A stretch of DNA of 33,264 nt. Source: a virus. The notes beneath the pieces were generated by a model. The model was given only the letters and a program-made list of their open reading frames with translations, did not search any database and was not told the DNA's origin. Shown piece by piece: positions 1 through 33,264 of the stretch. Both the position numbers and the translations under genes were made by a program. How positions within the stretch are numbered: the stretch's first letter is position 1; each line of letters starts with the position of its first letter. The stretch lies in the IMG/VR virus record IMGVR_UViG_3300042563_000447, positions 1 through 33,264 of that record; one strand, given 5' to 3'.

Positions 1-347
1 TGTTGATTATAGTTTTTAGTCCAAGCCATATCTTTCATTAAACCTTTATCTTCATAAAAAGGTTTAAAAATTTGTGTAGCTTGATTAACATTTTGCTCTA
101 GTGATAAGTCTAAGCCTGATAATCTTCCAACATTAAAATTAATTTGATCAACTAAAAAATCTTTTTTCTTAACACTATCATCTCTTGTTAAGTCTGCATG
201 GAAATACTGACCATACATTTTATTAAGAGATTTCCAATTTGTATCATACTGTGACTGCTTTGTTTGCATTAAATTTGCATACAAATTCAGATCAGGCTGA
301 TAAGGTTGAACTTGTGGAATAAACGTGGCTGCTGTAAATGTTGCCAT
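1..347 (-). CDS. Large virion/cargo-type phage protein, 5' part only (cut by window edge)
   Basis: The ATG at 347-345 opens a frame that runs uninterrupted for 115 codons to the window edge, so only the N-terminus is seen. It begins MATFTAATFIPQVQPYQPDL and continues with LQTKQSQYDT-type, LNKMYGQYF, SGLDLSLEQNVNQA and LMKDMAWTKNY stretches. I recognise this N-terminal pattern as typical of very long proteins encoded beside tail genes in large Bacteroidota phages; that is recall, not a search. The visible part is mostly helical and soluble, with no signal peptide. It follows the 786-aa gene after a 63-nt AT-rich gap holding a palindrome at the preceding stop codon, so it may start a new transcript. 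A virion cargo or ejection role is inferred from position only. The leader is A-rich (AAAGAAAAGTATTATG) without a clear Shine-Dalgarno. Confidence 0.8.
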   Translation of the reverse strand, partial: MATFTAATFIPQVQPYQPDLNLYANLMQTKQSQYDTNWKSLNKMYGQYFHADLTRDDSVKKKDFLVDQINFNVGRLSGLDLSLEQNVNQATQIFKPFYEDKGLMKDMAWTKNYNQ

Positions 348-394
348 AATACTTTTCTTTCTATAGTATAAATATATAAAAATTTTTTAAGTTT
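348..394 (-). promoter_or_regulatory. AT-rich putative promoter before the partial large gene
   Basis: On the minus strand this gap holds TTTTTATATATTTATACTATAG just before the A-rich leader of the gene starting at 347. It resembles, imperfectly, the TAGTATATTTAATA element found before other genes here. The similarity is loose in such AT-rich DNA, so this is a weak call. Confidence 0.25.
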
Positions 395-415
395 AATAAA
401 CTTCTAAAGTTTATT
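395..415 (-). terminator. Stop-codon-embedded palindrome, possible weak terminator
   Basis: AATAAACTT and AAGTTTATT form a perfect 9-bp stem around a 3-nt loop. The TAA stop of the 786-aa gene (413-411) lies inside the stem. On the minus strand it is followed by AAACTTAAAAAATTTTT. The stem is almost all A/T, so it would be a weak intrinsic terminator; a 3'-end stabiliser or protein-binding site is equally possible. A close relative sits at the end of the 1288-aa gene (6208-6224). Confidence 0.4.
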
Positions 416-2771
416 CATTATAAAAAGGGTAAGTTGTGTTACCATAAACTAAGCCTCCATGTTGGAACATTGATCCACCATATCTCTTTGTAAGCCTATC
501 TTTTAATAACAATTCTATCTGATCATCCTTTAAACCTGCTGCTTGTAAACTTTGTACATAAGTTACATCATCCATTTCATTAGCATCTGGTTTAATAGGT
601 TTACCACCTTTAAAGATTTGCATTCCTGTTCTAGGATCTATACGGTATTGTTCTGTTTGTAGGTTATAGATATCAGCTGCATTCTTTAATCCTGTATTAG
701 CCATTTGTGTAGTAAGTGCTCTTTTAGCATTCATTTCACCTCTATAGTTATTCTCAGCTGCACCTGTCTTATCCATGTACTGATTAAGAATGTTCTGTCT
801 GTTCATTCCTTCATTAATATCACCTTGATAGTTCAGTTGTCTTTCTTGATTTTCTGTACCAACATTTCTAGCTTGTGTCTGTGCAACAGCATTAACTTGT
901 TGTTCAGCAATATCACCTTGTAATGAAGCTGCGGCAGCTTGTTTTGCATTAGAAGGACCAGCTGTATTAGATATAATATCTAAATTCTTAGCACCCTGTC
1001 CTTGTAAAGCTTGTGTTTTAGCTAACCATTCTTCTTTAGCAAGTTCTACTTCAGGATACTGATAAGTCATAGCAGTAGGATATTCAATTCCTGTCTGTGT
1101 TGCCATAGCAGTACCAAGATTTAATTTATCTTGTGTAGTCCATTCTGGAAAACCATAAGGACCAGCTTCTCCTTGATAACTACCTTGATCTGAACCTTCT
1201 GTTTCACAATTACATTTACCATCTGTTAATGCTACTTCTACTTCTTCTCCTGTTTCAGGATCCATACAGTAACATTTTTGACTTTCCTCAAAACATGTTT
1301 CAGGAAGACAGTTTCCAGCTTCATCTTTATCAGCAAATACACCTGGTATATCTGCACCATTATCATCTTTACATGGACAGTCTTGTTCTAATTCATAAAA
1401 CTCAGATTTATCTTCTCCAGATTTTTTTAAATTTTCACAATGTTTAAAGTTTGCTTTTTGAGATGAATGAATTAAACCTCCAGCAACTGCTTGCTCAACT
1501 GTATATCCTTCTCTACTAATTGTAGCACATATGTCTTTTGCATATTTTACTGGATCTGTAGCAAATTTAGTTACTTTTTGGCGCTTAATATCATTTGCTT
1601 TTATATACTCTGATTCATCACCTTTAGCAAACACTTTAGTTCCATCTGCTCTAGTAATTTCTACAGTACCATCTGGTAATTTTTTTGTTTTTGTAACACT
1701 TACTTTTTTCTTTTCATCTCTTAGTTCTTTTTGTAACTGTTCTGCTGTTTTACTTTTTTTAGATGATGAAGACACTTGTTTTCCTTTTTGAGCTTCAAAT
1801 AAACCACCATTTACAAACCTATTAAGTTTAGCTATTCTATCTGATACAACATCATCTATACTAGTATAAGGTGTTCCACCATCACTTAAAATTAATGGTT
1901 GACTAAAGCCTCCCATTACTATACCATACTTTGCCATTGGAGCTCCTTGCATTTGCTCAGGACTCATTTGTTCAGCTTCTGCCATACCTTGTTCCATTGA
2001 AGGTTGTGCAATTGGTTGTCCATCAGGCATTTGCTGTGGAGCTTCACCTTCTGGCATACCTTCTTGAGGAGCTTGCTGTTGTTGCTGAGCCATCATCTGC
2101 TGTTGCATTGCCTCTTCTTCTTTTCTTTGTTTGGCAAGTTCTGGCATTAAATCTTCTTCAGTAATTCCATTAGCTTCCATATAAGGTTTAGCAATAACAG
2201 GAATACCTTGTGGAAAGCTTTTCTTAGATTCTTGTGCAATAGCTAATGCACCAAGTTTAATTACATAATTCTTAATCATCATCTCTGCAGTCTTTACTTC
2301 CATTTTATTGGATTCAGGATCTTGCATAGCTTTTCTATACTTGTTTACATCATATACTTTAGAAAGCTCAGCTGGAGTATAACCACCACCTTTCTTTACT
2401 GGCTTACCAAACATTTTTAAAATCTTTGGATCATTTATTTTCATTGCTTTTGTGTCACTGAAAATAAATGTATCATCTGGAAGACTCATTGGAACACCAC
2501 CTGCTGAGTGTCTTGGTCCTTTAATATTAAAAAATGAAGGCATAGTAGATCCATCAAGATCTCCTACTAGAGTTTCTCCACCTTCAGCTTCTAAATTAGC
2601 TTCTTCTCTAGGGACAGCTCCCATTGACTGTCTAGCTTGTAGTTTTGCTTTACCGCCATATGAATTAAAATCTCCTCCACCTATTGTAGCAATATCATTA
2701 GCAAGGCCACCTTGTACTTGGTACCCAGTTCTTGCTTGAGGAAGCTTAGTTATTCTTACTCTATATCTCAT
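411..2771 (-). CDS. Large GG-motif phage protein (786 aa), probable virion/cargo protein
   Basis: Residues 1-10 (RVRITKLP) resemble the start of the upstream 1129-aa protein (KVRIYKDP). Residues about 78-195 are the best-conserved-looking part: GPRHSAGGVPMSLP, FIFSDTKAMKI, GGGYTPAELSKVYDVNKYRK, TAEMMIKNYVIKLGALA and FPQGIP, a block I recall from large Bacteroidota phages. A Gln/Met/Pro-rich low-complexity stretch (about 221-275) follows, then a Lys-rich segment, a Cys-rich segment with CPCKDD, CYCMDP and CNCE, and a helical Gln/Asn-rich C-terminal third. GG doublets recur (VQGG, AEGG, SAGG, VNGG, FKGG, FQHGG). There is no enzyme motif, signal peptide or membrane segment. Only 4 nt separate it from the 1129-aa gene, so the two are co-transcribed. 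A packaged or ejected role is inferred from context; the enzymatic function, if any, is unknown. Confidence 0.85.
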   Translation of the reverse strand: MRYRVRITKLPQARTGYQVQGGLANDIATIGGGDFNSYGGKAKLQARQSMGAVPREEANLEAEGGETLVGDLDGSTMPSFFNIKGPRHSAGGVPMSLPDDTFIFSDTKAMKINDPKILKMFGKPVKKGGGYTPAELSKVYDVNKYRKAMQDPESNKMEVKTAEMMIKNYVIKLGALAIAQESKKSFPQGIPVIAKPYMEANGITEEDLMPELAKQRKEEEAMQQQMMAQQQQQAPQEGMPEGEAPQQMPDGQPIAQPSMEQGMAEAEQMSPEQMQGAPMAKYGIVMGGFSQPLILSDGGTPYTSIDDVVSDRIAKLNRFVNGGLFEAQKGKQVSSSSKKSKTAEQLQKELRDEKKKVSVTKTKKLPDGTVEITRADGTKVFAKGDESEYIKANDIKRQKVTKFATDPVKYAKDICATISREGYTVEQAVAGGLIHSSQKANFKHCENLKKSGEDKSEFYELEQDCPCKDDNGADIPGVFADKDEAGNCLPETCFEESQKCYCMDPETGEEVEVALTDGKCNCETEGSDQGSYQGEAGPYGFPEWTTQDKLNLGTAMATQTGIEYPTAMTYQYPEVELAKEEWLAKTQALQGQGAKNLDIISNTAGPSNAKQAAAASLQGDIAEQQVNAVAQTQARNVGTENQERQLNYQGDINEGMNRQNILNQYMDKTGAAENNYRGEMNAKRALTTQMANTGLKNAADIYNLQTEQYRIDPRTGMQIFKGGKPIKPDANEMDDVTYVQSLQAAGLKDDQIELLLKDRLTKRYGGSMFQHGGLVYGNTTYPFYNE

Positions 2772-2775
2772 AATA

Positions 2776-5700
2776 TTAGTCTAAAAATTCTATTAATCCA
2801 CCATCTCTAAGAAGCTCATGTATCTCCTCCATAGTTAAACTATATTCTCCACCTTTCTTATGGCCAATAGATCCACCTTTTTTAATTACACCCTCAAATC
2901 CAGATATACCTTCTCTACCAGTTCTTGCATCAAACTCACCTCTATTTACAACTTCATTAGCACTTTGTTTTTCACCATATGCAAAATCTGTCATTCCAGG
3001 GATATACTTAGTTCTTCTTTCATCATAATAATCTTTTGCATCTGCTATACCAGTAGCAGCAGCATTATAACCTCTTGCAATATTATCATAATTTACAGTA
3101 CCAGATTTTTCTGCTTTAATTTTAAGTTGAGCAGTTTGAGGATCATAACATGCACTTGTACTATCTGCTTTTTGTTCATCTGTACAATCTTTTAAATCAT
3201 CTGGTTCTTTAGAATAATTTTCTGCAACATCAGGATTCTTTAAATCTTTATTAGCATTTTGGAAATTCTGATTATTAAAGTGAGACATAGCATCCCATGT
3301 AGGACTATCAGCTGTACCAATAACAGGATTTCCTTCATAAGTTACTGGTGACATATTTAAACCACCTCCTGCTTCTGGTAAATAACCACCATAAGCATAA
3401 TAGTCATTAGGTATATAACCACCATAAGCCATTCCACTTACTGGTCCAACATTATTAGCAGGATAACCTTCAGGCATAGATTTATCTACAACCGGGTTAT
3501 CCATAAGTCCTGCTCTCTTATCTCTTATTAAATCATTATAATTTCTTGGGTCTGTACCCATTTGCTCTGGTGTGTATTCTTTTCTAGTTTCTTCAGGTGG
3601 TAAACCTCCATCATTTATATCAAAATCATTACCAGTACCTTCTCCAAACTTTCTTATACCTCTGTCTTCTTGTCTACCAGCTCTTCTATCAGCTGCATTT
3701 ACCATCCAATTATTTATAGAACGATCTCTTCCAGGAGCAGTGTTAGTTTTTGCAACTGGTGTAGTTACTGATTTTGGAGTTGTTGAAATTTGCTGATCTG
3801 TTTTAGCAGCTTCAGCAGTTCTTCTTTGAATCTCTGCAGGTGTTGCATAATCTAATGTCCAAGTCTTATCATGTTTAAGACCTATTTTACCAAGAAAACC
3901 ATCAGCTTTTTCTTTAGAATATTTAACTCCAGTAGGTAACATTCCTGATTTAGTTATACCAGCTGCAGTAGCTGCATATGCTAATGGATCTCCTACAGGA
4001 CTATATTGTCTAGGACCTCTAGTATATGGAGAGAACAAGCTTCCAAAAGCTCCTCTACCTGTACCTTGAGGTGCTCCCCATACAGGTTGGTTTATACCAG
4101 ACTGACCATAAGTACCTTGTTGTACATTATAACCTTGTGGATCATATTGTTGTTGTCTTTGTTTATCAGCAAGAGTTTTATCATAATCTTTTTGCCAGTT
4201 CTTCTTTTCTTCTTCTAACTTTTTAGCATAGTCTTCTTGAGTAGAAATTGCTGTAAAAGGTTTAGCTCCTCCTTCTTGAAAATAAGAATCAGTTGAATCT
4301 TTAGAATCTGTATAATCTAAATCTTGCTCATTAATAGGAGGTTGATATAAATTCTGAAGCATAGAGTCATTCATTACTTCATCTCCTCCATAAACAAATT
4401 GTTGAAGATTACCATAAGGATCTGGCATAAGATTATTAGTAGAACCTCCTATTGCCATTTCTCTATCGCTATATGCTTGTAAAACTTCTTGATTTGCACC
4501 AGCATAATTATTACCTGTACCTGTTCCAGAACCAAATAAATTAGTTACTCCAGCAGGTATAAATCTAAATGCTTCTGCAGCTTTTATAGCAATATCAGTA
4601 TTTGACAATCCATTATTAAGATTAGACTTTGTAGGTCTTGACCAAGTTGTATTAGTAGGTTTAGCTTTAGGTGTAATTGCCTTAGGAGCAGGCTGATGAT
4701 GTTCATATTGTTTAGTCTCTGGATTAAAGCCATACCACTTATTGCCTGGAGATCTCCCCCATTTATCTATCTTAGTAGCAGGGTCCATTCCATAATAAAC
4801 ATTATCTTGTGACCTATTCCAATTATCTTTTCCAGAAGACACTGTGCTACTTCTTTGTTTAGAAGTAACAGGATTAGAAGAAACTGAACCATCAGTAATA
4901 ATAGGTTCAGATGAAGCTTCACCTTTATCACTTGTACCATCACTAACTATTACTTCAGCATCAGCTGATTTCTTTGGTGCATCAGAAGTTGTTGTTTTTG
5001 CTACTTCTATAATTGCATCTTTATTCATTGTTTTAGCTACTTTTTCAGTAACTAATCTTCCTGTACTGTGTTTACTAGTTTTAGTATTAAAACCTCCAGA
5101 ATAACCATAACCAAAACCTCCAGCACCAGATGCTAAACCTGGATACATAGATAACATCATAAGAGGATTATACTGTACATCTGCAGTTCTTACACCACCT
5201 AATGGACCATAAGTAAATTTAGATGAAGTTACTCCAGGAGGAGTAGCGCCTCTTCCAAATACTTTTCTCATTCCTCTCTTCATTCTTCTACCAGCACCAC
5301 CTCCAAACTGAGCATAGTCCATAGTATCTTGATCTCCATCATAATCTTCAGAAGCCATGTCTTGACCGTACATATTATTGTACATCTTTTCAGCATCTTC
5401 TCTTAATATATTTTCTTCTACTTGACCTTTAATACCTGCAATAAAGTCAGACATATTACCCGAAGACTTAGCAGGAGTATTTTCAGTTCCTCTTATGCTT
5501 GCTGTAAAACCAGTATCTTCACCAGTTTCTTGTCCTTCTTGAGCTTTCTTAAGTTGCTTTAAAGTTCTTTTCATGAAAGCACTCTTACTAGGAGTTCCTC
5601 CATATTTAGAATAACTCATCTCATCTCCTTCAGCTTCTAAATCAGAATTAGCATCATCTTGAGAGTTATCTTCTTGAGCTAGGTCATTATAATAGTTAGA

Positions 5701-6165
5701 GTCCGGAGAATTAGTTGGTACTTCTTCAGTCTGTTGATTTTCTTCAGTGTCTTGATTTAGTTGTTGGTTAGTATCAATTCTTGCATTCTCTCCTAATTGA
5801 TCATAAACAGACTCTAAGTAAGTATCCATCTGTACTGCAGCATCATTATACTCATCTGTACCTTGTTCAAACTGTACATACTTAGACAACAAAGCATTTT
5901 TGATTTCTTCTTTATCTATACCTTGAGATATCATGCCTGTTACATCTTGCAATAACATATCTTCCTGGCTAGGCTGTTGACTTTGTTGTTGCATTTGCTG
6001 TGGTTGTTGTTGTGCAGATTGCATTTGTTGCATCATTCCTGCAGTTACTGGTGTAACACCTGTTTCAGTTCCTTCTTGAGCCTTACTTAACCACTGAGCT
6101 GTTTTGTTTACATAAGCTCCCTGACCATTTGGGTCTTTATAAATTCTAACTTTTCTTTTCATCAT
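2776..6165 (-). CDS. Large GG-motif, Gln-rich phage protein (1129 aa), probable virion/cargo protein
   Basis: The protein opens MMKRKVRIYKDPNGQGAYVN and then carries the motif SKAQEGTETG, which returns near residue 210 as KKAQEGQETG, suggesting an internal repeat. Gln-rich low complexity covers about 45-70. The middle is disordered-looking (Ser/Thr/Lys-rich) with tracts such as GAGGFGYGYSGG, AYGGYIP and AYGGYLP. It ends with KKGGEYSLTMEEIHELLRDG then GLIEFLD, a variant of the EEI/GG module found three times in the neighbouring 1288-aa protein. No catalytic motif, signal peptide or transmembrane helix is visible. The start is ATG at 6165; a second in-frame ATG follows at once, and an upstream ATG at 6170 runs straight into TGA. 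An exact 22-nt element shared with the 193-aa gene lies just upstream. A virion role is inferred; the biochemical function is unknown. Confidence 0.85.
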   Translation of the reverse strand: MMKRKVRIYKDPNGQGAYVNKTAQWLSKAQEGTETGVTPVTAGMMQQMQSAQQQPQQMQQQSQQPSQEDMLLQDVTGMISQGIDKEEIKNALLSKYVQFEQGTDEYNDAAVQMDTYLESVYDQLGENARIDTNQQLNQDTEENQQTEEVPTNSPDSNYYNDLAQEDNSQDDANSDLEAEGDEMSYSKYGGTPSKSAFMKRTLKQLKKAQEGQETGEDTGFTASIRGTENTPAKSSGNMSDFIAGIKGQVEENILREDAEKMYNNMYGQDMASEDYDGDQDTMDYAQFGGGAGRRMKRGMRKVFGRGATPPGVTSSKFTYGPLGGVRTADVQYNPLMMLSMYPGLASGAGGFGYGYSGGFNTKTSKHSTGRLVTEKVAKTMNKDAIIEVAKTTTSDAPKKSADAEVIVSDGTSDKGEASSEPIITDGSVSSNPVTSKQRSSTVSSGKDNWNRSQDNVYYGMDPATKIDKWGRSPGNKWYGFNPETKQYEHHQPAPKAITPKAKPTNTTWSRPTKSNLNNGLSNTDIAIKAAEAFRFIPAGVTNLFGSGTGTGNNYAGANQEVLQAYSDREMAIGGSTNNLMPDPYGNLQQFVYGGDEVMNDSMLQNLYQPPINEQDLDYTDSKDSTDSYFQEGGAKPFTAISTQEDYAKKLEEEKKNWQKDYDKTLADKQRQQQYDPQGYNVQQGTYGQSGINQPVWGAPQGTGRGAFGSLFSPYTRGPRQYSPVGDPLAYAATAAGITKSGMLPTGVKYSKEKADGFLGKIGLKHDKTWTLDYATPAEIQRRTAEAAKTDQQISTTPKSVTTPVAKTNTAPGRDRSINNWMVNAADRRAGRQEDRGIRKFGEGTGNDFDINDGGLPPEETRKEYTPEQMGTDPRNYNDLIRDKRAGLMDNPVVDKSMPEGYPANNVGPVSGMAYGGYIPNDYYAYGGYLPEAGGGLNMSPVTYEGNPVIGTADSPTWDAMSHFNNQNFQNANKDLKNPDVAENYSKEPDDLKDCTDEQKADSTSACYDPQTAQLKIKAEKSGTVNYDNIARGYNAAATGIADAKDYYDERRTKYIPGMTDFAYGEKQSANEVVNRGEFDARTGREGISGFEGVIKKGGSIGHKKGGEYSLTMEEIHELLRDGGLIEFLD

Positions 6166-6176
6166 GACATTATATA

Positions 6177-6198
6177 TATTAAATATACTAAAATAAAA
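6177..6198 (-). promoter_or_regulatory. Putative late promoter element (exact 22-nt repeat, copy 1)
   Basis: The 22 bases on the minus strand, with core TTTTAGTATATTTAATA, are identical to 17772-17793. Both copies sit 7-11 nt before a start codon at the head of a likely transcription unit. A phage or host promoter is the simplest reading, but a leader or operator role is possible. If TATATTTAATA is a -10-like box, the transcript would be nearly leaderless. Confidence 0.45.
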
Positions 6199-6207
6199 CT
6201 TAATGGA

Positions 6208-6224
6208 TAAACTTATAAAGTTTA
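6208..6224 (-). terminator. Stop-codon-embedded palindrome, possible weak terminator
   Basis: TAAACTT and AAGTTTA form a perfect 7-bp stem around a 3-nt loop. The first three bases on the minus strand are the TAA stop of the 1288-aa gene. The sequence matches the palindrome at 395-415 (both read TAAACTTTAKAAGTTTAT). It is AT-rich, so termination would be weak unless helped by a factor. Confidence 0.4.
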
Positions 6225-9200
6225 GTCTATCTCTTCTACAATGTAACCATTGTTTAAATAGTTATCAATCTCATCATCATCTACATCTGTTACAAAACCT
6301 CCATCTTTAAAGTATGTTCTTGGATCAAGAAATGAACCTCTTGGATCATACCAAGCTGCATGTTTTACATCTAATGGTTTGGCAGATTTATTAAGGTTTC
6401 TTGTTCTTATTCCTTTAGGATCATTTATTTTAACAAACTTACCATTCTTACCACCATTGTTTACATACCATGCGCCACTTGCATCTTTTTTATATTTAGC
6501 ATTTTTTTGTCCTGGAAAAGTATATGTAACACCTTTAGGTTTTGGATTTAATTTATCAGCAATATCAATACTAGGAAGTTTCTTTTCAGCAAAATTAAAT
6601 TTATTTGTATCTGTTGACTCACTTGTATTATAAAATTTTGACTTTGCTGTATCTTTTGCTTCTTGCATTTTAATCTGATGATCAATTCTTTCTTTCTTTA
6701 ATAATGCTGCCGCTTGTTTTTCTCTTTGACTAAGTGTAGGCTGCACATACTTTTTATAATCACTATTAGCATTTTTTGATCCACTATTAATACCTATAGA
6801 ACTTGTTCCTTTTAAAGCATTTGCACTATAGTCAACATCAAGATTTTTTAAATAGTCCTTCCATTCTTTTTTATTTTGCCAACCACTTCCTGAATTCCAA
6901 GCTTTTGCTAATATATAACTAGCCGGTATATTACCATCATACATATTAGTTTTAACATTAAACTTAGGATCGCCTCTTAAGTCTTTGTATGCATCTAATA
7001 AATATAAAACTCCAGCTTGAGTATCTACTCCTACTGATTTACCAATACTATTTACATCTATACCTAAAGCTTTTAATCTTTTACCTTGTTCAGTTAATTT
7101 ACCATCTTTAGTAAAATTTGCTTTTGCTTTAAGCTGATAGTATCCTTTACTTGCCTCACCTTTAACAAGTCCTAACTCATCTTTTAAAACTCTAGCTGCA
7201 ACTTCTTTAGGTAATCTTTTATAAGATTCTCCACCAGAAGTCTCCATGTTCATAATACCACCAATTAATAATTGACTTACATAATTTACATCATCTTGTT
7301 TATAACCTAATTTATGAAATTTATAAGCATTTTTATTTAAAGAAGTAAGTGCTTCTCTTTGTTTAGATGTAGCATCTTTATTTGCAACAATTTTTTTCTT
7401 TGGATCATATGCTTCAAATTGATCTTTAAGTCCTTTTGTTCTAGCAATGGATGTAATTCTATATTCAGGAATATCTTCATGATCAGGTAAATAAATTTTT
7501 TCATTCATTTTTTGAATATATGCTTTACCTTTATCTGAGCCATGCCAAATTAAAGGTACACCATCTTTATCTTTACCTATAACAAAACCTACGTGTTCAT
7601 TTTTATCATTTTTTAAACTAGCTTCTGACTTATCTTTTTTATAATCATGTTCACTACCTGGTCTATTTAATTGTACATAATCTCCAACTTGTATATAAGC
7701 ATACATATCCTTTGGAACCTGTCTCATTTTATTTACATTTCTTTCTGATGTTTCATATATAACATCTCCACCATTTTTAATAATGTGATCTTTATTAAAC
7801 CAGGCATCTGCTGACCATAAAGACTCTCCATTAGAAGCAGTATACATAGATGTTAATTTTGCACTAGCATTAAATGAACAACCTTTTCCAGGTGTACAAT
7901 CTTCTTCTCTATAGTTTTCTTCAAAGTCAGGTAAAAAAGCTTTTCCTAAAGATTTATTACCTACATATGACCAGTTTATATCTGATTTTTTAATTGGTGT
8001 AGTTACAGGTTTAGTTACAGGTTTAGTTTTAACTACAGGTTTATCTCCTGGTATTTGTTTAGGTTTAATTACATCTTTAGGTAATACACCAGCTTTATAT
8101 GCTTCTAAAGCTGATCTAGTTTTAGCACCCATTATTCCATCTACACCATCTTTATTAGCTCCTGAACTTCCTATATTATAACCAGCAGATTTAAGTTTTC
8201 TTTGAATGTCTAATACATAATCATCTTTACTTGTAGCAATTACTTTTTCTTTAATAGTTTCTATTTTATTTACTATAGGAGCTTTAACTACTGTATTATC
8301 ATTTAACTTAACAGTTGTTTCTTGTTGTATAGTTTCTACAGGATCAGCAACAGGAGTTTCAGTAACCATTGGAATTGGTGCTTCTTCTGGTGCTGGTGCT
8401 ACATCTACACATGACTGAGAAGCCTCATCCCACTCTTGTCCTTCTAGACATGGTTGACCACCTTCAGCCATTTGATTTAATGAAGGTATAGAAATATCTC
8501 CTCCACTTTGTGCATGTATTAATCCTTGACCACCACACTCATGACATGTAGTCATATCATTACCTCCATCTGCAGCATCCCATTTCCAACCACACTTTTT
8601 ACATGTTACTTTTTTAGTAAGTAAAGCACCACCTTTTTTATAGTCATCTAATTCTTCTATTACATAACCACCTTTTCTATATTCTTCTATTTCTTCTTCA
8701 GTAAGTTCAGCATCTATGTACCCACCTTCAGCAAATTGTTTTTGTTGTTGTTGCTGATTTATTCTAGTAGCAGCAAACATATCATTTACATTCTGAACAC
8801 TTGGAGTTATTAATTTATTATATGCTTGTAGTTGTGCAAGTTTTGGATCTACTACAACTTCTTTTTCTCTAGGATTCCAGTTGCTATAATCATCATCATG
8901 TCTTATCCTTTCTTCTTCAGCTAATAACATTTGTTTTTGTTGAAACTCTAGTTCTTTATTTTTTAAGATAAGTTCTAACTCTTCTTTTGAAGTAGGTTGT
9001 ATACCACCACTATAATCTTCACCACTGTAGTCTTCACCATTAAGATATTTATCATTAACAGGTTTCCCGCTAAATTTAGATATTCTAGCTTTTACATCTC
9101 CTACTGTATAGTATCCTTTATTATCTTTATCAAATACTTTATTTTGGTTATACAAAGAATTTTGACTAATTCCAAATACTGAACTACCGCTACCTTTTGC

Positions 9201-10088
9201 ACCTATAACAAAATTATTTGGCTTACCAACAGCAGCTGGTAAAAAAGTATACATATATAAGTCACCAACATCTTTTGCTTTTCCTCTTATGTTCTTATAA
9301 TACTTTTCTACATAATCTAATTGTTGAGTTGCAGACATTTTTCTTAAAGCTGCTGTAGTTGTACCTAAACCTATTGCTGTTTTTGGCATAAACTGAATCA
9401 ATCCAGTTGCTCCTGAAGAAGGATTAACTGCAGCAGGATTTAAACCTGACTCATGATTCATTATAGCTATAAGATCTTTCTTACTTACTTTTAAGTTTCT
9501 AGCAACTTGTTCTAATTTTTTATCAAAGGCAGAAGTTCCAGATGTTTGTTTACCATTTTGTGCCATTGGTAATTGTTCTTCAACTATCCAACCACCTTTT
9601 TGGTATTGTTCTATTTCTTCATCTGAAAGTTCCATATCTATATAACCTCCTTCTTGGAAGTTTAATGAATTAGGATCAAAGATTTTATTCTTAACAGATC
9701 TTTTTTTCTTAAACAAATCATTTTTAACAAATAATCTATTCTTTGCCATTAAGTTTCTAGAAAATTTCTTAGGTTGTTTTACAAGACCACCTTTCTTTTT
9801 TTCAAAGTCTTCAGGTTGTTCTAACTCAGGTTGTAATCTATAGTTAGTAGTAATCTCTTCACCTGGTTCTAAATCTCTAGATGCATATATGTATCTTTTA
9901 TTATCTATCTTTTTACTATAAGCTGTTGGATTTTTTTCATTATGGTTATGGTTATGGCCAATTTCTAAATGAGGTTGATCATCAACATGAGCTAATCCAA
10001 TTACTTCTCCTTTCTTAAATGCAGCATTAGTAAATAAACCTTTACCAGCTCCTTTTATATCAGACTGCTTTGTTATATACTTTTTCAT
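6222..10088 (-). CDS. SET-domain / multi-domain peptidoglycan hydrolase fusion (1288 aa), probable virion lysin
   Basis: Domains in order. (1) Residues 1-90, compact SET-type lysine methyltransferase: GAGKGLFT (13-20), NHNHNEKNP (46-54), GEEITTNY (76-83). (2) 184-310, lytic-transglycosylase-like: NHESGLNPAAVN with likely catalytic Glu213, then SGATGLIQFMP. (3) 495-519, zinc-ribbon-like CKKCGWKWD ... CHECGG. (4) About 624-668, PG_binding_1-like (IQRKLKSAGYNIG, DGIMGAKTRSALEAY). (5) 705-885, CHAP/NlpC-like Cys peptidase or amidase: Cys737 in GKGCSF, His832 in EHVGFVIGKD. (6) About 935-1085, a second lysozyme-like domain: METSGG with Glu949, EASKGYYQLK. EEI/GG modules lie at 144-175, 452-487 and 1260-1288. 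Likely role: local murein degradation during genome entry. The target of the SET domain is unknown. Its start overlaps the muzzle-like gene's stop (TAATG), implying coupled translation. Domain calls are by eye; catalytic activity is untested. Confidence 0.88.
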   Translation of the reverse strand: MKKYITKQSDIKGAGKGLFTNAAFKKGEVIGLAHVDDQPHLEIGHNHNHNEKNPTAYSKKIDNKRYIYASRDLEPGEEITTNYRLQPELEQPEDFEKKKGGLVKQPKKFSRNLMAKNRLFVKNDLFKKKRSVKNKIFDPNSLNFQEGGYIDMELSDEEIEQYQKGGWIVEEQLPMAQNGKQTSGTSAFDKKLEQVARNLKVSKKDLIAIMNHESGLNPAAVNPSSGATGLIQFMPKTAIGLGTTTAALRKMSATQQLDYVEKYYKNIRGKAKDVGDLYMYTFLPAAVGKPNNFVIGAKGSGSSVFGISQNSLYNQNKVFDKDNKGYYTVGDVKARISKFSGKPVNDKYLNGEDYSGEDYSGGIQPTSKEELELILKNKELEFQQKQMLLAEEERIRHDDDYSNWNPREKEVVVDPKLAQLQAYNKLITPSVQNVNDMFAATRINQQQQQKQFAEGGYIDAELTEEEIEEYRKGGYVIEELDDYKKGGALLTKKVTCKKCGWKWDAADGGNDMTTCHECGGQGLIHAQSGGDISIPSLNQMAEGGQPCLEGQEWDEASQSCVDVAPAPEEAPIPMVTETPVADPVETIQQETTVKLNDNTVVKAPIVNKIETIKEKVIATSKDDYVLDIQRKLKSAGYNIGSSGANKDGVDGIMGAKTRSALEAYKAGVLPKDVIKPKQIPGDKPVVKTKPVTKPVTTPIKKSDINWSYVGNKSLGKAFLPDFEENYREEDCTPGKGCSFNASAKLTSMYTASNGESLWSADAWFNKDHIIKNGGDVIYETSERNVNKMRQVPKDMYAYIQVGDYVQLNRPGSEHDYKKDKSEASLKNDKNEHVGFVIGKDKDGVPLIWHGSDKGKAYIQKMNEKIYLPDHEDIPEYRITSIARTKGLKDQFEAYDPKKKIVANKDATSKQREALTSLNKNAYKFHKLGYKQDDVNYVSQLLIGGIMNMETSGGESYKRLPKEVAARVLKDELGLVKGEASKGYYQLKAKANFTKDGKLTEQGKRLKALGIDVNSIGKSVGVDTQAGVLYLLDAYKDLRGDPKFNVKTNMYDGNIPASYILAKAWNSGSGWQNKKEWKDYLKNLDVDYSANALKGTSSIGINSGSKNANSDYKKYVQPTLSQREKQAAALLKKERIDHQIKMQEAKDTAKSKFYNTSESTDTNKFNFAEKKLPSIDIADKLNPKPKGVTYTFPGQKNAKYKKDASGAWYVNNGGKNGKFVKINDPKGIRTRNLNKSAKPLDVKHAAWYDPRGSFLDPRTYFKDGGFVTDVDDDEIDNYLNNGYIVEEID

Positions 10089-13000
10089 TATCTTAGAGAT
10101 GCTTGGTTTTTACTATTAACTATCTTTAATATAAAATTGATATCTTTATTTTGATCTGTTGCTAATTTAGAAAGAAATAAGAAATTTAAGTAATTCCTAA
10201 ACTTCTTTCTTTGCATTTCTGGTTTAGCATAATTTAAATTATTTGCATTAAGTGTTTTAATATAACCATTAGGTCCTGTATTCCAAACAACTTCTTGTTC
10301 ATAATTACCAAGTAAAACTGTTGTTCCTGGAACAAGTGGTCCTAAAGGTGGATATGTAGAGCCTGTTGGAAACTCTCCTCTATCTCTTGTTATATCCCAG
10401 AACTGATTAAATCTATATTTGTTTTCTTCTTTAGAGAATAGTATATCAAATGAAGCTAAGTTAGATTGATTTAATTTAGGATAATCAAGTGACAGTGTAA
10501 CATTATTTTTTGGAAAAATATTTAAGTTTAAGTATCCTGATACTTGTTCATTATTATATACTACAGCTTGACTAAAGTTTTCATCTAATACTTGAAACTG
10601 ATCTACACAATTAAATTTTGAAGTTCTATAACATTCTAGTATATACTCAAATGACTTAACTACTGAAGGTGACTGTCCTGTATTGATAGGATACTCTATC
10701 TCAAATGGATACTGTACACCATAGTAATTACAGAAATCATCACATGTATCATTATGTTTCCAAATAGTATTATCTTTTATAGTGTATACATTTGTTTTAG
10801 AAGATAAAGATAAGTTTGGATGCCAGTCATGATAAGATATAAACACCTGTCCTTTAGGATCATAACTTACTGTCCATGATGCATCATCAAATATAGTAGG
10901 ATCTCCTAAAGAATATTCCGCACCTATATATGTAAATTTATCTTTAACTGCATTATAACCTACTTTACCAATACCACTTTTTAGTTGATAATCTTTTTTA
11001 CTAAAATAAAGAATTGAGTTTTTATTGTCATAAAGAGTTTGTACACCTATACCTGCTACAGGATTATCTGTATGAGGATAGTCTGGGAAATCTTTTATTA
11101 ACTTATATGGTAAAAATAAAGTAAACCACCATTTTAATCCATTTTGTGATATCTCTTTAAGACCTTCTCCATAAGAGAAAAGTTTTCCTTGATTTAATGA
11201 TGCATAAAATAATCCAGCTGGACTATATAATACAGATCTAATACTTTGAGATGAGCCATATTCAAAAGAAGACTCTGAATTAGAAGAAGACTGTGGTGGA
11301 TTACTAAATAAACCTCCGTCACCTATAGTTACTTTTTTACCAGCTAATGTTTCTAATGTATCAATACCTTGGAAAAATAAAGGAGCAGATGTTTGAAAAG
11401 TAAACAACATACCTGTCATACCAGTTGACTTTATAGTAGTTATCCTATCTGTAAACTGCACATAGTTAAGTGGTAAGTAAATAAACCAGTTATCATCATA
11501 TGACTGATCATCTAAATATAAAGAATATAAAGTTCTGTTTGGATAATAAGTAAAACATAATTGAGCTACAGTTGGATCATAATTTAATCCTTGAACAGAA
11601 CCTGCAGATAAATATTGTGTAAAGAATTTTGATACACTTAAAGAATAGTTATAATTATAAAAATTTCCTTTTGTAATTATTTCTGGATTTATGTCAAACA
11701 ATTGTCTCATGTCAGTATACTGATATGGCATATATGGTTGTTCATATTGAAAAGTTCCTTGTGTTCTAAAATCTACTAACACATTACTTTCTACAAAGAA
11801 ATCTCTTACACCTGAATTAGCTAAATAAAAGTATGAATTTTTAACAGACATAAATCCTGGATAACTTCCCTCATTATCTGTTTGTCTATCATAATTAGGA
11901 TTATCTAAATTATAATAAGAACTAGGCATAATGCCAGTACCAAAGTTTGGTTGCAAAGAAGTTATTATACTACTAAGATTATTAACCTGTATATCAGTTG
12001 TAGTATAAGGTTGACTATTCATCCAGTATCTAGCCTGTGGTATATTATTATATAATAAATAATTCCACGGAGTTCCATCAGGTAAATTATATAACCAGTT
12101 GTAAAAGAATAGTTGTGTATTCTTTTCAGTAAATCTATTTATATAGGTATCTCCTCCAAAGATTGGTCCTGATGGTAATAGTAATTTTTGTTTTACTTGA
12201 CCAGTAGGACAAAAAGAAGAAGTTATTATGATTTGTATATCTCCATTAGGATTTGTAGAAGGATTGTAAACACTATTAGGATCAAATTTATATTCACAAC
12301 TTGTAGCAACAACTTGTTTAATATTATCTATTTTACCATATTGATTTTCTACACTATATTTTAATCCTACATAATGACTAGCAATATTTGCTAAAAAACT
12401 TTTAAATCTACTATCATTACTATATGACATTCCATTACCTAAACCAGCATCAACTGCTTTACCTAAATTTATTAATGAATTATCTTCATTAAATCCAGGA
12501 GTTAAAGTACCAGCAACATAGTTACCAATTAAATTAGGACCAGCAGTAGCATCTGTATTATTAGCAGAAGAAGTTCTTAAAAATACTGTCTTAGTTCTAT
12601 TAAGATTATTTATTGTAAATCTTTCAAAAGTAGAAGCATTGTTTAAATAATCTGGAACTTCTTGATTACTATCTGTTAAATATAAACCATCATCTATACT
12701 AAACCTTTTTCTAAAGTTATTACTTGGTGCAACAAACCTTGCATAGAAACCATGAGCATATGATTGTAAAGCATATTGTCTATAAGGTAAGAATGCTTGA
12801 ATTACTCTTAAAGTAGAACTAAACCCTTCTGAAAAGTAATATGGAAGCATTACAAACTGACTTAGTGTATTACCAATTATTGGTACACCAGCAAACATTG
12901 AAGCTGGGGTATTATCTGTAACAAGAGTTTGAGGAGAATACAAACCTGCTGCTGCAAAAGCCTTGTTTGCTTTTTCATATATCTCTTCTAATGTTAAAAC

Positions 13001-15502
13001 AGGAGGCGCAGGTACAGTAGGAGGAACAGTTACTGCTGTAGTAAGCGTACCGGCTGTATTAAAATATAATGTTAACTCAGTTTGAAAAGTATTATATGCT
13101 GCTGTTGCAGCAGTTACTGCAAGTGGAGCCATATCATAAGAAGCAAAACTAGTAGTTCCTGAAGCTAAAACTGGAGTTTTTTGATATGGTACTTCAAAGT
13201 CAGGTACTGCTTGTGTATGAACTTCTTGTTTACCAAGCATATTTAATAAAGCATTTCCAATACCTACAAATACTGCTATATAAAAAGCTTCATCACTCAT
13301 TAATTTATTTTCTGGATGTTTATTAGGTACACCAAAAAAGTGTTGTGAGTTACCTTGTAAACTTCCATATATTTTTAACTCTGTTTGATTTAAAAATGGA
13401 TTTCTAAAACTTGTATCAGGTGATGTAAAAGATAATAAGTTAGTTGGTATTAATTGATTTACAGGAAGTTCATTACCTTGAGAACTTAAAACTATAGGTT
13501 TAATAAAAGGATCATTATATCTATAATCACGATCTCCAGGAGTCAAAGTATTACCTAAAGGCAAAGTACAGTTAAATGGATAGTTAGCATATAAACCTAC
13601 TCTGTTTCCTGCAGTTTGACCAAGTATATTATATGTTCTAAAATTATTAATCATTCCTTTAGCAACTATACTTTGGTTACCTTCTCTTGATCCTCTTAAT
13701 ATTTCATAACCTACAATACCTTCTATATCATTTCCATCATTATCTTTTGGAAGTATAATAGTGTCAAACTCAACTGACATTATTCTAATGAACTTAGTAC
13801 CATTAGCAGCATTTGCTCCTACTACATTAAAGTGATATGTCTCTGGAGATAATGCATTATCTGGAAATTTATGATGTCTTATTTCTTTACCACATAAATC
13901 ATACTTAGTATCTGTAGTTGCTGTCCAACAATGAGCAGTAGAATTCCACACCTCAGGTTGATCTGCTGGATAAAATTCTGTAGACTGCCAGTATCCCATT
14001 TTACCTTTTGCTAATACTTTTCCTCCATCAGGAAGTATAGGATTATTAGTTAAGTATACAACAGTTTGAGAAGCTGTATTTATAGTTTCCCAAAGTTGTG
14101 TATTATCCGCAAAACTATTTTGATCTACATAAGGAGCAATATCTTGTATTCCAAGAGGTGCATAATTTTCATTAGCTCTTCCTGGTATATGATAAGAAGC
14201 TGATTTATCACCAGTATCATAGACCCATCTTATAAAGAATGAATATACTTCATCTCTTAAGTATCCTGTATTAGATCCTCCTTTAATATAATAGTTTTCT
14301 GGATACTCTACAGACACCCATCTTGTTCTAATAAGATTTGCTAAAGGCTGATAGTTAAAATCAAATTTGGACCTAGGAGCAATTCTTAATAAGTACTGAC
14401 CAACATGGACCATTTGATCAGAAGTTTCATATACAGGATTTTGTAAAGTAATATAACTTAATGGTATTGTTTCTAATGTTTGTGCAATTTCATCAAGCAC
14501 AATTACATTTTGATTAGTAGAATAATATCCTATTTTCTTTGCTTGAACATTTTCATTTACTGATCTTACTATAACAAGTTCAAATGAATCAAAGTTTACT
14601 GTATCTAATTCTAAATTTAATAATAAAGATCCTTGTGATAAATCTCTTTCAGTAAATACAGGTTGTAAATTACTTGGTGAAAAATAATTAGTTACTTTTT
14701 GTTGTTTTATACAATAGGCTACTAAAGCAAAATAAGTTCCATTTTCTAATGTACCTGTACCAGGTGCAATTGATAACTGCACACAAGGTGTAGTTACTAA
14801 AGGAGCTAGTCTAATTGCATTACAATCTAGATGATTTGTGTCTACACATACTTCACAAATAGAACCAGGTACTGGATTACAATCTTGTACCCACTGACCT
14901 ATTGGCCATAAATATAAATCTCCTGTTGTAGGATTAATATAATTATTATAATTAGTTGGTCCTGCAATTCCTAAAGTAGAACCACCCCACTGCCATGATG
15001 GATCTGGCCACAAAGCATTATCTCCAATATTTAAATACCTATCAGGATTTAAACCATCAGACCAATATACTTGCCACTTACAGTCACCCTTCTCTCTAGT
15101 AGCTCCTGTAATTAAATTATATTTACTAAATCTTAAACAAGGAGCAGAAACAATTGGTCTATATCTACATGAGTCTTCTTCAAATAAACCTATCTCAGAG
15201 TTAATATTTTTTCCATTTAGATCATAGGCTGCTGTAAATATTATCCACTTATCAGCATAAAGATGTATAGTTCCAACAATATCTTTATCACCCAGCATAG
15301 TTTCACCACTAGTACCACAAAGATAATTTGAGTCTTCATTAGTTATTGTACCTAATGAACCTTCATCTGTATTATTAGCAATATTTCTTGCATGTGTCCA
15401 CAAACCAGATTCTACATAAGATGGATCTGTATCTTTATTAAGACCTTTTGCAAAACTATTGGTAACAATCTGAGTAGTATTTTGTATTCCCTTGTCTGCC
15501 AT
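10088..15502 (-). CDS. Giant tail protein (1804 aa), crAss-like muzzle / tail-stabilization type
   Basis: The N-terminus reads TNSFAKGLNKDTDPSYVESG (residues about 15-34) followed by HARNIANNTDEGSLGTITNE. This 'F-x-K-G-L-N-x-D-x-x-P ... N-E' pattern is typical of phage tail stabilization/nozzle proteins with a beta-propeller-like N-terminal region, and of the crAss-like muzzle family. The rest is Tyr/Asn/Pro-rich, beta-type sequence with no membrane segment. The C-terminal 250 residues contain FDILFSKEENKYRFNQFWDI and a basic FRNYLNFLFLSK segment, resembling the conserved end of that family as I recall it. At 1804 aa it is long for the family. It sits directly after two ring-type proteins and before the lytic fusion protein, as expected for a tail-tip component. 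It overlaps both neighbours by TAATG. The family call is by motif and context. Confidence 0.85.
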   Translation of the reverse strand: MADKGIQNTTQIVTNSFAKGLNKDTDPSYVESGLWTHARNIANNTDEGSLGTITNEDSNYLCGTSGETMLGDKDIVGTIHLYADKWIIFTAAYDLNGKNINSEIGLFEEDSCRYRPIVSAPCLRFSKYNLITGATREKGDCKWQVYWSDGLNPDRYLNIGDNALWPDPSWQWGGSTLGIAGPTNYNNYINPTTGDLYLWPIGQWVQDCNPVPGSICEVCVDTNHLDCNAIRLAPLVTTPCVQLSIAPGTGTLENGTYFALVAYCIKQQKVTNYFSPSNLQPVFTERDLSQGSLLLNLELDTVNFDSFELVIVRSVNENVQAKKIGYYSTNQNVIVLDEIAQTLETIPLSYITLQNPVYETSDQMVHVGQYLLRIAPRSKFDFNYQPLANLIRTRWVSVEYPENYYIKGGSNTGYLRDEVYSFFIRWVYDTGDKSASYHIPGRANENYAPLGIQDIAPYVDQNSFADNTQLWETINTASQTVVYLTNNPILPDGGKVLAKGKMGYWQSTEFYPADQPEVWNSTAHCWTATTDTKYDLCGKEIRHHKFPDNALSPETYHFNVVGANAANGTKFIRIMSVEFDTIILPKDNDGNDIEGIVGYEILRGSREGNQSIVAKGMINNFRTYNILGQTAGNRVGLYANYPFNCTLPLGNTLTPGDRDYRYNDPFIKPIVLSSQGNELPVNQLIPTNLLSFTSPDTSFRNPFLNQTELKIYGSLQGNSQHFFGVPNKHPENKLMSDEAFYIAVFVGIGNALLNMLGKQEVHTQAVPDFEVPYQKTPVLASGTTSFASYDMAPLAVTAATAAYNTFQTELTLYFNTAGTLTTAVTVPPTVPAPPVLTLEEIYEKANKAFAAAGLYSPQTLVTDNTPASMFAGVPIIGNTLSQFVMLPYYFSEGFSSTLRVIQAFLPYRQYALQSYAHGFYARFVAPSNNFRKRFSIDDGLYLTDSNQEVPDYLNNASTFERFTINNLNRTKTVFLRTSSANNTDATAGPNLIGNYVAGTLTPGFNEDNSLINLGKAVDAGLGNGMSYSNDSRFKSFLANIASHYVGLKYSVENQYGKIDNIKQVVATSCEYKFDPNSVYNPSTNPNGDIQIIITSSFCPTGQVKQKLLLPSGPIFGGDTYINRFTEKNTQLFFYNWLYNLPDGTPWNYLLYNNIPQARYWMNSQPYTTTDIQVNNLSSIITSLQPNFGTGIMPSSYYNLDNPNYDRQTDNEGSYPGFMSVKNSYFYLANSGVRDFFVESNVLVDFRTQGTFQYEQPYMPYQYTDMRQLFDINPEIITKGNFYNYNYSLSVSKFFTQYLSAGSVQGLNYDPTVAQLCFTYYPNRTLYSLYLDDQSYDDNWFIYLPLNYVQFTDRITTIKSTGMTGMLFTFQTSAPLFFQGIDTLETLAGKKVTIGDGGLFSNPPQSSSNSESSFEYGSSQSIRSVLYSPAGLFYASLNQGKLFSYGEGLKEISQNGLKWWFTLFLPYKLIKDFPDYPHTDNPVAGIGVQTLYDNKNSILYFSKKDYQLKSGIGKVGYNAVKDKFTYIGAEYSLGDPTIFDDASWTVSYDPKGQVFISYHDWHPNLSLSSKTNVYTIKDNTIWKHNDTCDDFCNYYGVQYPFEIEYPINTGQSPSVVKSFEYILECYRTSKFNCVDQFQVLDENFSQAVVYNNEQVSGYLNLNIFPKNNVTLSLDYPKLNQSNLASFDILFSKEENKYRFNQFWDITRDRGEFPTGSTYPPLGPLVPGTTVLLGNYEQEVVWNTGPNGYIKTLNANNLNYAKPEMQRKKFRNYLNFLFLSKLATDQNKDINFILKIVNSKNQASLR

Positions 15503-16527
15503 TATCTTATCCTATTACTTCTGTTATAATATCCTGTATGGCTGTCAAACATAGAATAGTATTTTCCATACATTGCTCTTCTGTTAGTCCACCACATATC
15601 TTCTAACTCTCTAAAATTTGGAGTATTAACTACACTCAGTGCATTATTTCTTGCTGCCTTTAGTCTTTGTTCAACAAGTTGCATTCTCTGTGCTACATCT
15701 TCTCCATTTAAATATAAGTTTTCAAAAATTCTTGCCTTTAATGCATACTCATAATATTCATTTAAAAGATCATGATCTGGAACTAATAAGTTTCCTTGAT
15801 CATCTTCCATCTGACCTTGATAGTTTAAATAAATTTTACATGTGTCTAGTGTAGTAAATAAAAATCCACCTTGTATCCAACCTTCATTTGGAGTATTCCA
15901 ATATAAGTTAGGACAATCACATTCTATATCTTGACTAGCTTTCATTCTTAAAGGACTAGTAAATGAATATGTTCTTGTTTCACCACTTCCTCCTACAACT
16001 TGTATAAGCTCATACTTGTCTCCTTTACAGTTCATAAATACTCTTGGTGGTATACAAGTATCACCATAAGGATTTAAAGGGTCATGAGCTACTGGTATTG
16101 GATCTACTACAGGAAAATTTAAATCACAAGCTGCAGTTTTATTACATGGATGAGAATTACATGTTCTACAGTTAACTGATATAGGAGAACATACATCTAC
16201 AGTAGATGGTACTTCTGTATAAGGTATTTCTTGAATATTGGTACCGCCTACATTTCCATAGCCAGTATTTACAACATAACTACCACAGATTAAAGCAAAA
16301 TTAAATACATAAAAGTCATCAGGTAATTTCACTCTACCATGACATACTTCTAGAATAACTTCTTTAGTTTGATTAACTCTTAGACCTAAATCATAGTTAA
16401 TTTTTTTAGTTAACTTAATAAGTTGTTGAGGCTCTATCATGTTCTCTAAAGCAAAAGTATTTAAATCTACTGTTACATCTTCTAAGAGACTGTCAAAAGT
16501 GCGGTATTTTATTGTGTAATTATACAT
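15502..16527 (-). CDS. Ring/neck (tail connector) protein, crAss-like (341 aa)
   Basis: An N-terminal helical part (residues 1-65, with IEPQQLIKLTKKINYDLGLR) leads into a beta-rich centre with a Cys-rich loop (SVNCRTCNSHPCNKTAACD, and CDCPN later). The C-terminal helical arm has LLNEYYEYALKARIFENLYL, NGEDVAQRMQLVEQRLKAAR and ELEDMWWTNRRAMYGKYYSMF. The C-terminal 'YYEYALKxRIxENLYxNGE' pattern is one I associate with conserved tail/ring proteins of crAss-like phages; this is recall, not a search. Inferred role: one of the stacked rings between portal and muzzle. It overlaps both flanking genes by a TAATG stop/start, which would help fix the ratio of ring and tail proteins. Confidence 0.82.
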   Translation of the reverse strand: MYNYTIKYRTFDSLLEDVTVDLNTFALENMIEPQQLIKLTKKINYDLGLRVNQTKEVILEVCHGRVKLPDDFYVFNFALICGSYVVNTGYGNVGGTNIQEIPYTEVPSTVDVCSPISVNCRTCNSHPCNKTAACDLNFPVVDPIPVAHDPLNPYGDTCIPPRVFMNCKGDKYELIQVVGGSGETRTYSFTSPLRMKASQDIECDCPNLYWNTPNEGWIQGGFLFTTLDTCKIYLNYQGQMEDDQGNLLVPDHDLLNEYYEYALKARIFENLYLNGEDVAQRMQLVEQRLKAARNNALSVVNTPNFRELEDMWWTNRRAMYGKYYSMFDSHTGYYNRSNRIR

Positions 16528-17186
16528 TATCTAATTGGATTTTGACCATCATCTGCACCATCAGATGGAATAGATATAGCCATAGTTAATTCTTTAACAA
16601 CAAATTGTTCTACTTCAGAAAATAAATATTCTGGAAGTGATAATGCTTTGTTTTGTGCAATGTCACATTGCTCACTACATGGATCTGTTACTCCTTGGAA
16701 TATTGCTTCCATTCTTATTGCATCCCAGTCTATGTTAGGACAAAAAATATAACCATCTAAATACCAAAAGTATTTTCTTGTATTATATTTAAAGGTTGTT
16801 GTTTTAGTCATTGACACCCATGTTCCTGGATCTGTTCTAAACATTTCTATAGAACCATCTATAGAAGATGTAGTACGTATAATAGGACCCATTGCTCCAT
16901 CTAGAATAGTAGGAAGCTTTTCTTTAGATCTTTTGAAGTAACATCCTGAGTAAACACCAAGACATCCTGCTTCTACTTTATCTACATCTATAAGTTCAAT
17001 ATAAGGAAGTACTTGAAAGATAGAACTTATCTTCATTAACTTAAATTGATTGTCTTCTCTTTTAAGTAATGTTTGGCCATATTTAATTAGAGAAGAGTAA
17101 ATAACTCTATCAGTTAAAAAAGGATCTTCTTTAACAGCTTTTAGAGTATTTCTAACTCTTGATATTGCTTCTCCAATTGTTGTCAT
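16527..17186 (-). CDS. Ring/neck (tail connector) protein, crAss-like (219 aa)
   Basis: The protein starts TTIGEAISRVRNTLKAVKED, followed by FLTDRVIYSSLIKYGQTLLK and LPYIELIDVDKVEAG. I recognise this N-terminal half as a family conserved next to the tail genes of crAss-like phages. The helical first 60 residues precede a beta-type middle (IRTTSSIDGS, TTTFKYNTRKYFWYLDGY) and a helical C-terminus (LPEYLFSEVEQFVVKELTMAI). Size and order fit a dodecameric neck-ring subunit, but oligomeric state cannot be read from sequence. Its ATG overlaps the upstream gene's TGA (ATGA), and its TAA overlaps the next ATG (TAATG). No metal site or enzyme motif is evident. Confidence 0.82.
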   Translation of the reverse strand: MTTIGEAISRVRNTLKAVKEDPFLTDRVIYSSLIKYGQTLLKREDNQFKLMKISSIFQVLPYIELIDVDKVEAGCLGVYSGCYFKRSKEKLPTILDGAMGPIIRTTSSIDGSIEMFRTDPGTWVSMTKTTTFKYNTRKYFWYLDGYIFCPNIDWDAIRMEAIFQGVTDPCSEQCDIAQNKALSLPEYLFSEVEQFVVKELTMAISIPSDGADDGQNPIR

Positions 17187-17764
17187 AGGTCAAATTCATT
17201 ATAATGTTCTAAGTCTTTTTTTTGTTTTTCATTTATAGCATGCTGAAAAACATGTTTAGTATATGTAAGTTTTAATTTTTCTGTTGGATTAACCACAACA
17301 TATATATTCCAATTTTCAGGATATGTTTTTGCTACTGATCTTTTAAAATCCCTACAAGCTACAAAACTCCAAAACTCTCTGTTTTTCATTTTGTGTTTTA
17401 AAGCATGACTTGTAAAAAAGATTTTAGCTAGTTTGCCATCTGTCTCCCAATTTTTATTAGATACAGCTACACCATATTTATTAGATTTTGCAAAGTCTAT
17501 ATTCTCTTTCTTTGGACTTTGACATGTGCCAATAAATAACCAACCAATTTGTTCTGGTAACAGAACTCCATCCCTTGTATCTATAACTGTCTGATATAAA
17601 GTGTTATTAAAATATTTAACTATTTTTCTTATCTCTACATTTTCCAAGTGTTTATACTTAGGATATTTTTTTTTAAAACTTTCAAAGAACTCCTTGTTCA
17701 TTACTGTATGCACTGAAGGTCTATACCTTGGCGCAGTTAAATCTGGTTTTTTAAATTCTCTCAT
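17183..17764 (-). CDS. Conserved phage neck-region protein (193 aa), function unassigned
   Basis: The sequence is Lys-rich and begins REFKKPDLTAPRYRPSVHTV, with FFESFKKKYP, TRDGVLLPEQIGWLFIGTCQ, NIDFAKSNKYG, NWETDGKLAKIFF and AKTYPENWNIYVVV further on. I recall this family (RDGV-LPEQ-G, NIDF, NWE-D, YPENW) from phages of the same broad group, where it precedes the ring genes, but I cannot assign a biochemical role. It is the first gene of the overlapping five-gene run ending with the lytic fusion protein. It has its own putative promoter (exact 22-nt repeat) 7 nt upstream and a terminator before that. The stop is TGA, overlapping the next start, which argues against TGA recoding. No signal peptide or membrane helix is visible. 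Confidence 0.8.
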   Translation of the reverse strand: MREFKKPDLTAPRYRPSVHTVMNKEFFESFKKKYPKYKHLENVEIRKIVKYFNNTLYQTVIDTRDGVLLPEQIGWLFIGTCQSPKKENIDFAKSNKYGVAVSNKNWETDGKLAKIFFTSHALKHKMKNREFWSFVACRDFKRSVAKTYPENWNIYVVVNPTEKLKLTYTKHVFQHAINEKQKKDLEHYNEFDL

Positions 17765-17771
17765 ACTATAC

Positions 17772-17793
17772 TATTAAATATACTAAAATAAAA
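17772..17793 (-). promoter_or_regulatory. Putative late promoter element (exact 22-nt repeat, copy 2)
   Basis: Identical over 22 bases to 6177-6198 on the same strand, 7 nt before the ATG of the 193-aa gene. It lies between the terminator at 17816-17843 and the first gene of the five-gene ring/tail operon, which is where a promoter would be expected. The core TATATTTAATA could be a -10-like box. Confidence 0.48.
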
Positions 17794-17815
17794 TGACTTT
17801 AGCAAATATAGGTAT

Positions 17816-17843
17816 AAAAACAAAACCCCCACAAGTGTGAGGG
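17816..17843 (-). terminator. Intrinsic terminator after the collagen-like fibre gene
   Basis: On the minus strand CCCTCAC and GTGGGGG pair (7 bp, one G-U) around an ACTT loop, followed by TTTTGTTTTT. It is a GC-rich hairpin in an AT-rich background, 43 bases past the stop of the 480-aa gene. An alternative reading is the hairpin often found after variable repeats of diversity-generating retroelements, but the T-run favours a terminator. Confidence 0.8.
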
Positions 17844-17885
17844 CTTTGCCGTTGTTGTTACAGAAACCAACAAACTGCAACTTTA

Positions 17886-19328
17886 TTAAATATAAAATTT
17901 TCTTACAGCGCGTACACCAAATCCATTACTTTTAAAAGTTTCATTAAAACTACTTCCATAGTCAAAATAAAAGTACCAGGCATAAATATTAGTATTCTCT
18001 GTACTACTCCAATAAACACCACTATTAAGTATAGTACCAAATGCTACACCAAGTCCTTGATTTACTTCAAATCTATTATGCCATAATTTACTTAGTTCAT
18101 CTACTGCAGGAAGATACCAATCTGTTTTAGTATTGTTAGTACTTGAAAAACATAATTCAGCTGCTGTACCTACTGTAATTCCTGATGCTGCACCAGCAGC
18201 AATTAAATTAGTTGTATTAGTAGATCCATCCCAAGTACTTTCAACATTAGGTATGTTTACATTTATTGTTGCATATTGTGCACCTAATGATAAATTTGTA
18301 GTATCAACAACTAAATAATTTTGTGTAGTACCAAAACTTGGAGGTCCACCTGGTAAAAATGAAATCCATCTATGAAAAATTACTCCACCTTGAGCAGGTG
18401 CATATTCACCAATTTCATATCTCCATGAATTTATTGTTAAAATATTTCCAGAAATACTTGTATTAATTTCTTTTTGTCCAACAATTGTAATTGTATCAGT
18501 TGGTGAAGTTGCTGAAACAAAACCAGCTGTAGAATTAAAAGTTTTCCATAGATCTTGTGTACCAGTTCCGGGAACTCCCTGAATACCTTGAATACCTTGT
18601 GGACCTTGAGCTCCAGTTGGTCCTGTTATGCCTTGTATTCCTTGAATACCTGCTGGACCTGTAAGACCTTGTGGACCTGTAGCTCCTGCAGCACCAGCTA
18701 CACCAGAGGCACCTGTTGGTCCTGCGGGGCCAACAGCTCCTTCTGAAGCTAATAATGCCCAGTTAGTTGGATCTATAAGTGGATTTGAAGCAGATGGACC
18801 AACAGCATTTAAACAAAACCATGAAGCACCGTTAAAACCTACAGCATCATCAGGAGCATAAACTCCTATAGAAGACCAAGATCCTTGCCAATTTAATCCT
18901 GCTGGGCCAACTGGTCCTGCAACACCTTGTATACCTTGAGGTCCAGTAGCACCTGTTGTGCCAGCACCACCTGCAGAACCACTAGTTCCTTGAGGTCCAA
19001 CTGGACCGGCCACTCCTTGAGCACCTTGAATTCCTGGAGGTCCTACGGGACCTGCTGGACCAGTTCCACCACCACCACCATTATCACAAAAATATGTAAT
19101 AGTATCAGTTAATGCATCTGCTAAAGTTGTATCTGTATCAACAACTTCATCTAAGCCACACATAATTGGAAGACCCGTGTATACTACACATTCTGCATTA
19201 ATAACTTCTGAACAAGGTTCTGGTGTAGGACAGCCTAGAGAAGTTGGACATGGAGCAGGAGATATTAGACCAGCGTCTGAACATCCACATTTTTTACATC
19301 CACAATCAGTACAAGTATTAGTTGCCAT
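17886..19328 (-). CDS. Collagen-like tail fibre with DUF1566/C-type-lectin-like head (480 aa)
   Basis: Order of parts: a Cys-rich tip ([11 protein letters not shown], 6-16); a fibre-anchor segment ([10 protein letters not shown], 46-55, then [16 protein letters not shown]) resembling that of the 559-aa fibre; a first Gly-X-Y stretch (88-144); a small carbohydrate-binding-like module ([31 protein letters not shown]; 146-196); a second Gly-X-Y stretch (197-254); and a C-terminal domain (about 303-478) with [20 protein letters not shown] and [10 protein letters not shown]. That last pattern fits DUF1566/Lcl_C, related in fold to FGE-sulfatase/C-type lectins and therefore to Mtd-type receptor binders. 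It is likely a trimeric host-recognition fibre, since Gly-X-Y repeats form triple helices. It is followed by a terminator and lies 11 nt after the 559-aa fibre gene. Ligand and virion position are unknown. Confidence 0.88.
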
Positions 19329-19339
19329 AGTTTAAATTA

Positions 19340-21019
19340 TTAAGGACAAATTATTGGTGTTGGTATATCAGTAGTACAAGGATCTATATATGCCATAAGT
19401 CCATCTAATATAAATATGAATCCTCCTACTTGTTGTTCATCATTTGCATTACAAGAAAAAGGATAAACATTAGTTGCTGAATATTCTAAATCAAGTCCAA
19501 TAGTTCCGGCACCAGTATTACTATTTACATTAGTATTATTATTAGCAAAGTCAGGCACATTATCTCCTGCTATTACATGGGAAACAACATAGTTTAAATG
19601 TGAAGTATTCCAAGCTGCTGTTCCAGAAAATATATTTTGTTCTTGATTTTTAAGAAGTATTATGTTTAAAGTTCTATTATCCGCAATACTTATAGTTCCA
19701 ACTGTTGTTAAAATTGTACTTGTTACAGGTGCTGCATCAACTTGAACTCTTCTAAAACCTATTACATCTGTTTTAGTATAAGAATCATCAAGACTTTCAA
19801 AATTTCCCATTACTGTAGTTGGTATAACTCCAAGTCCATTATTAAACTGTATTAAACCAGTTGTGCTTAAAGCAACTGCACCAGGACCTAATGTTGCTGG
19901 TGCAATAGTAGTAGAAAGATAATATGTGTCTATAGGAGGTGAAGTTGAATATTGCCATAATAACGGTACTCCTGCATTATCAATAGGTATCATTGCTCGT
20001 CCTTTAAAATGCAATGTGTTACCAATTCTTCTAACTCTTGGTCTAAATGAATCTGTTTCAGCACCAGTATAAAAATCAAAACCTTCTAAGTCTACCCATC
20101 CTGTATCTAATATTTTTGCAGAAACTACAAATGCAGGACCTCCTGTTACAGTAGTTTCTATAGTGTTTGTTGTAGCTCCTGTTACTGTTACAGTAATAGA
20201 GTTATAAAAGTCACATAGAATAATCCACATGTTATTAAGAATGTCAGCTACTGTAGTTGCTGGATCTATAAAAGTTGGATACTGCATATTATATGTAGCA
20301 GCCGGATTAACTTTTGTAAAGTCTGTTCCTATAATACATTGTGCAGAAATTGCGTTTATTAAATCATTACTTGAACCAGTTGTTGCATAATATAAACACC
20401 AAACATTATTAATGTATTCTTCAAGAATTACATCTATATCATATGTAACTCCTGATATAAGAGAATCTATATTACATCCTATTGGAAAAGATGGTAAAGT
20501 AAATGTTGGAATAGGTGCAGCTTCTAATGCTGTTACTCTAATATCTAAATTTGTAACCTGTGAGTTTAGTGCATTAATTTGTATTATAAGTCCACAAATA
20601 GAATTTCCTATAGCAATAGCATATTCAGTTACTGTCATAACTGTTGTAGTACCTACTACAAAACAAGGAGCTACTGTAACAAGAGTATCTGCTGTTGATG
20701 CTGTTGTAGTTCTTGTAATAGCTGTTGCAGCTACTGCAGTATCAACAGATTCTAATGCACAAATTTTGTCTATTAAGAACTGAATTAACTCCTGGATGTT
20801 TTGAGGCTTACAACCTACTAAATCAAAACATGATAAGTCATATCCATTAACATCTAATAGATCCATTATGTTACATAACTCTTTTGCAAGAGCATTGATA
20901 ACATCTGAAATTGTATCTCCTGTACATAACTTTATACATGGAATGTTTGGTCCTTGCCAAATAACACAGTTACTTGATATTGGGCTACATGGACTATTAT
21001 CTAAATTTAATGGTTTCAT
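19340..21019 (-). CDS. Tail/head fibre protein (559 aa)
   Basis: The N-terminal anchor reads SSNCVIWQGPNIPCIKLCTG (15-34) then DTISDVINALAKELCNI, matching in outline the anchor of the 480-aa collagen-like fibre. A helical region follows with a short coiled coil (INALNSQVTNLDIRVTALEA). A second helical block has YNMQYPTFIDPATTVADILN. The C-terminal half is beta-rich with DTGWVDLEGFDFYTG, RPRVRRIGNTLHFKGRAMIP and a GGFIFILDGLMAYI ending, as in trimeric phage fibre tips. There are no enzyme motifs. It probably uses the shared anchor to attach to the same virion site or an adjacent one. A TAGTATATT element lies between it and the 623-aa gene, so it may also be transcribed separately with the 480-aa gene. 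Confidence 0.83.
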   Translation of the reverse strand: MKPLNLDNSPCSPISSNCVIWQGPNIPCIKLCTGDTISDVINALAKELCNIMDLLDVNGYDLSCFDLVGCKPQNIQELIQFLIDKICALESVDTAVAATAITRTTTASTADTLVTVAPCFVVGTTTVMTVTEYAIAIGNSICGLIIQINALNSQVTNLDIRVTALEAAPIPTFTLPSFPIGCNIDSLISGVTYDIDVILEEYINNVWCLYYATTGSSNDLINAISAQCIIGTDFTKVNPAATYNMQYPTFIDPATTVADILNNMWIILCDFYNSITVTVTGATTNTIETTVTGGPAFVVSAKILDTGWVDLEGFDFYTGAETDSFRPRVRRIGNTLHFKGRAMIPIDNAGVPLLWQYSTSPPIDTYYLSTTIAPATLGPGAVALSTTGLIQFNNGLGVIPTTVMGNFESLDDSYTKTDVIGFRRVQVDAAPVTSTILTTVGTISIADNRTLNIILLKNQEQNIFSGTAAWNTSHLNYVVSHVIAGDNVPDFANNNTNVNSNTGAGTIGLDLEYSATNVYPFSCNANDEQQVGGFIFILDGLMAYIDPCTTDIPTPIICP

Positions 21020-21020
21020 A

Positions 21021-21040
21021 TTATAATATACTAATTATTA
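21021..21040 (-). promoter_or_regulatory. Putative promoter-like AT element before the fibre genes
   Basis: The minus strand reads TAATAATTAGTATATTATAA immediately before the 559-aa start codon, sharing TTAGTATATT with the exact 22-nt repeat upstream of the ring operon. It overlaps the stop of the 623-aa gene. The assignment rests only on similarity in AT-rich DNA. Confidence 0.3.
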
Positions 21041-22909
21041 TTGAGAATTACAAGTAGTTTTTGATGTTCCACAATTACAAGATGGACTTGATGGACAACA
21101 AGGATTAACTATTGTACATATATAATCTGGATCTCTTATTGCATCCATATCTATTAGTTCTTTTTTAATAAACCATTTGTTTGCATCTTCTGCACAACAA
21201 TCAGTAATACCATATCTTAAATAAAGAACTTGTTTATAATAACCTTCTGCAGATTTACATGAAATTTTTTCATATCTATCTGGTGTACATGATGGACTAT
21301 TGTATCCTGGTGTAATACTTCTTCTAGGATAAATTGGTGCAGGACATGTCCATACTAAAGTATCTAAAGCACAATCACCAAAAGTTTCTATATAATCAGT
21401 AGTTGGGTGATAAAACTGCCAAGCTACCATACAGAACTTTTCAGATGTCTCTCCAAATGCTAATGTAAAGTTTTGAACATTATGATCACAATCTAAATAT
21501 CTATAAGTATTACTAACTACTGAAGTATCATCATTTCTTACTGTAGTACATATACAAGGTAAAGTATCTAAACAGGTATCACAATCTGTATATTCTAAAT
21601 CTGTAAATACAACTATACCAGCATTTGTTGGATCAAGAGTTGTAGATACTGACCAACATGTTTCTGGACAATATTCTAATTTAATTACATTACCTACATA
21701 TATACTTAGATCTGTATAAGTAATTGTATCAGATAATAAGCCACTACAGTCTTCAAGTAAGTAATATTTTCTTGCACACTCTACACAATTTATATAACTA
21801 AATGATACTGTTATAACAACATCAGATGGAATTTTATCTACTTCTTGTACTAACCAACATCCTGGACAATCTTCTCTTATAATTACTTGATTAACATAAG
21901 CACTTAAATTTGAACTTGTATAAACTATAGTTCCGGGATTATCACAATTAGTAAGTTTATATTTAGAAATACCTTTACAAGTAGGGCAATCTAAAAAGTA
22001 TTGAAATACAGTAACATCTATTGCACAATCACATTCAACTGTATCTGTTACTGTCCAACAAGTATCTGGATAACCATCTATTATTACTGTTGCTCCAATA
22101 ATAGCATATATCCCTAATGAAACTTTAGTAGTATAAATATCAGGTAATATGTTATCACAGTCTTCAAGTACATAACATAATACTGGACATTCACCATTTA
22201 CACATAGACCATTATTAGTTACTTCAGAAAATGTACCAAAGGCTTCTCCTTGAATAATAGGATAAGTCTGTGAACAAAATTCCACTAATGTTCCTACTAG
22301 TTGACCTGTACTAACTAAATTACCATCACAATCTATATAATAACAATTTTTAGCAGTTGCAATAACTGAATAACATACACAATCACATATGCAATCATCT
22401 ATATAAGTTAGAGGTAGACTTGGACCACAAGGTGCAGTTCCAGGATTTAATAATACTTGAAAACAAGTTGCTGGAAAATCTGAACTTGATAGAATTACTG
22501 AAGTTCCAACATATGCAGATAAATCAAAACTAGTTGTAAAAGATGGTACTGAACCATCACATGAAATAAGTAAATAACAATCAGGGCATTGTGCACACTC
22601 TCCAAATAATGGAGAACAATCATTAAAACCTATAGCTGTCCAAGACATCCAAGCATTAACTATAGTTGGCAAAGATGAATAAAAAGCTAGATCATTTGTA
22701 ACTCCTTGACTTACTGTATAACAAAAACCTGTTTCTAAACCAAACTGATCACCATATATTCCACTAGAATCATAAAGTAATTGATGAGGTAATGTATATG
22801 TTAATAAAGTTACAGCAGGTTGAAAATTTATAACAGACCCGCCACAACATGGTTGAAATATATAATATATATAAGATACATTAGGTTGTATAGGTTGTAT
22901 AGCTTTCAC
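21038..22909 (-). CDS. Cys-rich repeat virion protein (623 aa)
   Basis: About 52 of 623 residues are cysteine. At least four clear copies and one divergent copy of a 40-45-residue module occur at about 110-152, 180-222 (divergent), 244-288, 316-354 and 381-421. The consensus is (C/Y)YxLxxCDG ... DLSxYVGxVIxL ... CPxxCWxV; examples are CYLLISCDG, YYLLEDCSG, DLSAYVG and PETCWSV. The C-terminal part (about 450-623) has further Cys pairs and ends CCPSSPSCNCG. No signal peptide or membrane segment is seen. Position between a neck-type protein and the fibres suggests a fibre base, appendage or decoration; this is inference. The cysteines could bind metal or cross-link after release. The family is not one I can name. 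Confidence 0.83.
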   Translation of the reverse strand: MKAIQPIQPNVSYIYYIFQPCCGGSVINFQPAVTLLTYTLPHQLLYDSSGIYGDQFGLETGFCYTVSQGVTNDLAFYSSLPTIVNAWMSWTAIGFNDCSPLFGECAQCPDCYLLISCDGSVPSFTTSFDLSAYVGTSVILSSSDFPATCFQVLLNPGTAPCGPSLPLTYIDDCICDCVCYSVIATAKNCYYIDCDGNLVSTGQLVGTLVEFCSQTYPIIQGEAFGTFSEVTNNGLCVNGECPVLCYVLEDCDNILPDIYTTKVSLGIYAIIGATVIIDGYPDTCWTVTDTVECDCAIDVTVFQYFLDCPTCKGISKYKLTNCDNPGTIVYTSSNLSAYVNQVIIREDCPGCWLVQEVDKIPSDVVITVSFSYINCVECARKYYLLEDCSGLLSDTITYTDLSIYVGNVIKLEYCPETCWSVSTTLDPTNAGIVVFTDLEYTDCDTCLDTLPCICTTVRNDDTSVVSNTYRYLDCDHNVQNFTLAFGETSEKFCMVAWQFYHPTTDYIETFGDCALDTLVWTCPAPIYPRRSITPGYNSPSCTPDRYEKISCKSAEGYYKQVLYLRYGITDCCAEDANKWFIKKELIDMDAIRDPDYICTIVNPCCPSSPSCNCGTSKTTCNSQ

Positions 22910-22918
22910 AGTAGTTAT

Positions 22919-23131
22919 TTATTTTATAAAATTATTTAAACCAGGGAATCTTTTACTATTTCTAGGAATAACAGATACCTCTGGATTCATTACTTTTTTT
23001 ATTGGATCTTGTGAAGATTTTTTTGCTTCATATGCTCCTATGCAATTATTACATACTGAAACTCCATCTGATGCTTTCTTTTTCTGACATCCACAAGAAA
23101 GATTTTTTTTACAATTTGAACATTGTGCCAT
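22919..23131 (-). CDS. Small zinc-ribbon-like protein (70 aa)
   Basis: It begins AQCSNCKKNLSCGCQKKKAS and continues DGVSVCNNCIGAYEAK. Two CxxC pairs (CSNC, CNNC) plus a CGC give a plausible zinc ribbon, and the C-terminus is basic and Pro/Asn-rich. I recall near-identical small Cys proteins ('CNNCKKSLSCGCQ ... SDGK-VC--C') in phages of this type, but know of no demonstrated function. It lies 9 nt before the 623-aa Cys-rich gene and 19 nt after the 186-aa gene, so it is expressed with structural genes. It could be a structural zinc protein or an assembly factor. Confidence 0.75.
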   Translation of the reverse strand: MAQCSNCKKNLSCGCQKKKASDGVSVCNNCIGAYEAKKSSQDPIKKVMNPEVSVIPRNSKRFPGLNNFIK

Positions 23132-23150
23132 TGGTTTGGTTTTTAAAAGT

Positions 23151-23711
23151 TTAACAATTAGAACATTCCATTTTATTTAAAAGTTTTAAAGCATAGTTAT
23201 ATAAACTCATTCCTTTCTGAGGTTCATGACAAAACTCTACTTTAGACTTTGCTGCTTGAAGATACATAAAAATTAATCTTAATTCTTCAAGTCTTTGTTG
23301 TACTTTATAAGGAGGATCACATGCAGCTACATCTATATCACAAAGTATTTTATAATATTTATTTAAAGCATATGTTACTCTCATATGATTGTACTCTACA
23401 TATACCGTCTCATTAGGTGACACACTGTATTTTATAATATATATACCGTCTGGTAAATTATTAAACTGTGTACCACACAATGATGTTTGTAATTGTAAAT
23501 CACATGCTGTTAATGTAATATGAGAATCTGCTACAAAAGCTGTCATACTAGCTCCTGTTATTTCATTAGAATAACCAAAACCTGGAACAGTAATATTTAA
23601 GGTTGGACAGGTAATAGGAATAAGAGGTGTGTATACACTTGTATCAAATATTTTTAAGATACACTGATTCATTACCTGCGGTACTTCTAAACTTAAAACA
23701 TGATTAGCCAT
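23151..23711 (-). CDS. Probable neck/ring structural protein (186 aa)
   Basis: The N-terminal two thirds are beta-type (MANHVLSLEVPQVMNQC, PTLNITVPGFGYSN, LPDGIYIIKYSVSPN, ETVYVEYNHMRVT). The last 70 residues are helical (VQQRLEELRLIFMYLQAAKSK, MSLYNYALKLLNKM) and end in CSNC. This beta-then-helical-arm layout fits the neck/ring proteins of crAss-like phages and the family feels familiar in that setting, but I cannot name the exact ring. Nine cysteines are spread along it. It follows the strong terminator of the 549-aa gene, so it likely starts a new transcript; the leader between terminator and ATG is TTTATTTAAAATATTATC. Confidence 0.72.
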   Translation of the reverse strand: MANHVLSLEVPQVMNQCILKIFDTSVYTPLIPITCPTLNITVPGFGYSNEITGASMTAFVADSHITLTACDLQLQTSLCGTQFNNLPDGIYIIKYSVSPNETVYVEYNHMRVTYALNKYYKILCDIDVAACDPPYKVQQRLEELRLIFMYLQAAKSKVEFCHEPQKGMSLYNYALKLLNKMECSNC

Positions 23712-23726
23712 GATAATATTTTAAAT

Positions 23727-23765
23727 AAAAAAAGGGAGAGGAGTTTAGAACTCTTCTCCCCCTTT
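23727..23765 (-). terminator. Intrinsic terminator after the 549-aa structural gene
   Basis: On the minus strand AAAGGGGGAGAAGAGTT pairs imperfectly with AACTCCTCTCCCTTT around a CTA loop (one mismatch, a short bulge) and runs into seven Ts. It lies just downstream of the 549-aa stop codon and before the 186-aa gene. Its form matches the terminator after the major capsid gene. Confidence 0.82.
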
Positions 23766-23791
23766 ATTAGTTAGTAATTAATTACATTCTA

Positions 23792-25441
23792 TTAGTAACA
23801 AGAAACTACATTGTATGGATTGTACTTAGGCAATACAGGGAAGTTAACTGGAACAACACATACTGTATCACAAGAGTAACTATCAATCTCACATACACCA
23901 CAAGAACTTAACCATCCAGCAGTATCTCCAGCAAATGTACTAAGATTTGTTAAAGAGAATACCTCTAATAAATACTGATCAGCATCAAATGTACCAGAAG
24001 GATTATAATTTCTTGGAACATTGTGTTGTAAAATATATCTGTAGTATAATGCACTTCTATCAATAGAACTAATGATTTGGTTTCCTTGAGTAATCTCACG
24101 GATCCTAAAGTCAGTTGCTAAGAAGTTTTGTCTGTAAGATTCAGATAATGTAAGTTCTCTTACAACTGTTTCTCCTAAACCTTGAACTTGTAAACCTTGA
24201 CATTCTGTTACTACACAAATAGCATTAAATGTACATGGATCACCATTATAATCTACTTCAGAAGCATATAATTTAACTGGCTCTTTTTCATAGAAGTCAG
24301 AAATTTGGAATGTACAATCTCCAAACTTAGTGTCAACATATGCACCATTTAAGATTAAACCTGCACATGCACCTTCTACGTGTCCTGGAGATACATAATT
24401 ATTCCAAGTATCAGCACCATTTGCAGCTAAGAAAGAAGCAGGAGTTCCTGGAGCATACCAAAGAGTTCCATCCTCTGCTTGTACAACAACTTGTACAAAA
24501 GGACTTACAATTGGACGCTTAGTAATTGCATCTGCCCATAAAATCATTACTGTAGTTGAGTCAACTGCTACTGGAGCAATAGATCCTTCTGGACAACATC
24601 CAGTATAAGCATCACCTGTCCAATATGCATTGTGATTTAAAAATCTTAATGCAGGAGAACCTTTAACATCAATACGCAAAGAGTAAGTCTCACCACAGTA
24701 AAATTCTTTACAACAGTTAGTTGTAATACCACATCCTGTTTGTGCATGAGATGCTGTAACTGTATTAATAGTTACTGTTGCATCACCACCACCACCAACT
24801 AAAGTTACAATATTACCAGCAGTATATCCTTTTCCTGGATTAATAACAGTAACTGTTAAAACATTACCACCACCATCGGCAGTAAAAGAAACAACTAATC
24901 CTTCACCTGTACCACCAGTTGTAGTAGTAACACCTGTAAGAGCATAACCTGAACCATTAACAAGAATAGTTTCAGTTAATACACCACCACCTGCAGTCCA
25001 ATATGTTGAACCTACATGGATTACATTGTTTTGTGGCTCACATGGATCTACTGAATAAAATCTAGATACATACTTAGGGTTAACCATTTTAGACTTGTTA
25101 GTCTCTTGGTAACCACCAGTTAAAGGACCGATCTTGTCATTAGAATAAATTGCTGAACCAGCAAGATATAAATTACAACAAGGTGCAAAACCTTCATCAT
25201 TGATATCTACTGATAAATTTGTTTTTGGATTAAACCATCCAATATAACCATCTGTAGTTGCAGATGCAGCATTTGCAGATAACTGATTAAGTGAATAAGT
25301 TGGTAAACCATTAGTAGTTAAATAACCTTCAGATGTAGTAGCTGTTGTAGTGCTTCCATCAGGTAATGTAATTACTGTACCGATTTGTGTCCCGCCTGTG
25401 GCAAGAAATGCTTTCTTAAAAGCATGATTAAAATAACTCAT
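23792..25441 (-). CDS. Abundant-type virion structural protein with beta-solenoid-like insert (549 aa)
   Basis: The protein begins SYFNHAFKKAFLATGGTQIG. It contains PKYVSRFYSVDPCEPQNNV (122-140) and, at about 149-228, an inserted Gly/Thr/Val-rich segment with two turns of a GSGY/GKGY repeat (NGSGYALTGVTTTTGGTG, NPGKGYTAGNIVTLVGGGG) typical of extended beta-repeat modules in phage proteins. A C-terminal region follows with EFYCGETYSLRIDVKG and an ending rich in Cys (CGVCEIDSYSCDTVC). I do not recognise a named family; a head fibre, decoration or tail protein fits the context. Strong expression is suggested by an isolated terminator, its own AT-rich upstream element and less AT-biased codons than neighbours. 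The leader AAAACAAAAACAAAATG is Bacteroidota-like. No enzyme motif is seen. Confidence 0.8.
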   Translation of the reverse strand: MSYFNHAFKKAFLATGGTQIGTVITLPDGSTTTATTSEGYLTTNGLPTYSLNQLSANAASATTDGYIGWFNPKTNLSVDINDEGFAPCCNLYLAGSAIYSNDKIGPLTGGYQETNKSKMVNPKYVSRFYSVDPCEPQNNVIHVGSTYWTAGGGVLTETILVNGSGYALTGVTTTTGGTGEGLVVSFTADGGGNVLTVTVINPGKGYTAGNIVTLVGGGGDATVTINTVTASHAQTGCGITTNCCKEFYCGETYSLRIDVKGSPALRFLNHNAYWTGDAYTGCCPEGSIAPVAVDSTTVMILWADAITKRPIVSPFVQVVVQAEDGTLWYAPGTPASFLAANGADTWNNYVSPGHVEGACAGLILNGAYVDTKFGDCTFQISDFYEKEPVKLYASEVDYNGDPCTFNAICVVTECQGLQVQGLGETVVRELTLSESYRQNFLATDFRIREITQGNQIISSIDRSALYYRYILQHNVPRNYNPSGTFDADQYLLEVFSLTNLSTFAGDTAGWLSSCGVCEIDSYSCDTVCVVPVNFPVLPKYNPYNVVSCY

Positions 25442-25460
25442 TTTGTTTTTGTTTTTTAGT

Positions 25461-25490
25461 TAATAATATAATATACTATAATATAATAAA
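25461..25490 (-). promoter_or_regulatory. Putative promoter before the 549-aa structural gene
   Basis: The 88-nt gap after the ferritin gene is nearly pure A/T. On the minus strand it contains TTATAGTATATTATATTA, related to the TTTTAGTATATTTAATA element before the ring operon. Its position before a likely abundant structural protein with a dedicated terminator supports promoter function. Confidence 0.4.
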
Positions 25491-25529
25491 AATAATTAAG
25501 ATAACAAAATTATTTTTACTATAAATACT

Positions 25530-26144
25530 TTAGCCAGCCATTACTGTATCTAAAAGTCTTAATGCTATTTTGTCTGTACCAAAAGCTTCTAATTGATCCA
25601 TCCAATTTTGCATTTTATCATGTTCTTCAACTTGTTCTTTAAGATAAGCTAAACATAATTCATATAACATATGGTCACCATCTGATAATGCATGATTTGC
25701 CATATCTTTTATTTGGTTGCTTACTTCAATCTCATGATCAAATGAAAGTTTAACAATACTAGGAAGACCAGTAAAATTTTGTTTTGGTTGATCTAATCTA
25801 GGTGTTACAGGTTGTATACCAAAAGAAAGTAAATAAGTTCTTGCAATATCTGCATGTTTCATTTCTTCATCTGAGTATTTTCTCCATAAAGCAGCTGCTC
25901 CTTGATAACCTTTATTGTTCAACCACATAGACATTGACATATAAATTCTAGCAGAATACTCTTCTTGTTGTACTCTATAATTTAAATGACTTGCACATGA
26001 ATTATCAACTAAAGGATTCATTGTTTTTGTTGATGGAATTTCTGTTGTAGAACCAGCACTTGGAGCAATAACATTCATTATTTCATTTTCCAGTCCTACT
26101 ACTTTAGTTTCTGGTCTTTTTAACATTCTAGGTTTTTCCATCAT
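25530..26144 (-). CDS. Phage-encoded ferritin with N-terminal extension (204 aa)
   Basis: Residues about 50-190 align with bacterial FtnA-type ferritins: QQEEYSARIYMSMSMWL, GAAALWRKYSDEEMKHADIA, FDHEIEVSNQIKDMANHALS and LAYLKEQVEEHDKMQNWMDQ. Ligands of the di-iron ferroxidase centre appear intact: Glu61, Glu94 and His97 (site A), Glu138 and Gln171 (site B), with Glu170 and Glu174 matching the third-site region and Tyr68 matching the conserved Tyr near the centre. Known family role: oxidise Fe(II) and store it in a 24-subunit shell. The first 45-50 residues (MMEKPRMLKRPET ...) are extra and could tether it elsewhere. It lies 8 nt after a probable neck gene and before the 549-aa structural gene, so it is expressed late with virion proteins. 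Whether it assembles into the virion or acts in the cell is unknown. The fold call is firm; the biology is inference. Confidence 0.93.
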   Translation of the reverse strand: MMEKPRMLKRPETKVVGLENEIMNVIAPSAGSTTEIPSTKTMNPLVDNSCASHLNYRVQQEEYSARIYMSMSMWLNNKGYQGAAALWRKYSDEEMKHADIARTYLLSFGIQPVTPRLDQPKQNFTGLPSIVKLSFDHEIEVSNQIKDMANHALSDGDHMLYELCLAYLKEQVEEHDKMQNWMDQLEAFGTDKIALRLLDTVMAG

Positions 26145-26152
26145 TTAATTAT

Positions 26153-26854
26153 TTAGTTATTACGTTCTGCTCCATCTGATCCTCTAGAGAATTGATTTCC
26201 AGATTCTATATCTCCTGCTATAATGCTTATAGCTTCATCAATTATTAATTCTATAATATCATCTTTAAATTCACATTCTATATTTACAGGAGATACTAAA
26301 GTTGTATAAGGATCTACACAATCTTTAATTTGTATTTTTCTTGGTTGTCTATAGTATGCTAAGTCTACTGTTTGAATATTAAATTCATTATTAGTATATA
26401 TATTAATGTGATCATTTATTAAAGTAGCAAATGTTTCTGCCCACTCAAAACTTGGTTGTTTTAATTTATCTCTTAGAAGTTGATTAAGATTTCCTTCTTC
26501 TGCAAGATATACTGTCATTCTTCTTTTATCACAACAATCTTTTTGAGCAAATACATCTACTCTTTTCCATTGTAAATACTCAGTAGGAAGTGTTACAAAA
26601 GTATAATCTCCTTTATCAGTTAAATCAGTTAATGGAGCTTTAACAAGTAAAACCTGAAGATCATCTTTTCTTCTGGTAGATTGCTCATCACCTTCTTTAA
26701 CTAGATTAATTCCATGTAACTGTCTTCTAGCCCATTCTACTTGAGCTTTATTAAATGCTTCTACTACTTGCCAACATTCAATGTTGTCATAATCCTGAGA
26801 ATCAAGCTTGTTGATTCTCTGTTTCATCTTTACAGTAATAGTACTATTTAACAT
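26153..26854 (-). CDS. Probable neck/head-completion structural protein (233 aa)
   Basis: The N-terminal half is helical (MKQRINKLDSQDYDNIECWQ, VEAFNKAQVEWARRQLHGIN, followed by the basic STRRKDDLQVLLV). The centre is beta-type (DYTFVTLPTEYLQWKRVDVF, VDLAYYRQPRKIQIKD), and a helical C-terminus (IIELIIDEAISIIAGDIESG) ends polar. This 'helical start, VxAFNKAQ-EW-RRQ' layout is one I associate with a ring/head-tail connector protein of crAss-like phages, by recall. It starts 2 nt after the 49-aa gene's stop and is followed after 8 nt by the ferritin gene, so these are co-expressed. No enzyme motif is seen. Confidence 0.77.
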   Translation of the reverse strand: MLNSTITVKMKQRINKLDSQDYDNIECWQVVEAFNKAQVEWARRQLHGINLVKEGDEQSTRRKDDLQVLLVKAPLTDLTDKGDYTFVTLPTEYLQWKRVDVFAQKDCCDKRRMTVYLAEEGNLNQLLRDKLKQPSFEWAETFATLINDHINIYTNNEFNIQTVDLAYYRQPRKIQIKDCVDPYTTLVSPVNIECEFKDDIIELIIDEAISIIAGDIESGNQFSRGSDGAERNN

Positions 26855-26856
26855 AA

Positions 26857-27006
26857 TTATTTCTTTTTAGCCATTGCTTTAAATGTTCTTGCTAGTGCAG
26901 CTCTCTTAGGAGTACATGTAGGCTTAGACATAGGAGTACAAAATCCTTTATGTTTTGGATTCACAGCTTTTTGAATCCACTTTTTGTCTACTTTTTTAGT
27001 AGCCAC
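26857..27006 (-). CDS. Small basic Cys-containing protein (49 aa), GTG start
   Basis: A GTG at 27006-27004 shares its first G with the TAG stop of the 118-aa gene (TAGTG) and opens 49 codons to TAA at 26859-26857. The protein contains KKWIQKAVNPKHKGFC, TPMSKPTCTPKRAALA and RTFKAMAKKK. 'KKWIQKA ... C ... C-P-+-ALA+TFKxMAK' is a pattern I recall in small proteins near the capsid genes of many phages, so a real gene is likely. An AAGAAGAAATAG stretch precedes the GTG, and translation is probably coupled. It is highly basic with two cysteines. The role is unknown: a small head or DNA-binding protein is possible. Confidence 0.8.
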   Translation of the reverse strand: MATKKVDKKWIQKAVNPKHKGFCTPMSKPTCTPKRAALARTFKAMAKKK

Positions 27007-27362
27007 TATTTCTTCTTTTTAGCTCCAGCAATTCTATCAGCAAAAGTTGCTTTATTATATGGAGGAGCTAATGCTGCAAACTTAGCTTTTTTAGCAGAAC
27101 CACCCGTTTGAAACTTTGGTCTTTCAGAAACACATCCACCTGTAGCAGATCTTACTGTTCCTGGAGGGCATGAATGCTTTACTGGACGACTACTAATACT
27201 ACCACCTTTTTTAGCAAAACCATATTGTCCAGAAGTACCTAAGTTTTCTTGAGGAATACCATACATTTGAACTTTAGCTTTTGCTAAAACTGGTTTAGGT
27301 GTAGTACCACCATTAGCCATTTTAACTTTACCACCACATTTTGCACACATTAACTTTGCCAT
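27006..27362 (-). CDS. Lys-rich GG-motif protein with CxxC (118 aa)
   Basis: An N-terminal CAKCGG (6-11) gives a half zinc site, followed by MANGG (15-19), AKKGG (50-54) and FQTGG (84-88), then a Lys-rich tail (AGAKKKK). A central CPPGTVRSATGGC could pair two cysteines. It is basic and low in complexity, with no membrane segment. The MxxGG/FxxGG motifs are the same as in the 392-aa neighbour and in the large proteins near the left end. It ends TAG, overlapping the GTG of the next gene. It is probably a small virion-internal or assembly protein; this is inference. An 8-bp hairpin sits just upstream. Confidence 0.78.
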   Translation of the reverse strand: MAKLMCAKCGGKVKMANGGTTPKPVLAKAKVQMYGIPQENLGTSGQYGFAKKGGSISSRPVKHSCPPGTVRSATGGCVSERPKFQTGGSAKKAKFAALAPPYNKATFADRIAGAKKKK

Positions 27363-27379
27363 AACTATAAGTTTAAAAT

Positions 27380-27399
27380 ATCCCTAGTTTCCTAGGGAT
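27380..27399 (-). terminator. GAAA-loop hairpin between the 392-aa and 118-aa genes
   Basis: ATCCCTAG and CTAGGGAT form a perfect 8-bp stem; on the minus strand the loop is GAAA, a stable tetraloop. It is followed by ATTTTAAACTTATAG, a weak T-run. It may terminate part of the transcript of the 392-aa gene or mark an RNA processing site. Confidence 0.6.
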
Positions 27400-27409
27400 T
27401 ATTATTTAA

Positions 27410-28588
27410 TTATTTCTTTTTAGATCCACCTTTCTTATAACCTAATACAGTTTTTGCTACAGATTTAGCTTTAGAATATGCAGTACCTTTACCTGTATAG
27501 TTAGGATATCTTTTTTGTAACATGTCATCTGCAGACTTACCTGCCATTCCTGCACCTTTATAAAGTCCAGTACCTATTGGATTAGCAATAGCAGCTGCTG
27601 TTTTAGCAATTGGTTTAACATTTCTAGCTACACTGTTACCTATTTTTTTTGAACCAGTTACTATATCATTTACACCAGAAGCTACACCACCACCTTTTTG
27701 CATAACAGGTCTATTTTTTTTAACTTCTCTTCCACCAGAAGGACTTACTGATTTACCAAGTTTTAAATAAATACCTTTATTATTACCAGTACCTTTTGCA
27801 TCTTTACTAGATAAATTATAACTCATTGCACCTTTACCTTTTTCTACTTTTCTAGCAGCTGCTTTTGCTGTAATAGGAACACCTCCACCTTTTTGGAATC
27901 CTGGACGGTCATTAGATCCTTTAGCATCTTGTACTGCTTTAATACCTTGACCAACAGTTGAAGCTACATTAGCTACATCACCTGTAATCTTAGATACTTT
28001 ATCATAAGTAGAAGGTTCAGTACCAGCTTTGATACGTTCTGTTTTTGCATTTATTGCAGCAAGTTTTTGTTCTTGCTTAGCACTTTTCTTTTGATCTTTG
28101 TATGAAGGTGTGCCACCATCACCCATCTTCTTAGTCATACCACCACTTTGCATTTTCTTAGCCATAAGAGGTTTTGGACTAGCAGGACGAAGAGCTTTAT
28201 TCATTGCAGTTCTAGTCTTATCTGCATAAGGTTTGATTGCTTTATTTGCTGCAGCACCTTTAGCTCTTAAATTATCAGAACCAAGCATATAGTCTAATCC
28301 TCTTTGCATCTTACCTGTGATTGAATTATCAACTGATTTTGTAGAACCACCTTTTTGCATCTTAGCCACAGAGGATTTTGGTTTAATAGGTGCAAGAGTT
28401 TTATTCATTGCAGTTCTTGTTTTATCAGCATATGGCTTAATTGCTTTATTAGCAGCTGTTCCTGCTGCTCTTAGCTTATTAGAACCTAGAACGTAATCTA
28501 GACCTCTTTGTATTTTACCAGTAATAGAATTATCAACTTTCTTTTTAGTTGTTGATCCACCTTTTTGCATTTTTTTAATAGTTGCCAT
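27410..28588 (-). CDS. Lys-rich protein with tandem duplication and GG motifs (392 aa)
   Basis: Residues 7-76 and 77-145 are near-identical repeats, each opening MQKGGST and containing VDNSITGK, QRGLDY, LGS and ANKAIKPYADKTRTAMNK. A third copy begins at 146 (MQSGGMTKK) but diverges. Further GG motifs are FQKGGGVP, MQKGGGVAS and YKKGGSKKK at the end. The protein is strongly basic (Lys-rich), Ala/Gly-rich and probably largely disordered, with no enzyme motif. By composition it could bind DNA inside the capsid or coat the inner shell; nothing in the sequence proves it. It follows the 338-aa gene after 29 nt, and the hairpin at 27380-27399 lies just past its stop. Confidence 0.82.
   Translation of the reverse strand: MATIKKMQKGGSTTKKKVDNSITGKIQRGLDYVLGSNKLRAAGTAANKAIKPYADKTRTAMNKTLAPIKPKSSVAKMQKGGSTKSVDNSITGKMQRGLDYMLGSDNLRAKGAAANKAIKPYADKTRTAMNKALRPASPKPLMAKKMQSGGMTKKMGDGGTPSYKDQKKSAKQEQKLAAINAKTERIKAGTEPSTYDKVSKITGDVANVASTVGQGIKAVQDAKGSNDRPGFQKGGGVPITAKAAARKVEKGKGAMSYNLSSKDAKGTGNNKGIYLKLGKSVSPSGGREVKKNRPVMQKGGGVASGVNDIVTGSKKIGNSVARNVKPIAKTAAAIANPIGTGLYKGAGMAGKSADDMLQKRYPNYTGKGTAYSKAKSVAKTVLGYKKGGSKKK
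28154..28570 (-). repeat. Tandem 70-codon duplication inside the 392-aa gene
   Basis: Two adjacent units (28361-28570 and 28154-28360) encode near-identical 69-70-residue segments beginning MQKGG. The DNA differs at many third positions, so the duplication is not recent or has been kept under protein-level selection. Confidence 0.85.
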
Positions 28589-28617
28589 TTTATTTTAATT
28601 TTATATATTGTTTATAA

Positions 28618-29634
28618 TTAAGAATTCCATAATTTTTCAACAGCCATATTAAGATCTTTAAGAATGTCTTCATTTAAAGGATTCTTCATGTACTCAACTA
28701 CATCTGATACATTTCTACCAAGTAAAGCATTTGACTTTGCATGATAAATATAACCATCTGGCTTATTAATAATATACTTAAAAAATACGGAATCTCTAAC
28801 AATTGATTTAATTTTTAGTGTTTCCATATCCATTGTTGTTGCTTCAATAAAGGATTTTGCTGCTCTCTCTTTATTGCTCTCACCACCTTCACCATTAATG
28901 TACATGTCCATATTCTCATATATAACATCATTTGGTGTTGACTTTCTATATTGTGTACTATTTAAATCTACAACTTTTGCTATGTAGAATAACTTAGTAC
29001 TGTTCTTATCAAATAATTTTTGAAGTTCAGCTAAAGCTTTATTTCTTAATTTCTTATATTCAGTTCTAACCATTACAGTCTCTTCTTCTTTATCTAAGTA
29101 AAACTTAGGAGCTACTGCTCTAGACCGTGCATCATCAAAACTTTTTGCTACTATTGAAAATCCTCCTGCTTCAATAGCCATTAATTTAATCCTATCATAA
29201 GGATCTTTTGAATCTAAAAATAAAGGATCATTTCCACAAGCTATAACTATTTTATTCCAGAATTCTTTATTGTCTGGTCTTAATAATTGAACTTTATTCC
29301 AAAATTCTTTATCATCAATATCTATTACATTAGCAGCTAAATCCTTTTCAAGGTCTATAATTGTTAATCTAATTTCTTTTATTCTTGCTTCTCTAACTTC
29401 TGTAGGTAATAATTTAATCTCAGGTGCAAATTCATTTAAACCTGTTATGTATCTTATTACTCCATTGTTTTCTAGACAAGCTAGTTGTTCATAATGTTTC
29501 ACTCCATCATAGAGTGACATACCATAATTCTCCAGCCCCATATTAGTTGCTGCATTGTCAAAGAACGGTCTAACTGCAATTGTTGTTTTTTTGTTGTTAG
29601 CCTTGTTGGTTTCCACCATTGTGAAATTTTCCAT
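28618..29634 (-). CDS. Conserved-looking phage protein after the capsid gene (338 aa), unassigned
   Basis: The sequence is mixed alpha/beta and soluble: TTIAVRPFFDNAATNMGLEN, HYEQLACLENNGVIRYITGL, LLPTEVREARIKEIRLTIID, and later AIEAGGFSIVAKSFDDARSR, KKLRNKALAELQKLF and DVVEYMKNP. A short internal repeat (DKEFWNKVQLL, NKEFWNKIVIA) occurs near residues 107-130. I do not recognise a family or catalytic motif. It is the first gene after the capsid terminator and has a TTTAGTATA element and an A-rich AACCAAACAAAATG leader, so it probably begins a new transcript. Position suggests a head or head-completion role; that is inference only. Confidence 0.75.
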   Translation of the reverse strand: MENFTMVETNKANNKKTTIAVRPFFDNAATNMGLENYGMSLYDGVKHYEQLACLENNGVIRYITGLNEFAPEIKLLPTEVREARIKEIRLTIIDLEKDLAANVIDIDDKEFWNKVQLLRPDNKEFWNKIVIACGNDPLFLDSKDPYDRIKLMAIEAGGFSIVAKSFDDARSRAVAPKFYLDKEEETVMVRTEYKKLRNKALAELQKLFDKNSTKLFYIAKVVDLNSTQYRKSTPNDVIYENMDMYINGEGGESNKERAAKSFIEATTMDMETLKIKSIVRDSVFFKYIINKPDGYIYHAKSNALLGRNVSDVVEYMKNPLNEDILKDLNMAVEKLWNS

Positions 29635-29650
29635 TTTGTTTGGTTTTTAT

Positions 29651-29670
29651 TGGTTTATACTAAATTAAAA
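29651..29670 (-). promoter_or_regulatory. Putative promoter-like element after the capsid terminator
   Basis: The minus strand reads TTTTAATTTAGTATAAACCA directly after the T-run of the capsid terminator and 17 nt before the start of the 338-aa gene. It shares TTTAGTATA with the exact 22-nt element. Weak evidence, strengthened by position. Confidence 0.33.
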
Positions 29671-29697
29671 AAAAGGGAGAGTATTAGTCTCCCTTTT
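29667..29697 (-). terminator. Strong intrinsic terminator after the major capsid gene
   Basis: A perfect 10-bp stem (AAAAGGGAGA with TCTCCCTTTT) around a 7-nt loop, followed on the minus strand by eight Ts. It lies just past the stop of the capsid gene, as expected for a separately regulated, abundant transcript. Confidence 0.9.
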
Positions 29698-29713
29698 AGT
29701 TTATGCTTATTTA

Positions 29714-31333
29714 TTAGAATGATCCACCAGTTACAGGATTTCTCATAACTATTTTCAAGACCTTGGTAGGATCTTTTACCCAGATAGCTGGCATAGTTTG
29801 AGACATCATAACACGGTAACCATTAAACTGTCCAGAAGACTGGAATCCTTGGCTACGGCCCATATAGTCCATAGTTCCATTTTGGTACCACCACTTTAAC
29901 TGATTGTCCCAAGATAATTTTAACATAAAGATATTATCATTAGTATTATCTGTGATATCAAAGATAATGAATGAATAAGAACTTAATGGGAAACCATCTA
30001 TAATAGGATTCTCAATGTCATTTGTGTGAACATTGTCAAATGCTGGATTAAGTACAAACTTAACATTTGCCAAGAAAGGAATAACATAAGAAGTATAAGA
30101 GAAACCAAAGTTCAAGTCCATTCCTTTACCAGTGATTGCACCAATATCAGCAGCTTGAATTAATAAACCTGAAGAGATAGCCTCAGTTTTAATAGCTTCA
30201 TTTACCATTCTCATTCCACCCATACCTGTTTGAACTACTAAAGAGCGCTTAGGATCTGGACCTTGGAATTCAACCTTACCATTAAAGAAGTTATAGATTT
30301 CTCCACGGAACAAGTCAAGTGTAAAGTTATTCTTGTTATATACTCTTTTGAAAGAGTTATCCAACTGCTTCCATAAACCTACTGACAATCTTACATCATC
30401 TGGTCCATCTTGGCGAACTCTACCTCCATGACCCCACATTAAGTAAGTCTCAATGTCTGTTGCTACCTTAGAAAGGTGAGCAGCTTCCATGTTAGTTAAG
30501 AATGTTCTAGAAAGATCTCCGTTATCAAATGCTTTTTTAACTTTATCTTTACCCATTACCTTAACCATATCTTCTAAAGATGTGATAGAAGGATCTAAGT
30601 TAGACTTGTCAAATGTTCTCCAGATCTCAGTTACAGGAACTGTACCATCTGCATTCATTCCACCTTTGATCATTAAGTCTGCTCTTGAAGATACAGAATA
30701 ATGTACGTGAGCTTCTGCTCCACCAACAAAGTTATAGAATTCACGGAATCCTGTGTTAGTGATAATGTCAGAGAATCTCTCACCATATTCACCTCTTGCA
30801 GAACCTTTTCTGAATACTTTAGTACCATTAGCAAGATACTTGTTATCTAAGTATTTGTAGTTATCATTGTTAACTAACTGTACTGTATAGATAAAGCCAT
30901 CACCCATTGGAAGAATATCTTCTGCAGTGATGTACATCTCACAACCATTATATTTGTCATATGTGATGATATCACCATGTCCAAATTCTCTCTTGTTAAT
31001 TTTGATGCGGAAAGTTGTACCATCTACACCTTTAAACTCATTTTGTCCTTCAATGTCTTCAATGATGTATGGAAGATCTACAGAGACAGGAGTCTGCCAC
31101 TTATACTCTCCACGAGCATTATCAACATTAATTACATTTTTACCACCAAAAGATGATAATTGGTAAAGAGGCATTTCAACTCTTTGAGCCATTGCCCAAA
31201 GGTCTACTGGACCTAAGTCCATTGGATCTGCATCTTTCAGCATGTTCACCAAGTGGTATGAATCCACATGAGAACTTGCCGCATAGGCTGTATCCCTTAG
31301 GAATATGCCATTGTTCATTACTGGAGTTGCCAT
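29714..31333 (-). CDS. Major capsid protein, crAss-like (539 aa)
   Basis: The call rests on sequence recall and context. The protein begins ATPVMNNGIFLRDTAYAAS, with HLVNMLKDADPMDLGPVDLW, QLSSFGGKNVINVDNARGEY, FGHGDIITYDKYNGCEMY, AEAHVHYSVSSRADLMIKGG and a C-terminus ending IVMRNPVTGGSF. Length, order after an acidic scaffold-like gene, a strong private terminator and visibly less AT-biased codons (CGT/CGC arginines, CCA, GGT) fit the most abundant virion protein. The HK97-type fold expected for such capsids cannot be seen from primary sequence alone. No maturation-protease site is obvious, and the N-terminus has no long acidic delta region, so scaffolding would be supplied by the separate upstream gene. 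The leader AAACAAATATAAAAATG is A-rich. Confidence 0.85.
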   Translation of the reverse strand: MATPVMNNGIFLRDTAYAASSHVDSYHLVNMLKDADPMDLGPVDLWAMAQRVEMPLYQLSSFGGKNVINVDNARGEYKWQTPVSVDLPYIIEDIEGQNEFKGVDGTTFRIKINKREFGHGDIITYDKYNGCEMYITAEDILPMGDGFIYTVQLVNNDNYKYLDNKYLANGTKVFRKGSARGEYGERFSDIITNTGFREFYNFVGGAEAHVHYSVSSRADLMIKGGMNADGTVPVTEIWRTFDKSNLDPSITSLEDMVKVMGKDKVKKAFDNGDLSRTFLTNMEAAHLSKVATDIETYLMWGHGGRVRQDGPDDVRLSVGLWKQLDNSFKRVYNKNNFTLDLFRGEIYNFFNGKVEFQGPDPKRSLVVQTGMGGMRMVNEAIKTEAISSGLLIQAADIGAITGKGMDLNFGFSYTSYVIPFLANVKFVLNPAFDNVHTNDIENPIIDGFPLSSYSFIIFDITDNTNDNIFMLKLSWDNQLKWWYQNGTMDYMGRSQGFQSSGQFNGYRVMMSQTMPAIWVKDPTKVLKIVMRNPVTGGSF

Positions 31334-31361
31334 TTTTATATTTGTTTTATTTGTTACTTAA

Positions 31362-32621
31362 TTAAAATCTCTTGAAGAATCCTCCTCTAGCGATAGTTTT
31401 TTGTGGTTTACTAGTTCTTGATCTAGCATCATATTCTCTGTCATCATTTACTGAAGAAGTAATTTTTCTTGACTCTTCAGTTTTTAATTGTCTTACTGTT
31501 TTTTCTACAGCTTGTTTACTTCCTTGATCTTTAATTTTATTTTTATAACCATCTGGATCTGCAAGTAACCAAAGTGCTTCAGCAATAAGATCATGTCTTG
31601 GTTCTACAAACTGATACTTCTCTAAAAGGTGGCCTAACAAATTAGTAGGTTTTCCTGATATAGAAGGATAGTTTGGTTGAACTAATCCTGAGTAGAGTAA
31701 ACTTTGAACTTTCTTGTCTAGTTTAATTCCACTTATTTCTCCGTTTGCTAATGTACTATATACATTATCAGTATAAGCTTTAGCTGCATTGTCTTGTTGC
31801 TCTTTTCTTACTTCTTGTTCTGCAAGTTGTCTAGCTACAATCTCATCTTGCATTCTATCTAACTTAGGTTTAAACTGATTAGCCTTTTGTTCTAGTCTAT
31901 CAATATCTTTCCAAGTTTCAATCTCTTCTTCTATTTCTTCAGAACTTCCAAAATTAGTAGCATATAGATACTGTCTTGCAATCTCTGCTTGATCATATTC
32001 ATCTGAAGGATCAAGTTGTCTCATTTCTTCTACTTGAGCAAGAGTTCTAAATAAACCTTTTAAATCTTGTCCACCATCTGCTACATACTTAGCAGCATAT
32101 TGTAGTTCTTCTGGAAGTGCATTAAAGAACTCTTTTGGAGTATTCTTTCTAATATCTTCTTCTCTTTGTTGAAAGTTAGCTTCAAATAATTCTCTAAAGT
32201 CTTTAGTAGTATACTCATCTAAAGACTTCTCATCATCAAAAGGAATTAAAGCACCTTCTTCAATCATTTTTTGAGCTAGCTCAGATAAACCTGACTTATC
32301 TACTTTAGGTCTTCCTTTGTTACCTGCATCTTCTTCTTGACTAATAAGTCCATCTAGTTCAGCAATAGTTTCTTCAACTTCTTCTTTCTTTTCTCTTGCC
32401 TCTTCCTTTTCTTTAGGAGTGACAGTCTTTACATCAAGGAACGAGGTGTCTGGAGTATCTTCTTTACTAAAGACAGTTTTAGATTTTTCTTCATCAGCTG
32501 GAAGCATAATGTTAGCTGCTCCTGGCATTCCAAATAAATCATCTATATTTACATCAATCTGACCTACCGTTGTAGAGTCTTGTTCCTGATCTTCTTCAGG
32601 ATTGTTTTTAGTTTCATTCAT
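31362..32621 (-). CDS. Acidic coiled-coil scaffold-like protein (419 aa)
   Basis: The N-terminal half is acidic and disordered-looking (NETKNNPEEDQEQDSTTVGQ, then EKEEAREKKEEVEETIAELD). A helical centre has DDEKSLDEYTTKDFRELFEA, NALPEELQYAAKYVADGG and WKDIDRLEQKANQFKPKLDR. The C-terminal tail is basic (RTSKPQKTIARGGFFKRF). An acidic, helical protein with a basic C-terminal tail placed immediately before the capsid gene (28 nt gap) is the usual profile of a scaffolding protein, whose tail contacts the coat. No protease motif was found, so self-cleavage is not suggested. The assignment comes from position and composition, not a family match. Confidence 0.78.
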   Translation of the reverse strand: MNETKNNPEEDQEQDSTTVGQIDVNIDDLFGMPGAANIMLPADEEKSKTVFSKEDTPDTSFLDVKTVTPKEKEEAREKKEEVEETIAELDGLISQEEDAGNKGRPKVDKSGLSELAQKMIEEGALIPFDDEKSLDEYTTKDFRELFEANFQQREEDIRKNTPKEFFNALPEELQYAAKYVADGGQDLKGLFRTLAQVEEMRQLDPSDEYDQAEIARQYLYATNFGSSEEIEEEIETWKDIDRLEQKANQFKPKLDRMQDEIVARQLAEQEVRKEQQDNAAKAYTDNVYSTLANGEISGIKLDKKVQSLLYSGLVQPNYPSISGKPTNLLGHLLEKYQFVEPRHDLIAEALWLLADPDGYKNKIKDQGSKQAVEKTVRQLKTEESRKITSSVNDDREYDARSRTSKPQKTIARGGFFKRF

Positions 32622-32636
32622 CTTTGTTGGTTTTGG

Positions 32637-32660
32637 TTATACTTTAATATATAAAATAAA
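32637..32660 (-). promoter_or_regulatory. Putative promoter-like AT element before the scaffold-like gene
   Basis: The minus strand contains TTTATTTTATATATTAAAGT followed by ATAA, a gapped relative of the TTTTAGTATATTTAATA element, 16 nt before the start codon of the 419-aa gene. In DNA this AT-rich the match is suggestive only. Confidence 0.3.
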
Positions 32661-32677
32661 CTTGAGAAATTTATAAT

Positions 32678-32694
32678 AAAAAAATTATTTTTTT
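32678..32694 (-). terminator. A/T hairpin after the coiled-coil gene, possible weak terminator
   Basis: Seven As, a 3-nt spacer and seven Ts can fold into an A/T-only hairpin ending in a T-run, 19 bases past the stop of the 180-aa gene. Such a stem is weak, so termination is uncertain. Confidence 0.3.
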
Positions 32695-32712
32695 GGACTA
32701 TATAGCTAACTA

Positions 32713-33255
32713 CTATTTTTCTTTTCCTTTAGTTCCTTTTTTATCAAATCTATTCTTATTTTCTCTAGCTATTTGTAGTTGCTTATCTGCTATACTTTGT
32801 TGAACATTAAGTTTTTCTCTTTCTATATCCATCTTCTGTGACTGCCTAGAGTTTTCATTCATTTGTTTTTCTCTCTGTAAATCAGTTTGTTGCTGGTATT
32901 GGTCAGACTGTCTAATGTTTTTCATCTCATCTTGGTAGTCAGATACTTCATTTTTATTAATATCCTGCATAGCACCAAAGCCTGCAGATCTAATTTCTGC
33001 AACAAGGATATCTCTTTGTCTATCTTTCTCTTTCTCCATTGCTTGTGAATCAAGCTTCATCTTCTCTATATCTTGTTGAGCTTTAGACTGTTCTTGCTGC
33101 ATTTGCTGTGCTGACTGCTGTTCTTGTTGCTTCTCTTGTTGTACTCTTTGTTCTGATCCTTTAAGTACATTGTTAAGTTCAGAAATAGAGTCTGATTGTA
33201 CTATCTTACCTAGATCATAAATAGAAGCTCCTGTAGTATTATTCTGCATAGCCAT
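32713..33255 (-). CDS. Gln-rich coiled-coil protein near the portal/capsid block (180 aa)
   Basis: Residues about 35-170 are almost entirely Gln/Glu/Lys/Met-rich helix with heptad character (EQRVQQEKQQEQQSAQQMQQ, DIEKMKLDSQAMEKEKDRQR, KMDIEREKLNVQQSIADKQL), so a long coiled coil is expected. The N-terminus (TTGASIYDLGKIVQSDSISE) is the only part of ordinary composition, and the C-terminus is very basic (KKGTKGKEK). ATG at 33255 was chosen because of the A-rich AAAACAAATG leader; the frame is open for the 9 remaining bases to the window edge, so an upstream start is not excluded. Position just before the scaffold and capsid genes suggests a head-assembly or portal-associated role. This is inference; the family is not recognised. 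Confidence 0.72.
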   Translation of the reverse strand: MAMQNNTTGASIYDLGKIVQSDSISELNNVLKGSEQRVQQEKQQEQQSAQQMQQEQSKAQQDIEKMKLDSQAMEKEKDRQRDILVAEIRSAGFGAMQDINKNEVSDYQDEMKNIRQSDQYQQQTDLQREKQMNENSRQSQKMDIEREKLNVQQSIADKQLQIARENKNRFDKKGTKGKEK

Positions 33256-33264
33256 TTGTTTTAA

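Follow-up and report, generated by a model that had tools for sequence, protein, structure and literature searches.

Why should a phage carry a ferritin gene among the genes that build its particle? The question is raised by a virus record in IMG/VR, 33,264 bases in length (IMGVR_UViG_3300042563_000447), the whole of which was analysed and is here called the window. A first-pass annotation had placed a full-length ferritin gene inside the structural operon of this virus, and had taken its late-operon position as an argument for a link with the virion. We present an analysis of the gene, of its relatives and of the place which they occupy. All genes for which coordinates are given lie on the - strand.

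The ferritin gene and the virion module

The ORF at 25530–26144 matches the Pfam family Ferritin [PF00210; 2.2e-24], over the cut-off, as well as solved bacterial FtnA structures including Vibrio 3qz3 [6e-23]. Its product has 204 amino acids, or 203 if translation begins at the second ATG (26141), which may be the case since relatives begin ATGGAA. The AlphaFold2 model (overall pLDDT 84) contains helices at residues 48–77, 81–107, 127–155, 158–188 and 192–203, which AlphaFold2 and Foldseek resolve as a four-helix bundle plus a short E helix. This core, helices A–E (residues 48–204; 25533–26003), delimited by AlphaFold2, Foldseek and residue conservation, is predicted to superimpose on 3qz3 with an rmsd of 1.2 Å and a TM score by target of 0.92 (Foldseek), and the structure prediction proposed in the first-pass annotation as a check thus returned the expected bundle. 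The core ferroxidase residues are E61, E94, H97, E138, Q171 and E174, which we take to be the counterparts of E. coli FtnA E17, E50, H53, E94, Q127 and E130, site C. The ligands originally named (E61, E94, H97, E138 and Q171) were correct and do not vary among the 49 distinct ferritins from the same genomic position (slot ferritins); the same is true of Y68, E93, E170, E173 and E174. The core is under purifying selection, with a median dN/dS of about 0.12 (NG86), a rough figure, the median dS being high.

Profile matches, ligands and predicted fold confirm that this is a real, full-length FtnA-type ferritin with all of its ferroxidase residues. It shares with the bacterial non-haem FtnA proteins (PF00210; Vibrio 3qz3, E. 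coli 1eum) the five-helix fold and the ferroxidase residues, including the site C glutamates; it is about 25–30% identical to solved ferritins and 46–49% identical to the nearest cellular ones found. It differs from them in being phage-encoded within a virion module, and in possessing some 45 additional N-terminal residues, noted in the first-pass annotation and disordered in the AlphaFold2 model, which bear a tag specific to this genomic position.

The major capsid protein of the window (MCP; 29714–31333) is of the Crassvirales type [PF23898 Crass_capsid, 1.9e-30; PHROG 11589, major head protein]. The C-terminal part of the portal (32713–33255), cut by the window end, was recognized through PHROG 6547 [portal; 8e-5] and full-length portal homologues in relatives. 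Downstream of the MCP gene, g338 (28618–29634) occupies the place of crAss001 gp33, an assignment which is mainly positional, the hhalign match to gp33 being weak (18.5%). The upstream flank of the ferritin gene (26153–26854) specifies a homologue of the tail-barrel ring proteins gp34/gp35 (R3–R5), with an hhalign probability of 91.4 [9e-7] to crAss001 gp34 and 90.4 to gp35, and a match to PHROG 29507 (virion structural protein). Its downstream flank, g549 (23792–25441), is a conserved right neighbour with weak PHROG matches to virion structural and head-closure families; it is probably a virion protein, and hhalign gave no match to crAss001 proteins. Other ring homologues are R2 (16527–17186; hhalign 96% to gp40) and R1 (15502–16527; 88% to gp43), so that the window contains several paralogous ring genes, and an IHF-like protein (17183–17764; hhalign 33%, 4.5e-4) lies in the place of crAss001 gp42. 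The order MCP, gp33, rings and tail genes is that of the Crassvirales, and by its genes the phage is Crassvirales-like. The neighbourhood of virion genes reported in the first-pass annotation was therefore sound, the gene upstream of the ferritin being a ring protein.

In crAss001, gp36 follows the ring gene gp35 directly with nothing between them, which means that the ferritin gene has been added to the crAss framework at one defined position. The structure of crAss001 revealed that the rings make up the tail barrel, and that capsid and tail store cargo proteins (PMC10172136). The ring-gene framework is common to crAss001 and the window phage; the known cargo of the former consists of ejection and RNA-polymerase proteins (PMC10172136). 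The order MCP, g338-like gene, ring gene and g186-like gene is also found in Leptolyngbya phage Lbo-JY46 (PP438436.1), where no ferritin or Dps-like match was obtained between these genes. This cyanophage has a named host, a crAss-type capsid protein with 27% identity and proteins annotated mostly as hypothetical; it is a possible culturable outgroup.

Other features of the module deserve mention. Between g338 and the ring gene (27006–28588) lie the genes for two proteins rich in lysine and glycine, in one of which KMQKGG-type motifs are repeated; the number of such proteins detected differs among relatives. The AT-rich intergenic stretch before g549 (25442–25529, - strand) is similar to that of the closest Dps-type relatives; since such a short stretch is present also in loci without a gene at this place, g549 may have its own promoter. 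Between g549 and g186 lies a terminator-like hairpin of 12 pairs followed by a T-run on the + strand (23734–23760).

An exchangeable slot between the ring gene and g549

An initial IMG/VR scan for ferritin matched 28 contigs, and a profile scan identified 152 stretches encoding a relative of the window ferritin. In ferritin-bearing relatives the gene is nearly always located between the ring gene and g549. Relatives retrieved through the capsid protein are mostly without ferritin, and possess at exactly that place a protein of 149–172 residues. Among the 111 distinct ring sequences of the MCP-anchored loci listed, the interval held a Dps-like protein (DUF5856) in 91, a ferritin in 12, both in tandem in one, nothing in seven and any other gene in none; clustering of the loci listed at 90% left 78, 11, one and five for Dps-like, ferritin, both and empty, respectively. 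These frequencies depend upon the contig content of IMG/VR and upon the pattern-based retrieval of the loci listed, up to 80 per scan. The ring–g549 junction is a dedicated slot for proteins of the ferritin superfamily. The expectation that relatives would have the same gene at the same locus thus held in that slot ferritins were found, and failed for the closest relatives, which have the Dps-like protein instead.

Whole records tell the same story: eight ferritin genomes have one PF00210 gene each and no DUF5856, six Dps-type genomes have one DUF5856 gene each and no ferritin over the cut-off, and three empty-slot records have neither (the records used are near-complete and may be fragments). 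A tree of capsid and g338 proteins, in which ferritin loci are over-represented because many were retrieved through ferritin itself, requires the slot to have changed its state at least 20 times; the window's two closest relatives there (97%) have a Dps-type slot. The genes neighbouring the slot co-vary with phage lineage. That seven of the 111 listed relatives have an empty slot indicates that its function is dispensable for assembly, which tells against a required part of the virion shell, a shell part having been one suggestion of the first-pass annotation, and fits a protective accessory. Six empty-slot loci were inspected, and their gaps showed no remnant of the tag.

The alternative occupant has a DUF5856 match together with weak matches to PF00210. 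Its profile matches Dps/HP-NAP structures in the PDB [5e-5], and the top Foldseek matches are nearly all Dps, with modest E-values of 1e-3 to 1e-2. Residues H47, H50, H62, D77 and E81 are conserved in 95 of 95 slot Dps-like proteins, and the Dps ferroxidase ligands among them (H50, H62, D77, E81) align with HP-NAP. By predicted fold and ligands, the slot alternative is Dps-like. It belongs with the Dps mini-ferritins and with the phage DUF5856 family (PHROG 858, “starvation-inducible transcriptional regulator”), and is set apart from other DUF5856 proteins in that it bears the tag and linker of the phage slot. That the ferritin and Dps-like profiles might be homologous over the whole fold was considered and rejected: in the profile–profile comparison with hhalign the tag was the sole alignable part, and the two proteins are thus related at the superfamily level only.

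In annotated phages DUF5856/PHROG 858 looks Dps-like in fold and ligands, is mostly named hypothetical or transcriptional regulator, and has no slot described; in the T4-like phages JSE and RB49 the gene adjoins rI. The depositors of phiR1-37 annotated the DUF5856 protein g280 as a phage structural protein, and this is the only direct hint of presence in a virion. Dps-like genes are known in Lactobacillus phages and the Gratiaviridae, which thus also encode protection proteins of the ferritin superfamily (PMC6669764, PMC8008677). In the accessible portions of these papers the Lactobacillus phage genes adjoin DNA metabolism genes, unlike the slot genes described here, and no FtnA-type ferritin, exchangeable slot or shared tag is reported.

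The N-terminal tag and its distribution

The window ferritin begins MMEKPRMLKR (26115–26144), and its Dps-type relatives begin MEKPRMLKR; DNA identity, hhalign and counts all identify this tag as common to the slot Dps-like proteins. Behind it lies a disordered linker (residues 11–47; 26004–26114), mostly of low pLDDT and variable in length and sequence. Nearly all of residues 1–30 have pLDDT values below 50, and confidence climbs only near residue 45. When the window is compared with the related locus L088 at the DNA level, the two are alike up to the end of the ring gene, and the 26 nt which begin with the start codon and cover the tag are identical; past the tag, similarity is lost until the intergenic region before g549. 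Since identity stops just after the tag, the protein body was swapped behind a retained 5’ end.

An LKR-type tag is present in 38 of 51 slot ferritins and 77 of 96 slot Dps-like proteins; it is found in none of 10 phage copies outside the slot and in two of 58 cellular ferritins. Its slot-specificity relative to other phage ferritins is significant (Fisher p 2.6e-4). The codons beneath it vary synonymously, which argues for selection at the protein level. Other flavours, such as MQKIxRP, occur in both protein families within their lineages; in the locus with a tandem arrangement (L058), the ferritin and the Dps-like protein have a common, different tag, MQKI[VP]RP. Tag flavour tracks phage lineage across the two families (12 of 2000 permutations, p ~0.006), the statistic being the tag similarity of each ferritin to its nearest Dps-type relative; exchange behind a retained 5’ end would alone yield some of this covariation. 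No other nearby virion protein has the tag, a lone additional regex match being a spurious ORF. Judged from these alignments and counts, this is a short, degenerate tag, tied to the slot and to phage lineage, not to protein family.

Related ferritins of other Crassvirales-like lineages adjoin the portal gene or sit upstream of a terminase-sized gene. Near the portal, ferritin and DUF5856 genes lie side by side in varying order in L026–L029 and L067, and ferritin is without a DUF5856 neighbour in L025; the location upstream of a terminase-sized gene is that of L044, L061 and L062. The ferritins at both of these locations are without the N-terminal tag, and ferritin use therefore does not strictly require it. 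In the tree, the phage ferritins cluster separately from most Bacteroidota ferritins, and the nearest confident cellular ferritins are chromosomal genes of Flavobacteriaceae, in a gene cluster which in Aureibaculum also contains Dps. Because several branches of the tree are long, the exact sister group is provisional. In a single genome-contig scan the matches were ferritin relatives only. Phage-type ferritins are also present on short contigs (L165, L171) binned in a Tissierellales and a Sulfuricurvum MAG; these are probably phage contigs in the bins.

Function of the slot proteins

Ferritin and Dps-type proteins both oxidise Fe(II) and store it, in cages of different size, so that it is the common chemistry which is likely to have been selected; that the two have replaced each other repeatedly at a single site, behind a single tag, is an indication that selection has favoured this chemistry at a tagged location. 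The simplest reading of the tag, given its distribution, would be that it docks the protein to a phage component; it may alternatively be a tail that binds DNA, or a leader which recombination has retained. The tag would be exposed many times over on the outer surface of the cage, and might be expected to attach it to a partner encoded by the phage, most likely one that belongs to the particle or takes part in its assembly, such as the capsid interior, the ring barrel or g549. The docked cage would oxidise Fe(II) using O2 or H2O2 and store the mineral, and would thus limit the harm done by Fenton chemistry to phage DNA or to the proteins of the virion late in infection, and possibly also within the particle. 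We give an even chance to this proposal, that the slot ferritin is an active cage, docked by its tag, for iron/oxygen protection within the virion module. The wider generalization, that Crassvirales-like virions carry docked ferroxidase cages, a ferritin or a Dps-type protein being loaded into or onto the particle through its N-terminal peptide to shield the packaged DNA from iron and peroxide, on an encapsulin-like principle but in a phage that carries a genome, is put forward tentatively, as something we would not yet bet on.

A comparable architecture is known from encapsulins, which load ferritin-like cargo via short targeting peptides, usually C-terminal (PMC11202242, PMC8346489). There, as in the tagged slot protein, a ferritin-superfamily protein, a flexible linker and a short peptide are combined with an HK97-type shell system. 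The Family 1 targeting-peptide consensus, SDGSLGIGSLKRS (PMC8346489), ends in xLKR-like letters, a resemblance to the phage tag that we regard as a lead only. Encapsulin shells are genome-free, whereas the capsid gene nearby belongs to a phage morphogenesis module and encodes an MCP of Crassvirales type; the common tag is N-terminal, and the operon specifies no genome-free HK97-fold encapsulin shell. With an N-terminal tag and a phage capsid as the shell, this is not an encapsulin system. By analogy, the slot system may nevertheless work like encapsulin loading.

What else could account for the slot? A late auxiliary protein might act in the host cytoplasm, buffering iron and peroxide as host metabolism fails, with no link to the virion and with the tag serving as a basic, DNA-binding tail or as a leader kept by recombination. 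The slot ferritins have intact ferroxidase residues, as such a protein would, and the tag has a basic character. Dps proteins, that of E. coli for instance, are known to bind DNA through N-terminal tails. The nearest cellular homologue clusters with Dps in one genome, and the slot may be empty, both of which would suit a cytoplasmic role. So would the known occurrence of phage Dps genes outside structural operons (PMC6669764, PMC8008677). Yet the specific residues of the tag and its lineage flavours across two families exceed what charge would need, copies outside the slot are without it, and the position between the ring gene and g549 has been retained through at least 20 exchanges. We consider a purely cytoplasmic role somewhat doubtful, while giving it appreciable weight. 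An assembly chimera, or the chance insertion of a bacterial ferritin, could be suspected from the absence of ferritin in the closest relatives (97%); this is refuted by the finding of the same gene in the same slot on dozens of independent contigs. The phage ferritins, moreover, form a group of their own, the closest cellular ferritins being those of Flavobacteriaceae, and their core is under purifying selection, so that we attach practically no probability to an artefact of this kind.

Two roles within the virion other than protection must also be weighed. The “Ferrojan horse” hypothesis, raised in the first-pass annotation, would have ferritin iron in the particle exploit siderophore receptors or feed the new host, and is attractive insofar as ferritin stores iron and the gene lies within the tail/head module. 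Nothing found here points to iron delivery. The iron of ferritin is a caged mineral, unlike a siderophore-type ligand, and most of the listed relatives have a Dps-type protein in place of a ferritin store, while some have nothing there. The class I ribonucleotide reductase small subunit (PF00268) was absent from 21 phage records, which leaves a supply of iron to a phage ribonucleotide reductase unsupported and removes one phage-encoded consumer of iron. We therefore think iron delivery very improbable. Recruitment of the ferritin fold as a purely structural part, without iron chemistry, would explain why the gene adjoins those for the ring protein and g549; it would not explain why the ferroxidase residues are invariant (49/49) and the Dps ligands likewise (95/95). 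Nor would cages of 24 and 12 subunits, as in the known members, replace one another structurally, and the slot can be empty; a structural role without iron chemistry is, if anything, a shade less probable still than iron delivery.

No account of ferritin in the Crassvirales, no report of a ferritin–Dps exchange slot or of a shared tag, and no paper on DUF5856 was found in the literature searched. The link with the virion proposed from gene position has been strengthened by the exchangeable slot, the Dps-like alternative and the common, slot-specific tag. Ferritin-superfamily genes of phages have hitherto been read as stray metabolic genes. A fixed and repeatedly swapped slot with a shared tag suggests, on comparative grounds, that control of iron or oxygen damage forms part of the phage particle or of the way in which it is assembled, and that a widespread group of phages keeps it at a defined place within the particle-building module. 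The parts can be named and are testable: the tag, the linker, the cage, the flanking ring gene and g549. The Dps-like protein with the same tag provides an internal control, and the empty-slot relatives a natural negative control. Should the cage indeed enter virions by means of the tag, phage particles would be linked to encapsulin biology.
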